Positions 1-64,000 are shown, counted from the first letter of the stretch. The stretch is 64,000 nucleotides of DNA from OCS116 cluster bacterium AG-435-F03 (GCA_003212795.1 QCOV01000001.1:215321-279320); one strand, 5' to 3'. Translations and numbers: made by a program. Notes: generated by a model not told the origin, from the letters alone.

Positions 1-2
1 AA

Positions 3-866
3 GGAGAGTATTTAATTGAGTCACAAGGAGAAGATGTTGTTTCAGGGTTTGTTACACCAAAAAATATTTCGGAAAAAGCCAATGATGAAGCTTTCATAAA
101 TATTTTTCCGGATATTTATTCTCAAATAAATATAATTTCTAAAGATTTAGAAAGGTATTTTGGGTTTGTTCAGGATATTGAATTTACAATTGAGTCAAAT
201 ATATTATGGGTTTTGCAATCACGAGATGCAGAGTTAAACGCTCAAGCATCTTTTAAGGTTTTAAGTGATTTTGTTAATGAAAAAATAATAAATCAAACTG
301 AAGCTTTAAAATTAATCAAAGATGCCCATATTGAAAAAGCTTTTGTTCCAATTCTTGATGATTCACAAAAGTTAAAAAGTTTAACAAAAGGATTACCAGC
401 ATCTCCAGGAGTAGTATCGGGTTTAGTTGCTTTTGATATTGAAGGAATAAATAGAATTAAAAATAGAGATGAGAAATCTATATTAATTCTTATTGAAACA
501 AATACTAATGATATTAAAGCCATGCATGCATCTGATGGTATATTAACTTCTAGAGGAGGGCTTACTAGCCATGCTGCAGTTGTTGCAAGAGGTTTAAATA
601 AGCCTTGTATTACAGGCGCCATAGAAATTGAAATAAACCCCAAAGACAAAAATATTTCTATTAATGATAAAGTTATTTCTGAATTTGATACAATTACCCT
701 TGATGGCCATTCAGGAGAAGTTTTTGAGGGTATAGCAAAAACAAAACTTCAAGAACCAACTTCAGATCTAAAAGAAATACTAGATTGGTGTAAAGAGATC
801 GTTTCTGATGAGGAAATTATTGACCCTTTAAAGATTATTAGTAAAGCCAAATTAAAGTTAGAGTAA
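3..866 (+). CDS. PPDK-like protein lacking the C-terminal PEP-binding barrel (5' end outside window)
   Basis: The frame is open at the left edge and ends at TAA 864-866, so only the last 287 residues are seen. Residues 1-75 match the end of the pyruvate phosphate dikinase ATP-grasp module (GEYLIESQGEDVVSG, DIEFTIE, LWVLQSRDAE). Residues about 130-240 are the swivelling phosphohistidine domain (GLPASPGVVSG; GGLTSHAAVVARG with the catalytic His near 190). Family PPDKs are close to 900 aa and continue with a TIM barrel that binds PEP/pyruvate. Here the protein stops about 45 residues after GEVFEG, and the next bases belong to a convergent SDR gene. It is either a two-domain phosphotransferase or one half of a split enzyme. 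The PPDK relationship is sure; the reaction is not. Confidence 0.85.
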   Translation, partial: GEYLIESQGEDVVSGFVTPKNISEKANDEAFINIFPDIYSQINIISKDLERYFGFVQDIEFTIESNILWVLQSRDAELNAQASFKVLSDFVNEKIINQTEALKLIKDAHIEKAFVPILDDSQKLKSLTKGLPASPGVVSGLVAFDIEGINRIKNRDEKSILILIETNTNDIKAMHASDGILTSRGGLTSHAAVVARGLNKPCITGAIEIEINPKDKNISINDKVISEFDTITLDGHSGEVFEGIAKTKLQEPTSDLKEILDWCKEIVSDEEIIDPLKIISKAKLKLE

Positions 867-876
867 ATTTACTCTA
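859..876. terminator. Perfect 18-bp palindrome spanning two convergent stop codons
   Basis: TAGAGTAAATTTACTCTA is identical on both strands. It contains the stop codon of the PPDK-like gene (TAA 864-866) and that of the facing SDR gene (869-871 on the other strand). Both genes end in GAG TAA. It could form a weak hairpin at the end of either transcript, but it is AT-rich and lacks a clear T tract, so bidirectional termination is only a suggestion. Confidence 0.3.
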
Positions 877-1654
877 TCGGCATTTTCATTGGTCCAGTAC
901 TAATTACTTCATCTCTTGCTTTTATAGGATCTTCAACAACTAGTTTTTCTAAATCCTCAAGGTCTTCTGGTACATACCAGTGTATTTTATCATCTTCATA
1001 TGCTCGATAAACAGTTTTAGCTATATCTTCAGCTGGAATAAGTCTCCACATTCCATTAGACGGAAGTGTAGACCTAATGTCTTGGCTAATTATGGGCGTA
1101 TCAATTACACCAGGTAATATATCAGAGACCTTTACACCAAACCTTTTAAATTCAGCTGAAAGAGATTCTGTTAATCCTTTTACCGCATGCTTAGATGCTG
1201 AGTAAACTGAAGTCATTGGTAGACCAATTATTCCAGTTGAAGATGATGTATTTAAACATAATGAATTATCAGTATTTTTTAAAAGATCTATTGCTGAATA
1301 TATACCATTTATTACTCCAAAGAGATTAATATTAACAACTCTTAGATGGTTTTCATAAGGCTGATCTTCAAAAAAGCCACCTTCAGCAATTCCAGCGTTA
1401 TTAAATAAAATATCTAATTTATTATTAGATATATTAGAAAATTCTTTCACTGCTTTTTCAAACATATCTTTATTTGAAACATCAAGTTCTCTGCAAATTA
1501 AATTTTCTGAATTTATTTCTTCTTCTAATGCATTTAGATTGTTTTTGTTGATATCATAGCAACCAACAAACCAACCTTTATCAATAAATAACTGAACAGT
1601 AGATTTTCCCATACCACTTGCACCACCAGTTATGAAAATATATTTTTTACTCAT
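869..1654 (-). CDS. SDR family oxidoreductase
   Basis: A classical short-chain dehydrogenase of 261 aa: NAD(P)-binding TGGASGMG at residues 9-16, NNAG at 85-88 and the catalytic YSASK at 151-155. Such enzymes interconvert alcohols and ketones in the cytoplasm. The C-terminal part (about 180-261) carries an acidic, variable substrate loop that does not identify the substrate. The start at 1654 is preceded by a GGGGGA-type ribosome binding site. The gene lies 10 bases downstream of nadC on the same strand and may be read from the same transcript. The fold is certain; the substrate is unknown. Confidence 0.85.
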   Translation of the reverse strand: MSKKYIFITGGASGMGKSTVQLFIDKGWFVGCYDINKNNLNALEEEINSENLICRELDVSNKDMFEKAVKEFSNISNNKLDILFNNAGIAEGGFFEDQPYENHLRVVNINLFGVINGIYSAIDLLKNTDNSLCLNTSSSTGIIGLPMTSVYSASKHAVKGLTESLSAEFKRFGVKVSDILPGVIDTPIISQDIRSTLPSNGMWRLIPAEDIAKTVYRAYEDDKIHWYVPEDLEDLEKLVVEDPIKARDEVISTGPMKMPIE

Positions 1655-1664
1655 AAATCCCCCT

Positions 1665-2510
1665 TTAATTTTTTATTAAATCTAAACCTATATCAAGAGA
1701 TTTTGAAGAGTGCGTTATCCAACCAGAAGATATAAAATTAACCCCTGTCGCAGCTATTTTTTCTACATTTGAATAATCTATCTTACCTGAAGCCTCTAAT
1801 ATTACTTTTTTTTGACCTAGATTGACCGCCTTTTTTAAATCGTTAATTTTGAAGTTATCAAGCATAATAACATCTGGATTAAATTTAAAGGCCTCTTTAA
1901 ATTGCTTTAAATTATCTACTTCAATTTCAATTTTTATCTTATTTTTTAGCTTTTTAACTTTTTTTAGAGCATTAGAGATTGATCCAGCTATAGCTATATG
2001 ATTATCCTTTATTAAGATAGCATCATATAGTCCTATTCTATGATTAATACCCCCACCAACTTTAACAGCATATTTTTCTATATTTCTTAATCCTGGTGTT
2101 GTTTTGCGTGTGCATAATATTTTTGTATCCGTATACGAAATTAATTTAACCATTATTGATGTAGATGTTGCTATACCTGAAAGATGAGTTAAGAAATTTA
2201 ATGCAGTTCTTTCTCCCGTTAAAAGACTTATTGCCGGTCCCTCAACTTTAGCTAAAACTTCATTTTTTTTTATTGGATCACCATCTTTTTTGAATGAAGT
2301 AAATTTGATTTTTTCATCAATTAATTCAAAAACTATTTTAGCTATATTAATACCACATAAAATACCTTTTTCTCGTGAGACAAAATGAAATGTAGCACTA
2401 TCTCGTTTTGTTAAAACAGTATTGCTTGTAATATCGCCTAATTCTCCAAGATCTTCTTTAATAGCCAATCTGACAATTTTTTTTAATTGTGGATCAGATA
2501 ATATCTTCAT
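1665..2510 (-). CDS. nadC: Nicotinate-nucleotide diphosphorylase (carboxylating), quinolinate phosphoribosyltransferase
   Basis: Converts quinolinate and PRPP to nicotinate mononucleotide, CO2 and PPi in de novo NAD synthesis. The 281-aa length is typical. Recognisable blocks include the N-terminal [11 protein letters not shown], the phosphoribosyl-binding [17 protein letters not shown] with the GGGINHR segment, and KDNHI in the barrel. The C-terminal SSGWITHS ends the type II PRTase barrel. The ATG overlaps the nadA stop codon by four bases (ATGA), so nadA and nadC are translationally coupled. nadB is not in the window. Confidence 0.95.
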
Positions 2511-3556
2511 AAATTTATCATTCTGTTTACTGAATTAAGCGCTCGTTTAGCAATATCATGATCAATAATAACTTCATGTGTTTCATACCAAAGGGAAGCA
2601 AGAATCTTTTCTAATGAAATCTCCTTCATATGAGGGCAAAGATTGCATGGTCTTACAAAATTAACATTTGGCGTTTCTACAGAAACATTATCGCTCATGG
2701 AACACTCAGTAACCATAAGAACTTTATAGGGTTGATTTGTTTTTACCCAATTTATCATTGCAGAAGTTGATCCCGAAAAATCTGCCTCATCAACTACTTC
2801 TGGAGCGCATTCAGGGTGCGCAATAATTTTTACACCAGGCTCATTTTCTCTATATTCTCTAATTTCATCAACAGTAAATTCTTCATGAACCTCACACCTT
2901 CCTTTCCACATAATGATTTCTTTTTTTGTATCTTTCGCAATATTCATTGCTAAATACTCGTCTGGAATAAAAATAATTTTGTCAGAATCTAGAGAGTTTA
3001 CCACTTCTAATGCGTTTGAAGATGTACAGCAAATATCAGTCTCGGCTTTAACATCTGCTGACGAATTAACATATGTAACAACAGGAATTCCAGGGTTTTC
3101 TCTTTTTAGATCGATTACATCTTGTCCTGTTATAGAAGCAGCTAAAGAGCAACCTGCATCTAAACTTGGTATAATTATCTTTTTATCCATATTTAGAATT
3201 TTTGATGTTTCAGCCATAAAATAAACACCACATTGTATTATTATATCGCTATCAACTTTTGTGGCTTCCTTTGCTAGCTGCAAAGAGTCCCCTCTTACAT
3301 CGCTAACACAATGAAAAATCTCTGGAGTCTGATAATTATGTGCAAGAATTGTGGCATTTTTTTCTTTTTTTAGAATATTAATTGCTTCTATGTATGGTGC
3401 AAAAAATGGCCACTCAATATCTGGTATTACGCTTGAGACTTTTTTATATAATGAAGATGTCTTCTTTTCTATATCGTCATTCCAAGATATACCCATTTCA
3501 TCAAGAATCTTACTTGGATGCAATTGATTAATTTTGTTATCTACTGATTTATCCAT
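2507..3556 (-). CDS. nadA: Quinolinate synthase, [4Fe-4S] enzyme
   Basis: Condenses iminoaspartate with dihydroxyacetone phosphate to give quinolinate, the step before NadC. The 349-aa protein has the three cysteine regions expected for the [4Fe-4S] cluster: [25 protein letters not shown] and [11 protein letters not shown]. The [10 protein letters not shown] and AHPECAPEV segments are also characteristic of NadA. The gene is first in a nadA-nadC pair with a four-base overlap. Iminoaspartate must come from an L-aspartate oxidase or aspartate dehydrogenase encoded elsewhere. Confidence 0.95.
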
Positions 3557-3630
3557 AATAATTGGCCATAGTTTATAATTTTGATAATAAAAACATTATT
3601 CATTAATTAGTCAAAAGAAATTGAGATGAT

Positions 3631-4752
3631 TTAAGTTTTTCTAAGAATAACACTTCCAGCTGAATACCCAGCGCCAAAAGAACAAAGAACGCCAATTTCA
3701 TCTTTATTCATATCTTCGCTATATTGAGAAAACGCTATAATTGAGCCTGCAGATGAAGTATTTGCATAATCTTGAAGTATATTAGGCTGTTCATTTTTTT
3801 CTGGAGTTCTACCTAAAACTTTTTTTCCTATAAAATCATTCATACTTTTATTTGCTTGATGTAACCAAAGTCTTTTTACATCATTAATTTCAACATTCTC
3901 ATCTGACAAATGATCAAGTATTAATTGACTTACCATAGGAACAACTTCTTTAAATACTTTTCTTCCCTCCTGCATAAACAGCATATCTCTATCAAGAGTT
4001 TTAGATTGCTTGGCATTATTAAGGAAACCAAAATTATTTCTAATATTATTGGAAAATTGAGTAATACACTTAGTTGATAGAATTTCAAATGAATTTGTAG
4101 AGTTTGCAGATGCTTTTTTTTCTAAAATAAGGGCTGTGCAAACATCACCAAAGATAAAATGGCAATCGCGATCTTTAAAATCTAAATGTCCAGAGCAAAT
4201 CTCGGGATCAACTATTAAAATTGTTTCTGCGCTTCCAGCCTTAATCATATCAGCAGCAGCTTGAATCCCGAAAGTTGCAGATGAGCAAGCAACATTCATA
4301 TCAAAAGCAAATCCTTGAATTCCTAAATATTGTTGTACTTCGATTGCTATTGCAGGATAAGCTCTCTCTAAATTAGAGCATGCTGTAATAACTGCATCTA
4401 TATCAGAAGGCTTTTTCCCAGATACATCTAAAGCTTGTTTAGCTGCCTCTATAGACATTTCTGCTAAAATAGATGGTTCGTCATTATTTCTCCTGTCTAA
4501 GATAGGGTGCATAATATCAGGGTTTAAAATTCCCTTTTTATCCATTACATATCTATTTTTTATTCCTGAGGCACTATAAATAAAGTCTTCATTAGACAAT
4601 TCTAAAGCATCTAATTCACCATTATCAATTAGATCCTTATTAAGTGTATTAAATTTCTCTGCATAAGCATTATAAGCTTCAACAAGCTCTTTATTTGTTA
4701 TTGATTCTTTAGGTGTAAATACACCAGTTCCGCTGATTACAATTTCATTCAT
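3631..4752 (-). CDS. Beta-ketoacyl-ACP synthase III family protein (FabH-like)
   Basis: A 373-aa thiolase-fold condensing enzyme with an intact Cys-His-Asn triad: Cys156 in VACSSATFG, His298 in WLHQANK and Asn331 in YANTSSAGS. KAS III enzymes start fatty acid synthesis by joining an acyl-CoA to malonyl-ACP. This one is about 50 aa longer than typical FabH, mostly from a helical N-terminal insert (about residues 25-95), and it stands alone rather than beside plsX or the fab cluster at 54.7-58.0 kb. The length resembles Pseudomonas-type KAS III enzymes that divert medium-chain acyl-CoA from beta-oxidation into synthesis. It may be that or the sole primary FabH. Confidence 0.85.
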   Translation of the reverse strand: MNEIVISGTGVFTPKESITNKELVEAYNAYAEKFNTLNKDLIDNGELDALELSNEDFIYSASGIKNRYVMDKKGILNPDIMHPILDRRNNDEPSILAEMSIEAAKQALDVSGKKPSDIDAVITACSNLERAYPAIAIEVQQYLGIQGFAFDMNVACSSATFGIQAAADMIKAGSAETILIVDPEICSGHLDFKDRDCHFIFGDVCTALILEKKASANSTNSFEILSTKCITQFSNNIRNNFGFLNNAKQSKTLDRDMLFMQEGRKVFKEVVPMVSQLILDHLSDENVEINDVKRLWLHQANKSMNDFIGKKVLGRTPEKNEQPNILQDYANTSSAGSIIAFSQYSEDMNKDEIGVLCSFGAGYSAGSVILRKT

Positions 4753-4785
4753 AACCCAAAAATAATATCAGAAAAATCAATTATG

Positions 4786-5367
4786 TTAATCTTTTTGACA
4801 CTTTAAGTAATGTGGGCAACTCACTAAATGATCGTTTACTATTCCAGAAGCCTGCATAAATGAGTAGACTGTTACTGGCCCACAAAAGCTAAACCCCAAT
4901 TCTTTCATTTTTTTTGAAATTTTTTTAGATAATTCAGTATCTTTAGGAATCTCTCTCAACTCCTTTCTAGAGTTAATAATAGGTTTATGATCAACATATT
5001 TCCAAAAAAAATCTGAAAATTCGTTAGAGCTCTTGAATTCATTGCTATAAATTTTTGCATTATTTATAGTTGAAAGTATCTTTTTTTTATTTCTTACGAT
5101 TGATCTATCTTCCATAAGTTCCTTAATTTTTTTATTATTGTATCTTGAGATAACCTTTGGATTAAAATTATCAAAAGCTATTTTGAAATTATCCCTCTTT
5201 TTTAAAATAATTATCCAGCTAAGACCAGATTGAAAGGTTTCCAAAGTAAGCATTTCAAAAAGTTTTCTACCATCAAATTCTGGTTTTCCCCATTCATCAT
5301 CATGATATTGCATGTAAATATCATGTGAATTAGACCAACTACAAAAACCTTCTCTATCAGATGGCAT
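4786..5367 (-). CDS. tag: DNA-3-methyladenine glycosylase I
   Basis: Excises 3-methyladenine from alkylated DNA, the first step of base excision repair. The 193-aa protein has the family N-terminus (CSWSNSHDIYMQYHDDEWG), the LFEMLTLETFQSGLSW block and the C-terminal GFSFCGPVTVYSFMQASG followed by DHLVSCPHY. The Cys near the N-terminus, His near residue 17 and the C-terminal Cys/His residues fit the zinc site of Tag. The start overlaps the 3' end of ygfZ by 11 bases, so the two are co-transcribed. Confidence 0.93.
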   Translation of the reverse strand: MPSDREGFCSWSNSHDIYMQYHDDEWGKPEFDGRKLFEMLTLETFQSGLSWIIILKKRDNFKIAFDNFNPKVISRYNNKKIKELMEDRSIVRNKKKILSTINNAKIYSNEFKSSNEFSDFFWKYVDHKPIINSRKELREIPKDTELSKKISKKMKELGFSFCGPVTVYSFMQASGIVNDHLVSCPHYLKCQKD

Positions 5368-6175
5368 AATCTTTAAGAATATCAGGAATGTGAACAGTTA
5401 TATTAGCTTTCTCATTATTTATGTTAACAGATGTGTTTTCCTTTTGAATTTTAGGTAATGTATCAGTTTTAAGAATTGCTACGCTCTCATTCTCGTATGA
5501 TTTAATAATTGTTCCAATTTTTTTATTTTCTAAAAAAATATCATCACCTTGCTTGTTGTTTCTATTAGATGTAATTGAAAAAACTCTTTTTTTAGGTTTG
5601 CCCTTTCTATACATTCTTGAAGTTACTTCTTGTCCTATAAAACAACCTTTTTTGAATGAAATTGAATTAAGATAATCAAGATTTAATTCTATTGGAAAAA
5701 ATTCACCAGATAAAAAATCTTCACCTTCTTCAACTATACCAAGAGAAATTTTCTTTTTTTCATAATTATCACTATTAGACCTATCGTTGCTTTTCTCTCT
5801 TATTCCTCTCCAACCTAAATCTATATTTCTTGGGTCAATAAAAGAGCCCTGAAATTCTTTTTCTAGACAAACTACCACTTCTAGATCATTTTTTTCTTCA
5901 AAATCTACATCTGAATTCAATTTATAGATTTGCATCTTTTCCATAAATGATTGAAATGATTTTTTGTGTAAATCTAACAGGAAGTGATTTCCTTCTTTTT
6001 TTACAAAAAACTGATTTAACAATTTTCCTTGTGGACTTAAAAAACAACTTGATAGCAGCTCTTCAGTATTACCACTTAAGTCGATAGTTATTATAGACTG
6101 AAGGAAGTCTTCAGAATCACTTCCTGAAACTAGGAGTAAAGATCTATTAGTTAATGTTGTTAATTCATTATTCAT
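5357..6175 (-). CDS. ygfZ: YgfZ/GcvT-type folate-binding protein for Fe-S cluster enzymes
   Basis: A 272-aa member of the YgfZ (IbaG/GcvT-like) family, which binds tetrahydrofolate and helps maintain certain Fe-S enzymes such as MiaB. The diagnostic KGCFIGQEVTSRMYRKG motif with its conserved cysteine lies near residues 178-195. The N-terminal domain is short and divergent (LLVSGSDSEDFLQSIIT). The gene is divergent from pyrC with 60 bases between them and is first in a ygfZ-tag pair. The family call rests mainly on the KGC motif. Confidence 0.88.
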   Translation of the reverse strand: MNNELTTLTNRSLLLVSGSDSEDFLQSIITIDLSGNTEELLSSCFLSPQGKLLNQFFVKKEGNHFLLDLHKKSFQSFMEKMQIYKLNSDVDFEEKNDLEVVVCLEKEFQGSFIDPRNIDLGWRGIREKSNDRSNSDNYEKKKISLGIVEEGEDFLSGEFFPIELNLDYLNSISFKKGCFIGQEVTSRMYRKGKPKKRVFSITSNRNNKQGDDIFLENKKIGTIIKSYENESVAILKTDTLPKIQKENTSVNINNEKANITVHIPDILKDYAI

Positions 6176-6209
6176 ATATTTTTATTTAATTTTAATATTA
6201 TTATATTAG

Positions 6210-6215
6210 TATAAT
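6210..6215 (+). promoter_or_regulatory. Putative -10 element of the pyrC-acuI transcript
   Basis: A perfect TATAAT lies 20 bases upstream of the pyrC ATG in the 60-base divergent gap. It would give a very short leader. No good -35 is visible at 17-base spacing, and the whole gap is AT-rich, so chance occurrence is quite possible. Confidence 0.3.
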
Positions 6216-6235
6216 GAAATAGGAATTTCGTTACA

Positions 6236-7546
6236 ATGCCATTTGATATCATCTTTAAAAACGCAAATATAACTGATGAAAGTAAAAACTATATTTCTGA
6301 TATAGGAGTTAAGGATGGAATTATTTCCGAAATTGGAAATCTTAATGATGATGCTGAAACAATTTTAAATATAGAAAATTTAGATTTAATTCCTGGTGTT
6401 ATAGATACTCAGGTACATTTTCGTGAACCAGGACCAACGCATAAAGAGGATCTAAATACTGGTACAAAATCAGCTATTTTAGGGGGAATAACTGGTGTTT
6501 TTGAAATGCCAAATACAAACCCTTCAACAACTAATCTTGAAGCACTATTAGATAAATTTGAACGTGCAAAAAATAGATCCTATTGTGATTATGCTTTTTA
6601 TGTTGGTGGGACTGAAGACAATAGTAAAGAGTTGCCTAAATTAGAGAAAGTGGAAGGCTGCTGCGGTGTAAAAGTTTTTATGGGATTGAGCATTGGCGGC
6701 TTGGTGGTGTCAGGAGATGAAGACCTATCTAAAATTATGTCTGAAATTAATTATAGGGCGTCATTTCATTCTGAAGATCAAAGCTCTCTTGATGCTAGAA
6801 AAGAATATCAAAAAACAGGAGATATACATTCTCATGAAGTATGGAGAAATGATGAGCAATGTTTTACTGCAACCCAAAGAATAATTAAAATTGCAAGAAA
6901 ATATAATAAAAAAATACATATTCTTCATGTATCAACAGGGCAAGAGGCTGAATTTTTAGCTGATAATAAAGACATAGCTTCTGTGGAAATAACTCCTCAA
7001 CATTTAACTTTAGCAGCTCCTGATTGCTACAATGAACTTGGAAGTTATGCTCAAATGAATCCGCCGATTAGAGATATAAATCATCAGACTAAATTATGGA
7101 CTGCTATAAATAATGGTGTTGCAGATATAATAGGCTCAGATCACGCTCCCCATACTAAAGATGAAAAGGATAAGGAATATCCTATTTCTCCATCAGGTAT
7201 GCCGGGTGTTCAAACTCTTGTTCCTGTCATGTTAAATCATGTAAATAATGAAAAATTATCCTTAAATCGATTTGTTCAATTAACTAGTGCAAACCCTGCA
7301 AGGTTATTTGGTATTAAAAATAAGGGTTTTATAGAGGTAGGTAATGATGCTGATTTTACAGTAATTGACTTAAATAAAGAAAGAGTCATTGAGAATAATT
7401 GGATAGTAAGTAAGTGCGGTTGGACTCCTTATGATGGAATGAAAGTAAAAGGTTGGCCAATTATGACAATAATAAGAGGCAATATTGTTATGAGAGAAGA
7501 CGAACTATCTGACCCAATAGGTCAGCCAATGCAATTTAATAGATAA
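6236..7546 (+). CDS. pyrC: Dihydroorotase family protein (type I), with Gln in place of the first metal His
   Basis: A 436-aa amidohydrolase of the type I dihydroorotase family, which cyclises carbamoyl-aspartate to dihydroorotate in pyrimidine synthesis. Visible active-site parts are REPG after the first strand, carboxylated Lys146 (GVKVFMG), His178 (FHSED), His231 (ILHVSTG) and Asp302 (GSDHAPH). The usual HxH after strand 1 reads Q59-V-H61 (DTQVHFREPG), so one canonical ligand is replaced. It is followed after 13 bases by acuI. It may be the working dihydroorotase of this lineage or a related cyclic amidase. Confidence 0.82.
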   Translation: MPFDIIFKNANITDESKNYISDIGVKDGIISEIGNLNDDAETILNIENLDLIPGVIDTQVHFREPGPTHKEDLNTGTKSAILGGITGVFEMPNTNPSTTNLEALLDKFERAKNRSYCDYAFYVGGTEDNSKELPKLEKVEGCCGVKVFMGLSIGGLVVSGDEDLSKIMSEINYRASFHSEDQSSLDARKEYQKTGDIHSHEVWRNDEQCFTATQRIIKIARKYNKKIHILHVSTGQEAEFLADNKDIASVEITPQHLTLAAPDCYNELGSYAQMNPPIRDINHQTKLWTAINNGVADIIGSDHAPHTKDEKDKEYPISPSGMPGVQTLVPVMLNHVNNEKLSLNRFVQLTSANPARLFGIKNKGFIEVGNDADFTVIDLNKERVIENNWIVSKCGWTPYDGMKVKGWPIMTIIRGNIVMREDELSDPIGQPMQFNR

Positions 7547-7559
7547 TTTAGGAGGAAAA

Positions 7560-8552
7560 ATGTCTGAAAAATTTAAAGCTCTTATGATTGAGAAAGAGGA
7601 TGATACTCAAACTGTTAATATGGTTGAGATCGAAGATAATGATCTAATGGAGGGTAATGTCCTAGTAAAAATTACTCATTCAACATTAAATTATAAAGAT
7701 GGTTTAGCGATAACAGGAGCATCACCTGTTGTTCGATCATTTCCAATGATACCTGGAATCGATTTCAGTGGAATAGTTTTATCATCAGAAGATAAAAAGT
7801 TTTCAGAAGGAGACAGGGTAGTTTTAAATGGTTATGGTTTGTCAGAAAGTCATTTTGGCGGGTATTCGGAAAAAGGGAGAGTTAAATCTGAACATCTATT
7901 AAAGCTACCTGAAAATATATCCAATAAACAAGCAATGGCTATAGGAACAGCAGGTTATACCGCAATGTTATGTGTTTTGGCAATTGAGGATCATGGTATA
8001 AAGCCTGATGATGGAGTAATTTTGGTATCTGGCGCTTCAGGTGGAGTTGGTTCTGTAGCAATTTCTCTTCTTTCAGATTTAGGTTACAATGTAGAGGCTT
8101 CAACAGGAAGATTAGAAGAAACCTCATATCTTAATAAACTTGGCGCGAAAACAGTCATTGAAAGATCGGAATTATCTGAGCCATCAAGACCTTTAGGAAA
8201 AGAAAGATGGGCCGGAGCGATTGACTCAGTTGGTAGTACTACATTGGCAAACATACTTGCTCAGGTGTCCTATGGAGGAGCTGTTTCTGCATGCGGACTT
8301 GCGCAAGGAATGGATTTACCCTCTACAGTTATGCCATTTATATTAAGAGGTGTCTCTTTACTTGGTATTGACTCAGTAATGGCGCCTATGCAGTTAAGAG
8401 AAAGAGCTTGGAAGCGTCTAAGTGAGAATATTAATATTAACAAACTAGAAGAAATGACTATTGATACCTCTTTAGAGCAAGTTGAGGTTCTTGCGAGTGA
8501 TATTCTTAAAGGAAAAGTTAGAGGAAGGGTGATAGTAAATATTTCAGAATAA
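7560..8552 (+). CDS. acuI: MDR family oxidoreductase, acrylyl-CoA reductase (AcuI/YhdH) type
   Basis: A 330-aa zinc-free medium-chain reductase. The opening (FKALMIEK, then STLNYKDGLAITG and PMIPGIDFSG), the coenzyme-binding VSGASGGVGSVAISLL near residues 156-171, and the C-terminal LLGIDSVMAP...RAWKRL segment match the YhdH/AcuI group. AcuI reduces acryloyl-CoA to propionyl-CoA with NADPH, detoxifying acrylate formed during DMSP or 3-hydroxypropionate use. A good ribosome binding site (AGGAGG) lies before the ATG, and the gene is probably in one operon with pyrC. YhdH-type quinone reductase activity on other substrates cannot be excluded. Confidence 0.85.
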   Translation: MSEKFKALMIEKEDDTQTVNMVEIEDNDLMEGNVLVKITHSTLNYKDGLAITGASPVVRSFPMIPGIDFSGIVLSSEDKKFSEGDRVVLNGYGLSESHFGGYSEKGRVKSEHLLKLPENISNKQAMAIGTAGYTAMLCVLAIEDHGIKPDDGVILVSGASGGVGSVAISLLSDLGYNVEASTGRLEETSYLNKLGAKTVIERSELSEPSRPLGKERWAGAIDSVGSTTLANILAQVSYGGAVSACGLAQGMDLPSTVMPFILRGVSLLGIDSVMAPMQLRERAWKRLSENININKLEEMTIDTSLEQVEVLASDILKGKVRGRVIVNISE

Positions 8553-8553
8553 T

Positions 8554-9906
8554 TTAGCTTCTTAACTCTTTTAATCTTTCAGAAATTAAAAAAGATAGAT
8601 CTAAAGCTTGGTTAGCGTTTAATCTTGGATCGCAATGAGTATGGTATCTATCAGTTAAATCTTCTTCAGAAATTTTTTGAGTGCCACCTAGACATTCTGT
8701 TACATTTTGGCCTGTCATTTCAATATGAACACCTCCAGCGTAAGTTCCTTCAGATTCATGAATATCAATGAATTGTTTTACTTCTGTCAAAATACTATCA
8801 AGAGGTCTAGTTTTATATCCATTTGAAGCTTTAATAGTATTTCCGTGCATAGGGTCACAAGACCAAACAACTTTTTTTCCTTCTTTTTCAACAGCTCTAA
8901 TTAATTTTGGTAAATGATCATCAAGATTATCTACCCCATATCTTGTTATAAGAGTTAATCTTCCCTCCTCATTAGAAGGGTTTATTAAATCAATTAATTT
9001 TAATAATTCATCAGAATCTAAAGAAGGACCACATTTCATTCCTATAGGGTTTTTGATTCCTCTTACAAACTCAATATGAGCACCATCTGGTTGTCTTGTT
9101 CTATCGCCAATCCATAACATATGCGCAGATGTATCGTACCAATCACCGCTAGTTGAATCCACCCTTGTTAAACATTCTTCATAACCTAATAACAGTGATT
9201 CATGGCTTGTATAAAAATCAACAGATCTAAGTTCAGGGGTTGTGTTTGAGTTTATTCCAACAGCATCCATAAAATCTAATGCTTCAGAGATTCTATTAGC
9301 CACTTGTTCATATTGTTCACCCTGTTTACTTTCTTTTACAAAACCCATGTTCCACTTATGGACATGATCAAGATTTGCGTAACCACCTTGCGCAAAAGCT
9401 CTGAGAAGATTCAATGTTGAGGCAGATTGTCTATAAGCCATAATCTGCCTTTCAGGATCAGGAATTCTTAAATCTTCGACAAATTCAATATTATTTATAA
9501 TATCACCCCTATAACTTGGTAACTCAATTTCTCCTTGCTTTTCTAAAGGTGCAGATCTTGGTTTAGCAAATTGACCGGCTATTCTTCCAACCTTAATTAC
9601 TGGGCACCCAGCTCCAAAGGTTAAAACAATTGCCATCTGAAGAATAACCCTAAAAGTATCTCTTATATTATCAGGATTGTGTTCTGCAAAACTTTCTGCA
9701 CAATCTCCACCCTGAAGTAAAAAAGCTTCTCCACGGCAAACTTTAGCTAAATGTTCTTTTAATCTTCTAGCTTCACCTGCAAAAACAAGAGGTGGATAGG
9801 AAGATAATCTTTTTTCAACCTTTTCAAGAGCCTTTTGATCGTCATACTCAGGTACTTGAACTACAGGTTTATTTCTCCAGCTATCTTTTGACCAGTTGTT
9901 AGCCAT
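8554..9906 (-). CDS. aroG: Class II 3-deoxy-7-phosphoheptulonate synthase
   Basis: First step of the shikimate pathway: PEP plus erythrose 4-phosphate gives DAHP. The class II (plant/mycobacterial) type is shown by [12 protein letters not shown] near the start, the Cys-bearing [29 protein letters not shown], the DPMHGNT metal/substrate block and [15 protein letters not shown]. Length is 450 aa. I use the ATG at 9906, because the longer TTG start at 9918 lies inside its ribosome binding site (TTGGAG). aroC, the last shikimate step, is at 20-21 kb. Confidence 0.94.
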
Positions 9907-10076
9907 AATAATCTCCAAATATAGAAAAACGGTTATAGATGAATAATCAGTGTATTAACAGTAATTTATATAAATATATTTATTATAATCATTATATAAT
10001 TATCAAATTTTAATAAGAATTATTAAAAAATTGTGACTTTAATACAATAGTTCTAATAAAAATTGTTAAAAATTTT
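9907..10076. other. AT-rich spacer, upstream control region of the DAHP synthase gene
   Basis: About 170 bases without a gene, almost entirely A and T. It lies upstream of the minus-strand DAHP synthase gene and downstream of the minus-strand acyl-CoA dehydrogenase gene. It should carry the aroG promoter, but several overlapping TATAAT-like strings make no single assignment defensible. I see no clear terminator hairpin, attenuator peptide or riboswitch. Confidence 0.4.
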
Positions 10077-11309
10077 TTATTCAGCTGCTTGAGATAATTC
10101 TTCTCTATATTTTTTGAATTCTAGTCTTGCAACTGCTCTGTTGTGAACTTCATCTGGACCATCGACTATTCTCAATGTCCTTGCGCTTGCATAAGCTCGC
10201 CCTAAACCGAAATCAGTTGTCACACCACCGCCACCATGAGCTTGAATTGCATCATCAATAATATCTAACAATGTTCTTGGAGCTTTTACTTTGATCATTG
10301 CTATTTCAGCTCTTGCAACCTTATTGCCAACTGTATCCATCATATAAGCAGCTTTCATTGTTAAAAGCCTTGAGCATTCAATTTCTATTCTTGCTTTAGA
10401 TATTCTCTCTTCCCAAACTGAATGTTCAGCTATAGGTCTCCCAAATGCTTCTCTACTTAAAAGCCTCTTGGCCATTTTTTCAAGAGTTCTCTCTGCAACC
10501 CCAATAGCTCTCATACAATGATGAATTCTTCCTGGTCCTAATCGACCTTGAGCGATTTCAAAACCTCTGCCTTCACCTAAAAAAAGATTTTCAGCTGGTA
10601 CCCTAACATTATCTAACTTTACTTCACTGTGACCATGAGGGGCATCATCAAAACCAAAAACCGGAAGATGTCTCACAATTTCTACTCCAGGGGTTTCCAT
10701 CGGTACTAAAATTTGACTTTGTTGCTGATGTCTAGATGCCTCAGGGTTAGTCTTTCCCATAACGATAGCTACTTTACATCTTGGATCCATGACTCCAGAT
10801 GACCACCATTTTCTTCCATTAATAACATACTCATCACCATCTCTTTCAATTTTTGTCGAAATATTAGTAGCATCAGAAGAAGCTACATCAGGTTCTGTCA
10901 TTAAGTAAGCGGATCTCATTTCACCTTCAAGTAATGGTTGAAGCCATTTTTCTTTATGCTCTTCAGTTCCATAGCGCTCAATTAGTTCCATATTTCCTGT
11001 ATCAGGTGCAGAACAGTTAAAAACTTCAGAAGCCCAACCGACTCTTCCCATAATTTCACAAATTGGAGCATACTCAACATTTGTTAAACCTCCGCCTCGC
11101 TCTGATTCAGGTAAAAACATATTCCAAAGACCTTCTTCTTTGGCCTTTACTTTTAAATCTTCCAAAATTTGGGGTATCTGCCAACGGTCTTCACCAAAAG
11201 CTATCATTTGCTCGTCATATGTTGCTTCATTAGGGTATACATATTTATCCATAAAAGCTTCAACACGAGCGATTAGTTCTTTTGTTTTGTCATTATGCTC
11301 AAAAATCAT
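10077..11309 (-). CDS. Acyl-CoA dehydrogenase, ACAD10/11-like
   Basis: A 410-aa FAD-dependent acyl-CoA dehydrogenase. Conserved blocks are [14 protein letters not shown] (flavin and substrate contact), the [12 protein letters not shown] loop, [36 protein letters not shown] and the C-terminal [16 protein letters not shown]. The DGPDEVH ending, in place of YEGT/YGGS-type endings, is typical of the ACAD10/ACAD11 branch, whose human members are fused to an aminoglycoside-phosphotransferase-like domain. Here that domain is a separate gene at 39.1-40.2 kb. The gene stands alone, with an AGGAG site before the ATG. Confidence 0.88.
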
Positions 11310-11371
11310 GATTATCTCCTGAATTTTTCTATAAGTTAGTGATTATCTAATAGAAGTATTGATTATACAAA

Positions 11372-11836
11372 TTATCTTCTTTGTGAAAAGAATTTTTTTA
11401 AAAGAACTTCTGACTCTTTTTTATAAAATCCATTAAAAACATTAGGTTCGTGATGGCAAGAATTTGACGAAAAAATCCTTATACCATTTTCAACACATCC
11501 TTTTTTCTTATCTTCAGTAGCAAAGTATAAATTTTTAATTCCAACTAATGAAATTGCCATTGCACACATTGCACATGGTTCTAAAGTTGTGAACAAAGAA
11601 AAATCAAATAATTTAGTTGTTTTTAAGGTTTTACAGGCATTTCTAATTACTAAAATTTCAGCATGAGCAGTTGGATCGTTCAGTTCTCGCATTCGATTTC
11701 CGTTTGAAGATATAATTTCATTTTTTTGATTAACAATTACTGCTCCAACAGGTACTTCATCTCTGTCCTTAGCTTTTTCAGCTTCAGATAAAGCTAGCTT
11801 CATAAAATATTTAGTTTTTGTTGTAGTGTTTTCCAA
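11372..11836 (-). CDS. tadA: tRNA adenosine(34) deaminase
   Basis: A 154-aa zinc deaminase that converts A34 of tRNA-Arg(ACG) to inosine. The zinc and catalytic residues are visible: His58-Ala-Glu60 in DPTAHAEI and Cys88/Cys91 in LEPCAMCAMAI. The VPVGAVIV segment and the small basic C-terminus fit TadA rather than cytosine or guanine deaminases. It is divergent from rluB with a gap of about 35 bases. General nucleoside deaminase activity is the only alternative. Confidence 0.92.
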   Translation of the reverse strand: MENTTTKTKYFMKLALSEAEKAKDRDEVPVGAVIVNQKNEIISSNGNRMRELNDPTAHAEILVIRNACKTLKTTKLFDFSLFTTLEPCAMCAMAISLVGIKNLYFATEDKKKGCVENGIRIFSSNSCHHEPNVFNGFYKKESEVLLKKFFSQRR

Positions 11837-11870
11837 TTTTATTACCTATTTTTATGTATAAGGCTTGAAC

Positions 11871-12608
11871 ATGGAAAAAAAAACAAAAAATGAAAAAATT
11901 AGAATTGCAAAATTAATTTCTAATTCAGGTTTAACCTCAAGAAGAGAAGCAGAAAAACTTATAATAGAAAAGCGAGTTACTTTGTATGGAGAAGTAATTG
12001 ACTCACCAGCTCTAAATGTTGACAGGAATGCAATTGTAACTGTGGATGGTGAGGTTGTAGATACAAGGGTGAAAACCAGTGTTTGGATTTTTAATAAACC
12101 AAAAAGTTGTCTTGTTACAAAGAGCGACCCGAAAGGCAGAGATACTATCTATAGCTTTTTACCTAAAGAATTAAAAAATACAATAAGTGTTGGTCGTTTA
12201 GATTATAATAGTGAAGGTTTATTAATTCTAACCAACAATGGAGACTTATCAAGATATCTTGAGCTACCTAAGAATAACTTTAAGAGAACTTATAAGGTTC
12301 GGGTGTTTGGAAAAGTAGATGAAAAAAGGTTAAAAAATTTATCAGAGGGAATATCTATTCAAGGAGAAAAATATAAACCTATAGATGCGATAATTGAAAA
12401 AAGACAAAATTCAAATTCATGGTTAAAGTTTTCTTTGTATGAAGGAAAAAATAGAGAAATCAGAAAAATATGTAACCATATGAATCTTGAGGTAAATAGA
12501 TTGATAAGATATGCATATGGGCCTTTTAGCCTAGGTAATTTAACAAAATGTGGAGTAAAAGAAATTTCAAATATTTTTTTGAAAAGAAATTTTGCTAATT
12601 TTTTCTAA
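11871..12608 (+). CDS. rluB: 23S rRNA pseudouridine synthase, RluB/RsuA family
   Basis: Isomerises a specific uridine in rRNA. Residues about 9-60 form an S4 RNA-binding domain (RIAKLISNSGLTSRREAEKLI). The catalytic Asp sits in VGRLDYNSEGLLILTNNGD, and EGKNREIRKIC is the C-terminal RsuA-family signature. The length of about 245 aa suits RluB/RluE/RsuA, and I cannot be certain which uridine is the target. The ATG at 11871 is preferred over a TTG six bases upstream. It is followed after 14 bases by rsmD, a second rRNA-modification gene. Confidence 0.88.
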   Translation: MEKKTKNEKIRIAKLISNSGLTSRREAEKLIIEKRVTLYGEVIDSPALNVDRNAIVTVDGEVVDTRVKTSVWIFNKPKSCLVTKSDPKGRDTIYSFLPKELKNTISVGRLDYNSEGLLILTNNGDLSRYLELPKNNFKRTYKVRVFGKVDEKRLKNLSEGISIQGEKYKPIDAIIEKRQNSNSWLKFSLYEGKNREIRKICNHMNLEVNRLIRYAYGPFSLGNLTKCGVKEISNIFLKRNFANFF

Positions 12609-12622
12609 TTAAAGAGGAAATA

Positions 12623-13192
12623 ATGAGAATTATCTCAGGTAAGTATGCTAGAAGAAAAATAATTACCCCTAAAGGTAATGAAACTAGACCTACAACGGAT
12701 AGATTTAAGGAGACTTTATTTAATATTATTGAAAATAGTCTTAAAATTAATCTTAAGCAAAAAAATGTTTTAGATCTGTTTGCCGGTTCAGGATCTTTAG
12801 GTTTAGAGGCTATTTCCAGAGGAGCTAAGAATTGTACTTTTATTGATAAATCATTAAAAGCCGTTAAAGCTATAGAGGAAAATATCTCACTCCTCGAATT
12901 AAACTCATGCTGTGATTGTTACAAGTTTGATGTAAATAAAATAAGAAAATTTACAAATGACAAGAATAAGAAAATTGACATAATTTTTTCTGATCCACCT
13001 TACTCAAAAACAGATGTTAATGAAATTGCAATTAATAATTTAATTAAAAACAGTTGGATGAATGATAGTGTTTATATTTTTCTTGAAACTTCTAGTCGTT
13101 TGCCTATTAAGAGTATAAGTGGCTTTGAGGTTTTAGAAAAAAGAAAAATTGGCGATAGTTTATTAACAATTTATTTATCTTCAAGCTATTGA
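12623..13192 (+). CDS. rsmD: 16S rRNA (guanine(966)-N2)-methyltransferase
   Basis: Methylates G966 of 16S rRNA using SAM. The 189-aa protein starts with the family block MRIISGKYARRKIITP and TRPTTDRFKETLFNII. The SAM-binding LDLFAGSGSLGLEAISRGA is near residues 48-66, and the N6/N2-methylase motif DPPY is near residue 124. It has an AGAGGA ribosome binding site and follows rluB in a two-gene rRNA-modification operon. Confidence 0.94.
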   Translation: MRIISGKYARRKIITPKGNETRPTTDRFKETLFNIIENSLKINLKQKNVLDLFAGSGSLGLEAISRGAKNCTFIDKSLKAVKAIEENISLLELNSCCDCYKFDVNKIRKFTNDKNKKIDIIFSDPPYSKTDVNEIAINNLIKNSWMNDSVYIFLETSSRLPIKSISGFEVLEKRKIGDSLLTIYLSSSY

Positions 13193-13239
13193 ACCATTGA
13201 AAAAAATCAATAATATCAAATAAAATTAGGGAGATTATT

Positions 13240-14868
13240 ATGAGAGGATTAATGCAGGAATGGCCTTTGCTTGTTCATACTTTTATTGATCATGCAAAAA
13301 TCCACCATGGGGAAAGAGAAATTGTTACTAGGAAAGTTGAGGGTGATATTCATTCTACAACTTATTCTGAAATTTATTCCAGATCCAAAAAATTTGCTAA
13401 AGCCTTAAAAGAATTAGGAGTAACAAAAAGTGATGTAATTGGAACTTTAGCCTGGAATACTCACAGACATTTGGAATCATGGTACGGAATTACTGGTTTA
13501 GGTGCAATTTATCACACATTAAATCCTCGTCTTTTTACTGAGCAGCTTGATTACATTATTAATCATGCGGATAATAAATTTATAATTTCCGATATAAGTT
13601 TTGTAGAAATTCTAGAAAATATTCAGGATAAAATTCCAAATGTTCAAGGTTTTATTTTTCTTTGTGAAAAATCAGACCTACCTGACACCAAGTTAAAGAA
13701 TGTTTACTCATATGAGGAGCTCATTAATTCTCAAGATGATAATTTTGAATGGGTTAAATTGGAAGAAAATGATGCTTGTGGTTTATGTTATACTTCTGGA
13801 ACAACTGGAAATCCTAAAGGAGTTTTATATTCTCATAGATCAAATGTACTGCATACACTAGTTGCTAATTCTGCTGATGCAATGGGTATCAAATCTACAG
13901 ATGTAGTAATGCCAGTTGTCCCAATGTTTCATGCAAATGCTTGGGGTTTGTCTTTTTCGGCTCCAATGTCAGGCTGTAAGGTTGTCATGCCAGGAATGAA
14001 TATGGATGGGGAAAGTATTTACGAATTACTTAACGACCATAAAGTAACTTTTACTGCAGCAGTACCAACAGTTTGGTTGATGCTACTGCAATATCTTGAA
14101 GCAAATGACCTTAAACTTCCTTATCTTGAAAGAGTTGCAATTGGTGGTTCTGCTGTTCCAAGAGTGATGTTAGAAAAATTTGAAAAAAATTATGATGTGT
14201 CCGTTATGCATGCTTGGGGTATGACAGAAATGTCCCCTTTAGGAACAATAGGCGCCTTTAAAAGTGGAATGGAAGAATTAAGTTTTGATGAACAGATGGA
14301 TATAAAATTAAAGCAAGGTAGAGCATCATACATGGTAGAGATGAAAATTACTGATGATGATGGAAATGATTTACCTTGGAATGGAAAAGATTTTGGACAT
14401 CTATTAGTAAGAGGGCCTTTTATAGCAAGTAAATATATGAAAGGTGATGGTGGACAAATACTTGATAATCAAGGATTTTTTGATACTGGTGATGTAGCTA
14501 CAATTGATGAACTAGGTTTCATGCAAATTACTGATAGATCTAAAGATGTTATTAAATCAGGTGGTGAATGGATTTCCTCAATTGAGTTAGAGAATATTGC
14601 TGTAGGACATCCAGATATTGCTGAAGCGGCAGTAATTGGAATTTTTCATCCGAAATGGGATGAAAGGCCTTTATTAATTTGTGTTCCTGCTGAAGGTAAA
14701 GATCCAAATAAAGATAATGTTTTAGAATATTTAGAAGATAAGCTAGCAAAATGGTGGATGCCTGATGATGTAGTTTTTGTCGATGAAATTCCTCATACAG
14801 CAACTGGAAAAATACAAAAACTAACTCTACGCGAACAATTTGCTGATTATGAGCTACCAACTGCTTAA
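13240..14868 (+). CDS. Fatty-acyl-CoA ligase, AlkK/DmdB-like
   Basis: A 542-aa AMP-forming acyl-CoA synthetase. The P-loop-like motif [18 protein letters not shown] is near residues 186-203, [11 protein letters not shown] is A5, [10 protein letters not shown] and [15 protein letters not shown] are A7/A8, and TATGKIQK supplies the catalytic lysine. The N-terminus ([20 protein letters not shown]) and [16 protein letters not shown] resemble medium-chain ligases AlkK and 3-methylthiopropionate ligase DmdB. With acuI in the window, DMSP-derived substrates are possible, but medium-chain fatty acids are equally likely. The GGGAG site supports the start at 13240. The last four bases overlap tsaC. Confidence 0.86.
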
Positions 14869-15812
14869 TTTTTTGAAGTTGCTCTTTTGATTCTATCGTT
14901 TATTGCTCTTCCAATACCTTTATTTGGTATAGGAGCTATAGCTATTTTTGAGTATTTCTTTTGATATTTTGCTAAAAAAGAAAAAAGATTTGAAGCAGCT
15001 TCTACCAAGCTTCCTTCAAAGCTTAAATTTGGAGCATTATAGCTTGGACCGAAACCGATAAGTAATTCATTTTTTTCAGCTTTTTTTGCATTGATTCTTA
15101 GGGGAACAGCTGGAGAGTAATGTTTTGATAGCATTCCTGGAGCAACAATTATTTCATTGGCTTTTTGCTCTATATTAATTACTTTTTGTGGAAATTTTTC
15201 TTTCAATTCTTCTGCTGAAACACCACCATGCCTTAGTATTTCTATTTTATCATTATCAAGATTTATAATTGTGCTTTCTATGCCAATTTGTGTTGAGCCA
15301 CCATCAAGTATTATTGATAAATTTTTATCATTTTTAAAATATTCATAAACATGATTAGCTTCGGTGGGGCTAAGTGAGTTAGAAGTGTTAGCGCTAGGTG
15401 CAGCTATAGGTTTAGCAAATGATTTAATTAATTTTAAAGCAGTTATATTATTCGGAATTCTTACACCAATTGTATCTAAATTCGCACTAGCTAAATTACT
15501 TATTTTAGATTCTTTTTTCTTTTTTAAAATAATAGTCATAGGACCTGGCCAAAAAAGATCGTTTAATTTTTTAATATCATCATTTATTTCACAATTCTCT
15601 TCTATTTGATCAAAGGATGCGAAATGAATGATTAAAGGATTAAATTCAGGTCTATTTTTAGTTTCAAAAATCTTAGCTATAGCTAAGTTATTTGTTGCAT
15701 CTCCACCAAGCCCATAAACGGTTTCAGTTGGAAAAGAAACCAGATTTCCTTCTTCTAGAGCTTCTGTTGCAAGTATTATACTAGATTTATTGGTATTTTT
15801 TATTGTAGTCAT
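14865..15812 (-). CDS. tsaC: L-threonylcarbamoyladenylate synthase (Sua5/YrdC/TsaC)
   Basis: Makes the threonylcarbamoyl-AMP used to build t6A37 on ANN-decoding tRNAs. The 315-aa length and the C-terminal Sua5 domain (APGMLSKHYSPAVPL, then the GFGPSYN region) identify the long Sua5 form. The YrdC domain has SFPTETVYGLGGDATN, KNRPEFNPLIIH and IAAPSANTSNSLSPT. The stop codons of this gene and the convergent acyl-CoA ligase share the four bases TTAA. Confidence 0.93.
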   Translation of the reverse strand: MTTIKNTNKSSIILATEALEEGNLVSFPTETVYGLGGDATNNLAIAKIFETKNRPEFNPLIIHFASFDQIEENCEINDDIKKLNDLFWPGPMTIILKKKKESKISNLASANLDTIGVRIPNNITALKLIKSFAKPIAAPSANTSNSLSPTEANHVYEYFKNDKNLSIILDGGSTQIGIESTIINLDNDKIEILRHGGVSAEELKEKFPQKVINIEQKANEIIVAPGMLSKHYSPAVPLRINAKKAEKNELLIGFGPSYNAPNLSFEGSLVEAASNLFSFLAKYQKKYSKIAIAPIPNKGIGRAINDRIKRATSKN

Positions 15813-15840
15813 TTTTATATTTATATTCTACTTAGTAGAT

Positions 15841-16899
15841 ATGGATAAATTAGTCGAAAAAAATAATAAGGGTGCCCATAATTTAGTATACCCATTTGAT
15901 ACTCTTCCACAACCAGGAAGAATGCTAAAGATTGATAATGGTGTTTATTGGGTTAGGATGAGTCTACCATTTGCATTAAATCATATTAATTTGTGGGTAT
16001 TGAAAGATGATAATGGATGGGTAGTAGTCGATACAGGTGTTGCTAGCGCAGATATAAAGTCGAATTGGCGTAAATGTTTTTCAGGAGATATGAATGGAGA
16101 GTCAGTTAATAAAATTATCGTTACCCATCTTCATCCAGATCATATAGGTCTAGCCGGGTGGATGAATAAAAAATTTTCTGCGCCTTTATATATGTCAAGA
16201 TCAGATTACTTAATGTGTAGGATGTTGGTGAGTGATACTGGAAGGGAGGCACCAGAGGAAGGAAAGTCTCTTTATAGATCCGCTGGTTTTACAGAAGATG
16301 AACTTGATTCATATTCCGAACGATTTGGTGGCTTTGGGAGCGCTATTTCAAAACTACCAGATAGTTATAATCGTTTAAAAGATTATGATGTAATTAATAT
16401 TGGAGGCTATGATTGGGAGGTTGTAGTTGGCAGCGGTCATTGTCCAGAACATATTTGTTTATACAATAAAAAATTAAGATTATTTATATCTGGAGATCAG
16501 GTGCTTCCTAAGATTACGTCTAATGTCAGTGTTTTTCCTACTGAACCCAATTCAAACCCCCTTAACGACTGGATAGAAAGCTGTAAATATATTAAATCAA
16601 GGGTTAATAATGATGTTTTGGTTCTTCCATCTCATAATGAACCATTTAGAGGTCTTCATGAGAGACTAGACCACTTAATTAATGGGCATGAAAGGAACTT
16701 AACAAGACTTTTAGAGTTTTGTGAAGAACCAAAAAGAGCAGTAGATGTTTTTTCGGTTCTGTTTAAAAGAAAAATAACTAGCGATGTTTTGCTTATGGCT
16801 ACAGGTGAAAGCATTGCTCATTTAAATTGCTTAATACATAGAGGGCTATTAGGATCAAAACATGATGATGAAGGAATAATTAGATATTATAAATTGTAA
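15841..16899 (+). CDS. MBL fold metallo-hydrolase
   Basis: About 352 aa with a metallo-beta-lactamase fold. The metal-binding THLHPDHIGLAG motif is followed by GSGHCPEH and FISGDQVLP, and by PSHNEPFRGLHERLDHLINGH in the C-terminal part, which may form a winged-helix tail. These are hydrolases of thioesters, lactones or related bonds, and the substrate here is not evident. An upstream start at 15790 would overlap tsaC and add a hydrophobic stretch that looks like non-coding sequence, so I prefer ATG 15841. The gene is followed closely by xseB. Confidence 0.82.
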   Translation: MDKLVEKNNKGAHNLVYPFDTLPQPGRMLKIDNGVYWVRMSLPFALNHINLWVLKDDNGWVVVDTGVASADIKSNWRKCFSGDMNGESVNKIIVTHLHPDHIGLAGWMNKKFSAPLYMSRSDYLMCRMLVSDTGREAPEEGKSLYRSAGFTEDELDSYSERFGGFGSAISKLPDSYNRLKDYDVINIGGYDWEVVVGSGHCPEHICLYNKKLRLFISGDQVLPKITSNVSVFPTEPNSNPLNDWIESCKYIKSRVNNDVLVLPSHNEPFRGLHERLDHLINGHERNLTRLLEFCEEPKRAVDVFSVLFKRKITSDVLLMATGESIAHLNCLIHRGLLGSKHDDEGIIRYYKL

Positions 16900-16914
16900 T
16901 TTACGGTGATTTTT

Positions 16915-17157
16915 ATGAATAAAAAGAACGACATAAAAGAATTAACTTTTGAACAAGCCTTATCCGAGTTAGAGGAAATAGTGGAAAAACTTGAACAAGG
17001 TGATATTGACCTCGAGGACTCAATTGACATTTATGAGAGAGGCACCTTGCTTAAAGCTCATTGTGAAGAAAAGCTAAAGTCTGCAAAATTAAAAGTTGAT
17101 AAGATAATATCTCAACCAGATGGCGATTTTACTTCTGAGCCATATGAAGATGAATAA
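16915..17157 (+). CDS. xseB: Exodeoxyribonuclease VII small subunit
   Basis: A small acidic helical protein of about 80 aa. The motif FEQALSELEEIVEKLEQGDIDLEDSI, cut short here, is the XseB signature, followed by YERGTLLKAHCEEKLKSAK. It partners XseA, encoded at 41.5-42.9 kb, in degrading single-stranded DNA. The ATG at 16915 is preferred over the in-frame GTG at 16906, because GGTGA is a plausible ribosome binding site. It is the first gene of the common xseB-ispA-dxs arrangement. Confidence 0.93.
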   Translation: MNKKNDIKELTFEQALSELEEIVEKLEQGDIDLEDSIDIYERGTLLKAHCEEKLKSAKLKVDKIISQPDGDFTSEPYEDE

Positions 17158-17163
17158 TCTCTA

Positions 17164-18051
17164 ATGAACCAATTTTTAGATCATTTAAAACCATTTGCTA
17201 TAGAAATAGATGGTTATCTTACAGATTTATTAGATAAAAAAATAAGTATTGAAAACGAACTAAAAGATTCAATTATTTATTCTTCAATTGGCTCTGGAAA
17301 AAGAATTAGAGGCTATCTTTCATGGGAGATTGCAAATTTTTTTGATGCCGATAAATCTGATGCACTTAAATTAGCATCAACAATTGAATTAATTCATACT
17401 TATTCTTTAATTCATGATGATTTACCTGCCTTAGATAATGATGATTATAGGAGAAACAAGCCATCTAATCATAAGCAATTTAGCGAATCTACAGCTATTT
17501 TATCTGGTGACGCACTCCAATCTTTGGCTTTTGAAATATTATCAGATGAAATGGAGAAAATTGACACAAATAAACAAATTAAACTTATTAATCTTCTCTC
17601 AAATAATATAGGTCCTAATGGTATGGTTGGCGGTCAGATTATTGATATTAATTCTAAAGAAAATCAACTATCCATTGATGAAGTTAATATTATGCATGAT
17701 CTTAAAACAGCAAATTTATTTAGTTTTTCATGCCAATCTGGAGCAATGATAGGCAAAGCCAATAACCAAGAAATAGATGCTTTCAAAAATTATGGAAGGA
17801 ATTTTGGGATTGTATTTCAAATAATTGATGATGTACTAGATAAAGTAGGTGATCCTGACAATATTGGAAAAACTCTAGGTAAAGATGAAATTAATCAAAA
17901 CAAAACATATTTAAATTATTATAGCATCCAAGAGTGTCTTGATATTGCAGGAAAATATAGCGAAAAAGCAATTAATTCATTAAATATATTTGACCAATTG
18001 CCAGAAGTTTTTATAAATGCACTTGATTTTATAAAATCAAGAAAGTTTTAA
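17164..18051 (+). CDS. ispA: Farnesyl/geranyl diphosphate synthase (polyprenyl synthetase)
   Basis: Chain-extends DMAPP with IPP to C10/C15 prenyl diphosphate. The 295-aa length is that of IspA. The first aspartate-rich motif is HDDLPALDNDDYRR (residues 84-97), and the second is IIDDVLDKVGD near residues 222-232. GSGKRIRGYL supplies the IPP-binding basic residues. It sits six bases after xseB and four bases before dxs, so isoprenoid precursor synthesis and chain extension are in one transcript. Confidence 0.94.
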   Translation: MNQFLDHLKPFAIEIDGYLTDLLDKKISIENELKDSIIYSSIGSGKRIRGYLSWEIANFFDADKSDALKLASTIELIHTYSLIHDDLPALDNDDYRRNKPSNHKQFSESTAILSGDALQSLAFEILSDEMEKIDTNKQIKLINLLSNNIGPNGMVGGQIIDINSKENQLSIDEVNIMHDLKTANLFSFSCQSGAMIGKANNQEIDAFKNYGRNFGIVFQIIDDVLDKVGDPDNIGKTLGKDEINQNKTYLNYYSIQECLDIAGKYSEKAINSLNIFDQLPEVFINALDFIKSRKF

Positions 18052-18054
18052 TTA

Positions 18055-19974
18055 ATGAATAAAATAGAAATTAAATATCTCGACAAAATTAAATCACCTA
18101 AAGATTTGGATGAGTTAAATGACGAACAGCTTAAAGAACTTGCAACAGAGTTGAGATATGATGTTATTGAAACAGTTTCAAAGACAGGTGGTCATTTAGG
18201 TGCAAGCCTTGGAGTGATAGAGCTTACTGTTGCTCTTCATAAAATCTTTGACTCACCTAAAGACAAGATAATTTGGGATGTTGGCCATCAGAGCTATCCA
18301 CATAAAATACTGACTGGCAGAAGAGACCAAATGTCGACTTTGAGAAAAAAAGATGGCCTATCAGGTTTTACAAAAAGGGATGAAAGTAAATATGACCATT
18401 TTGGAGCTGGGCACAGCTCTACTGCAGCTTCTGCTGGACTTGGAATGGCAATTGGAAGAGATTTAAAAAATAGAGATAATCATGTTGTTTGCATTGTTGG
18501 TGATGGTGCAATGAGTGCTGGTCAGGCATATGAAGCACTAAATAATGCCGGTGCAGAAAAATCAAAACTAATAGTAATTTTAAATGATAACGATATGTCA
18601 ATTGCTCCTCCTGCAGGAGCTATGAGCGCTTATTTAGCAAAACTAATATCAGGTGGGACATATCTTGGTTTAAGAAACTTTGCCAAACAAGTTATAGAAA
18701 AGCTTCCTAAATCACTTGAGAAAGGTGCAAAAAAAGCTGAAGAAATTACTAGACTTATTGCAGGTAATGGAACTCTTTTTGAAGCTTTAGGTTTTTATTA
18801 TGTTGGACCTATAGATGGACATAATTTGGATCATTTACTTCCTGTGATTAGAAATGTAAAAAATGCCGATAATGGCCCAGTAATAATTCATGTTGTTACT
18901 CAGAAGGGCAAAGGTTATAAACCTGCAGAAGACTCAGATGAAAAATTTCATGGAGTTACAAAATTTAATATTGCTACTGGAGAACAAGAAAAACCAAAGA
19001 AAGCAAATGTTTCTTATACTAAAATCTTTTCTAATTCCTTAATAAAATGTGCTGAAAATGATAATGATATTGTTGCTGTTACAGCTGCAATGCCATCAGG
19101 AACGGGACTTGACAAATTTAAAGAGCTTTATCCTCAGAGGTTTTTTGATGTAGGTATTGCAGAACAACATGCAGTAACATTTTCTGCTGGACTTGCAATT
19201 GAGGGACTTAAACCATTTGCTACAATTTATTCGACATTTCTTCAAAGAGCTTACGATCAAATTATCCATGATATAGCAATTCAAAATCTACCAGTAAGAT
19301 TTGCGATCGATAGAGCTGGGTTAGTTGGCGCGGATGGACCAACTCATGCAGGAAGTTTTGATTTGGCGTATCTATCAATCTTACCAAATTTTGTAGTTAT
19401 GGCAGCTTCTAATGAGGTTGAGTTAGTAAGAATGGTTAAAACTGCTGCTGACTATAGCTTAGGCCCAATATCTTTTAGATATCCAAGAGGAAATGTTTTT
19501 GGGTTAGATATACCTACAGAAATTGAATCACTAGAAATCGGAAAAGGGAAAATTATAAAACAAGGTGAAAAAATAGCTCTACTAAACCTTGGAACTAGAA
19601 TTGAAGAAGTAAAAAATGCATCAGATACATTAGAAGCGATGGGTCTTTCTTGCACAATTGCTGATGCAAGATTTGCTAAACCTTTAGACAAAGACTTAAT
19701 TAGAGATCTGTCAAAAAACCATGAACTAATTATTACAATCGAAGAAGGCTCATCTGGCGGTTTTGGTGCCCATGTCTTAATGTTTTTAGCAGATGAAGGA
19801 ATTCTTGATAATGGTTTTAAAATTAGGAATTTATATCTTCCAGATACATTTATTCAGCATGGTGATGTAAATGATATGTATGCTCAGGCAGGGTTAAATT
19901 CAGAAAATATTGTTAAATTAGCAATGAAGGCTCTAGATATAAATAATAATGAAATCAAGATTATTAAGTCTTAA
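18055..19974 (+). CDS. dxs: 1-deoxy-D-xylulose-5-phosphate synthase
   Basis: First committed step of the MEP isoprenoid pathway: pyruvate plus glyceraldehyde 3-phosphate gives DXP, with thiamine diphosphate as cofactor. The 639 aa is full length. [34 protein letters not shown] and the TPP motif GDGAMSAG...NDNDMSIAP are clear. The transketolase core ([30 protein letters not shown]) and C-terminal domain follow. It ends the xseB-ispA-dxs operon, and its stop shares TTAA with the convergent aroC. Confidence 0.97.
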
Positions 19975-21053
19975 CTTCCAATTTGAGCTCTATTTCTTAA
20001 GAAATGATCAGCTAAAACACATGCAACCATTGCTTCTCCAACAGGAACAGCTCTGATACCTACACAAGGATCATGTCTTCCCTTGGTTGTTATTTCTGTA
20101 TCATTCTGAGATTTATCTATTGTTTTTCTTTCTTTTTTTATAGATGAGGTTGGTTTAACAGCAAATCTTACAACAATATCTTGTCCTGAGGATATTCCTC
20201 CAAGAATACCTCCAGAGTTATTTGAAAGAAAAACAGGCTTATCATTTTTCATTCTCATCTCATCACCATTTTCACTGCCTTTTAGGCTTACTGCTTCAAA
20301 TCCATTTCCAATTTCAACACCTTTAACTGCATTTATACTCATTATTGCTGATCCTAAGTCTGAGTCTAATTTCCCATAAATTGGTGCACCCAATCCAACT
20401 GGAACATTTTTAGCTACAACTTCAATAACTGCGCCACAGCTATCTCCTTCAGCTACAAGTGAATTAATTTTATCTTCCCAGTTTTTAATTGAACTTTTAT
20501 CTGGACACCAAAAAGGATTTTCATCAATAAAATTATTATCCCATTTTGATCTATCAATTTTTAAGTCACCTAATTGAACAAGTGCTCCTTTAATTTCAAT
20601 TTTAGGTATAATCTTTCTGGCTATAGCTCCGGCAGCAACTCTCATAGCAGTTTCACGAGCCGATTGGCGACCGCCTCCTCTAGGGTCTCTGATTCCGTAT
20701 TTACTTAAATAAGTATAATCTGCATGACCTGGTCTGAATTTTTCTTTTGTATCATCATAATCACCAGATTTTTGATCTTTATTATAGATTATCATTGAAA
20801 TAGGAGTACCAGTAGTATATTGGACTTTTTCTTCTATATATACTCCTGAAAGTATTTCAACTGTATCAGGTTCGTTTCTTGGGCTTGTGTATTGGTTTTG
20901 TCCAGGTCTTCTTTTATCCAACCAAAGTTGAATATCTTTTTCCGTTAATTCTATCATTGGAGGTGTGCCATCAACTACACATCCTATAGCTTTACCATGG
21001 GACTCACCCCATGTAGTAAATTTAAAAATATGACCAAATGAATTATGAGACAT
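19971..21053 (-). CDS. aroC: Chorismate synthase
   Basis: Converts EPSP to chorismate using reduced FMN. The 360-aa protein has the signatures [66 protein letters not shown] and the C-terminal [18 protein letters not shown]. It lies two bases downstream of fabI on the same strand, an arrangement implying co-transcription. Together with the DAHP synthase at 8.6-9.9 kb it represents the two ends of the shikimate pathway. Confidence 0.97.
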
Positions 21054-21055
21054 AA

Positions 21056-21874
21056 TTAATCCTCTACAACACTTATATCTGGCGCTTCTTCATCTTTCAT
21101 GCCAATTATATTATAACCTGAGTCTACATGATGTACTTCACCAGTAACTCCTGAAGATAAATCACTTATTAAATAAACAGCAGATCCACCGACTTCATCA
21201 ATAGAAACATTTCTTTTGAGAGGGGAGTTATATTCATTCCACTTCAAAATATATCTGAAGTCACCAATTCCTGATGCAGCAAGCGTTTTAATTGGTCCTG
21301 CTGATATTGCATTTACCCTTATATTTTGTTTTCCTAAATCTTTAGCTAAATACCTAACACTAGTTTCAAGAGCTGATTTTGCAACACCCATAACATTGTA
21401 GTGAGGCATAACTTTTTCTGAGCCGTAATATGTTAAGGTAAGAATTGATCCACCATTATTCATAAGCTTTTCGGCCTTTTGAGAAACAGATGTAAAGGAG
21501 TAACAAGAAATATTCATAGTATTGATAAAGTTTTCTTGTGTTGTTTCTACATATCTTCCTTTTAGTTCATCCTTATCCGAAAAAGCAACCGCGTGAACTA
21601 GGAAATCTATTGATTCAAATTTTTCGCCTATCTTTTCAAACATTTCATCAATACTTTTTGTATTAGTAACATCACACTCTATTACTAATGCAGAATTCAA
21701 TTCCTCTGATAGAGGAATAACTCTTTTTCTAATTGCCTCACCTTGATAACTCAGAGCTATTTCTGCTCCATGTTCACAGCATGCTTTTGCAATTCCCCAA
21801 GCTATGGAGCGATTATTTGCAACACCCATAACAAGTCCGCGTTTTCCTTTAAGTAAATTTGTTTTATTTTCCAT
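21056..21874 (-). CDS. fabI: Enoyl-ACP reductase [NADH]
   Basis: Last reduction of each fatty acid synthesis cycle. The 272-aa SDR-like protein has the FabI-specific N-terminus [21 protein letters not shown]. The catalytic Tyr-Lys pair is in the [12 protein letters not shown] segment, with the first Tyr in [26 protein letters not shown] is the substrate loop. It is followed after two bases by aroC. The rest of the elongation set (fabD, fabG, acpP, fabF) is at 54.7-58.0 kb. Confidence 0.95.
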
Positions 21875-21993
21875 ATTTAGTCATATTCGTTTGTTTTTAT
21901 TTGATTATTTTTATAAGTATAAAATAAAGAAATATAGATTAACATTCGATTTGTATAACCTGATTTATGATTTCTTTTAAGGAAAAAATAAAT

Positions 21994-22599
21994 ATGAGCT
22001 TAATAAAAAACAATATTAAAATTGAAAAAAATCCATTTGATCTGTTAGAAAAGTGGTACAAAAAAGCTAAAAAGAATGAAATAAGCAATCCTAATGCTAT
22101 GGCTCTATCTACTGTTGGTCCATTTAATAAACCAAGAACAAGAATGGTTTTAATGAAAGAAATAAAAGAAAATGGTATTATTTTTTATACAAATTCCAAT
22201 AGCAGAAAAGGCAATCATATAAATGACAATAAAAATGTCTCTATAAATTTTTATTGGAAATCAATTGATAGACAGGTTCTCATAAGTGGTAAAATAAAAA
22301 AAATTAGTTCACAGGAAAGTGATAAATATTTCCTTACAAGAAATAGAAAATCACAAATTGGTGCTTGGGCATCAAAACAATCACAAAAACTAAAAAGTAA
22401 ATCTAATTTAAAAACTAAATTTGATGAGATAGATAAGAAATATAAAGGTAAAGAAATCCCAAGACCAAAATACTGGAACGGATATTGTGTTTATCCAGAT
22501 AGTTTTGAGTTTTGGCTCCAAGGAGAAGGAAGGCTTCATGATAGGGTTGAATATAAAATCAAATCCGGTCAATGGACAACTAAACTTCTATATCCTTAG
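21994..22599 (+). CDS. pdxH: Pyridoxamine 5'-phosphate oxidase
   Basis: FMN enzyme that oxidises pyridoxine or pyridoxamine 5'-phosphate to pyridoxal phosphate. About 201 aa from the ATG at 21994, chosen because AAGGA lies just upstream; an ATG at 21967 has no such site. Family blocks are NPNAMALSTVG, PRTRMVLMKEI, FYTNSNSRKG, NFYWKSIDRQVLISG and the C-terminal YPDSFEFWLQGEGRLHDR. The 3' end overlaps the convergent MerC-like gene by 20 bases. PdxA, another vitamin B6 gene, is at 59.5-60.5 kb. Confidence 0.95.
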   Translation: MSLIKNNIKIEKNPFDLLEKWYKKAKKNEISNPNAMALSTVGPFNKPRTRMVLMKEIKENGIIFYTNSNSRKGNHINDNKNVSINFYWKSIDRQVLISGKIKKISSQESDKYFLTRNRKSQIGAWASKQSQKLKSKSNLKTKFDEIDKKYKGKEIPRPKYWNGYCVYPDSFEFWLQGEGRLHDRVEYKIKSGQWTTKLLYP

Positions 22600-22951
22600 T
22601 TAACTCTGTTGATATGTGATTCCTATAATGAGCTAGTAATAACAGTATAGCACCAATTAAAGTAGAATATGTTTCAGGATATCCTTCTAAAAAAAGCGCA
22701 AAGAAAAGTAATAAAACTCCTAAGGATGATATAATTAGATTTAATAGTTTTCTATCTCTTATGTAATTTTTAGGAAATACAATTAAATAAACCAAAAAGA
22801 CCAAAGCAAATAAAAAAATATGTATAATTTTTGAATTCTCAATAAAAATTTCTAATGAATTTAGGCTTGTTGCTATTGCTAAAAAAGGTAAAGCGCAATG
22901 TATTATGCATAAAATTGAGAGTGCTATACCTATTAAATTATTATTATTCAT
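22580..22951 (-). CDS. MerC-domain small membrane protein
   Basis: A 123-aa inner-membrane protein with four predicted hydrophobic segments (about residues 6-26, 42-60, 68-88 and 94-107). CIIHCALPF at residues 15-23 matches the conserved CxxHC metal-binding cysteines of MerC, a mercury-uptake protein. There is no merR, merA or merT around it, and many bacteria have isolated MerC-domain proteins of unknown metal specificity. It overlaps pdxH by 20 bases at the 3' end and is divergent from gloB. Mercury transport is only a family-based suggestion. Confidence 0.7.
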   Translation of the reverse strand: MNNNNLIGIALSILCIIHCALPFLAIATSLNSLEIFIENSKIIHIFLFALVFLVYLIVFPKNYIRDRKLLNLIISSLGVLLLFFALFLEGYPETYSTLIGAILLLLAHYRNHISTELTKDIEV

Positions 22952-23009
22952 ATAGATTTCCTTCAGAAAACTTGTAAACTTTATAGGATTGTATTACTAG
23001 GAAAATATT

Positions 23010-23774
23010 ATGGAAATTTTTGCTATACCTGCTTTTACAGATAATTATATTTGGGCTGTTGTTGAAAAAGACCAATTTGTTGTAGTTGATCCCGGCGATT
23101 CATTGGTAGTAAAAGAATTTGCTGAAAAGAATAATCTTCAATTGAGAGCTATATTAATTACTCATTGGCACCCTGATCATACTGGAGGTATTATAGAGTT
23201 AGTAAAAGATAAATCTATTTCAGTATATGGTCCAAAAGGTGGTCATATTGACGGAATAACAGATGAATTAAAAGAAGGTGATAGTATAAGAATTTTTGAT
23301 AATGAATTTTCAATATTTGAAACACCTGGACACACACTTGATCACATTTCGTATTTTTCAAACGAAAATAAACCAATATTATTTTGTGGAGATACATTAT
23401 TTTCAGGGGGATGCGGACGTCTATTTGAAGGAACACCCGATCAAATGTTTCATTCTCTAAATAAATTTTCTTCACTTCCAGGTAATACAAAAGTTTATTG
23501 CACACATGAATATACTTTGAGTAATTTAAAATTTGCTCTAGAGGTTGAACCAAAAAATCAAGATTTAATTAATTATTACGATCAAGTTGTAGAAAAGAGG
23601 GATAGAAACGAATATACGCTACCTTCTACAATTGAAAAAGAGTTGAATATTAACCCTTTTTTAAGATCATCTATAGAAGAAGTTAGAAAAAGTGCAGAAT
23701 TATATTCTTCAAAAGCAAATCTTGATGACGTTGGTGTATTAGCTGTTATTCGCTCCTGGAAGGACAATTTTTAA
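23010..23774 (+). CDS. gloB: Hydroxyacylglutathione hydrolase (glyoxalase II)
   Basis: Hydrolyses S-lactoylglutathione to lactate and glutathione, completing methylglyoxal detoxification. The 254-aa length is usual. The zinc site is seen in THWHPDHTGG, then TPGHTLDH, FCGDTLFSGGCGRLFEGTP and CTHEYTLSNLKFA. The C-terminal domain ends in NPFLRSS. No glyoxalase I gene is near. The last 29 bases overlap the convergent acetyltransferase gene. Confidence 0.94.
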   Translation: MEIFAIPAFTDNYIWAVVEKDQFVVVDPGDSLVVKEFAEKNNLQLRAILITHWHPDHTGGIIELVKDKSISVYGPKGGHIDGITDELKEGDSIRIFDNEFSIFETPGHTLDHISYFSNENKPILFCGDTLFSGGCGRLFEGTPDQMFHSLNKFSSLPGNTKVYCTHEYTLSNLKFALEVEPKNQDLINYYDQVVEKRDRNEYTLPSTIEKELNINPFLRSSIEEVRKSAELYSSKANLDDVGVLAVIRSWKDNF

Positions 23775-24204
23775 GATTTTTTTTCATTTGAAAATGCTTA
23801 ATATCAATTCCTACATCTATTTTTCCTAAATTTACATAACCTAATTTAGAATAAAATATAACGGCATTTTCTCTCGCATTTAAAATAATTTTATTTCGAT
23901 AATTATTTATGGAATGTATTTCAAGCTTGTGAACAATTGCATTTCCTACACCTTTTTTTCGAAAGTTTTTATCTACAGCCATGTATCTAATTTGAGATTC
24001 TTTTATATTTACAAAGTGCAATCTACCAACACCAATAATTTTCCCTTTATTATTAGTAGCCATAACATGATAACTTATTTTTTCTAGTTTATCGCGTATA
24101 GTGCTTCTATGAAGGCCTATTGGTTTTCTTAAAATTTTATATCGGAATAAAAAATATTCTCTCCACTCTCGATAAGAAGAAGGTGATTTTAAATTGAAAT
24201 TCAT
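23746..24204 (-). CDS. GNAT family N-acetyltransferase
   Basis: A 152-aa acetyltransferase fold. The acetyl-CoA-binding motif A is visible as IRYMAVDKNFRKKGVGNAI (RKKGVG being the R/Q-x-x-G-x-G/A loop), followed by motif B with ENAVIFYSKLGYVNLG. This arrangement resembles the ElaA/YjcF-like group, but the substrate cannot be read from sequence. It follows the MazG-like gene by seven bases on the same strand and overlaps the end of gloB. Confidence 0.8.
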   Translation of the reverse strand: MNFNLKSPSSYREWREYFLFRYKILRKPIGLHRSTIRDKLEKISYHVMATNNKGKIIGVGRLHFVNIKESQIRYMAVDKNFRKKGVGNAIVHKLEIHSINNYRNKIILNARENAVIFYSKLGYVNLGKIDVGIDIKHFQMKKNLKNCPSRSE

Positions 24205-24211
24205 CTATTTT

Positions 24212-24625
24212 TTATAAATCACCTTTGGCTCTCACTTCACTTTGATTTATAGTGAATTTCTCTCCATACCTAGCTTCTAGTTTTTTTTGGTTTTCAAGTA
24301 TTACTTCAGTAGGATCTAAATTAAGAGCCATGCAAGCGGTAACCCAATACCACATGATATCGCCAAGTTCTCGCTTCATATGAAAAATATTATCTTCATC
24401 TGCGGGCTTACCTTGCAAAAACATTTTTTTTACAATTTCTGTAAACTCGCCAGCTTCACTACTTAAACCAAGTGCAGCAGTAAGTATTCTTGGTGCGTCA
24501 ATATCTGAATCATTTTGTATTTTGTCTATTACTTCTTTTAAGGAATTAATATCTAAACTAGGTTCGCTTGTAACTTTAGTGACAAAATCACAATAGGTAT
24601 CAAAGATTTTTTTTGTATCGTTCAT
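24212..24625 (-). CDS. MazG-like nucleoside triphosphate pyrophosphohydrolase
   Basis: About 137 aa of the all-alpha NTP pyrophosphatase superfamily. The two metal-binding half motifs are SSEAGEFTEIVKK and KRELGDIMWYWVTAC, which give the E-x-x-E and E-x-x-D pattern of MazG-type enzymes. These remove unusual nucleotides or control nucleotide pools. The ATG at 24625 is preceded by AGAGGT; the longer frame to 24673 has no ribosome binding site. It is probably co-transcribed with the downstream acetyltransferase. Confidence 0.82.
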   Translation of the reverse strand: MNDTKKIFDTYCDFVTKVTSEPSLDINSLKEVIDKIQNDSDIDAPRILTAALGLSSEAGEFTEIVKKMFLQGKPADEDNIFHMKRELGDIMWYWVTACMALNLDPTEVILENQKKLEARYGEKFTINQSEVRAKGDL

Positions 24626-24690
24626 GGTGTTACCTCTTTGTTTGATAATATAATAATTATATTTAAAAAGCATTTCATAATTTAATTTGA

Positions 24691-24718
24691 TTAAAGTGGT
24701 TTTTTAAGTTTTTATAAT
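24691..24718 (+). promoter_or_regulatory. Putative sigma-70-type promoter of the SDR/Baeyer-Villiger operon
   Basis: A perfect -10 TATAAT (24713-24718) lies 16 bases after a weak -35 TTAAAG (24691-24696), in the gap between two divergent genes. It would give a leader of about 20 bases carrying AAGGAG (24734-24739) before the ATG at 24746. The -35 match is poor, so only the -10 is convincing. Confidence 0.4.
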
Positions 24719-24745
24719 TAACACAATGTAATTAAGGAGTAGGAT

Positions 24746-25504
24746 ATGTCTAGATTTAAAGATAAATTTGCAATTATTTCTGGCGGAGCATCTGGAATGG
24801 GCGCTGCAACAGCAAAAAGATTTGTTGAGGAAGGTGGATCAGTTGTAACGCTGGATTTAAATGAAGAACTAGGAATTAAGGTTGCTGAAGATATCGGCGA
24901 TTCTTGTGAGTTTTTTAAGGCAGATGTATCTAAAGCAGAGGACTGGGATAGACTCGAAAAACATCTTGGTGAAAGATTTACCAAAATAACTTCAGTTGTT
25001 AATGCTGCAGGAATTAGTGAACCGGCAACAGTAGAAGACGAGACAGTTGAGCATTGGGATAGGGTGCATGCTATAAATGGAACTTCAGTTTTTTTAGGCT
25101 GTCAATTTGCTGTTAAAGCAATGAAGGATGGTGAAGGAACGATAGTAAATTTTGCATCTTCTCTAGCTACAAGACCAAAACCATTTGTGATAGCTTATAA
25201 TTATAGTAAAGCAGGAGTTTTGGTATTAACTAGAACTGTTGCGCTTCATTGTGCTGAAATGGGTTACAAAATAAGATGTAATGCCGTTCAACCTGGAGCT
25301 ATTAATACTCCTATGATGCAAAGATATGTTCAAGCGGCTGAAAATTCTGAGCAACAACTTTCCGAATTTGCTGCGTCTCATCCCATGAATAGAGTTGGTG
25401 AACCAGAAGAAGTAGTAAATGCAGTATTATTTTTATCTTCTGAAGACTCAGCATTTACAACGGGCGATTCAATTTCTGTTGACGGTGGGGTGATTGCTAT
25501 ATAA
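24746..25504 (+). CDS. SDR family oxidoreductase, first gene of a catabolic run
   Basis: A classical 252-aa short-chain dehydrogenase: SGGASGMGAATAKRF near residues 12-26, VVNAAGISEP near 90, the catalytic YNYSK segment, and a C-terminal TTGDSISVDGG typical of FabG/cyclohexanol-dehydrogenase-like SDRs. A role converting an alcohol to the ketone oxidised by the next gene product is inferred from position: a Baeyer-Villiger monooxygenase begins 36 bases downstream. It has a strong AAGGAG site. The true substrate is unknown. Confidence 0.86.
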   Translation: MSRFKDKFAIISGGASGMGAATAKRFVEEGGSVVTLDLNEELGIKVAEDIGDSCEFFKADVSKAEDWDRLEKHLGERFTKITSVVNAAGISEPATVEDETVEHWDRVHAINGTSVFLGCQFAVKAMKDGEGTIVNFASSLATRPKPFVIAYNYSKAGVLVLTRTVALHCAEMGYKIRCNAVQPGAINTPMMQRYVQAAENSEQQLSEFAASHPMNRVGEPEEVVNAVLFLSSEDSAFTTGDSISVDGGVIAI

Positions 25505-25540
25505 TTGTTAATACATTGAAATTAAACAATTTAGGTTAAA

Positions 25541-26998
25541 ATGACTGAAAAATTAGATGTTTTAGTAGTTGGTGCAGGTATTTCAGGAATTGGCGCTGGA
25601 TATCACCTGCAAAATAAATGCCCTGATGCAAAATTTGTTATCCTCGAAGGAAGAGATAAAATAGGTGGTACATGGGATTTATTTAAATATCCTGGTATCA
25701 GATCTGATTCAGATATGTATACTTTAGGGTTTAATTTTAAGCCTTGGAAAGAGCAAGAGGCTATTGCAGATGCTCCTTCAATTTTGAAATATTTAAATGA
25801 GACTGTAGAAGAATTTAATTTAAAAAATAAAATAAGATTCGGAAAATATGTAAAAAAGGCAAATTGGTCTAGTTCGACTAATTCCTGGACAGTTGATGTG
25901 GAGGATAAATCTACTGGAGAATTATCCCAAATTTCTTGTAATTTTATATTTATGTGCTCTGGTTATTATAGTTACAAAGAAGGTTACACACCTCAATTTG
26001 ATGGAATAGAGAACTTCAATGGGGATGTTATTCATCCACAAAAATGGGATGAAAACTTTGATTATTCTAACAAAAAAATAGTTGTTATTGGAAGTGGAGC
26101 TACAGCCGTAACAATTGTTCCAGAAATGGCTAAGAAAGCTGAGCATGTAACTATGCTTCAAAGATCTCCTACCTATGTTGTCGCTGCACCAGAAAAAGAT
26201 AAATTAGCAAATAATTTGAGAAAATATATGCCGCTGAAGTTAGCTTATTTGCTTATCAGATGGAGAAATATTTTAAGACAACAGTATTACTTTCGCCTTT
26301 GTAAAAAATATCCAAATGGCGTTAAGAACGCTATTATTCGAGAGGCAAAAAAGAGGCTTGGTTCAGATTTTGATGTAAAAACTCATTTTACCCCAAATTA
26401 TAATCCATGGGATCAAAGAATGTGCCTTGTGCCAGACGGAGATCTTTTTGAACAAATTAAAAAAGGGAAAGCTTCTGTAGTAACAGATCATATTAAAAAT
26501 ATTACTGAAAGCGGAATATTATTAAACTCAGGTAAAGAGTTAAAGGCAGATGTAATTGTTACTGCTACAGGCTTAAATTTGGAAATGTTAAGTAATGTTG
26601 ATTTTGTAGTTGATAATAATACTATAGATATATCGAAGACGGTTACATATAAAGGTATGATGTATAGTGGAGTACCTAATCTAGCTAGTACATTTGGATA
26701 TACTAATGCTTCCTGGACACTTGGTGCTGATTTAACTTCAGAATATGTCTGTAGAATAATTAATCATATGAAGAAAAATCAATATGATGTAGTTTGCCCT
26801 CAGTCGAATGATGAAATTGAAACGGATCCTGATTATCTAAACCTCTCTTCAGGGTATATTAAAAGATCATTAGATATATTTCCACAGCAAGGAAAAAAAG
26901 CGCCGTGGAGAAATAATCAAAATTTCTTAAAAGATGTTTTCCAAATTAGATACGGTCGTATTGATGATGGAGAAATTTTCTTTTCAAAAAATTCTTAA
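25541..26998 (+). CDS. Flavin-containing Baeyer-Villiger monooxygenase
   Basis: A 485-aa FAD/NADPH monooxygenase. The first Rossmann motif is VVGAGISGIGAG (residues 9-20), the second is VVIGSGATA (181-189), and between them lies FNGDVIHPQKWD at 159-170, matching the type I Baeyer-Villiger fingerprint FxGxxxHxxxW(P/D). Such enzymes insert oxygen next to a carbonyl, turning ketones into esters or lactones. GGTWDLFKYPGIRSDSDMY is the usual flavin-loop region. An SDR precedes it and an esterase-type hydrolase follows two genes later, which fits a ketone-to-ester-to-acid route. Substrate range cannot be predicted. Confidence 0.88.
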   Translation: MTEKLDVLVVGAGISGIGAGYHLQNKCPDAKFVILEGRDKIGGTWDLFKYPGIRSDSDMYTLGFNFKPWKEQEAIADAPSILKYLNETVEEFNLKNKIRFGKYVKKANWSSSTNSWTVDVEDKSTGELSQISCNFIFMCSGYYSYKEGYTPQFDGIENFNGDVIHPQKWDENFDYSNKKIVVIGSGATAVTIVPEMAKKAEHVTMLQRSPTYVVAAPEKDKLANNLRKYMPLKLAYLLIRWRNILRQQYYFRLCKKYPNGVKNAIIREAKKRLGSDFDVKTHFTPNYNPWDQRMCLVPDGDLFEQIKKGKASVVTDHIKNITESGILLNSGKELKADVIVTATGLNLEMLSNVDFVVDNNTIDISKTVTYKGMMYSGVPNLASTFGYTNASWTLGADLTSEYVCRIINHMKKNQYDVVCPQSNDEIETDPDYLNLSSGYIKRSLDIFPQQGKKAPWRNNQNFLKDVFQIRYGRIDDGEIFFSKNS

Positions 26999-27021
26999 TT
27001 TAGTTTTCCGGAGAATAAATC

Positions 27022-28155
27022 ATGCAATCAAAAATATGTGAAATATTAGATATAGAGTTTCCTTTATTAGCGTTTTCTCATTGTCGTGATGTGGTTGTAG
27101 CTGTTTCAAAAGCTGGAGGCATGGGTGTTTTCGGAGCAGTTAACCTTCCGCCTGATAGACTTGAGGAAGAATTAAATTGGATAGATGATCATATTGATGG
27201 AAAGCCATACGGAATTGATTTAATTGTACCAAATAAATATGAAGGTAAAGGAAAAGAAGTAAAGTCAGAAGATATTATTAAAGCAGTTCCACAAGAGCAC
27301 AAAACTTTTGCAAATTCGATTCTTGAATCTCATGATATTGAAGTTGAGGAAACGGATGAAGTAAGAAAAGGTACAATTCAATTTGGTAGAAATTTATCCG
27401 AAGAGGGAGCTGAAAGTACATTAGAAGTTGCTATGAATCATCCAATAAAACTTATTGCCAATGCTTTAGGCGTTCCTCCAAAAATAATGCTAGATCTTGG
27501 CAAAAAACATAATATAGCTGTTGCTGCATTAGTTGGCGCAAAAGAACATGCTATTAAACAAGTTGAAGCGGGAGTTGATATATTGGTTGTTGCAGGTGGA
27601 GAAGCAGGTGGGCATTGTGGCGATGTTTCAACAATGGTTTTAGTGCCCGAAGTTTATAATGCTGTAAAAAAAATTAAAGATGTACCAATTTTAGCTGCAG
27701 GAGGAATAACTACAGGTAGCCAAATGGCTGCTGCAATGACTATGGGAGCAGATGGTGCTTGGTGTGGCTCAGTATGGTTAACAACTTCCGAAGCTGAAAC
27801 TAATCCAGTGGTAAAAGAAAAAATGTTGGCTGCTTCTTCACGTGATACCGTCCGATCAAGAAGTAGAACAGGTAAGTTTTCTAGACAATTAAGATCACCA
27901 TGGACAGATGCTTGGGAAAATGAAGGACCAGAACCACTTCCAATGCCTCTTCAATCTCTAGTTAGTGAACCAGCTCTTAGAAAGATTGATAAGCTATCTC
28001 AAGGAGGTCACGAAGGAGCAAAGCAATTAGCTACTTACTGGGTAGGACAAGGAGTTGGTCTTATGAATCATTCATTATCTGCTGGAACGGTAGTACAAAA
28101 TTTCAAAGAAGATTTTGCAGAAGCCTTAGAAAGATTAAATAATTATTTTGAATAA
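27022..28155 (+). CDS. Nitronate monooxygenase / NMO-like FMN oxidoreductase
   Basis: A 377-aa TIM-barrel flavoprotein of the 2-nitropropane dioxygenase family. AGGMGVFGA is near the N-terminus, VAGGEAGGHCGDVSTMV carries the conserved His, and AAGGITTGSQMAAAMTMGADGAWCGSVW forms the FMN-phosphate site. The family oxidises nitronates, but many members in catabolic clusters act on other substrates, including enoyl-CoA-like compounds. It has a GGAG site and follows the Baeyer-Villiger gene by 23 bases, so it belongs to the same run. Confidence 0.84.
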   Translation: MQSKICEILDIEFPLLAFSHCRDVVVAVSKAGGMGVFGAVNLPPDRLEEELNWIDDHIDGKPYGIDLIVPNKYEGKGKEVKSEDIIKAVPQEHKTFANSILESHDIEVEETDEVRKGTIQFGRNLSEEGAESTLEVAMNHPIKLIANALGVPPKIMLDLGKKHNIAVAALVGAKEHAIKQVEAGVDILVVAGGEAGGHCGDVSTMVLVPEVYNAVKKIKDVPILAAGGITTGSQMAAAMTMGADGAWCGSVWLTTSEAETNPVVKEKMLAASSRDTVRSRSRTGKFSRQLRSPWTDAWENEGPEPLPMPLQSLVSEPALRKIDKLSQGGHEGAKQLATYWVGQGVGLMNHSLSAGTVVQNFKEDFAEALERLNNYFE

Positions 28156-28169
28156 TTAAGAAATTCTCT

Positions 28170-29093
28170 ATGAAAAAAACAATGATCACTCTTTCAGTTA
28201 TAGTTATTTGTATAGTAATTTTTTTCGGTTATCTCGCTATAACAAAACCAAATAAAATGCCTTTTATTGGCCATTTTTTTGATAAAACTGTATACGGATC
28301 TTTATATTATTTTAATAGACCAGATCAAACTCACATATACTCAACAAAAGATAAAATAGAATTAAAATTATATGTATTTAACCCTGTAGATAAAAAATCT
28401 GAATCTAGCGTTTTACTATTTCATGGTGGCGGTTGGTCTTTTGGATCTTCATATTCATTATTTAAAATTTGCAGAGATATTTCAAATAACGGAATAACTT
28501 GTATCAGTGCTGATTATAGGTTGGCGTTAAAACATAATTCGAATGTTATAGACTCTATGAGTGATGCAAGAGATGCATATAAATGGGTACTAGAAAACTC
28601 AGAAAAATTAAAAATCAATAAAAACCATATAATGGTTGGTGGTGGTTCATCGGGAGGACATCTTGCTGCATCTTTAGTAATGGTGCCTTATGATGATAAT
28701 AAAATTATAGAAAATATAAGAGCGCTTATATTTTTTAATCCAGCACTAAATACAACTTTTTTTGATAGCGGATTTGAGTTACCAAAAAATACTAGTGAAA
28801 GAAGAATGAAATTCTGGTTTTTTTTAAAAAAGCTTTTTGAAGGAAGATCAATAGAATTATCACCTTCAAGTTATGTAAGAGAAAATCTTCCCCCTTCAAT
28901 TATCTTTCATGGCACTAATGATCGGACAATACCTATTTCAATAATAGAGGACTTTACAGATGATATGAAATCTAAAGGTAATGACATTATTCTCTCAAAA
29001 TGGAAAGGTAAGGGGCATCAATTTTACAGATGGGATAAAGAAGTTTATCCAGATGTAATTAAAGAAGTAGTAAAATTTATAAAGGATAATTAA
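28170..29093 (+). CDS. Alpha/beta hydrolase, hormone-sensitive-lipase-like, membrane-anchored
   Basis: A 307-aa esterase or lipase. Residues about 5-24 are a hydrophobic anchor or signal segment (ITLSVIVICIVIFFGYLAI). The oxyanion-hole motif FHGGGWSFGS is near residue 88, the nucleophile serine is in GGGSSGGHLAASL, and the acid and base are probably Asp in HGTNDRTIP and His in GKGHQFYRW. In this context it could cleave the ester formed by the Baeyer-Villiger enzyme, acting at the periplasmic side of the membrane. It directly abuts the DUF1295 gene. Confidence 0.83.
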   Translation: MKKTMITLSVIVICIVIFFGYLAITKPNKMPFIGHFFDKTVYGSLYYFNRPDQTHIYSTKDKIELKLYVFNPVDKKSESSVLLFHGGGWSFGSSYSLFKICRDISNNGITCISADYRLALKHNSNVIDSMSDARDAYKWVLENSEKLKINKNHIMVGGGSSGGHLAASLVMVPYDDNKIIENIRALIFFNPALNTTFFDSGFELPKNTSERRMKFWFFLKKLFEGRSIELSPSSYVRENLPPSIIFHGTNDRTIPISIIEDFTDDMKSKGNDIILSKWKGKGHQFYRWDKEVYPDVIKEVVKFIKDN

Positions 29094-29966
29094 ATGCCAT
29101 TAAGAACATCAATCTCAGGGACAATAATATCTATAATTATAGGTATTTTAATAACATTAGGTGTAAGTCAAAATAGTATAGACTTTTATGGTGTTCCTCT
29201 TATTGCTGTATGTTTTCTTTATTCATACATTATCCATTGGATTTTTTTTATTCATGGATATTTATTTCAAACCGAACATTATTTTGATGCAATAGGAAGC
29301 TTTACATTTGTTAGTCTATCATTTTTTCTTATTTTTACTGTTCAAGATTTTTACGCTTTTCTTATTTGTTCTTTAGTTGCTATTTGGTCTTTAAGGCTTG
29401 GCTCCTTTTTATTTAATCGCGTAAAAAAAACTGGAAGGGATACTCGTTTTACAGAAATGAAAAAGAACTTCTTCTGGTTTTTTCTAACATGGAATTTATC
29501 TGCATTATGGGTTTATCTTAGTTATGTAGCTGGAATGGTAGCTGTTACAAGTAAGCATTCAAGTGAATTAACTATTACTGAGTATATATTTTGTTTTTTT
29601 GGTTTTTTGGTCTGGTTAGCTGGTTTTATAATTGAAGTAGCAGCAGATCATCAAAAGAAAAAGTTTAAAGAAGATTTAAATAACAAAGATAAATTTATCT
29701 CACACGGTTTGTGGGCCTGGTCAAGACACCCTAATTATTTTGGTGAAATACTTCTTTGGATAGGTATTACTATTATTGCTATTCCAATTTTTAAAAATTG
29801 GGATTATTTAGCGTTAATTTCACCAATATTTATTTATTATCTTTTAGTAAATGTTAGCGGTATACCAATGCTTGAAAAAGCCGCAGATCAAAAGTGGGGG
29901 AATAATGAGGATTATATTTCTTATAAAGATAGAACTAATATTTTATTTCTCAAGAAACCTGATTAA
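29094..29966 (+). CDS. DUF1295 / steroid 5-alpha-reductase-like membrane protein
   Basis: A 290-aa polytopic membrane protein with seven or so hydrophobic segments. The C-terminal SHGLWAWSRHPNYFGEILLWIG is the hallmark of DUF1295 and of the related steroid 5-alpha-reductase and isoprenylcysteine methyltransferase families, and DGT-type steroid reduction is one known role of the superfamily. Its ATG follows the hydrolase stop directly. It ends the plus-strand run, four bases from the convergent MFS gene. The reaction is not known for most bacterial members. Confidence 0.82.
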   Translation: MPLRTSISGTIISIIIGILITLGVSQNSIDFYGVPLIAVCFLYSYIIHWIFFIHGYLFQTEHYFDAIGSFTFVSLSFFLIFTVQDFYAFLICSLVAIWSLRLGSFLFNRVKKTGRDTRFTEMKKNFFWFFLTWNLSALWVYLSYVAGMVAVTSKHSSELTITEYIFCFFGFLVWLAGFIIEVAADHQKKKFKEDLNNKDKFISHGLWAWSRHPNYFGEILLWIGITIIAIPIFKNWDYLALISPIFIYYLLVNVSGIPMLEKAADQKWGNNEDYISYKDRTNILFLKKPD

Positions 29967-29969
29967 AAC

Positions 29970-31241
29970 TTACTCTGTAACAAGATCATTTTTAAGATAT
30001 TTACCGGCTAAATAGTAGTGATATGCGCACCATAACTTTAATGTTGTGAGTATCATTAGACTGTATCTTAATGACTCCTTTCCATAATCGGCTCTTAAAA
30101 TATCACTAAGTATTCCAACGGCTTGAGGTCCAAAACCCAAGCCTATGATATTGATAATAAACAATAAAATAGCAGCAGCAACTGATCGCATTCTTAACTC
30201 AACAACCCCTTGAGTTTGACTAAAGGTTGTTGCTTGGTAGAAATTACCAAAGGCGATAGGCACTATTAACCATAAGAATGAAATATTTGCTGTCGGGCTT
30301 AGGTAAACCATATAATACAAAGGAGTTGTAATAAACATAGCCAAAGCTACTATCCATAAACACCATCTTACATCTTTTGATCCTAAGTAATCTGATAAAT
30401 AGCCACCTAAAAAAATACCTAGGCCACCAGGTATGCCTAGTATTAAACCAAGATACCAACCAACATCACCTGTTTGCATTCCGTATGATCTTTGAAAGAA
30501 AGAAGGAAGCCATGTTATTGCTCCGTAACCTACAAAAGCAGCAAGAGAAGCGCCAAAAGCAAGATGTCTAAATGATTTTTTACTTAAGAGATATTTTGCA
30601 GTCTCTATTATACTTGGTTGTTCTTTAGTATCCGCTCTTCCTTCAGCTTGACCTCTCTTAGGTTCTTGAACAGTAAAACGAAATATAATTGCCAATAGAA
30701 TACCAGGAATGCCAACAACAAAGAAGGCTATTCGCCAGCCAAAATATTCATTTATCCATCCCCCAGCAAATAAGCCAAACATAATTCCGAATGGAATTCC
30801 TAGTGAATATATACCTAATGCAGTAGATCTGACATTTGCAGGAAAATAGTCTGATATCATAGAGTGGGCAGGGGGACTGCAACCAGCTTCGCCTATACCA
30901 ACTCCAATTCTAGCAATTAATAAGTGGAAAAAATTTTGAGCAAGTCCAGAAAGAGCTGTCATAAAACTCCAGACACCAATTGCAAGTGAAATTAGGTTCC
31001 TTCTATTTCCATAATCAGCATATTTGGCTATCGGAATACCAAGTGTAGCGTAAAATAACGCAAAAGCGAAACCCGTTAACATGCCAAGAGATGTATCTGA
31101 TAAATTTAAATCATTTTTGATAGACTCTAAAAGAATCGATAAAATTTGACGATCAATAAAATTAAATGTGTAAACGACAACAAGTATGCCTAAAACATAA
31201 TTCCTTAAGCTGTTTGATGGGTTTTCAGTTAATGATGACAT
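29970..31241 (-). CDS. MFS transporter, Spinster-like family
   Basis: A 423-aa, twelve-helix transporter. The N-terminus NFIDRQILSILLESIKNDL, the loop AKYADYGNRRNLI (MFS motif A) and the GIGEAGCSPPAHSMISDYFP segment are typical of the Spinster branch, common near aromatic and terpenoid catabolic genes in alphaproteobacteria. It faces the SDR/Baeyer-Villiger run and may import its substrate or export a product; this is inference from position. It is downstream of hsp20, but a strong terminator lies between them, so it needs its own promoter. Confidence 0.87.
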   Translation of the reverse strand: MSSLTENPSNSLRNYVLGILVVVYTFNFIDRQILSILLESIKNDLNLSDTSLGMLTGFAFALFYATLGIPIAKYADYGNRRNLISLAIGVWSFMTALSGLAQNFFHLLIARIGVGIGEAGCSPPAHSMISDYFPANVRSTALGIYSLGIPFGIMFGLFAGGWINEYFGWRIAFFVVGIPGILLAIIFRFTVQEPKRGQAEGRADTKEQPSIIETAKYLLSKKSFRHLAFGASLAAFVGYGAITWLPSFFQRSYGMQTGDVGWYLGLILGIPGGLGIFLGGYLSDYLGSKDVRWCLWIVALAMFITTPLYYMVYLSPTANISFLWLIVPIAFGNFYQATTFSQTQGVVELRMRSVAAAILLFIINIIGLGFGPQAVGILSDILRADYGKESLRYSLMILTTLKLWCAYHYYLAGKYLKNDLVTE

Positions 31242-31303
31242 TGTTCACTTTGAAAAATTAATAAAAACAGATTATATATTTTTTTCAAAGTATCTAGCAA
31301 TTT

Positions 31304-31336
31304 ATTTAAAAAAAGGGGGTATTATCACCCCCTTTT
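31304..31336 (-). terminator. Strong intrinsic terminator after hsp20
   Basis: On the minus strand a perfect 10-bp stem (AAAAGGGGGT pairing with ACCCCCTTTT, 31311-31320 and 31327-31336) encloses a six-base loop and runs into seven T residues. It begins four bases after the hsp20 stop codon and separates hsp20 from the MFS gene. It is the clearest rho-independent terminator in the window. Confidence 0.88.
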
Positions 31337-31340
31337 GACA

Positions 31341-31790
31341 TTAATTTTTTAAAAGATTTTCTTTTGATGTAAGAGTAATCTTTTTTGGTTTTTTATGATC
31401 AGGTATCACTCTTTCAAGTCCAACATATAAAATTCCGTTAGAAAGAGCTGCGCCTTTTACGACCATATCATCTGAAAGTACGAATTTTCTATTGAAATTT
31501 CTTGCAGCTAAACCTTGGTGAACCAAATTATCATTTGAGTCATCTGGTCTTTTTCCTGAAATTACAAGGTTTTCACCAACCACTTCGATATCAACATCTT
31601 TTTCTTCAAAACCGGCTAGCGCTAGCTCTATACTGTATTTGTTATCCGATAATTTTCTAATATTATAAGGTGGATAGTTAACATTTTGAGCTTGATTTTT
31701 AGCCAATAACGACAATGTATCAAAGGTCCGATCAAAGCCAATAGTAAATGGAGATAAATCTCTCCATATAGTGTCAAAAGTTGTTCTCAT
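31341..31790 (-). CDS. hsp20: Small heat shock protein, Hsp20/IbpA family
   Basis: A 149-aa holdase chaperone that binds unfolding proteins. The alpha-crystallin domain covers about residues 35-138 (YPPYNIRKLSDNKYSIELALAG, cut here; later ENLVISGKRP and LGNGIL-type strands), and the C-terminal tail carries ITL, a form of the I-x-I/L oligomer motif. SIELALAGFEEKDVDIEV is typical of IbpA. The gene has its own heat-shock-like promoter (31854-31881), a hairpin at the start of the leader and a strong terminator, so it is a monocistronic unit. Confidence 0.93.
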   Translation of the reverse strand: MRTTFDTIWRDLSPFTIGFDRTFDTLSLLAKNQAQNVNYPPYNIRKLSDNKYSIELALAGFEEKDVDIEVVGENLVISGKRPDDSNDNLVHQGLAARNFNRKFVLSDDMVVKGAALSNGILYVGLERVIPDHKKPKKITLTSKENLLKN

Positions 31791-31823
31791 TTTATACTCC
31801 TTTAAAAAGCAAGTTTAACAAAT

Positions 31824-31846
31824 GAAGACCCTTAAAAGGCGTCTTC
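31824..31846 (-). promoter_or_regulatory. Hairpin at the 5' end of the hsp20 leader
   Basis: GAAGAC (31824-31829) pairs with GTCTTC (31841-31846); the inner CCTT and AAGG add partial pairing. It begins at about the expected transcription start of hsp20 and lies 34 bases upstream of the ATG. It could stabilise the mRNA or be part of a thermosensor. A weak alternative is a terminator for the upstream Rieske gene, but no T tract follows. Confidence 0.45.
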
Positions 31847-31853
31847 AATTATT

Positions 31854-31881
31854 AGATAGTAATGAGTATATTTATTTCAAG
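31854..31881 (-). promoter_or_regulatory. RpoH (sigma-32)-like heat-shock promoter of hsp20
   Basis: On the minus strand CTTGAAA (31875-31881) is followed by ACTATCT (31854-31860). Counted from the CTTG core the spacer is 17 bases, close to the alphaproteobacterial RpoH pattern CTTG-N17-CYTATNT with one mismatch. Only the hsp20 gene is downstream. The elements are sequence matches; heat induction is inferred. Confidence 0.65.
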
Positions 31882-31898
31882 GTTTGAGAGATTTGTCG

Positions 31899-33071
31899 CT
31901 ATAGAATTGGCGGTTTTTTAATGTTTTCATCTATAAAAAAATCTACATATTTATGAAAGTATTGGTTGCCTCTTTCGTTTTTTCCAAAAATAACATTCTC
32001 TTTTGAGTTGGAATCTAAACCTCTTTGAATTTCTAATCCTAGAGCATAATCTTCATCATTAACTACATCTCTTAAGAAGTTCATAAAATGATCTAGTTCC
32101 GCTTTATCTTCTTCATTTTTTGGTGTCTCAGGCGCAACATAATGTAAAATCGTCGTATTTTTATCAGGAGTATTACCAGGTAAGATTTGAGCTATTTGAC
32201 CAATTCCAAGTCCGAGGGAAATTGAAATATTAGGGAATAATGTTCTTACAAAATCTACTCCAGCCCCTTCTTTTTTCCACCATTCATTTTTTGGTAAATC
32301 ATGTATTTCATCAATATTTGTTGATGCAAAAGCGATTCTAAGATGAGGTCCAAATGATGAAAAATCCATAATACCTTGTTGTGTCATAGGCAGAATTGAT
32401 TCTTTATGAGCAGTTGAAAAATGATAACCTTCTAAATATCCGTCGAAGGCTATTTTCCAATTTGCACCATGAATGATTTTAAAGCCATGATAATGCCAGT
32501 CTTGAAGCTTGAAATGCTCTATCTCAGATTTCATACCCCCAAGAAATTCATCTAAATTTAATTCTAAATTAGGAGTTAAGGTCACAAAAATCATTCCGCC
32601 AAATTCTTCACAAGGTAAAACCTGCAGTCCATTACAACTTTTATCGAGTTCACCAAATTTATCATTTTCTAGAATACCAATCAGATCACCTTGATTTGAA
32701 TAAGTCCATCCATGATATGGGCATGTAAATCTATTTTTATTTCCAATTTCTTCACCTGCTAAAGGAGCACCACGATGTGAGCATACATTTCTAAAAGCAT
32801 GAACCTTTGACTCTTTGTCTCTAGTTATTAGAACTGGTATCCCAACAACTTCCATACTTTTGTAGTCACCTTTATTCGGTATTTCAATTGATAATGCCAA
32901 CATTAGAGGTAATTCTTTAAATATTTTATTTATTTCAGAATTCCATCTTTTTTTGCATGTATAATCTGATGTAGGAATTGAAAGTATATTTTCAGCTTGG
33001 TCAGTAGTATTATTCTCTACATGACCAACAACTCTTTCTGCTATTTGATTATACTCTTCTTTTCTATCCAT
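31899..33071 (-). CDS. Rieske 2Fe-2S aromatic-ring-type oxygenase, alpha subunit
   Basis: A 390-aa oxygenase component. The Rieske cluster ligands are Cys97-x-His99 (CSHRGAPL) and Cys117-x2-His120 (CPYHGW). The catalytic iron site is shown by His217 and His222 in EGYHFSTAHKES, with an Asp near residue 352 (VVNDEDY) as likely third ligand. No ferredoxin, reductase or beta subunit is adjacent, so electrons must come from a partner elsewhere. It is divergent from the acyl-CoA dehydrogenase operon, with a shared 199-base control region. Related enzymes hydroxylate aromatics, sterols or demethylate; the substrate here is unknown. Confidence 0.9.
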   Translation of the reverse strand: MDRKEEYNQIAERVVGHVENNTTDQAENILSIPTSDYTCKKRWNSEINKIFKELPLMLALSIEIPNKGDYKSMEVVGIPVLITRDKESKVHAFRNVCSHRGAPLAGEEIGNKNRFTCPYHGWTYSNQGDLIGILENDKFGELDKSCNGLQVLPCEEFGGMIFVTLTPNLELNLDEFLGGMKSEIEHFKLQDWHYHGFKIIHGANWKIAFDGYLEGYHFSTAHKESILPMTQQGIMDFSSFGPHLRIAFASTNIDEIHDLPKNEWWKKEGAGVDFVRTLFPNISISLGLGIGQIAQILPGNTPDKNTTILHYVAPETPKNEEDKAELDHFMNFLRDVVNDEDYALGLEIQRGLDSNSKENVIFGKNERGNQYFHKYVDFFIDENIKKPPIL

Positions 33072-33270
33072 TTGATAAACCCCTAAACAATAAATAATAT
33101 ATAACCATTATATAATTTTAAATATATAAATTTTATCAAATAAATTGAAAAAATATGCGTCAAAAAGGTAATGGATTTAAATATTAACCTCTGTTAAGAA
33201 TATATAATTAATTATATTTAAATTAAGACTAAACTGTTAACTAACTGATTATTTAGGAATATTTTGAAAG
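33072..33270. promoter_or_regulatory. Divergent control region between the Rieske gene and the acyl-CoA dehydrogenase operon
   Basis: 199 AT-rich bases between divergent starts. A TATAAT on the minus strand (33107-33112) could serve the Rieske gene. A perfect 16-bp palindrome, ATATAATTAATTATAT, occupies 33202-33217, 54 bases before the dehydrogenase ATG, and could be an operator. With such base composition both may be chance. No regulator gene is adjacent. Confidence 0.35.
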
Positions 33271-34467
33271 ATGGATCTAGCATTTACAAAAGAAGATGAG
33301 AATTTTCGTCAAGAGGTAAAAGATTTTATAAATAAGAACTTTCCTCAAAAATTAAAAGATATTGATAAAAGAACTGATTTAACAAGAGAGGATATGCTCT
33401 CTTGGCATAAAGTTTTATATAAAAAAGGTTGGATTGCACCTCAATGGCCAGAAGAATATGGTGGAACAGGTTGGAATATTACTCAGAGATATATTTGGGA
33501 TCAAGAATGCGCTAATGCAGGCACAACTCCATTAATTCCTTTTGGTTTAACTATGCTTGGTCCGGTTATAATTGGCTTTGGAAATGAAGATCAAAAGGAT
33601 TGGGTCCTAAAAGGTATTTTATCAGGAAATGATTGGTGGTGTCAGGGTTATTCAGAATCTGGAGCAGGATCTGACCTAGCAAGCTTAAGAACTAAAGCAG
33701 AAAAAGTTGGAGATCATTATATTGTTAATGGGCACAAGACATGGACAACATTAGCTCAATTTGCTGATTGGATGTTCTGTTTAGTAAGAACAAAGAATGA
33801 TGGAAAGCCTCAAGAGGGTATATCATTTCTTTTAATTGATATGAAAACTGATGGAATTGATGTTAAACCAATTATTACTTTAGATGGTGGGCATGAAGTT
33901 AATGAAGTTTTTTTAGAAGATGTAAAAGTTCCAGCAGAAAATCTTGTTGGAGAAGAAAATATGGGATGGACAATTGCAAAATTTTTATTAGGTAATGAGC
34001 GTACAGGAATTGCTGGCGTAGCAAGATCTAAAAAAGCGGTAGAACGCCTCAAAGATATAGCCTCTTCTGAATATATAGATGGTGAAAATTTAATTAATGA
34101 TTCAGATTTTAATTCAAAAATCGCCGATCTTGAGGTTGATTTAACTGCTCTTGAATATACAGAATTAAGGACTTTAGCAAAAGAAAGTAAAGGTGAAGGA
34201 CCAGGCGCTGAATCTTCAATACTTAAAATTAAAGGAACCGAGATTCAGCAAAGAATTACAGAATTAACCATGGAAGCAGTGGGTCATTACTCTAACCCAT
34301 ATCTAACTCCTGCTTTTGAGAGACAAGGATCTAATTATTTAACAATTGGTCCTGATTATAGCCATGGTGTTGCACAAAATTATTTTAATACAAGAAAAAC
34401 TTCCATTTATGGCGGATCAAATGAAATTCAAAAAAATATTATCGCCAAGATGGTGTTAGGGTTATAG
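33271..34467 (+). CDS. Acyl-CoA dehydrogenase, large/alpha-type subunit
   Basis: A 398-aa ACAD. WWCQGYSESGAGSDLASLRTKA is the flavin-contact region, WTTLAQFADW follows, and the C-terminus is RKTSIYGGSNEIQKNIIAKMVLGL, cut here at its core YGGSNEIQ. This ending, with Gly where YEG enzymes have Glu, is found in PimC-like and FadE26/FadE28-like subunits that pair with a smaller partner. The next gene encodes such a partner 10 bases downstream. It opens a four-gene operon, and substrates are probably bulky or branched acyl-CoAs. Confidence 0.89.
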   Translation: MDLAFTKEDENFRQEVKDFINKNFPQKLKDIDKRTDLTREDMLSWHKVLYKKGWIAPQWPEEYGGTGWNITQRYIWDQECANAGTTPLIPFGLTMLGPVIIGFGNEDQKDWVLKGILSGNDWWCQGYSESGAGSDLASLRTKAEKVGDHYIVNGHKTWTTLAQFADWMFCLVRTKNDGKPQEGISFLLIDMKTDGIDVKPIITLDGGHEVNEVFLEDVKVPAENLVGEENMGWTIAKFLLGNERTGIAGVARSKKAVERLKDIASSEYIDGENLINDSDFNSKIADLEVDLTALEYTELRTLAKESKGEGPGAESSILKIKGTEIQQRITELTMEAVGHYSNPYLTPAFERQGSNYLTIGPDYSHGVAQNYFNTRKTSIYGGSNEIQKNIIAKMVLGL

Positions 34468-34476
34468 GAGGTAACA

Positions 34477-35604
34477 ATGGATTTTTCTTTTAGTGAAGAA
34501 CAAACTTTATTGAGGAATACAATACAGTCTTTTATTCAAGACAATTATGATTTTGATAAAAGGCAGGCAATAGTTAAGTCTGAAGAAGGAATGAAACAAG
34601 AAAATTGGAAACAATTTGCTGAACTTGGTCTGCTAGGCCTACCTTTTTCGGAAGAAGATGGCGGATTAAATTTTGGATCTGTTGAAACAATGATTGTTGC
34701 TGAGGAATTTGGAAAAGGTTTAGTTGTAGAGCCATATATACAAACCGTTGTGACATGCGGAGGATTTTTAAGAAGAGCAAGTGCAAGTATAAAAGAAAAA
34801 TATATTCCTGGGATTATCTCAGGAGAGGATATTTGGGCTTTTGCATATGCTGAACCACAAGGGCGTTATAATTTAAATGATCTGACTACTACAGCTACAT
34901 TAGATGGTGATCATTATATTATTAATGGTTACAAATCAGTTGTATCTGGTGGCCCATGGGCAAATAAATTTATTGTTTCAGTTAGAACATCAGGTGATCA
35001 AAGAGACTCTGATGGAATATCAGTTCTTATTGTTGATAAAAATTCAGAAGGCTTATCAATTAGAGATTATCCAACTGTTGATGGAAGTAGGGCGTCAGAA
35101 ATAACATTAGAAAATGTATCTGTTTCTAAAGATGAGTTAATTGGGGAAGAAGGTAAAGGAGCTGAATTAATCGAATTAATAGTTGATGAAACTATTGCTG
35201 CTATTTGCTCAGAAGCTATAGGCGCAATGAAAGTTTTGAATGATGCTACAGTAGAATATTGCAAAACTAGAAAACAATTTGGTCAACCTATTGGTAAATT
35301 TCAAGTTCTTCAACATCGTATGGTCGATATGTTCATGCAATATGAACAAAGTGTATCTATGACTTATATGGTAAATTTAAAATTGGACGAAGAATACGCT
35401 GAAAGAAGAAAAGCAGCATCAGGAGCTAAAGTTCAAATTGCTAAAGCTGCTAAATTTATAGGCCAAAGTGCTGTTCAACTGCATGGTGGTATGGGAATGA
35501 CAGACGAATTAAATGTTGGGCATTATTTTAAAAGATTATCTATGATCGAAAACTCCTATGGTAATATTGATCATCATTTAAAAAAATATTCTTCTGCCGG
35601 GTAA
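34477..35604 (+). CDS. Acyl-CoA dehydrogenase, small/beta-type subunit
   Basis: A 375-aa ACAD with a shortened C-terminus. It has EEFGKGLVVEPYIQTVV, the FAYAEPQGRYNLND loop, CKTRKQFGQPIGKFQVLQHRMVDM and HGGMGMTDELNVGHYFKRL, but no YEGT or YGGS motif at the end (the protein finishes soon after NSYGNIDHH). This is the pattern of PimD-like and FadE27/FadE29-like partners in heterotetrameric ACADs. It lies between two large-type subunits in the operon and may serve both. GGAGG precedes its ATG. Confidence 0.87.
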   Translation: MDFSFSEEQTLLRNTIQSFIQDNYDFDKRQAIVKSEEGMKQENWKQFAELGLLGLPFSEEDGGLNFGSVETMIVAEEFGKGLVVEPYIQTVVTCGGFLRRASASIKEKYIPGIISGEDIWAFAYAEPQGRYNLNDLTTTATLDGDHYIINGYKSVVSGGPWANKFIVSVRTSGDQRDSDGISVLIVDKNSEGLSIRDYPTVDGSRASEITLENVSVSKDELIGEEGKGAELIELIVDETIAAICSEAIGAMKVLNDATVEYCKTRKQFGQPIGKFQVLQHRMVDMFMQYEQSVSMTYMVNLKLDEEYAERRKAASGAKVQIAKAAKFIGQSAVQLHGGMGMTDELNVGHYFKRLSMIENSYGNIDHHLKKYSSAG

Positions 35605-35610
35605 AATAAT

Positions 35611-36411
35611 ATGAATGAATGGTTAAAATTTGAAAAAAGTGGCTCTATTGGAACATTAAAACTTAATAGACCAGATATAAGAAACCCCCTTGGCGAACCT
35701 GAAGATGCAGAAAATTTTGAAGAAGCTCGTGATTTAATCAATAATGATAGAGATATAAGATGTGTAATTCTTACTGGAGAGGGATCAGCCTTTTCTGCTG
35801 GTGGAAATGTCAAAAATATGAAGGAAAAAAAAGGTAATTTTTCTGGGTCTTCTGTGGCTCTAAGAGAGAGATATCGATATGGTATCCACAGAATAATAAG
35901 AGCTGTATGGAGTATTGAGGTTCCTGTAATTGCCGCAATAAATGGACCTGCGATTGGTTTAGGTAATGATGTAGCATGTCTTGCAGATATAAGGATAGCA
36001 TCAGAAAAGGCCAAATTTGGCGTTACTTTTTTAAAGATTGGATTGATCCCAGGTGATGGTGGAGCTTGGTTGTTGCCAAAAATAATAGGTTTTTCGAAAG
36101 CAGCTGAACTACTTTATACCGGTAAAATTATTAATCCTGAAACAGCTAAAGAATGGGGTTTGATTAGCGAGATATCAAAACATGAATCATTAATGGAAGA
36201 TGCTAATGCGCTTGCTTTAGAAATTGTAAAACAACCACCTGATGCATTAAGGATGGCTAAAAAACTTCTTAGAGAAGGAATTACAAATAGCTTCGATACC
36301 GTACTTGAGATGTCAGCAAATATGCAAGCTTTGATGCATTTAACTGAAGATCATCAAGAGGCGTTGTCAGCATTTTTTGAAAAAAGAGATGGAAATTTCA
36401 AAGGTAAATAG
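35611..36411 (+). CDS. Crotonase (enoyl-CoA hydratase/isomerase) family protein, atypical active site
   Basis: A 266-aa crotonase fold. The oxyanion-hole strands are AFSAGGNVKNMK and NGPAIGLGNDVACLAD, and KIGLIPGDGGAWLLPKIIG resembles isomerase-like members such as PaaG. Against classical hydratases, the first catalytic Glu is replaced (N-D-V where C-E-L is usual) and the second falls on Phe in FLKIGLIPG. It may be an isomerase, hydrolase or lyase rather than a hydratase. It sits seven bases after one ACAD gene and nine before the next, clearly in the same operon. Confidence 0.84.
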   Translation: MNEWLKFEKSGSIGTLKLNRPDIRNPLGEPEDAENFEEARDLINNDRDIRCVILTGEGSAFSAGGNVKNMKEKKGNFSGSSVALRERYRYGIHRIIRAVWSIEVPVIAAINGPAIGLGNDVACLADIRIASEKAKFGVTFLKIGLIPGDGGAWLLPKIIGFSKAAELLYTGKIINPETAKEWGLISEISKHESLMEDANALALEIVKQPPDALRMAKKLLREGITNSFDTVLEMSANMQALMHLTEDHQEALSAFFEKRDGNFKGK

Positions 36412-36419
36412 GAGAAATC

Positions 36420-37631
36420 ATGCAATTAGGTTTTAAAGAAGAAGATATAAAATTTAGAGATGAAGTAAGAAGTTTTATTAAAGAAACCTTTACAGATGAT
36501 ATGAGAAAAACTTTATCACTATCAAAAAACGGTCATGCTGGAAAAGATCTTCATGTAAAATGGCAAAAATCTTTATATGAACGAGGATGGATGGCACCAA
36601 ATTGGCCAGAGCAGTATGGCGGTGCAGGTTTTACTTCAACCCAAAAGTATATTTTTGAATCAGAAATGGCTCGTGAAGGGGCGCCGAGAACCATACCGTT
36701 TGGATTATCGATGGTTGCACCTGTTATTATGGAATTTGGTTCTCAAGAACAAAAGGATAAATTTCTTCCTGATATTCTTGAGAGCAATGTCTGGTGGTGC
36801 CAAGGTTATTCAGAACCTGGCTCTGGCTCTGATTTAGCTTCATTACAATGTAAGGCAGAAAATCAAGGTGATCATTATTTAGTTAATGGAACAAAGATTT
36901 GGACCACTATGGCTCAGTATGCTGATTGGATTTTTTGTTTAGTTCGAACCTCAAAAACAGAAAAACCCCAAGAAGGGATATCTTTCTTGTTAATTGATAT
37001 GAAGTCTCCTGGTATTGAAGTAAGGCCTTTAATAACACTTGATAATAGTCCAGAACCACATCAAGAAGTTAATCAAGTTTTTTTTGAAGATGTAAAAGTT
37101 CCAATAGAGAATTTAATTGGTGAAGAAAATAAAGGTTGGACATATGCTAAGTACTTACTTGAGTTTGAAAGAGGAACTGCATACTCACCAGGGTTATATA
37201 GAGGCATAAAGAATTTAAAAGATATAGCTAGAGATACATCTATTGGTGATGGCTTAACTTTATTAGATGATAATGATTTTCTAAATAAGATTAATGAATG
37301 TGAAATTCAAATTCAAGCTATGGAGTTTGTAGAACTTAGGATTTTTTCAGCTCTATCTGCTGGACAAAGGGTAGGTCCAGAATCCTCGATTTTAAAAACT
37401 AGAGGTACTGAGATAGGTCAATATTTACAAGAACTGGCAGTTGAGGCTATAGGTTATTGGTCCCATCCATTTGTAGAAGATACTTTTGCGAATGTTAATG
37501 AACCAAGTATTGGGCCAGATTATGCTGCAACGATCACTCCCGAATATTATAACGGAAGAAAAACAACTATTTATGCTGGTTCAAATGAGATTCAAAGAAA
37601 CATTATTTCTAAAGCTGTACTTGGATTATAA
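36420..37631 (+). CDS. Acyl-CoA dehydrogenase, second large/alpha-type subunit
   Basis: A 403-aa ACAD closely similar in layout to the first gene of the operon: WWCQGYSEPGSGSDLASLQCKA, WTTMAQYADW, a long VNQVFFEDVKVPIENLIGEEN segment, and the ending YAGSNEIQRNII. YAGSNEIQ replaces the YEG motif of stand-alone enzymes, so a partner subunit is expected. With only one small-type gene present, the operon has an alpha, beta, crotonase, alpha' order. An AGGAG site precedes the ATG at 36420. Confidence 0.88.
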   Translation: MQLGFKEEDIKFRDEVRSFIKETFTDDMRKTLSLSKNGHAGKDLHVKWQKSLYERGWMAPNWPEQYGGAGFTSTQKYIFESEMAREGAPRTIPFGLSMVAPVIMEFGSQEQKDKFLPDILESNVWWCQGYSEPGSGSDLASLQCKAENQGDHYLVNGTKIWTTMAQYADWIFCLVRTSKTEKPQEGISFLLIDMKSPGIEVRPLITLDNSPEPHQEVNQVFFEDVKVPIENLIGEENKGWTYAKYLLEFERGTAYSPGLYRGIKNLKDIARDTSIGDGLTLLDDNDFLNKINECEIQIQAMEFVELRIFSALSAGQRVGPESSILKTRGTEIGQYLQELAVEAIGYWSHPFVEDTFANVNEPSIGPDYAATITPEYYNGRKTTIYAGSNEIQRNIISKAVLGL

Positions 37632-37681
37632 ATATATATTGAAGAAAAGAAATTTATCACGACTCAGGATAAATTATTAAC

Positions 37682-38404
37682 ATGTCAACTTGGGGTAAAC
37701 TTGCTGGAGCTTCTGCCGGATATTTTATTGGTGGAATTATAGGTGCTGTTGTAGGTGCAGTTGCAGGTCATTATGTTATTGATAAAGAAGATGAAGATGT
37801 AGCATTCGCTATAGCTTTAATAGCTCTATCGGCAAAAATGTCTAGAGCAGATGGTGATTTTTCGGAAAAAGAATTAATGGCGTTTAATGAAATACTAAGT
37901 GAAGTTCCTAAGAATGAATTAAATAATGTAATTAAAATTTATAAATTAGCTCAACAGGATATAGCTGGCTATGAAGCATACGCTGAACAAATTTCTAAAT
38001 TATTTGAAGGTAAATTCGAAGTTTTAGAAAATGTTCTTGATGGATTATTCCATATTGCAAAGTCTGATGGACCAGTAAATCAAAGCGAAGTACTTTTCTT
38101 AGAGAATGTAGCGGGAATTTTTGGTTTTTCATCAGCAGAATTTGCTCGTATTAGAGCCAGTCATATGGCATCAGAAATAGATGATCCATGGTTAATTTTA
38201 GGTATAAATGCTGGTTCAAATATTGAAATTGCTCAAAAAGCATGGAAAGAGTTAGCCGCACAAAACCATCCTGATAAAATGATTGCAAATGGGGTACCAA
38301 AAGAGTTATTAGGTATGGCAAATGAAAAGTTAGCCATTATTAATGGTGCATATGATAGAATATTGAAAGCACACAAAATAAAAGCAGGCTCAGAGGAAAT
38401 TTAA
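37682..38404 (+). CDS. djlA: DjlA-like TerB/J-domain co-chaperone, membrane-anchored
   Basis: A 240-aa protein with three parts: a glycine-rich membrane segment (residues about 8-32, GYFIGGIIGAVVGAVAGHYV), a TerB-like helical domain (about 40-165, with SRADGDFSEKE and SDGPVNQSE acidic loops), and a C-terminal J domain (about 170-235) with the HPD triad in QNHPDKM. DjlA recruits DnaK to the inner-membrane surface. The start of rpiA overlaps its stop codon (TAATG), so the two are coupled. Confidence 0.88.
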   Translation: MSTWGKLAGASAGYFIGGIIGAVVGAVAGHYVIDKEDEDVAFAIALIALSAKMSRADGDFSEKELMAFNEILSEVPKNELNNVIKIYKLAQQDIAGYEAYAEQISKLFEGKFEVLENVLDGLFHIAKSDGPVNQSEVLFLENVAGIFGFSSAEFARIRASHMASEIDDPWLILGINAGSNIEIAQKAWKELAAQNHPDKMIANGVPKELLGMANEKLAIINGAYDRILKAHKIKAGSEEI

Positions 38405-39093
38405 TGTCTAAAGAAAAAAAAATTATAGCTGCCAAAAAAGCTTTTGAATATGTTGAAGAGGGAATGAAGCTAGGTTTAGGCACAGGAAGTACTGCAGATG
38501 AATTTACAAAGATATTATCAGATAATGTAAAGGATGGTTTTCAGATTACATGTGTTCCTACATCAGAAAATACAAAAAAATTAGCTGAATCATTGGAAAT
38601 ACCTCTTGGAACTCTAGAAGATTACAATATTCTTGATCTTACAATTGATGGAGCAGATGAAATTGACGATAATCTCTCACTTTTAAAAGGCGGTGGAGGT
38701 GCTTTGTTAAGAGAAAAAATTATAGCTTTTAACTCCAAAAAAATGATTGTTATCGCGGATGATTCAAAAAAAGTAAGTAAATTAGGCGACTTCAAATTAC
38801 CTATTGAAATTATAACTTTTGAGCATGATACAACGATAAAGCGTGTTTTAGAGAAGCTTGATGCAATAGGCTACTCTGGAACATCAAATTTAAGAATGAA
38901 AAATGACAAACCTTTTCAGACAGATAGCAAAAATTTAATTTATGATTTGTCAATCGGTTTAATAAAAGAGCCTTCAATTATTAATGATTTATTAAATTCA
39001 ATTCCGGGAGTAGTCGAAAACGGTTTATTTGTTGATATGGCGAATATTGTAATATTAGGTGAGATGGATGGAGTAAAAATTATTGAAAAATAA
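38404..39093 (+). CDS. rpiA: Ribose-5-phosphate isomerase A
   Basis: Interconverts ribose 5-phosphate and ribulose 5-phosphate in the pentose phosphate pathway. The 229-aa protein has GLGTGSTADEF, LTIDGADEIDDNL (catalytic Asp/Glu region), LKGGGGALLREKI and the C-terminal GVVENGLFVDMA. Its ATG overlaps the stop of the djlA-like gene by one base. It ends directly against the convergent phosphotransferase gene, with no spacer. Confidence 0.95.
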   Translation: MSKEKKIIAAKKAFEYVEEGMKLGLGTGSTADEFTKILSDNVKDGFQITCVPTSENTKKLAESLEIPLGTLEDYNILDLTIDGADEIDDNLSLLKGGGGALLREKIIAFNSKKMIVIADDSKKVSKLGDFKLPIEIITFEHDTTIKRVLEKLDAIGYSGTSNLRMKNDKPFQTDSKNLIYDLSIGLIKEPSIINDLLNSIPGVVENGLFVDMANIVILGEMDGVKIIEK

Positions 39094-40185
39094 TTAAACT
39101 GCACCAGCCTTTTGAGCATAAAACCAACCTGACTCCGCAAGAGGCCGAACTCTATCTGCTCTGTCTTCAGCATGCTCACTAGCCGCAGTTCCATCTCTGA
39201 CACGACCAATAATGCCTTGCAATATTCCTGCTAATCTAAAGAAATTATAAGAAAGATAAAAGTCAATATTTTCTATCTCTTTTCTATTCGTATTATCACA
39301 ATACCTTTTTATATAATCTTCAGCGCTAGGCACTCCAATTGATTTCAAATCGGTATTCGACAATGTTTGTGTACCAGCTCCAGTACCATCACCAGGCATG
39401 TACCATTGCATAAGATGATAAGTAAAATCACCCAAAGGATGACCGAGTGTTGATAACTCCCAATCTAAGACCGCTGAAACTTTTGAAGTATTTCTATCAA
39501 TAACCATATTATCTAACCTATAATCTCCATGAACTATTGATGTTTCATCATCTCCAGGAATGTTATTCGGTAACCAATCTATTAATTTATTCATCTCGGT
39601 TATTTTTTCAGTTTCTGAAGCAATATACTGCTTAGTCCATCTTGATATTTGACGAGAAAAATAATTTCCTGGTTTTCCAAAATCCTCAAGACCTATATCT
39701 TTATAATTTGTGTTATGTAAATCTGATAATGTTTTATTTTTTTCTATATAAATTTTAGCTCTTAATTCATTATCAACCTCCGGAATAGTTGGTTCCCAAT
39801 AGATATTACCCTCAACCATTTCCATGACATAAAATATTGTTCCTATAACGCTTTCATCTAAACAAAGTTTGTAGGTTTTAGGCACTGGAAAACCAGTTGA
39901 ATTAAGAGCAGTTATAACTTTATATTCTCTATCAACTGCATGAGCTGAGGGAAGTAGTTTTCCTGGAGGTTTGCGTCTTAAGACATATTTTTTCTTGGGT
40001 GTTACAAGTTGATATGTAGGATTAGATTGTCCGCCTTTAAATTCTCTAACTTCTAGCGGTCCTTCAAAATCGTCAACATTATCATTTAAGTAAGTTTCTA
40101 ATTCTTTTTCAGGAATTTTAAGTTTTTCCTGTACCTGCATTGTGCCAGTAAATTTTTCTGTTGATGATTCCTCTTCTATATTCAT
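39094..40185 (-). CDS. Phosphotransferase family protein, ACAD10/11 kinase-domain-like
   Basis: About 363 aa with an aminoglycoside-phosphotransferase (protein-kinase-like) fold. LVTPKKKYVLRRKPPGKLLPSA, cut here to its core YVLRRKPPG, is typical of ACAD10/11-type domains. The catalytic loop is VHGDYRLDNMVID, and the metal Asp is in AVLDWELSTLGHPLGDF. In animal ACAD10/ACAD11 the same domain is fused to an acyl-CoA dehydrogenase; a matching dehydrogenase is at 10.1-11.3 kb. The ATG at 40185 follows AAAGGA and lies two bases after the purD stop. Confidence 0.87.
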   Translation of the reverse strand: MNIEEESSTEKFTGTMQVQEKLKIPEKELETYLNDNVDDFEGPLEVREFKGGQSNPTYQLVTPKKKYVLRRKPPGKLLPSAHAVDREYKVITALNSTGFPVPKTYKLCLDESVIGTIFYVMEMVEGNIYWEPTIPEVDNELRAKIYIEKNKTLSDLHNTNYKDIGLEDFGKPGNYFSRQISRWTKQYIASETEKITEMNKLIDWLPNNIPGDDETSIVHGDYRLDNMVIDRNTSKVSAVLDWELSTLGHPLGDFTYHLMQWYMPGDGTGAGTQTLSNTDLKSIGVPSAEDYIKRYCDNTNRKEIENIDFYLSYNFFRLAGILQGIIGRVRDGTAASEHAEDRADRVRPLAESGWFYAQKAGAV

Positions 40186-40187
40186 TT

Positions 40188-41456
40188 TTATTCCTTTAAT
40201 GCTCTCCAACCAATATCTTTCCTATAATAACAACCTGACCAATTAATTTTTTTTACAAGACTATAAGCTTTTTCCTTTGCATCAACTAAATTTTTTCCAT
40301 AACCATTTATATTTAAGACTCTTCCTCCAGAAGTGACAATTTTATTATTTTTGGTTTTTGTACCTGCATGGAATATTTCTACATCATCTATATTACCTAT
40401 TGCATCTAATCCCTTAATTTCATCACCAGTTTCATAGCTTTCTGGGTAACCTTTAGCTGCTAAAACTACTGTAATTGCAAAATTTTCTTTCCATTTTAAT
40501 GTATAATTATCTAGGTTTTTCTCTTTAACATTAACTAGCAATTCAACTAAATCATTTTCAAGTCTAGGAATTATTACCTGACATTCAGGATCGCCAAATC
40601 TAACATTATATTCAATTAACTTAGGCTCATTATCCTTAATCATTAAACCAGCATATAATATTCCAATATAAGGTGATCCATAATCGTTCATAGCTTTAAT
40701 TGTAGGTTTAATAATTTTATTTATTGTTTTTTCTTCTAATTCTTTATTCATAATTGGTGCAGGTGAGTATGCTCCCATGCCGCCAGTATTTAATCCTATA
40801 TCTCCATCTCCAATTCTTTTATGATCTTGTGCCGATGTTAAGGGTATAAAAGATTCTCCGTCTGAAATAATAAAATAACTTGCTTCTTCGCCATCTAAAA
40901 ATTCTTCAATAACAATTTCATCTCCAGCATTCCCAAATTTACCAGAAAATATTTCATTAACTGAATTAATTGCGTGATCTCTTGTTTCTGCAATTATTAC
41001 TCCTTTACCTGCTGCAAGCCCATCAACTTTAATTACAAGTGGTATTGAATGATTATCGATATAAACAAGCGCATCTTTTGCATTTGAAAAAGTTTCATAT
41101 GTTGCTGTAGGAATATTGTATTTTTTACACATATCCTTTGTAAAGGATTTTGAGCCTTCGAGTTTAGCAGCTTTTTGATTTGGTCCAAAAGTAAAGAAAC
41201 TATTTCTATTAAGGTAATCAGCTAGACCTTCGACAAGAGGAATTTCCGGTCCTATAAAAACAATATCAATATTATTATTTTCACAAAAATTTAAAATTTC
41301 CTGTTGATTTGAAATATCATAGTTATGACAACTAGCTATTTTTTCTATGCCTGCATTTCCTGGTATACAGTGCAGCTCATTAATTTTACTACTTTTTGAG
41401 AGAGCCTCAGCTATACTGTGTTCTCTTCCACCACCACCTATTAAAAGTATATTCAT
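40188..41456 (-). CDS. purD: Phosphoribosylamine-glycine ligase (GARS)
   Basis: Second step of purine synthesis, joining glycine to phosphoribosylamine with ATP. The 422-aa protein has the family start MNILLIGGGGREHSIAEAL, the ATP-grasp core VIKVDGLAAGKGV, DGDIGLNTGGMGAYSPAP, and YNVRFGDPECQV near residue 280. The kinase-like gene follows after two bases on the same strand. purF is at 48.1-49.5 kb. It is divergent from xseA with 64 bases between them. Confidence 0.97.
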   Translation of the reverse strand: MNILLIGGGGREHSIAEALSKSSKINELHCIPGNAGIEKIASCHNYDISNQQEILNFCENNNIDIVFIGPEIPLVEGLADYLNRNSFFTFGPNQKAAKLEGSKSFTKDMCKKYNIPTATYETFSNAKDALVYIDNHSIPLVIKVDGLAAGKGVIIAETRDHAINSVNEIFSGKFGNAGDEIVIEEFLDGEEASYFIISDGESFIPLTSAQDHKRIGDGDIGLNTGGMGAYSPAPIMNKELEEKTINKIIKPTIKAMNDYGSPYIGILYAGLMIKDNEPKLIEYNVRFGDPECQVIIPRLENDLVELLVNVKEKNLDNYTLKWKENFAITVVLAAKGYPESYETGDEIKGLDAIGNIDDVEIFHAGTKTKNNKIVTSGGRVLNINGYGKNLVDAKEKAYSLVKKINWSGCYYRKDIGWRALKE

Positions 41457-41520
41457 GTTAATTATATTATATTGATTTTGAAATATTATAAGTTAATTTA
41501 GTATAAAAAAAAGCTACATA

Positions 41521-42873
41521 ATGAATGATAACTTAATAAATAATCTTGAATATACTGTTTCTGAACTATCCAATTCTATTAAGAGAATAATTGAGGATAA
41601 TTTTGACTATATAAGGATAAAAGCTGAAATAGGTAGAGTTTCAAAACCTAATTCAGGACATATCTATCTGGACCTAAAAGATGATGCCTCAGTAATATCA
41701 GGGATTGTTTGGAAAGGAAATGTTAATAAATTAGATATTATTCCTGAGGAAGGTCTTGAGGTGGTTTGTACGGGTAAAGTAACCACTTATTCTGGTCAGT
41801 CAAAATATCAAATTATAATCGAAAATATGGAGCCTGCTGGAATTGGCGCATTGATGGCTTTGTTAGAAAAAAGAAAAGATAAATTATTAAAAGAAGGCTT
41901 ATTTGCTGATGATTATAAAAAAGATATTCCGTTTTTACCCAAAAGAATTGGGGTTATAACTAGCCCAACTGGAGCAGTAATAAAAGATATACTTCATAGA
42001 ATTCATGACAGATTTCCTGTCAATGTAACAGTATGGCCTGTTAAGGTTCAAGGAGAGTCATCTTCTGAGGAAGTTATAGATGCTATTGAAGGTTTTCATT
42101 TATTAGAGCAAAGTAATTTAGAAAAACCGGATGTTATAATAATTGCTAGAGGGGGAGGAAGTATTGAGGATTTATGGGGTTTTAATGATGAAGATCTTGT
42201 TCGTAAAGTTTTTGAGTCAAAAATTCCTATAATTTCAGCAATTGGTCATGAAACAGATATAACTCTTATTGATTTAGTTGCGGATTTAAGAGCTCCAACA
42301 CCAACTGCAGCTGCAGAAATGGCAGTTCCAGTCAGAAAAGATCTACTAGTTTCTACCAAAGACTTATTTGAAAGAATAAAAAATTACATAAATAATAGGT
42401 TGGACTATGAAAAGAGATCACTAATATTAATAGATAAGGCTTTACCTAAATTAGATACATTATTGAGTAATTATAATTTAAGATTTAATAAAACAAGCTC
42501 AATCCTAAATATATCTCTTATTTCTATGATAAAAAGCTATAAAGATATTTTTTTAAGAAAAGTAGATCATTTAAAGATTAACAATTTGATTAGAAATTTT
42601 GATAAATCAAAAGATATGTATTTGAATACTTCAGATAGATTACTTAAATCTGCCTCTAATATTATTGACAGTAAGATTAATTCGCTTCAACTTCAATCAG
42701 GAATGTTAGATGTTTTGAGTTACAACAGTGTTCTTAAAAGAGGTTTTGCTGTTATAAAAGATAAGAATTCAAAGATAGTTACTAATTCTAAAAAATTGAA
42801 AGTGAAAGATGAATTAATGATAAATTTTTATAAAAACGACAAAATAAAGGTTAGTTTAAAAAAAGATAAGTAA
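41521..42873 (+). CDS. xseA: Exodeoxyribonuclease VII large subunit
   Basis: Catalytic subunit of the single-strand-specific nuclease ExoVII. Residues about 10-105 form an OB fold (YTVSELSNSIKRIIEDNF; GHIYLDLKDD), and the central domain has IGVITSPTGAVIKDI, ARGGGSIEDLWGFNDEDLVR and SAIGHETDITLIDLVAD. A long coiled-coil region follows to the basic C-terminus. Total length of 450 aa is usual. Its partner XseB is at 16.9 kb. The next gene, DUF2093, begins three bases later. Confidence 0.95.
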   Translation: MNDNLINNLEYTVSELSNSIKRIIEDNFDYIRIKAEIGRVSKPNSGHIYLDLKDDASVISGIVWKGNVNKLDIIPEEGLEVVCTGKVTTYSGQSKYQIIIENMEPAGIGALMALLEKRKDKLLKEGLFADDYKKDIPFLPKRIGVITSPTGAVIKDILHRIHDRFPVNVTVWPVKVQGESSSEEVIDAIEGFHLLEQSNLEKPDVIIIARGGGSIEDLWGFNDEDLVRKVFESKIPIISAIGHETDITLIDLVADLRAPTPTAAAEMAVPVRKDLLVSTKDLFERIKNYINNRLDYEKRSLILIDKALPKLDTLLSNYNLRFNKTSSILNISLISMIKSYKDIFLRKVDHLKINNLIRNFDKSKDMYLNTSDRLLKSASNIIDSKINSLQLQSGMLDVLSYNSVLKRGFAVIKDKNSKIVTNSKKLKVKDELMINFYKNDKIKVSLKKDK

Positions 42874-42876
42874 ATT

Positions 42877-43068
42877 ATGAGTAAAGAAGCAAAATTAATC
42901 TACGGTGATGGTAATTTTCAAGTTTTAGAAAGAGGTGATTTTGTAATTTGTGCAGTCACAAAAAAAAGAATACCATTAAATGAATTAAAATATTGGTCAG
43001 TTGATAAACAGGAGCCATATTTTGACGCGCACAGCTCATTAGAGGGCGAGTTATCCAATCCTAATTAA
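42877..43068 (+). CDS. DUF2093 family small protein
   Basis: A 63-aa protein matching DUF2093: IYGDGNFQVLERGDFVICAVTKKRIPL, shortened here to its core YGDGNFQVLERGDFV, then LKYWSVDKQEPYFDAHSS. The family is typical of alphaproteobacteria and often follows xseA, as here. Its function is unknown; the single Cys and the lack of membrane segments suggest a small cytoplasmic protein. The last eight bases overlap the convergent lpxL. Confidence 0.87.
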   Translation: MSKEAKLIYGDGNFQVLERGDFVICAVTKKRIPLNELKYWSVDKQEPYFDAHSSLEGELSNPN

Positions 43069-43939
43069 ATCTTTTATCCCATCTATTATGTAACCAGAAC
43101 CATTCTTCAGGTTTATCTGAAATTATTTTTTCTAAAAATAAATTAATTTTATTAGTAAAGTTAAGTATATCAGTATCAATATTTCCTGTTTTATCAATTT
43201 CAATTTTATCAAAAAATTCAATTTCAAAATTAACGCCATTTTTTCTTTTTACTTTAAGTGGTACCACAGGATATCCATATTTTAATGAAAGTGATGCAGG
43301 GGTTGAAGCAGTCATAGCATTTAAACCAAAAAAATTGGCTTTTACTCCATTAGATAGCTTTTGATCGACTAACATAGCTACGCTTCCATTATCTTTTAAA
43401 AAATTTAATATCTCTTTGGTTCCAGAAGGACCCTTGGGGAATTGATGTTTTGTTATTAATTTTCTTTGTTGAATCATCCATTTATTAAAAAAATAATTAT
43501 TTGATTCACGAAAAACTGCCCCAACTAGATGATCTACCTCTTTTATTGCTATAGGAATAATTTCCCAATTCGCTATATGACCAGACACATAAATTACCCC
43601 ATTATTTTTATTTTCTTCTAGGATCTCCCTACCTTTAATATTTATCCTGCTTTTTTCTTTGATAAGGGTTTTTATATTAAAAAATTCTGCTGAAGTCCTT
43701 CCTAAATTTTCCCACATATCTCTAATTATTTCTAACCTTTTTCTTTTATTTAAGGTTGGTATTGCTTTCAATAAATTTTGATTAGCTCTTTTAGAAATAC
43801 CTAATTTTGGACCAAGCTTTCTGGACAATAAACCAATTTGTTTTGATGTTTTATCAATATTAAATAACTTACAATATATAGATAACAGAACAATTAATTG
43901 CATTTCCATTGCATATCTTATTAATTTAAATATAAACAT
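43061..43939 (-). CDS. lpxL: Lipid A biosynthesis acyltransferase (LpxL/LpxM family)
   Basis: Adds a secondary acyl chain to the lipid A precursor at the inner membrane. The 292-aa protein has a hydrophobic N-terminal anchor (about residues 8-22), the catalytic HX4E motif HIANWE near residue 123, VFRESNNYFFNKW, DQKLSNGVKANFFG and the C-terminal EEWFWLHNRWDKR. The family match is sure. Whether it works as the first (LpxL) or second (LpxM) late acyltransferase is not determined. Confidence 0.9.
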   Translation of the reverse strand: MFIFKLIRYAMEMQLIVLLSIYCKLFNIDKTSKQIGLLSRKLGPKLGISKRANQNLLKAIPTLNKRKRLEIIRDMWENLGRTSAEFFNIKTLIKEKSRINIKGREILEENKNNGVIYVSGHIANWEIIPIAIKEVDHLVGAVFRESNNYFFNKWMIQQRKLITKHQFPKGPSGTKEILNFLKDNGSVAMLVDQKLSNGVKANFFGLNAMTASTPASLSLKYGYPVVPLKVKRKNGVNFEIEFFDKIEIDKTGNIDTDILNFTNKINLFLEKIISDKPEEWFWLHNRWDKRFN

Positions 43940-43994
43940 AAACTTGTTATAACATATTTTTACCTCTAATTTCCTTTATAGTTTGGAGAAGGTT

Positions 43995-44654
43995 ATGTCA
44001 GAACCATTAGAAAATGAAATTGAAGAAGAATTAAGAAAGAAACAACTTAAAGCTTTGTGGGATAGATTTGGTTTATACCTTATTGCAGTAATATTGATTA
44101 TTATAATGTCTTTTGGAGGTTATGAGTTTTCTAAATATTTAGGATACAAAAATTCTGAAAGTGCGTCTGATCAATATGAAAAGGCGCTAGCAGTTTTAGA
44201 TGATGAAAATAATAGCGATGCAATAGATATTTTTGATTCTTTAGTGAATGAATCTAATGGATATTCTGGTCTTTCTTTATTTAATTTATCAAATATTGCA
44301 ATTAAAGAGGGAGACAAAGTCTTAGCATTAGAATATTTGGCTAGAGCAGCTAAAGACAAAAATCTTTCAAAAAAAATCAACGATTTTGCTATTTTAAAAT
44401 CTGGGTACATTATGCTTGATTATGCTGAGATTGCTAATATTGAAGATAAATTATCAAGTCTTTTAAATTCACAGGGTCCCTTTTCTTTTTATGCAAAAGA
44501 AATTATTGCTTTAGCTTATTACAGAGATAATAGATATCAAGAGTCATCAAAAAAATTTAATGATATTGCGAATGATGCATCTTCTCCGAGGAATATAGCT
44601 TCAAGATCTAAAATATTTTCTGAACAAATTTCAAGTTATGATAATGTTAAATAG
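43995..44654 (+). CDS. YfgM-like TPR-repeat inner-membrane protein
   Basis: About 219 aa: a cytoplasmic acidic N-terminus (LENEIEEELRKKQLKALWDRFG), one transmembrane helix (residues about 28-48) and a periplasmic helical repeat region of TPR type with the ALEYLARAAKDKNLS-like pattern. This is the tetratricopeptide-repeat-like (DUF2133/YfgM) family linked to SecYEG and periplasmic chaperones. The bamB gene begins two bases after its stop and der follows, a widespread arrangement. The ATG at 43995 is chosen over an upstream TTG within the ribosome binding site. Confidence 0.85.
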   Translation: MSEPLENEIEEELRKKQLKALWDRFGLYLIAVILIIIMSFGGYEFSKYLGYKNSESASDQYEKALAVLDDENNSDAIDIFDSLVNESNGYSGLSLFNLSNIAIKEGDKVLALEYLARAAKDKNLSKKINDFAILKSGYIMLDYAEIANIEDKLSSLLNSQGPFSFYAKEIIALAYYRDNRYQESSKKFNDIANDASSPRNIASRSKIFSEQISSYDNVK

Positions 44655-44655
44655 T

Positions 44656-45984
44656 ATGATTAGAATAATAGCAATTTTGATAATTTTACCTTTACTAAGC
44701 TCATGCGGCTCCTCAAATTTTTTTGGCGGAAAAGATATTGATAAAGACCGCATAAAGGGTGATAGAATATCAATTCTTAAACTAAGAAAAAATCTTGTTT
44801 CCGATCCTCAAACACTTCAAAGCAATATCGCTTTACCTCAAGAAAAAACAAACTCTGATTGGTTATACCCAGGCGGATCACTTAATAATGCATTAGAAAA
44901 CTTATCCGGGCCAACATCTTTAAATAGAAAATGGAATATGAAGATAGGAGCTGGTTCAACAAAAATGGCTTATTTGATATCCATGCCAATAATAGCTGAT
45001 AATAAGGTTTTTTCTTTATCCTCAGATTCAAGAATTCAAGCTTTTGATATAAATAAAAGAAAAAGAATTTGGAATAACAACCTTGCAATAAAAAAAGAAA
45101 ATAAAAGAGAAGGATTCGGCGGCGGATTATCATTTTCTGATGGAGTTGTTTATGCTTCAACTGGATTTGGATATCTGTATGCATTCCTAGCAGATTCAGG
45201 TGAAATGCTATGGGAATTGAATATGAGGATTCCTAGTAGATCTTCACCAATAGTGTTTCAAGACCTTGTTTTCGTAATGACACATGATAACCAACTCTTT
45301 GCAGTAGATAAGGATTCAGGCGAAGTAATGTGGACACATAGAGGCATATTAGAGTCAGCTACGATTTTATCATCAACTTCAGTTGCTGCAGGAGATGGTT
45401 TAATATTTGTTCCTTATTCTTCAGGAGAAATTTATGCAATACGACCATTAAATGGATCAGTTATTTGGAGTGATTCTTTATCAAGAACAGGCTCATCTAC
45501 TTCACTTTCCGAAATTAATTCTATAACAGCACGACCAATCATTGATGATGGCCAGTTATTTAGCGTCAGCCATGCAGGTAGAATGGTTTCTATTGATATT
45601 TCAACCGGTGAGAGAGTATGGACAATTGATATGTCAAGCACAGAAACACCTTGGCTTGCAGGTGATTGGTTATTTGTTTTAACATCTAATGCAGAGTTAG
45701 TATGTATATCTAAGAGATCAGGTAAAATTCGTTGGGTTACACAGTTAGAGCAATATAGGAATGAAGAGAAGAAGAAAAACCCTATCCAGTGGAGTGGCCC
45801 AGTTATGGTTTCAAGCAAATTGCTAGCTATTTCATCTGAAGGTAAAGCTATTTGGGTTTCCCCTGACGATGGTGAGATTTTAAATTCTGATAAAATAACA
45901 GGGTCTAGCTATTTACCGCCTTTAGTAGTAAATAACACTGTTTATATTTTAAACGATAATGGAGATCTTTCAGCTTATAATTAA
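44656..45984 (+). CDS. bamB: Outer membrane assembly lipoprotein, BamB-like PQQ-type beta-propeller
   Basis: About 442 aa. Residues 1-18 are a lipoprotein signal ending in the lipobox LLSSC. The rest is a PQQ-like propeller with repeated W-containing strands, for example FDINKRKRIWNNNL, ADSGEMLWELNM, DKDSGEVMWTHRG and DISTGERVWTIDM. BamB scaffolds the BAM complex that inserts outer-membrane beta-barrels. Position between the YfgM-like gene and der is the usual one. The start at 44656 is favoured because it leaves a proper signal peptide. Confidence 0.9.
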   Translation: MIRIIAILIILPLLSSCGSSNFFGGKDIDKDRIKGDRISILKLRKNLVSDPQTLQSNIALPQEKTNSDWLYPGGSLNNALENLSGPTSLNRKWNMKIGAGSTKMAYLISMPIIADNKVFSLSSDSRIQAFDINKRKRIWNNNLAIKKENKREGFGGGLSFSDGVVYASTGFGYLYAFLADSGEMLWELNMRIPSRSSPIVFQDLVFVMTHDNQLFAVDKDSGEVMWTHRGILESATILSSTSVAAGDGLIFVPYSSGEIYAIRPLNGSVIWSDSLSRTGSSTSLSEINSITARPIIDDGQLFSVSHAGRMVSIDISTGERVWTIDMSSTETPWLAGDWLFVLTSNAELVCISKRSGKIRWVTQLEQYRNEEKKKNPIQWSGPVMVSSKLLAISSEGKAIWVSPDDGEILNSDKITGSSYLPPLVVNNTVYILNDNGDLSAYN

Positions 45985-46001
45985 GCTTAAGTTATAGTGT
46001 T

Positions 46002-47345
46002 ATGGTCAAAACTATAGCAATTATTGGAAGGCCAAATGTTGGTAAATCGACACTCTTTAATAGATTAATAGCTAAAAATAGCGCTATTGTTGCAGATAAT
46101 CCGGGAGTTACAAGGGATTATATAGTTGAAACATATACTGACAGAAATCTTAATATAGAATTAATTGATACCGCAGGATTAGAAGAAAATAACAAGAAGA
46201 ATTTATCAAAAATTCTTAAAAAGACTTCCAAAAAAGTAATTGAAAAATCTGATGCTATACTTTTTCTTGTTGATGTTCGTTCTGAAATAACTTCCGATGA
46301 TCTATTTCTAGCAAAATTGGTTCGTAAAAGTGGAAAAGATATAATATTAGTAGCTAATAAATGTGAAACAGTAAAACAAGATGAGGAAGCTTTAAAGTTT
46401 GATTCTTTTGGTTTTGGAGAATCCGTAAATGTATCTGCTGAACATAACAGGGGTATTCAATACCTTAAATCATTAATTTATGAGTCATTCAATCACGAGG
46501 ATGCAGAGGATCAATCAAATTTATCAAAAGAAGAAAATAAAATTAAAATATCTATTTTGGGTCGTCCAAATTCTGGAAAATCTACTTTGGCAAATTTTTT
46601 GCTCAAAGAAGATAGACAGCTTGTAGGAGAAACAGCTGGTTTAACTCGTGATATAATATCAGAAGAATTCCAATGGAAAAAAAATAATTATATTATCATT
46701 GATACGCCAGGTTTAAGAAAAAAATCTAAAATTAGCGATGAGGTAGAAAAAAAATCATCTAAAAGCAGCTTAAGGTCAGTTGATATTTCAGATATTTCAA
46801 TACTCATGATAGATGCTTCTATTGGCTTTGATAAACAAGATTTATTAATATCAAATTATATGGAAGATAAAGGAAAACCATTTATATTGGCGATTAATAA
46901 GTGGGATTTAATAAAAGATAAGAAGGATTCTAAAATTGAAATTTTAGATAAGATTTCTAAGTCTTTATCTCAATTTAGAGGAGCATCAACAGTTTTTATT
47001 TCTTCTAAAAACGGTCACGGGATTGATGAATTAATGAAAGAAGTTTTACAAATTTATGACTTAAGCTTTATTGAGATATCAACAAATAAACTTAATTCTT
47101 TTTTAGACAAAGTAACCTCAACACATACTCATCCAACTGATAACGGAAGAGAGGTGCGTTTTAAATATATTACTCAAATAAATTCAAATCCCATTTATTT
47201 TGCTATTTTTACAAATAAACCAAAGGCAGTTCTAGACTCATATAAAAGATATATACTCAATAATCTGCGAGAAGAGTTTTCTCTAAGTGGTGTTCCAATT
47301 AAAATAATATATAAAAAGACCGATAATCCATACAAAAAAAATTAG
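46002..47345 (+). CDS. der: Ribosome biogenesis GTPase Der (EngA)
   Basis: A 447-aa double GTPase needed for 50S subunit assembly. Both G domains are complete: the first with GRPNVGKSTLFN (about residues 8-19), DTAGLEE and NKCE; the second with GRPNSGKSTLANFLL (about 186-200), DTPGLRKKSK and NKWDL. A KH-like domain follows (about 355-447) with HTHPTDNGREVRFKYITQ. It ends the yfgM-bamB-der run and shares four bases with the convergent SDR gene. Confidence 0.97.
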   Translation: MVKTIAIIGRPNVGKSTLFNRLIAKNSAIVADNPGVTRDYIVETYTDRNLNIELIDTAGLEENNKKNLSKILKKTSKKVIEKSDAILFLVDVRSEITSDDLFLAKLVRKSGKDIILVANKCETVKQDEEALKFDSFGFGESVNVSAEHNRGIQYLKSLIYESFNHEDAEDQSNLSKEENKIKISILGRPNSGKSTLANFLLKEDRQLVGETAGLTRDIISEEFQWKKNNYIIIDTPGLRKKSKISDEVEKKSSKSSLRSVDISDISILMIDASIGFDKQDLLISNYMEDKGKPFILAINKWDLIKDKKDSKIEILDKISKSLSQFRGASTVFISSKNGHGIDELMKEVLQIYDLSFIEISTNKLNSFLDKVTSTHTHPTDNGREVRFKYITQINSNPIYFAIFTNKPKAVLDSYKRYILNNLREEFSLSGVPIKIIYKKTDNPYKKN

Positions 47346-48052
47346 CACAAAATTTCAATAAGATTTTTATCATTTTCTTTAGATTTTAATAAATTTTCTA
47401 TAATTATTGCGGATATTTTTTCAGGATTATTGAAATCTGACTCATTAAGACCTGGAATAATTGTCTTTCTTAAGAAAGTATTCATTCTCGGCGCAAAGCA
47501 ATAATGGATATCAATGTTATCTTTTGATACTTCTTTAGCCCATATAGATATCATTTTTTCAAGCCCAGCCTTGCTTACTGAATAAGGGATATGATATGGT
47601 TTATCTTCTTTTGTCTCTTTATCAAGGATAAATAAACATTTTGCATCTTTAGATGATTTAAGAAGTTGTTCAAAAGATCTAATTAAACGATAATTTAATG
47701 TTAAATTAAAATTTATCACTTTTTCCCAAATATCGGGTTTTAGATGAGATAATGGAGTTAACTCATTAGTTATTGCTGCGTTAGAAACAAGTAAATCTAA
47801 TTTGCCCCATTTTTTATTTATTTCAAATCCTAATTTATCAATTGAATCATCTTCACTAAGATCTAATGGAACAATAGTTGATTTTGAACCAAGTTTAATT
47901 ATCTCATCATATTGTTCTTCAAGTGCACCAACTGTTCGTGCAACTAATATTATCTCAAAACCCTTTTTTGCTAATTCAATTGATAAATATTTTCCTAACC
48001 CTCTTGATGAGCCAGTAACAAGAGCAATTTTATCTTTATGATCTTTAATCAT
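47342..48052 (-). CDS. SDR family oxidoreductase next to purF
   Basis: A 236-aa short-chain dehydrogenase: VTGSSRGLGKYLSIEL near residues 14-29, LVSNAAI near 92 and the catalytic YSVSKAGLEKM. It lies three bases downstream of purF. An SDR in this position after cvpA-purF recurs in alphaproteobacteria, so it belongs to the conserved run rather than to the catabolic genes elsewhere. The substrate is unknown. Confidence 0.85.
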   Translation of the reverse strand: MIKDHKDKIALVTGSSRGLGKYLSIELAKKGFEIILVARTVGALEEQYDEIIKLGSKSTIVPLDLSEDDSIDKLGFEINKKWGKLDLLVSNAAITNELTPLSHLKPDIWEKVINFNLTLNYRLIRSFEQLLKSSKDAKCLFILDKETKEDKPYHIPYSVSKAGLEKMISIWAKEVSKDNIDIHYCFAPRMNTFLRKTIIPGLNESDFNNPEKISAIIIENLLKSKENDKNLIEILC

Positions 48053-48055
48053 TAA

Positions 48056-49540
48056 TTAATTTTGGCTTTCATTTTCAGATAGTAAAGAGAGTTGTTCTTG
48101 AATCTTTTCGCTCTTGTAATCATTTAGATTTGTAGGGTAGTCTCCTGTAAAGCAATGATCAGTATATTCTGGACTATCATTATTTCTTCCTTTGTTATAC
48201 CCCATTGATTTATATAAACCGTCTAATGAAAGGAAACCTAACGAGTCGGCGCCAATATATTTACACATTTCATCTAAACTTTTATTTGAAGCCAATAGTT
48301 GTTCAGTCTCTGGAGTATCTATTCCATAAAAATCTGGATATTTTATCGGAGGGCAGGCTATTCTCATATGTATCTCTGAAGCACCAGCCTCTCTCATTAA
48401 CTCAACAATTTTGACTGAAGTTGTTCCCCTTACTACACTATCATCGACTAAAACTACGCTTTTGCCTTTTATTGAGCCTCTATCAGGATTATGTTTAAGT
48501 TTTACAGATGATTGTCTGTTTGACTGTGTTGGTAGAATAAATGTTCTTCCTACATAATGATTTCTTATTATTGATAATTCGAAAGGTATTTTTGATTCTT
48601 CTGAGTATCCTAAAGCTGCTGGAACGCCTGAGTCAGGAACTGGAACAACAATATCGGCGTTAGCTGGACATTCCTTAGCTAGATTTTTTCCAAATGATTT
48701 TCTACATTCATAAACAGATTTTCCATCTAGCATGGAATCGGGTCTAGAAAAATATATGTACTCAAATATGCAAGGACGCAATCTTGCGTTTGGAAAAGGT
48801 TTAATACTCTCCTCGCCATCTTCTGTAATTACAATGATTTCACCAGGTTCAATTTCTCTTACAAATTTTGCACCAATAATATCAAGCGCACATGTTTCTG
48901 AAGCTAATATTTTTGCTCCGTCTAATTCCCCTAAGACGAGGGGTCTTATTCCAAAAGGGTCTCTAGCGCCAATTAATTTTTTGTTAGTTAAAACTACTAA
49001 TGCCCATGCTCCTGAAATTTGCATCAACGCATCAACTAAGCGATCTAATGTTCTATCTGCATCAGATCTAGCTACCAATTGTAAAATTGTTTCTGTGTCA
49101 GAGGTTGATTGGAAGATAGACCCTTTTCTTATGAGCTCGTCTCTTAGCGATAGTGCGTTTGTAATATTTCCATTATGAGCTATTGCAAATCCTCCACCCC
49201 ATAAATCAGCAAAAAAAGGTTGAATATTTCTTTGAATTGTAGCACCTGTTGTTGAATATCTGTTATGTCCAACAGCGCTATTACCTACTAATCGATTTAT
49301 TACAGACATTTTTGTAAAGTTATCACTTACTAACCCTGGATGTCTTTCAGATATAAACTTTGTTCCATCAAAAGTTACTATTCCTGCAGCTTCTTGACCG
49401 CGATGCTGTAAAGCATGAAGCCCTAAGGCAGTTAGTGCAGCTGAATCTTCATGGTTGTATACACCAAAAACTCCACATTCTTCATGTAATTTATCATCTT
49501 TAATAAAAGGTGATTTTCTATTCGTTTTCAATGCTTTCAT
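48056..49540 (-). CDS. purF: Amidophosphoribosyltransferase
   Basis: First committed step of purine synthesis: PRPP plus glutamine gives phosphoribosylamine. The 494-aa protein has a 21-residue leader before the catalytic Cys22 (EECGVFGVYNHEDSA), which must be exposed by propeptide removal. The glutaminase domain has NGNITNALSLRDEL and DTETILQLV. The PRTase domain has VVLVDDSVVRGTTSVKIVE. The start overlaps cvpA by 23 bases, an arrangement retained in many proteobacteria. Confidence 0.97.
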   Translation of the reverse strand: MKALKTNRKSPFIKDDKLHEECGVFGVYNHEDSAALTALGLHALQHRGQEAAGIVTFDGTKFISERHPGLVSDNFTKMSVINRLVGNSAVGHNRYSTTGATIQRNIQPFFADLWGGGFAIAHNGNITNALSLRDELIRKGSIFQSTSDTETILQLVARSDADRTLDRLVDALMQISGAWALVVLTNKKLIGARDPFGIRPLVLGELDGAKILASETCALDIIGAKFVREIEPGEIIVITEDGEESIKPFPNARLRPCIFEYIYFSRPDSMLDGKSVYECRKSFGKNLAKECPANADIVVPVPDSGVPAALGYSEESKIPFELSIIRNHYVGRTFILPTQSNRQSSVKLKHNPDRGSIKGKSVVLVDDSVVRGTTSVKIVELMREAGASEIHMRIACPPIKYPDFYGIDTPETEQLLASNKSLDEMCKYIGADSLGFLSLDGLYKSMGYNKGRNNDSPEYTDHCFTGDYPTNLNDYKSEKIQEQLSLLSENESQN

Positions 49541-50063
49541 TATTATTATCGCTATTAATTATATCCTGCATTTGAGTTTCATTAAAAAATTCGAAATTAT
49601 CCGTAAGCATAACAGATAATTTTTCAATTAAAGGAAGTGTTTTTGAATCTTTTGTATATTCAGGAAAGTCCTCCCTTTCATTAGGCATTAATGTGTATAT
49701 ATAAATTATACAAGCAAGAACAAAAACTCTAAATACTCCAAAGAAAAACCCAAGCAATTTATCCAAATATCCTATGGATGTTGATTTAAAAATTTTGAGT
49801 ATTGGTATTGAGATCACTCTCCAAATAATTAAAGTGAGAATAAAGATAGTTGATATAACTACTATATCTCTTAAAGCATCGTTTTCTATAAATATAACTA
49901 GAGGTTTTGAAAGATGGACGAAAAATACTTTTATATTTACAAATGCAACAACCCAACCAAGTAAGGCAAGAAGTTCTTTAAAAAAACCTTGAAACAAAGC
50001 CAAAGAACCTGAAATCACAATCGAAAAGATTAGAATTAAATCGATTACATTAGTTTCCATCAT
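49518..50063 (-). CDS. cvpA: CvpA family membrane protein
   Basis: A 181-aa inner-membrane protein with four hydrophobic helices (residues about 5-30, 38-56, 65-95 and 104-125), followed by an acidic cytoplasmic tail. DLILIFSIVISGSLALFQGF at the start and LGFFFGVFRVFVLACI near residue 105 match the CvpA family, named for colicin V production in E. coli and linked to envelope stress tolerance. It is upstream of and overlaps purF. Confidence 0.88.
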   Translation of the reverse strand: MMETNVIDLILIFSIVISGSLALFQGFFKELLALLGWVVAFVNIKVFFVHLSKPLVIFIENDALRDIVVISTIFILTLIIWRVISIPILKIFKSTSIGYLDKLLGFFFGVFRVFVLACIIYIYTLMPNEREDFPEYTKDSKTLPLIEKLSVMLTDNFEFFNETQMQDIINSDNNNESIENE

Positions 50064-50126
50064 TTTCCCAAATATCGACTTACATAAATAAATCTTTATT
50101 ACTAAAATTACTAGATAATTGTTCTT

Positions 50127-50864
50127 TTAATTTATTGGTCCTTCAGACAAACCATTTATAAACTGAACTACAAATGGATTATCAGTGCTTTCAATTGTAT
50201 CTTTATTTCCTTCCCAAATAATCTCACCTTTATGAAGCATGTGAATTTTATCTGATATTGTTCTAGCGCTAGACATGTCATGCGTAATTGTAAGAGAAGT
50301 TGCGCCAATATCTCTTACCTTTTCTATTATCAGTTTGTTAATAACATCAGCACTTATTGGATCTAAACCAGTAGTTGGTTCATCAAAAAAGATAATATCA
50401 GGTTTGATAGAAATAGCCCTTGCTAAAGCAACTCTTTTTTGCATTCCCCCAGATAACTCAGAAGGATATAAGTTAACAACATCCTTACTTAAGCCAACCT
50501 TTTCAAGATTAAGAATTGCATCGTCGAAACATAATTTTTTGTTTTTACCATTTTGAATATTATAGAAACTAACATTTTGCCATATACGAAGGCTGTCAAA
50601 TAAAGCACCGCCTTGAAAAAGCATACCAATTTTTATTTTACTGTTTTTCTTAAATTTACCATTTTCAAAAATGAGATTATTTTTTATTGATATTCTGCCT
50701 TTTTCAGGAGTTAATAGGCCTAAAATACATTTAATTAGAACAGATTTGCCAGTACCAGAGCCACCAATAATTACAGAAGATGTTCCTTCTTCTATATCAA
50801 GGTTTACCCCATTTAAAACTTTTTTATTTTCAAAATATTTATGTAAGTTTTCTATTTTTATCAT
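50127..50864 (-). CDS. mlaF: ABC transporter ATP-binding protein MlaF-like
   Basis: A 245-aa ATPase: Walker A GGSGTGKSVLIKC near residues 34-46, the signature LSGGMQKRVALARAI, Walker B IIFFDEPTTGLDP and the switch His in ITHDM. LSGGMQKRVALARAI with GLLTPEKG is characteristic of MlaF, which powers phospholipid transfer between the membranes. The gene begins one base after the mlaE stop. The ATG at 50864 is preferred over a TTG at 50876 that lies in mlaE. No mlaD or mlaC gene is next to it. Confidence 0.9.
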   Translation of the reverse strand: MIKIENLHKYFENKKVLNGVNLDIEEGTSSVIIGGSGTGKSVLIKCILGLLTPEKGRISIKNNLIFENGKFKKNSKIKIGMLFQGGALFDSLRIWQNVSFYNIQNGKNKKLCFDDAILNLEKVGLSKDVVNLYPSELSGGMQKRVALARAISIKPDIIFFDEPTTGLDPISADVINKLIIEKVRDIGATSLTITHDMSSARTISDKIHMLHKGEIIWEGNKDTIESTDNPFVVQFINGLSEGPIN

Positions 50865-50865
50865 T

Positions 50866-51639
50866 TTAAGAAGCAAAAAATAGATTAGTCATAATGTAAT
50901 TAGAAGCTAGTATAAGGACAGAAGCTGATACCACTGCATTTGTAGTTGCTTTTCCTACACCCTGTGCACCACCATTCGAATTAAAGCCTTGATAGCAACC
51001 CATTATAGTAATTATAAATCCAAAAAAAGAAGCTTTGATTAACCCAGAACTTATATCGTTGACTTCAAGGAAATCAACCGTGTTTTGAATATAAACACTA
51101 CCATTAAATCCTAAACTTTGTGTTCCTATAAACCATCCACCCATAATGCCAATGATATCAGCAAAAATAATTAAGATAGGTAACATGATAATTCCAGAGA
51201 TTATTCTAGGAACAATAAGGTAACTAATTGGGTCAGCTGATAGAGTTTTTAATGCATCTATTTGTTCTGTCACTTTCATAGTCCCTAGTTCAGCTGCAAT
51301 GGCAGAAGAAACTCTTCCTGCAACCACTATACCGCCTAGAACTGGCCCTAATTCTCTTGTTATACCTAATGCTACAATTGAAGAAACAATTGCTTCAGAA
51401 TTAAATTGATTTCCTCCATAATATATCTGTAAAGCAAGAGCACCACCTGTAAAAAAAGATGTTAAGGAAACCACAGGTAAAGAAAAATAACCTATAAAAG
51501 TCATTTGATTGATAATATTTTTAAAATACCAGGGTTTAAAAAATGATCGCAATATTTTTGTAAAAAAAATAAAAAAATGACCAGTATTGTTAAGGAACAA
51601 GATTACAACTTTTCCAATATTTCTAGTTATTGTAAACAC
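50866..51639 (-). CDS. mlaE: ABC transporter permease MlaE-like
   Basis: A 257-aa permease of the MlaE/YrbE family with about five membrane helices. SFFTGGALALQIYYGG, the long conserved block RELGPVLGGIVVAGRVSSAIAAELG (core RELGPVLGG) and EQIDALKTLSADPI are diagnostic. Together with MlaF it would form the inner-membrane part of a lipid transporter that maintains outer-membrane asymmetry. It lies directly after dnaB on the same strand. Confidence 0.92.
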   Translation of the reverse strand: MFTITRNIGKVVILFLNNTGHFFIFFTKILRSFFKPWYFKNIINQMTFIGYFSLPVVSLTSFFTGGALALQIYYGGNQFNSEAIVSSIVALGITRELGPVLGGIVVAGRVSSAIAAELGTMKVTEQIDALKTLSADPISYLIVPRIISGIIMLPILIIFADIIGIMGGWFIGTQSLGFNGSVYIQNTVDFLEVNDISSGLIKASFFGFIITIMGCYQGFNSNGGAQGVGKATTNAVVSASVLILASNYIMTNLFFAS

Positions 51640-53172
51640 TTATTCAAATCTTTCAGGCAAATAGTTTTCTCTCGCAAGATCAGAAAACTTTGTTAGTCTT
51701 TCTTCAAATTGTAATTGAACATTTGATGTCGGCCCATGTCTATGTTTCCTTATTAGAACTTCAGCTTTCCCATGAACTTCATCCATTCTTGCTAGCCATG
51801 AAGTATGCTGTTCAGTTCCAGGAGGAGGTTGATTGTTTTGTAAGTAGTATTCATCTCTATATACAAACATTACGATGTCTGCATCTTGTTCAATTGCTCC
51901 AGATTCTCTTAAATCTGATAACAAAGGTCGTTTATCATCTCTTGATTCAACTTGCCTCGAAAGCTGTGAAAGAGCGATAATTGGTATATCTAGATCTTTT
52001 GCTAGGGATTTTAATCCTTGGGTAATTTCCGCTACTTCTTGCACTCTACTATCTCGGTATTTTCCAGAAGATGTCGTTGCTAATTGAATATAATCAACAA
52101 TAATTAATCCGAGCTCTTGATTCTTGGTGGTTTTTAAAGTTCTTGCCAATCTTCTTGCTCTTGTAGCTAAAACTCCAATTGGTATAGAACCGCTTTGATC
52201 AATATAAAATGGAACAGATTTTAAGTCGGCTATTGTTCTAGCATAATGCATAAATTGATCTTCCTTAATATTTCCTCTTCTTAATTCATTAGATTCTATA
52301 CCTGATTGTTCTGCAGCAATTCTAGTTGTTAGTTGTTCAGCAGACATTTCTAAAGAAAAAAAGGCTACAACACTTCCATCAGAAATAATATTTCCATTTT
52401 TATCTGTTTTTACTTCATCATTTTGCAGAGTTTCTGAAAATTTCTTTGCAACATTAAACCCAATATTAGTAGCTAATGAGGTTTTCCCCATAGCGGGTCT
52501 TCCAGCAAGAATAATTAGATCTGATTTTTGAAGGCCGCCTAAAGCTTTATCTAGATCTTTAAAACCTGTAGATAAACCAGCTAAACCACCTGATGATTGA
52601 TAGGCGGATTCTATGGTTGTTAAAGACTCAGTTAAAGTTTTTTCAAAAGACTCGAAACCCTGTTCAGCATCACCAGAAACCTCAATTTGGAATAATTTAT
52701 TTTCTGTTTCTTCTATAATATCATTTGCTGTTATATCTTCTTGACCTAAGTCGAATGAAGAGTGTTGAAGAAATTCTGCTGTATTAATTAACTCTCTTCT
52801 TAAGGCAAGATCATATATTAATGATGAGTACTCTTCGATTGCAGGGCCTGGCGCAGCATTGATTACAAGTTGTTCAAAATACTGATCAGAGTCAAATTCT
52901 TCATCATTCTCAAAGAAAGTTTTCAAAAAAATTATATTTGCGGTTTTACCAGTTGAAAGAGACTTGTTTATTTTTTCATAAATCTCTCCATGGAGTTTAT
53001 TATAAAAATGTTCTCCGCTTAATCTTGTATTATTGCATTTTTCAATAAGGTCATTATTTCTTATTAACGCACCTAAGAGTTGTTGTTCAGCCTCAATATT
53101 ATGGGGTAATTCTAGGGTATTAGTTTCAGAATTCTCGTCTTCATTAACAAGATAAGGGGTTGAAGTGTTCAT
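51640..53172 (-). CDS. dnaB: Replicative DNA helicase
   Basis: A 510-aa hexameric helicase. The N-terminal DnaB domain (about residues 20-125; LPHNIEAEQQLLGALIRNN) precedes a RecA-type ATPase with Walker A AGRPAMGKTSLATNIG, Walker B LIIVDYIQL, and SRQVESRDDKRPLLSDLRESGAIEQDAD, cut here at its core LSDLRESGAIEQDAD. It has a somewhat long linker with TDKNGNIISDGSV. It follows rplI, the common arrangement, with a 119-base gap holding a perfect DnaA box. Confidence 0.96.
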   Translation of the reverse strand: MNTSTPYLVNEDENSETNTLELPHNIEAEQQLLGALIRNNDLIEKCNNTRLSGEHFYNKLHGEIYEKINKSLSTGKTANIIFLKTFFENDEEFDSDQYFEQLVINAAPGPAIEEYSSLIYDLALRRELINTAEFLQHSSFDLGQEDITANDIIEETENKLFQIEVSGDAEQGFESFEKTLTESLTTIESAYQSSGGLAGLSTGFKDLDKALGGLQKSDLIILAGRPAMGKTSLATNIGFNVAKKFSETLQNDEVKTDKNGNIISDGSVVAFFSLEMSAEQLTTRIAAEQSGIESNELRRGNIKEDQFMHYARTIADLKSVPFYIDQSGSIPIGVLATRARRLARTLKTTKNQELGLIIVDYIQLATTSSGKYRDSRVQEVAEITQGLKSLAKDLDIPIIALSQLSRQVESRDDKRPLLSDLRESGAIEQDADIVMFVYRDEYYLQNNQPPPGTEQHTSWLARMDEVHGKAEVLIRKHRHGPTSNVQLQFEERLTKFSDLARENYLPERFE

Positions 53173-53216
53173 TCATATAACTTATCAGTAAAAGTAAATA
53201 ACCCAAGAAAAAAAAC

Positions 53217-53225
53217 TGTGGATAA
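53217..53225 (-). promoter_or_regulatory. Perfect DnaA box upstream of dnaB
   Basis: TTATCCACA, the consensus high-affinity DnaA-binding 9-mer, reads on the minus strand 45 bases upstream of the dnaB start, in the rplI-dnaB gap. A T tract of eight follows it. Only one box is present, so this is a possible regulatory site rather than an origin. Confidence 0.55.
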
Positions 53226-53291
53226 ATGTGAATATCGGGGTTAAATGAATTAAATGATTAAATTATATAGTTAATTTACCTGGTAATCTTT

Positions 53292-53987
53292 TTAAGAATT
53301 ATCGTCTTCTTTATTTTTAGAATTATCAACTTCAGAATTAATTTCATTATTAATTTCCTCAGCATCTTTTTTGTCTTCTTTATCTTCAATTTCTTCAGAT
53401 GAATCTTCTGTTTCTTCGCTAATGTTTTCTGGAATAGCTCCTTCTTCGAAAACTTCCTCAATATTAATTGTATCTTCTTCAATTAAGTTTTCATCTTTTT
53501 CTATATTAATTTCTTCACCTTTAATAAGTGTTTCGGCTTCTGCATCGGTTCGTGAAACAATTACAGAAATCGTTGCTTGAACTTCAGGATGTAATTTTAC
53601 AGAGACATTATGAATACCAAGATCTTTAATTGGCTTGTCTAGCTTAATTTGGTTTTTTTCAACAATAAAACCATTTTCATCTAAAGCATTTTTAATATCA
53701 TTTGTATTAACTGATCCATATAGTTGACCCGTTTCACCAGCTTGTCTAATAATGATTAGATTAAAGTTATCTAATTTTTCTAAAATAACTTCAGCTTCTT
53801 GCTTTTGCTTGAGATTATTTGCCTCCAATGTAACTCTTTCTTTTTCAAAATAAGCTAGATTGTCTTCTGAAGCTCTTAGAGCTTTTTTTTGTGGTAATAA
53901 AAAATTTCTCGCAAAACCATCTTTAACTTTAACAACTTCACCCATTTGTCCAAGTTTTTCAATTCTTTCTAATAAAATGACTTCCAT
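53292..53987 (-). CDS. rplI: 50S ribosomal protein L9 with long acidic tail
   Basis: Residues 1-150 are a normal L9: MEVILLERIEKLGQMGEVVKVKDGFARNFLLP (here shortened to GQMGEVVKVKDGFARNFLLP) and the C-terminal rRNA-binding domain ending LHPEVQATISVIV. After that come about 75 residues rich in Glu, Asp and Asn with little else, for example SEETEDSSEEIEDKEDKK. Alphaproteobacterial L9s often have acidic tails, but this makes 231 aa against about 150 in E. coli. It follows rpsR after two bases. Confidence 0.94.
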   Translation of the reverse strand: MEVILLERIEKLGQMGEVVKVKDGFARNFLLPQKKALRASEDNLAYFEKERVTLEANNLKQKQEAEVILEKLDNFNLIIIRQAGETGQLYGSVNTNDIKNALDENGFIVEKNQIKLDKPIKDLGIHNVSVKLHPEVQATISVIVSRTDAEAETLIKGEEINIEKDENLIEEDTINIEEVFEEGAIPENISEETEDSSEEIEDKEDKKDAEEINNEINSEVDNSKNKEDDNS

Positions 53988-53989
53988 AA

Positions 53990-54250
53990 TTAATCCATTT
54001 TATAAGGTAATAGAGCCATAAATCTTGCTCTTTTAACAGCTTGAGCCAATTCTCTTTGTTTTTTTGAGGATACTGATGTCACTCTGCTTGGAATAATTTT
54101 CCCTCTCTCAGAAAGATATTTCTTGAGTAGTTTTGTATCTTTATAATCAATTTTAGGAGCGTTTTCACCAGATAAAGGACATGATTTTTTCCTTTTTAAA
54201 AAAGGACTTCTTATAGGTATTTGTGTTATGTCGGGTAAAAAGTTTTTCAT
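53990..54250 (-). CDS. rpsR: 30S ribosomal protein S18
   Basis: An 86-aa basic protein. [20 protein letters not shown] and [20 protein letters not shown], the core of S18, are followed by [13 protein letters not shown]. The N-terminal 20 residues are longer than in E. coli and contain [12 protein letters not shown]18 pairs with S6 on the small-subunit platform, and rpsF lies 15 bases upstream in the same operon. Confidence 0.96.
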
Positions 54251-54265
54251 TTTAATTCTCTTATA

Positions 54266-54607
54266 TTAGTAAACATCCTTTTTCTCAGATGATTTTAACA
54301 TTACAGATGGTTCTTTTGATATTTCTTCAGTTTTTATAGTTATAAACCTTAAGATGTCCTCGTTAAGTTTTTGTATCCTCTCTATTTCATTAACTGTTGA
54401 GCTGCTACTATCTATTCTTAATAGAGAATAATGTCCTTTTTCACTTTTATTTATTTTATAGGCTAACTTTTTTAACCCCCAATATTCAGTATAAATTGTA
54501 TCCCCGCCATCATCAGAAACAATTTTCTTAATATCATCGACTATATTTTCGACCTGTTGCGGGGCAACTTCGGGTCTAGCTATAAAAACATGTTCGTAAT
54601 ACGACAT
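54266..54607 (-). CDS. rpsF: 30S ribosomal protein S6
   Basis: About 113 aa from the ATG at 54607 (MSYYEHVFIARPEV), which is preceded by AAGAGG. The longer frame to 54643 lacks a ribosome binding site. YTEYWGLKKLAYKINKSEKG and YSLLRIDSS are S6 signatures. It is the first gene of rpsF-rpsR-rplI and probably also of a transcript reading into dnaB. Confidence 0.95.
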   Translation of the reverse strand: MSYYEHVFIARPEVAPQQVENIVDDIKKIVSDDGGDTIYTEYWGLKKLAYKINKSEKGHYSLLRIDSSSSTVNEIERIQKLNEDILRFITIKTEEISKEPSVMLKSSEKKDVY

Positions 54608-54662
54608 AGTACCTCTTGTAAAAAGTAAATTTAAAGCATTCATTAATGTATTAAAGATAAAT

Positions 54663-54690
54663 TTGCAAGCTTGTATTAACGAACTATGTT
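54663..54690 (+). promoter_or_regulatory. Putative sigma-70-type promoter of fabD
   Basis: TTGCAA (54663-54668) and TATGTT (54685-54690) are 16 bases apart, each with four of six consensus matches, in the divergent rpsF-fabD gap. GGAG lies before the fabD ATG. This is a moderate match only. Confidence 0.35.
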
Positions 54691-54719
54691 ATTGATTTAT
54701 TGGTTATGGAGAAAATCTT

Positions 54720-55664
54720 ATGAAATCTTTAGTTTTTCCGGGTCAAGGCAGTCAATATGTTGGTATGGGAAAAGACTTGCTTGATAGCTTTCCAGAAATA
54801 AAAGTTACTTTTGAAGAGGTGAATGATGCCTTAGATCAGAATTTATCAACTTTAATGTTTGATGGGCCCGAAGATAAACTTATTTTAACTGAAAATGCCC
54901 AACCTGCAATTATGAGTATTGGGATTGCAACTATAGAAATTTTAAAATCAAGAGGATTTGTAGTTGATAAAATATCAAATATATCAGCAGGCCACTCACT
55001 AGGCGAATATACATCTCTAACAGCTTTAAGCTCTCTTTCTTTAACTGATACAGCAAAATTATTGAGACTTAGAGGAAGAGCAATGCAAAATTCTTTTCCG
55101 AACGGAGAAGGGGCTATGGCAGCTATATTAGGTCTAGATATAGATGAAGTGATAGAAACAATAGAATCTTCCGAAATAAAAAATGTTTGTCAGGTTGCAA
55201 ATGATAATGCGCCTGGTCAAATCGTTATTTCTGGCGAAATAAACGCGGTTAATGATATTATTACTTTATTGAAAGATAAGGGAGCTAAAAAAGCTATTAA
55301 ATTGCCTGTTAGTGCTCCATTTCATTGTGAACTTATGAATGATGCAAAAGATATTATGAAAAATGAATTAATGAATATTACTATAAACAGACCTATTATT
55401 CCTATTATACAAAATACTAGTGTTGATGTTACGGAAGATGTTGAAATAATTAAAAATAATTTAGTTAATCAAGTAACAGCTACTGTTAGATGGCGTGAAA
55501 CAATGGAAAAGTTTAAAGAATTAGGCGTTGATTCAATAATCGAAGTTGGCGCAGGTAATGTTTTAACAAATTTGGCTAAAAGAAGCGCTCCTAACTTGCA
55601 AAGATTTACTTTGAATAGTAAAGAAAGTTTAGAAAACTTTATGAGAGATTTTAATATTGTTTGA
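54720..55664 (+). CDS. fabD: Malonyl-CoA:ACP transacylase
   Basis: Loads malonate from CoA onto ACP for fatty acid synthesis. The 314-aa protein starts KSLVFPGQGSQYVGMGKDL and has the nucleophile Ser93 in GHSLGEYTSL and the catalytic His in SAPFHCELM near residue 202. IEVGAGNVLTNLAKR closes the C-terminal region. It opens the fabD-fabG-acpP-fabF-gmk run, and its last eight bases overlap the TTG start of fabG. Confidence 0.96.
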   Translation: MKSLVFPGQGSQYVGMGKDLLDSFPEIKVTFEEVNDALDQNLSTLMFDGPEDKLILTENAQPAIMSIGIATIEILKSRGFVVDKISNISAGHSLGEYTSLTALSSLSLTDTAKLLRLRGRAMQNSFPNGEGAMAAILGLDIDEVIETIESSEIKNVCQVANDNAPGQIVISGEINAVNDIITLLKDKGAKKAIKLPVSAPFHCELMNDAKDIMKNELMNITINRPIIPIIQNTSVDVTEDVEIIKNNLVNQVTATVRWRETMEKFKELGVDSIIEVGAGNVLTNLAKRSAPNLQRFTLNSKESLENFMRDFNIV

Positions 55665-56394
55665 TTTAGAAGGTAAAAAGGCACTGATTACTGGCGCAAG
55701 TGGCGGTATTGGCAAAGAGATAGCAAAAGTTTTAATCGAACACAATGCTGAGGTTTGTATATCTGGAAGAAACCATGAAGAGTTAAATGCGCTTAAAAAA
55801 TCTCTTGGTAAGAAATGCCATGTAGTTACCTGTGATTTAAGTAAAAAAGATGAAATTATAGAACTTATTAAAAAAGCTGATGAGTTTATGGGGTATATTG
55901 ATATTCTTGTAAACAATGCAGGAATAACAAAAGACAATATTTTTCTTAGGATGTCTGAAAACGAATGGGAAGATGTATTAAATGTTAATCTTAATTCAAC
56001 ATTCAATATTCTTAAATTAATTACAAAAGGTATGGTTAAAAGAAAATATGGAAGAATTATAAATATTTCTTCTGTTGTTGGAGTAACTGGTGGTGCAGGC
56101 CAAGTTAACTACTCAGCATCTAAAGCTGGATTGATTGGTCTAACAAAATCTTTATCTCAAGAAATAGCAACAAGAAATATTACAGTTAACTGTATTGCTC
56201 CCGGTTTTATTGAAACTCCTATGACGGAAAAATTAGATGATAAAAGAAAAGATGCAATTCTTAATTCCATACCAATGAATAGAATTGGTAAGCCAAAAGA
56301 TTTATCTTCTGCTATTATTTTTTTAGCTAGTCAAGAATCAAGCTACATAACTGGTCAAACCTTGCATATAAATGGCGGTTTATATATGAATTAG
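55657..56394 (+). CDS. fabG: 3-oxoacyl-ACP reductase
   Basis: NADPH-dependent reduction of 3-oxoacyl-ACP. The 245-aa SDR has KKALITGASGGIGKEIA (residues about 6-22), NNAGITKDN near 87, YSASKAGLIGL with the catalytic Tyr-Lys, and the C-terminal GQTLHINGGLYMN. The start is a TTG giving MFDLEGKKAL, which fits the conserved FabG beginning (MFDL-x-GK). That start lies inside the end of fabD and implies coupled translation. Confidence 0.95.
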   Translation: MFDLEGKKALITGASGGIGKEIAKVLIEHNAEVCISGRNHEELNALKKSLGKKCHVVTCDLSKKDEIIELIKKADEFMGYIDILVNNAGITKDNIFLRMSENEWEDVLNVNLNSTFNILKLITKGMVKRKYGRIINISSVVGVTGGAGQVNYSASKAGLIGLTKSLSQEIATRNITVNCIAPGFIETPMTEKLDDKRKDAILNSIPMNRIGKPKDLSSAIIFLASQESSYITGQTLHINGGLYMN

Positions 56395-56428
56395 ATGTGC
56401 TAGTTGAATATTTATTTGTGATGTGCTA
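56394..56428 (+). repeat. 9-bp direct repeat in the fabG-acpP gap
   Basis: GATGTGCTA occurs at 56394-56402 and again at 56420-56428, a 26-base period, between the fabG stop region and the acpP start. The spacing of about two and a half helical turns could suit a regulator or be incidental. No regulator is indicated by context. Confidence 0.35.
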
Positions 56429-56482
56429 AAGCCCATACAATCAAATTAACTGTGTTTATTAATTATAAAAAAAGAGGGTAAA

Positions 56483-56716
56483 ATGAGTGATACATTAGAA
56501 AAAGTTCAAGCTATAGTTGTTGAGCATTTGGGCGTAGAAAAAGATAAAGTTACCGATTCTGCAAGCTTTATTGATGATTTAGGCGCTGATAGTCTTGATA
56601 CGGTAGAACTAGTAATGGCTTTTGAGGAAGAGTTTGGTATAGAAATACCTGATGACGCTGCTGAGAGTATTCAAACAGTCGGTGACGCAGTAAATTTTAT
56701 AAATTCTAACACATAA
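56483..56716 (+). CDS. acpP: Acyl carrier protein
   Basis: A 77-aa acidic four-helix carrier. The phosphopantetheine attachment serine is in [18 protein letters not shown], shown here in part, near residue 37. It carries growing acyl chains for all steps of fatty acid synthesis. AGAGGG precedes the ATG, an unusually strong site fitting high expression. It lies 88 bases after fabG, the widest gap in the run, so an extra promoter is likely. Confidence 0.97.
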
Positions 56717-56746
56717 TAATTCTTTTTAATTAAAGGATCTTGTAAA

Positions 56747-58021
56747 TTGCGAAGAGTAGTAGTTTCAGGGATTGGCGCTGTAACTCCGTTAGGCGGGGAT
56801 ATTAAATCTACGTGGGAGAATCTTGTTAAGAACAAATCTGGCGCAAATTTAATTAGTAAATTTGATACTTCTGATTTTCAAACAAAAATTTCTTGTGAAG
56901 TACCGCTAAAAAATGATCAAGAATCATCAGCAAGTTCCTTCGATTCCAGTAAATGGTTTTCATCAAAAGATCTTAGGAAAGTTGATGATTTTATTATTTT
57001 TGGTGTAGCAGCTGCAGAGATGGCACTGGAGGACTCTTTACTTAAAAATCATAACTTTGATCCAAATAAAATTGGTGTTGGTGTAGGTTCTGGCGTCGGA
57101 GGTTTACCCAGTATTGAAAAGGCATCATTAATTTTAAATGAAAAAGGACCTAAGAGAGTTAGTCCGTTCTTTATTCCTGGTGCTTTAATAAATTTAGTAG
57201 CTGGTCAAATTTCGATTAGAAATAATTTTAAAGGACCAAATTTAGCTTCTGTAACTGCATGTTCATCAGGTACACATTCTATATGTGAAGGCGCAGAGAT
57301 GATAAAAAGAGGCAAAGCTGATGTAATGATAGTCGGTGGTGCTGAGTCAGCAATTTGTCCTGTTGGAATTGCTGGATTTTCAGCATGTAAAGCTTTGAGT
57401 TCAAATTTCAATGATGAACCTACTAAAGCATCTAGACCATATGACAGATTACGAGATGGATTTGTAATGGGTGAGGGCGCAGGTTTTTTAGTTTTAGAAG
57501 ATTTAGAACATGCGCTTTTAAGAAATGCTAAAATTTATGCTGAATTTAAGGGTTATGGTGTTTCTGGAGATGCTCATCACATCACATCTCCTGCAGACGA
57601 TGGCGACGGGGCATATAGATCAATGGTGATGGCAATAGAAGATTCAAATTATGCTGTAGATGAATTTTCTTACATTAATGCGCATGGAACATCAACGCCA
57701 AAGGGTGACGAAATTGAATTAAAAGCAGTAGAAAGGGCCTTTGAATCTAATATTGATCGTATATCTATGTCTTCAACAAAATCTTCAATTGGTCATTTGT
57801 TAGGTGCTGCAGGCGCTGTTGAAGCAATATTTAGCATATTGGCAATTGAAAATAATATTGTACCCGCAACGATTAATCTTGATGATTTATCAATAGATAC
57901 TAAACTTGACCTTGTGCCGCATATGAGCAAAGAAAAAAATATTGATGTAGTTCTATCAAATTCTTTTGGTTTTGGTGGAACTAATGCATCTGTTATTTTC
58001 TCAAGATATGATGAGAATTAA
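56747..58021 (+). CDS. fabF: 3-oxoacyl-ACP synthase II
   Basis: Elongating condensing enzyme, 424 aa. The Cys-His-His triad is complete: Cys172 in TACSSGTHSICEG, His near 311 in NAHGTSTPKGDE and His near 349 in SIGHLLGAAGAVE. FGFGGTNASV is the C-terminal signature. The start is a TTG (MRRVVVSGIGAVTPLG) with AAAGGA upstream. The gmk ATG overlaps the stop codon of fabF. Confidence 0.97.
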   Translation: MRRVVVSGIGAVTPLGGDIKSTWENLVKNKSGANLISKFDTSDFQTKISCEVPLKNDQESSASSFDSSKWFSSKDLRKVDDFIIFGVAAAEMALEDSLLKNHNFDPNKIGVGVGSGVGGLPSIEKASLILNEKGPKRVSPFFIPGALINLVAGQISIRNNFKGPNLASVTACSSGTHSICEGAEMIKRGKADVMIVGGAESAICPVGIAGFSACKALSSNFNDEPTKASRPYDRLRDGFVMGEGAGFLVLEDLEHALLRNAKIYAEFKGYGVSGDAHHITSPADDGDGAYRSMVMAIEDSNYAVDEFSYINAHGTSTPKGDEIELKAVERAFESNIDRISMSSTKSSIGHLLGAAGAVEAIFSILAIENNIVPATINLDDLSIDTKLDLVPHMSKEKNIDVVLSNSFGFGGTNASVIFSRYDEN

Positions 58022-58665
58022 TGGTAATAAATGATAATGAAATAAAAAGAAAAGGGTTAATGTTTGTTTTATCTTCACCTTCAGGAGCAGGTAAAACATC
58101 TTTATCAAGAAAGCTTCTGGAATTAGATAAAGAATTATTTCTATCAATATCCTATACAACAAGACCACCAAGACCGGGTGAAATTGATGGTGAAGATTAT
58201 TTCTTTGTAAATAATGATGATTTTGCTGATATGCAGGAACAAAATGAATTTTTAGAGTATGCGAAAGTTTTTGATTATTATTATGGTACTCCGAAAAAAC
58301 CTGTCAAAAATATTCTAGATAAAGGCAGAGATATACTTTTTGATATTGACTGGCAGGGTACGCAGCAACTTATGAATAATTCAAAAGATGATCTTGTTAA
58401 GGTTTTTGTATTACCTCCATCTATAGAAGAACTAGAAAGAAGATTAAAGGAGAGAAAACAAGATAAAGATGAGATCATTCAAAAAAGAATGTCTAGAGCA
58501 TCAGATGAAATGAGTCATTATGCAGAATATGATTATATTTTAGTTAATGATAATTTTGATGAGACAGTTGAAGAGATTATTAGCATATTAAATGCTGAAC
58601 GATTAAAAAATCATAGACAAATCAGAACACAAAAGATTGTTAAAAATCTTCGTAATTCTCTTTAA
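58021..58665 (+). CDS. gmk: Guanylate kinase
   Basis: Phosphorylates GMP to GDP. The 214-aa protein has the P-loop SSPSGAGKTSL near residues 18-28, SISYTTRPPRPGEIDGEDY (GMP binding) and DIDWQGTQQL. The start overlaps the fabF stop (TAATG). In many alphaproteobacteria mltG and yicC lie between fabF and gmk; both are absent here. The 3' end overlaps the convergent rsmA by 26 bases. Confidence 0.96.
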   Translation: MVINDNEIKRKGLMFVLSSPSGAGKTSLSRKLLELDKELFLSISYTTRPPRPGEIDGEDYFFVNNDDFADMQEQNEFLEYAKVFDYYYGTPKKPVKNILDKGRDILFDIDWQGTQQLMNNSKDDLVKVFVLPPSIEELERRLKERKQDKDEIIQKRMSRASDEMSHYAEYDYILVNDNFDETVEEIISILNAERLKNHRQIRTQKIVKNLRNSL

Positions 58666-59494
58666 TTAACTCTTCATAATTTCTTGAAATTCTTATAAAC
58701 CCTTCAATATCAATATTTTCAGCTCTTATATCCGGATCAATATTTGATAATTCAAGCAATGAAATAGTATTTATATTTAATTGGTCTAAATTATTTTTCA
58801 CTTTTTTCCTTCTTTGGCTAAAGCAAGTTTTAACAATGTTTTCAAAAATTTCAGTATTGATATTTATGTCTTTATTTTTAGGGGAGATCTTTATAACTGT
58901 TGAGTCAACTTTAGGTCTTGGGATAAATGATGAAGGTTTTACAGTTAATAATTTTTTTACATCATTATTTAGATTTACCATTATAGATAGGCGTCCATAA
59001 TTTTTTGTATTTATTTTTGCTGTTATCCTTTCAGCAACTTCTTTCTGAACCATTAAAATCATTTCTTTCCAAGGGATAATTTTCCTGATTCTAATCATTT
59101 TAAGAATAAAAGGGACAGAAATATTATATGGTAAATTTGAAACAAACTTATAATTTTTTTTTGCTAATTTTTTAAAATCAAAATCAATTACATCATTAAT
59201 TAAGTAATCAAAATTATCCCTGTAATTACTTCTTATTTTTTTTAAATTAACTTCAAATGAATCATCTTTTTCTATTGCTAAAAGTGATCTGGCTTTATTG
59301 TTTAGTATGCTCTCTGTTAAAATTCCTGGTCCCGGTCCAATTTCAATTATATCTTCATCTTCTATGTTAGCCTTATTAACAATTGAGGAAATTATATTTT
59401 TATCATGAAGAAAATTTTGTCCTAATTTCTTTTTAGGTTTTAAATTATATTCCTTTATGATTTCTCTTAATGAGTTTTCATAATTTTTTTTCAT
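58640..59494 (-). CDS. rsmA: 16S rRNA (adenine(1518/1519)-N6) dimethyltransferase
   Basis: KsgA-type enzyme that dimethylates two adjacent adenosines near the 3' end of 16S rRNA. The 284-aa protein has KKKLGQNFLHD, the SAM loop EIGPGPGILTESIL, NLPYNISVPFIL (catalytic NLPY) and VQKEVAERITA. It overlaps pdxA by 17 bases and ends the lptD-surA-pdxA-rsmA run. Confidence 0.96.
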   Translation of the reverse strand: MKKNYENSLREIIKEYNLKPKKKLGQNFLHDKNIISSIVNKANIEDEDIIEIGPGPGILTESILNNKARSLLAIEKDDSFEVNLKKIRSNYRDNFDYLINDVIDFDFKKLAKKNYKFVSNLPYNISVPFILKMIRIRKIIPWKEMILMVQKEVAERITAKINTKNYGRLSIMVNLNNDVKKLLTVKPSSFIPRPKVDSTVIKISPKNKDININTEIFENIVKTCFSQRRKKVKNNLDQLNINTISLLELSNIDPDIRAENIDIEGFIRISRNYEELIKENYEDF

Positions 59495-60476
59495 TGTTAA
59501 TTCTTTGATTGTAAATCAAATTTACATACCTAATAGCATTAGTTAAACTGGAGCAATTGGCCTTATTTTCTCCTGCAATATCAAAAGCTGTTCCATGATC
59601 TGGCGAAGTTCTTATAAAAGGAAGGCCGGCAGTAAAATTAATTGAGCCATAAAAATCTGAAGATTTAATTGGTATTAAGGCTTGATCATGAAACATGCAT
59701 AAATTTGCATCAATATTCTTAAGTGCCTCTTTATGAAACATAGTATCAGCCGATTTTGGTCCATTAATCTTATTTCCCTGTTTTTTAAATTTATCTATTG
59801 TAGGCTTAATGACTTTAATCTCTTCATTTCCAATTTTTCCCTCTTCACCATTATGAGGATTTAAAGAGCTTACTGCTACTTTTGGATCAGTTAAACCAAA
59901 ATCTAATTTCAGAGATTCAATATAAACCTTTATAGTTTTTTCTAGATTACTTTTGGTGATTTTTTTTGGCACTTGAGTAATAGGTATATGAGTAGTCAAA
60001 GTTGCAACCTTCAATTTTTTATTTAACATTATCATTAGAGGTCTTTTGTTTGAGATTTTACCAAGGTATTCAGTATGTCCAGGATAATTAAAGCCATTAA
60101 TTATTAATGTTTTTTTCATAACTGGAAGAGTAACAATACCAGCTACTTTTTTTTGTTTTGCTAATTTAATTGATAGATTTAATGACTCAATAATAGCGGG
60201 GACATTTTGATTATATGATTTTTTAAAACCAAACTTCACTTTATTTTTTGTTGGTAGGATATTTAAGTATCCTTTAGAACAATTATCTATATTTTCTATA
60301 ATATTAATTTTAGTAGAAGAATTTAAGGCTTTTATAGATTTAGCCACCCAATCAGGGTCTGCGATAAGAAAAAAAACTGGTAATTTTTTTTTAATACATT
60401 TAAAAATAATTTCAATATTAATTCCACCGGGTTCACCCATTGATATTGCTATGGGAAGTTTTTTATTCAATGGCAT
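59478..60476 (-). CDS. pdxA: 4-hydroxythreonine-4-phosphate dehydrogenase
   Basis: Vitamin B6 synthesis: oxidises 4-phosphohydroxythreonine. The 332-aa protein has AISMGEPGGINIEI at the start, the metal-binding His in NYPGHTEYLG, SSLNPHNGEEG (second His), MFHDQALIPIK (third His) and RTSPDHGTAFDIAG. It begins at the last base of surA. PdxH, at 22 kb, completes the pathway to pyridoxal phosphate; PdxJ is not in the window. Confidence 0.96.
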   Translation of the reverse strand: MPLNKKLPIAISMGEPGGINIEIIFKCIKKKLPVFFLIADPDWVAKSIKALNSSTKINIIENIDNCSKGYLNILPTKNKVKFGFKKSYNQNVPAIIESLNLSIKLAKQKKVAGIVTLPVMKKTLIINGFNYPGHTEYLGKISNKRPLMIMLNKKLKVATLTTHIPITQVPKKITKSNLEKTIKVYIESLKLDFGLTDPKVAVSSLNPHNGEEGKIGNEEIKVIKPTIDKFKKQGNKINGPKSADTMFHKEALKNIDANLCMFHDQALIPIKSSDFYGSINFTAGLPFIRTSPDHGTAFDIAGENKANCSSLTNAIRYVNLIYNQRINNEKKL

Positions 60477-61717
60477 TATCTATACTCTATTACTGCATCT
60501 CTTCTTAAATCTCTTAGATACCGCCTAGACATCATGCCAATTTTTTGAGAGTAAATATTATCTTCTATCGCCTCTCTCGAAACCTGAAGACCAACATCAT
60601 CTTTTCTATCACATATTAAGATTAAATTCAGATTTTCTCCAATTTCCCTTATATTAAGAGACTGACCAGCATCTTTATTTAACAATTCTTTATGTAAATC
60701 GTTTGGAAGGTCACTTAATGCTCTCTTTCCAATGTAATTAACTTCTTTTTCATTATATTTTTCTATTAATGTGTCTATTCTTTTGCAAGATATAAAATCT
60801 TTTGCAAAATTATTTGCATCTTCAATATTGTTCTTATTAAAAATTACTGAAATTAAATCATATTGGTTTCGTAATGGGTTCTTTCCCCCAGCCTTAGTAA
60901 TATCATTGAGACGTATAATATAATATCCACCAGAAGAATTTATAGGATTTGAGATCTCTTCTTTATCTAAATTTCTAACAATATTTATAATTTCTTCATC
61001 TAATTGACCTTCAGTCATCCAGCCAATATATCCTCCCTGTCCAGAAGTTGTAGATTGGCTAAATTGTTGAGCAACTGCTGAAAAAGAAGCCCCCGATCTT
61101 AATTGTTCAACCAACCTATTTGCAAGTATATTTGCGTCACTCTCTTCAGAAGAATTTTCATAACCTAAGAATATTTCAGATATCTCGTACTGGTTTTTTC
61201 CAATGCTTTCAATTGTTCTATCATAAACAATCGATACCTCATCTTCATTTACGCTAACATAAGATCCATATCTTCCTCTTACTATTTTATTCCATAATAA
61301 TTCTGCTCTTATTTGATTTAGTAGGGTATCTGGCCTTACTCCTTGAGAATTAATTAATTCAAGGATTTCATCTCCAGACATTTGATTACCACTAGCTATT
61401 CTTTCTAACATTAGACCAACCTCTTGCTCTGAAGAAGGAACATCTAACTTTTCTGCTTCCTGGAGTTGAATTTTTTCATTAACTAGAGAGCGTAGGGCTT
61501 GCACCTCTAATCTTGATATATTCTCTTGTGTGGGCTTTATTCCTGAGGTTGAGACAATTAGTTGAACTCTCTGTTGAACATCGTATCTCGATATTACTTC
61601 ATCATTAACTATTGCTGAGATTGCTTGTATGTCTTGAGAAAAAACAACAGAGGGTAGAAACAATAAATAAATTATTATTAATTTAGATATTAAACAATTT
61701 AAGATAAATTTATTCAT
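60476..61717 (-). CDS. surA: Periplasmic chaperone / peptidyl-prolyl isomerase SurA
   Basis: About 413 aa. A signal peptide (residues about 1-27, ending PSVVFS) is followed by a SurA N domain with AIVNDEVISRYDVQQRVQL and VNEKIQLQEAEKL, then one parvulin domain (about 170-270) with SQSTTSGQGGYIGWM, and a C-terminal part that is less typical. SurA escorts outer-membrane proteins to BAM. The start at 61717 leaves a clear signal peptide; an upstream extension would overlap lptD. It lies one base after the lptD stop. Confidence 0.9.
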   Translation of the reverse strand: MNKFILNCLISKLIIIYLLFLPSVVFSQDIQAISAIVNDEVISRYDVQQRVQLIVSTSGIKPTQENISRLEVQALRSLVNEKIQLQEAEKLDVPSSEQEVGLMLERIASGNQMSGDEILELINSQGVRPDTLLNQIRAELLWNKIVRGRYGSYVSVNEDEVSIVYDRTIESIGKNQYEISEIFLGYENSSEESDANILANRLVEQLRSGASFSAVAQQFSQSTTSGQGGYIGWMTEGQLDEEIINIVRNLDKEEISNPINSSGGYYIIRLNDITKAGGKNPLRNQYDLISVIFNKNNIEDANNFAKDFISCKRIDTLIEKYNEKEVNYIGKRALSDLPNDLHKELLNKDAGQSLNIREIGENLNLILICDRKDDVGLQVSREAIEDNIYSQKIGMMSRRYLRDLRRDAVIEYR

Positions 61718-61718
61718 T

Positions 61719-64000
61719 TTATTCAACTCTTTCCCATAATCTATCAAGTCTTTTTGCACTATTAATATTTCCACCACCAAAAGTATATACTTTTAATTTA
61801 ATCATAAATGAATTCGTAGGCTTTAAATCACGATATTCAGCAAATTTTCTTCTAAATCCTAATTCAAAAGATATACAATCGTCAATGTAAACGACAGAAA
61901 GCCTATTTCTCAATGATTTTTTGGTCTCTACATCATATCTTATAGCTCCTTGAAGAAGCCAATTTTCATTAATGTTTATAAAATTTGCAAATCTAAGTTC
62001 CTTCTGTTCTTTTAAATTTAGATATTTCTCATCATCAAGATGTGCATGTCCTAATCTAAATCCCCATCTTTTATAATTTCCTTGGATATCAAATTCCGAC
62101 CTTGTGAGATTTAGATCATCTTCATTCATTCTACCTCTATATGAAATAGTAATTTTCTTGTTTGGCTTATAAAATAAATCAAAAATTAAATCAGAAAAAT
62201 CTTTTTTTAAACCGTTTCCTGTGTATGAAAAATTTAGATCAGAAAACCTATAACTTTGAGCTAATAGAGCCTTAACTACTCTATCTCCCCAGAAATGTGA
62301 AATTTGGATACCATAATTTATTCTGTTCCCATATTCCCATCTATCAAATCCTTGAATTCTATCAGTGAAAAAAATATTCGCTGAATTTAATTCAAATGCA
62401 ATTGAGTCTTCATTAGGGATTTTTAAATATTCTTTATCATTTGGGGCAATCGTAAAATTAATTATTGGCTCTATTATCGTATGTCCTTTTGGAGAAACAA
62501 CTGGAAATTTCCATTCCAAAAAATAACTGGGTAATATTCTAGCTATATTTAAATCATCGCCAAAACGATTTGAAGAAAGTAGTCTTGATGAATTATTTGG
62601 AATATATTTTTTTGTTGACCTATATAAATCACCTCTTAAAAAAACACCCATATCAATTAAATGGCCCGTTTTTGTGATAGTGCTTCTTTTCCAGGAGCTT
62701 TTAAGGGAAATTCTTTGTGTGTTCCCATCAGTTTTACGAATTATGTTAGCTGAGTTGAAATTTAAATTGAATTTTCCACCCAAAAATTCGAAGTTAGGTT
62801 GCCAGTTTAAACTTATAATTGGAAGTATGATTGGTTCTGAGCCTTCTTTTTCCGGTAAGAGAAGGGTAAAATGTTTAGATTCGATATTTAGAGATAAATT
62901 ATCCCAATTTTTTGATATTGATATTGAGGACATAATATCGGTTTTATCATTTAGATCAAATCTTCGTAAAAATGTATCATCAGAGACAAAAGTTCCATCA
63001 AAATCAATATTCCAATCATTCAAACTAAAACTACCTCTAGCAGAAAAAGAACCCCTATAGTCATAGCCAATTGAGTTTGATATAGATGAAGGACGTGGAT
63101 CGTCTAAGGACGCAACTTCAACATTTGAAATCGCATGGTTATTATCATCATATTCGAAAACTAATTTTTTTCCTAAGCTTTCTAGTTCTGCGCTACTGTT
63201 AAAGGGAGAATTAATAACCGACTGCCAATCACTATTTATATTTACAGTTCTCGCTTTAAAATTATCACTTAAAGAGGCTAAAATTCCGTAAAAATTAATA
63301 CTTCCATTTTTAAATTTTTGTCTCCATTCATTTTCAAAAATAAATGCACCTTTTGTTACAATCCAAGGGGTTATCGTCAAATCATAGTCTTGCCTAAGAT
63401 TTATAAAATAAGGTGTTTTAAGTACTACTCCTAAATCTCCAGAACTTACTAAAGAAGGAGCTAGGAACCCTGTTCTTCTTTTTATGTCTGGGCTAGGATG
63501 TCCGGCAATAGGAACATAAAATATAGGTACACCAAAAAGCTCAAATCTTGCGCCTTCATAAATAATATTACCATTAATTTCATCATGAATAATTCTATCT
63601 GCACGAACTTGCCAGGAAACCCTTTTATTGTTTGACTCACATTTTTTGCACGGACTAAATAACCCTTTTCTAAGGATAGTCGCTTTGCCACTATTTCTAA
63701 TTGCATAGTCTGAAGTTAAGACCGTTCCATCTTTAGTAACAATTCTTGGTAGTTCAATAATTCCATCATTTAGATTTGAGGAGATTTTTATTTTTGAGGC
63801 AGTAATTAAGCCTCCATTTCCCTCATTGATTCTTATATTACCTTCAGCCTCAATAATATTTTTTGAAGGATCTAATGAAACTTTATCTGCTTCAAGCCTA
63901 TATCCCTCTCTTATAATTAAAACAGACCCTGTTGCCAGAATTTTTCCACTTTCATTAATATATTCAATCTTATCGGCTTCAAGAATATTTTCATTGCTTT
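61719..64000 (-). CDS. lptD: LPS assembly outer membrane protein LptD (5' end outside window)
   Basis: The minus-strand frame is open from the right edge to the stop at 61719, about 760 codons. It begins within the periplasmic OstA/LptA-like beta-jellyroll (strands such as ASKIKISSN and GTVLTSDYAI), then FSPCKKC gives conserved cysteines, and FGVPIFYVPIAGHPSPD with TGFLAPSL and LTITPW leads into the long C-terminal beta-barrel ending in VYTFGG. LptD inserts LPS in the outer leaflet with LptE. surA follows after one base. Only the signal peptide and part of the N-domain are missing. Confidence 0.93.
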   Translation of the reverse strand, partial: SNENILEADKIEYINESGKILATGSVLIIREGYRLEADKVSLDPSKNIIEAEGNIRINEGNGGLITASKIKISSNLNDGIIELPRIVTKDGTVLTSDYAIRNSGKATILRKGLFSPCKKCESNNKRVSWQVRADRIIHDEINGNIIYEGARFELFGVPIFYVPIAGHPSPDIKRRTGFLAPSLVSSGDLGVVLKTPYFINLRQDYDLTITPWIVTKGAFIFENEWRQKFKNGSINFYGILASLSDNFKARTVNINSDWQSVINSPFNSSAELESLGKKLVFEYDDNNHAISNVEVASLDDPRPSSISNSIGYDYRGSFSARGSFSLNDWNIDFDGTFVSDDTFLRRFDLNDKTDIMSSISISKNWDNLSLNIESKHFTLLLPEKEGSEPIILPIISLNWQPNFEFLGGKFNLNFNSANIIRKTDGNTQRISLKSSWKRSTITKTGHLIDMGVFLRGDLYRSTKKYIPNNSSRLLSSNRFGDDLNIARILPSYFLEWKFPVVSPKGHTIIEPIINFTIAPNDKEYLKIPNEDSIAFELNSANIFFTDRIQGFDRWEYGNRINYGIQISHFWGDRVVKALLAQSYRFSDLNFSYTGNGLKKDFSDLIFDLFYKPNKKITISYRGRMNEDDLNLTRSEFDIQGNYKRWGFRLGHAHLDDEKYLNLKEQKELRFANFININENWLLQGAIRYDVETKKSLRNRLSVVYIDDCISFELGFRRKFAEYRDLKPTNSFMIKLKVYTFGGGNINSAKRLDRLWERVE

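Follow-up and report, generated by a model that had tools for sequence, protein, structure and literature searches.

The window analysed here comprises 64,000 nucleotides from the 1.44 Mb genome of a marine alphaproteobacterium of the PS1 clade (OCS116), and contains five closely packed genes on the plus strand that face a sixth. In order, they are predicted to encode a 252 aa SDR (24746-25504; Pfam adh_short_C2, 5e-57); a 485 aa type I Baeyer-Villiger monooxygenase (BVMO) of the short kind (25541-26998; FMO-like, 5e-18); a 377 aa FMN flavoprotein of the NMO/FabK superfamily (27022-28155; NMO, 2e-45) with the motif GGEAGGHCG; a membrane-anchored HSL-type esterase (28170-29093; BD-FAE/Abhydrolase_3, ~1e-24); and a 290 aa DUF1295 integral membrane protein (29094-29966; DUF1295, 2e-56) carrying the motif GLWAWSRHPNYFGEI. 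Successive genes are separated by 36, 23, 14 and 0 bp. The sixth gene, encoding a Spinster-type MFS transporter (29970-31241, minus strand; MFS_1, 4e-50), is convergent with the DUF1295 gene at a distance of 3 bp. Adjoining the transporter is a GbcA-like Rieske oxygenase gene (31899-33071) that only some PS1 genomes carry at this place, and beyond it a plus-strand block (33271-37631) encodes a PimC-like and a PimD-like acyl-CoA dehydrogenase, a crotonase and another PimC-like acyl-CoA dehydrogenase, in that order. A first-pass annotation of this DNA had listed six ORFs between 24746 and 31241, with which our ORF coordinates, order, strands and Pfam matches agree; its classes (SDR, type I BVMO, NMO-type flavoprotein, membrane-anchored esterase, DUF1295 membrane protein, Spinster-type transporter) are likewise borne out by these matches and by the motifs and solved relatives described below.

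Motifs and nearest relatives of the encoded proteins

The BVMO fingerprint FNGDVIHPQKWD occupies residues 159-170 (consensus FxGxxxHxxxW[P/D]), between two Rossmann motifs, GAGISG at 11 and GSGATA at 184. A second BVMO motif, GGTWDLFKYPGIRSD, begins at 42 (consensus [AG]GxWxxxx[FY]P[GM]xxxD; GGTW), and its core is invariant in 15 relatives, as is Arg293 (PWDQR), the candidate for the catalytic arginine of the C-terminal half, which in a profile alignment to OTEMO falls one column off the AKR arginine. Alignment to the solved OTEMO, phenylacetone, cyclohexanone and steroid monooxygenases covers mainly residues 3-217. An Acinetobacter baumannii homologue that resembles AlmA is 49% identical over residues 1-485, and mycobacterial homologues are 54-56% identical; we also liken the protein to EthA. 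By its motifs the gene encodes a type I BVMO, probably of the short, AlmA/EthA-like kind, with a predicted ketone-to-ester activity. AlmA itself converts 2-decanone and 2-dodecanone to acetate esters (PMC12388405), and acetate-ester formation from 2-ketones is also credited to it in PMC12449030 (citing Yin 2024).

A PDB sequence search places the SDR nearest to the SDR oxidoreductase 8yai, to R-specific alcohol dehydrogenases and to 3-alpha/20-beta- or 3-beta/17-beta-hydroxysteroid dehydrogenases, and it is probably an NAD(P)-dependent secondary-alcohol dehydrogenase. The esterase has the features of the HSL family (HGGG at 85, GGSSG at 158, Asp251 within HGTND, and a histidine in GKGHQ), preceded by a single hydrophobic helix at residues 1-28, and matches the solved esterases 5ao9/7bfn at 5e-42. 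The best solved match of the transporter (5e-77) is 6e8j, which we take to be a bacterial Spns homologue, followed by SPNS1/SPNS2 at ~1e-22. For the DUF1295 protein, a weak Pfam Steroid_dh match (9e-6) hints at a distant relationship to the steroid 5-alpha-reductase/ICMT superfamily; its predicted structure is a poor model (pLDDT 69) that gave no meaningful fold match in the PDB.

The NMO-like protein scores better against FabK and the putative nitroalkane dioxygenase 3bo9 (~1e-35) than against the PA1024 nitronate monooxygenase (3e-16), and no NCBIfam equivalog scored above its cut-off. On these grounds we rejected a nitronate monooxygenase in the strict sense. Its closest orthologues outside the clade (76-77% identity) are in three other alphaproteobacterial genomes: at two of these loci (L129 and L131) the gene is clustered with genes for an AtuA-type protein (confirmed by Pfam in L131, called by sequence likeness in L129), an acyl-CoA carboxylase, an acyl-CoA dehydrogenase, a crotonase and a biotin carboxylase, and at the third (L130), which lies on a short contig, the neighbouring genes are similar. 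Because its nearest outside relatives sit in such AtuA-type clusters, the protein is more likely to act on acyl-CoA than on nitronates, that is, as an acyl-CoA enoyl reductase/dehydrogenase rather than a nitronate monooxygenase, and these neighbourhoods point to chemistry on acyl-CoA and hint at branched or isoprenoid substrates. The likeness to Atu (acyclic terpene utilisation) clusters lies in their containing these nearest orthologues; the difference is that in PS1 the NMO gene adjoins a BVMO gene and AtuA was absent from every PS1 genome except G007, so the terpene clue is indirect.

Remoter relatives (60-64% identity) lie beside genes for a CoA ligase, a thiolase-like protein and a crotonase, sometimes with another FMO-like protein. 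At five loci (L133-L137) the NMO-like protein is conserved together with an AMP-dependent CoA ligase, a TLP1-type thiolase-like protein and a crotonase, joined in L135 and L136 by an additional FMO-like protein; this cluster looks like an undescribed acyl-CoA pathway.

Gene linkage within and outside the PS1 clade

Among 18 PS1 genomes from three genera (g1, g2 and g3), 15 carry the BVMO gene, in each case adjoining the NMO gene, which itself occurs in 16. The BVMO, NMO, esterase, DUF1295 and transporter genes occur together wherever PS1 assemblies span the locus, and even the remotest genus keeps the order BVMO-NMO-esterase-DUF1295-(MFS), with identities of ~53-83%. As a control we compared 26 further matched genes, including purD, xseA, the replicative helicase and fatty-acid synthesis genes, and found them equally ordered: 31 consecutive window genes are collinear in one genome (G017; rpiA, purD, xseA, replicative helicase and fab among them), 38 kb rightwards from the BVMO is collinear in the distant genus, and the acyl-CoA dehydrogenase/crotonase block is also collinear across PS1. 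Linkage within PS1 is weak evidence for a pathway because the housekeeping flanks are just as collinear, and, given this 38 kb of general collinearity, we discarded the argument that a set kept together in relatives must be one.

The sole break near the cluster falls between the SDR and the BVMO, which adjoin in g1 and g2 only; in g3 the SDR gene (75-81% identity) lies ~6-8 kb upstream and inverted. At two g3 loci (L040:1454-9939 and L143:5885-12308) the SDR is accompanied just upstream of the BVMO by a MAPEG protein, a zinc-type NADPH reductase and a second SDR. Apparent co-loss of the genes in G009 and G011 was considered as a sign that they form a unit and rejected in favour of assembly gaps, since the G011 contig breaks off within the adjoining acyl-CoA dehydrogenase gene and no orthologous anchor was found in G009; contig ends explain, or could explain, the absences in all PS1 genomes missing the BVMO or the NMO gene.

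Outside PS1 the set breaks up. In a survey of 289 alphaproteobacterial genomes, PS1 members included, BVMO relatives (E <1e-130) were found in 51 and NMO relatives (E <1e-70) in 17, while esterase orthologues (E <1e-40) were confined to four genomes, all PS1, and DUF1295 orthologues (E <1e-40) to five, of which only G161 lies outside the clade, its match not being near its BVMO. The flanks examined at the non-PS1 BVMO loci (L046-L112), at most 10 kb long and often shorter, yielded neither an NMO relative nor one of DUF1295, and within the same survey and flanks the full gene set was not found outside PS1. On present evidence the exact set is therefore restricted to PS1, because the esterase and DUF1295 orthologues are nearly confined to the clade and the non-PS1 BVMO flanks lack the NMO and DUF1295 genes. 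BVMO relatives do co-occur in 10 of the 13 non-PS1 genomes that have an NMO relative, compared with 47 of all 285 (Fisher p 1e-6, uncorrected for genome size or kinship), which is only a hint that the association is meaningful in other alphaproteobacteria. The first-pass annotation had proposed judging the set by whether its genes stay together in relatives: they do so in PS1, uninformatively given the equally collinear flanks, and outside PS1 the five genes scatter.

The link between BVMO and esterase, by contrast with the full set, recurs. An esterase of the same family as that in the window adjoins the BVMO on the same strand in L047 (24 bp) and L065 (~39 bp before the matched start), and lies nearby in L046 (202 bp) and L048 (1.1 kb); these four loci include the closest non-PS1 BVMOs. 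Plasmid pMP1 of Deinococcus radiodurans encodes an 834 aa natural fusion in which an HSL-type esterase domain of that family (residues 85-324 of the ORF) precedes an AlmA/EthA-like BVMO, and on a Streptomyces plasmid a BVMO homologue overlaps an alpha/beta hydrolase gene, with a CoA ligase gene and one for a 3-hydroxyacyl-CoA dehydrogenase alongside. Esterases are nevertheless a minority beside non-PS1 BVMOs, which counts against the operon reading favoured below: among the 83 adjacent ORFs, three matched Abhydrolase_3 and two Abhydrolase_1 in a mixed Pfam tally with no dominant partner, and one BVMO-adjacent esterase also matched Pfam 'steryl acetyl hydrolase'. The recurring adjacency and the fusion give the BVMO-esterase core independent support outside the clade. 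PimC/PimD-like acyl-CoA dehydrogenase relatives also occur near the BVMO in other alphaproteobacteria (L176-L179), which is suggestive only because such enzymes are common. The D. radiodurans fusion (L154:1433-3934, DRO_RS15280) is annotated merely as an alpha/beta hydrolase.

Comparison with known systems and proposed route

Several known systems share parts of this set. AlmA of Acinetobacter, which functions in long-chain ketone metabolism and was compared through the A. baumannii homologue that resembles it, is the same short kind of BVMO with the same fingerprint, but that homologue adjoins rplQ and an acyl-CoA dehydrogenase gene and lacks SDR, esterase, NMO and DUF1295 neighbours. The mymA operon of Mycobacterium tuberculosis encodes the flavin monooxygenase MymA, the hydrolase LipR, an SDR, a zinc alcohol dehydrogenase and FadD13; it likewise combines a BVMO-type flavoprotein with an SDR and a hydrolase of the HSL type, but also has a CoA ligase and the zinc alcohol dehydrogenase, and is not known to include NMO or DUF1295. 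In the acetone pathway of Gordonia sp. TY-5, AcmA and AcmB (a BVMO and an esterase) convert a ketone to alcohol and acid, the same pairing as in the PS1 set, although this BVMO belongs to another subgroup and is not known to be accompanied by NMO, DUF1295 or a Spinster transporter. For marine SAR202, an alicyclic-ketone route has been proposed in which an SDR, a Baeyer-Villiger enzyme and an esterase act in turn (PMC5395668); the step order, also in ocean bacteria, is the one considered here, whereas the SAR202 monooxygenases are type II and FMN-dependent and that of PS1 is type I and FAD-dependent. The pdc cluster of Caenibius tardaugens cleaves progesterone, again through BVMO-led conversion of ketone to ester, but its four genes include a luciferase-like monooxygenase and two regulators, with no esterase, NMO or DUF1295 gene (PMC12239570). 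The gene set is real and its core is ordinary, known chemistry; its composition is unusual through NMO and DUF1295, and the suggestion that the exact set is uncharacterised stands, no description of it having been found in the literature searched.

The explanation we favour, to which we would give about an even chance, is a catabolic operon that cleaves a secondary alcohol or ketone derived from lipids or isoprenoids by a subterminal Baeyer-Villiger reaction. The Spinster-type carrier would take an amphipathic substrate through the inner membrane; oxidation of a secondary alcohol to the ketone would fall to the SDR; the AlmA/EthA-type BVMO would insert oxygen beside the carbonyl to give an ester; and the membrane-anchored esterase would release alcohol and acid, the latter passing as a CoA thioester to the PimC/PimD-like acyl-CoA dehydrogenases and the crotonase encoded next door, so that the block at 33271-37631, past the end of the interval first annotated, may belong to the same route. 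The NMO-superfamily flavoprotein would probably serve as an FMN enoyl reductase/dehydrogenase acting on acyl-CoA double bonds, and the DUF1295 protein probably as a membrane NAD(P)H-dependent reductase of double bonds in the uncleaved lipid. We infer the substrates, reactions and roles, above all those of the NMO-like and DUF1295 proteins, from the observed protein identities, motifs, gene packing, clade-wide linkage and BVMO-esterase linkage elsewhere. The earlier idea of a coherent route from SDR through BVMO to esterase holds in its enzyme classes, its chemical order and the BVMO-esterase link, and is weakened at its first step by the SDR's place not being kept in g3.

The main chemical rival is steroid or sterol side-chain cleavage, in which a 20-keto or similar steroid would be imported and converted by the BVMO to an acetate ester from which the esterase frees the alcohol, with the SDR acting later as a hydroxysteroid dehydrogenase, the DUF1295 protein reducing a double bond in a ring, and an acyl-CoA derived from ring or side chain going to the PimC/D-like pair of acyl-CoA dehydrogenases. 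The hydroxysteroid dehydrogenases (3-alpha/20-beta, 3-beta/17-beta) near the SDR suit this proposal, but plain R-specific alcohol dehydrogenases match the SDR equally well; the weak Steroid_dh match of DUF1295, the 'steryl acetyl hydrolase' match in one BVMO-adjacent esterase and the progesterone-cleaving BVMO of C. tardaugens (PMC12239570) also fit, set against a BVMO no closer to the PDB steroid monooxygenase than to the phenylacetone or OTEMO monooxygenases and the absence of steroid-ring genes from the annotated parts of the window. We consider this route quite unlikely.

Absence of any pathway, with functionally independent genes adjacent merely through the strongly conserved gene order of PS1, would account for the collinearity between genera, housekeeping genes included, and for the lack of linkage as a set outside PS1; co-directional packing with gaps of 0-36 bp, the finding of BVMO and esterase side by side or fused in unrelated bacteria, and the chemically ordered gene content argue against it, and we regard it as unlikely. 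Detoxification or S/N-oxidation, in which thioethers, thioamides or amines would be the main substrates of the BVMO, much as prodrugs are oxidised by EthA, and the other genes would encode unrelated modifying enzymes, draws on the likeness to EthA and on the promiscuity of BVMOs as S-oxidisers. It seems improbable, since an esterase beside or fused to AlmA/EthA-like BVMOs points to ester products and characterised AlmA makes esters from ketones.

A bolder form of the ketone-cleaving operon, which we hold to be doubtful, is a PS1-specific ocean pathway in which the NMO/FabK-superfamily flavoenzyme and a membrane reductase of the DUF1295 family serve the BVMO as dedicated partners; the substrates could be, for example, unsaturated ketones of isoprenoid or sterol-like type from marine dissolved organic matter. 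If true, two families of which little is understood would acquire a role in catabolism. Since few dispensable genes survive in streamlined genomes, retention of a ketone-cleaving operon would hint that surface seawater steadily supplies ketones derived from lipids or terpenoids. PS1 would thereby gain an assignable carbon source, and the FabK-like 'NMO' and DUF1295 proteins a testable role.

Two more BVMO-like proteins are encoded in the source genome (G000:C3:45238-46557 and G000:C1:646415-647068, in frames of 517 and 535 aa), making BVMO-like proteins numerous for a genome of its size.
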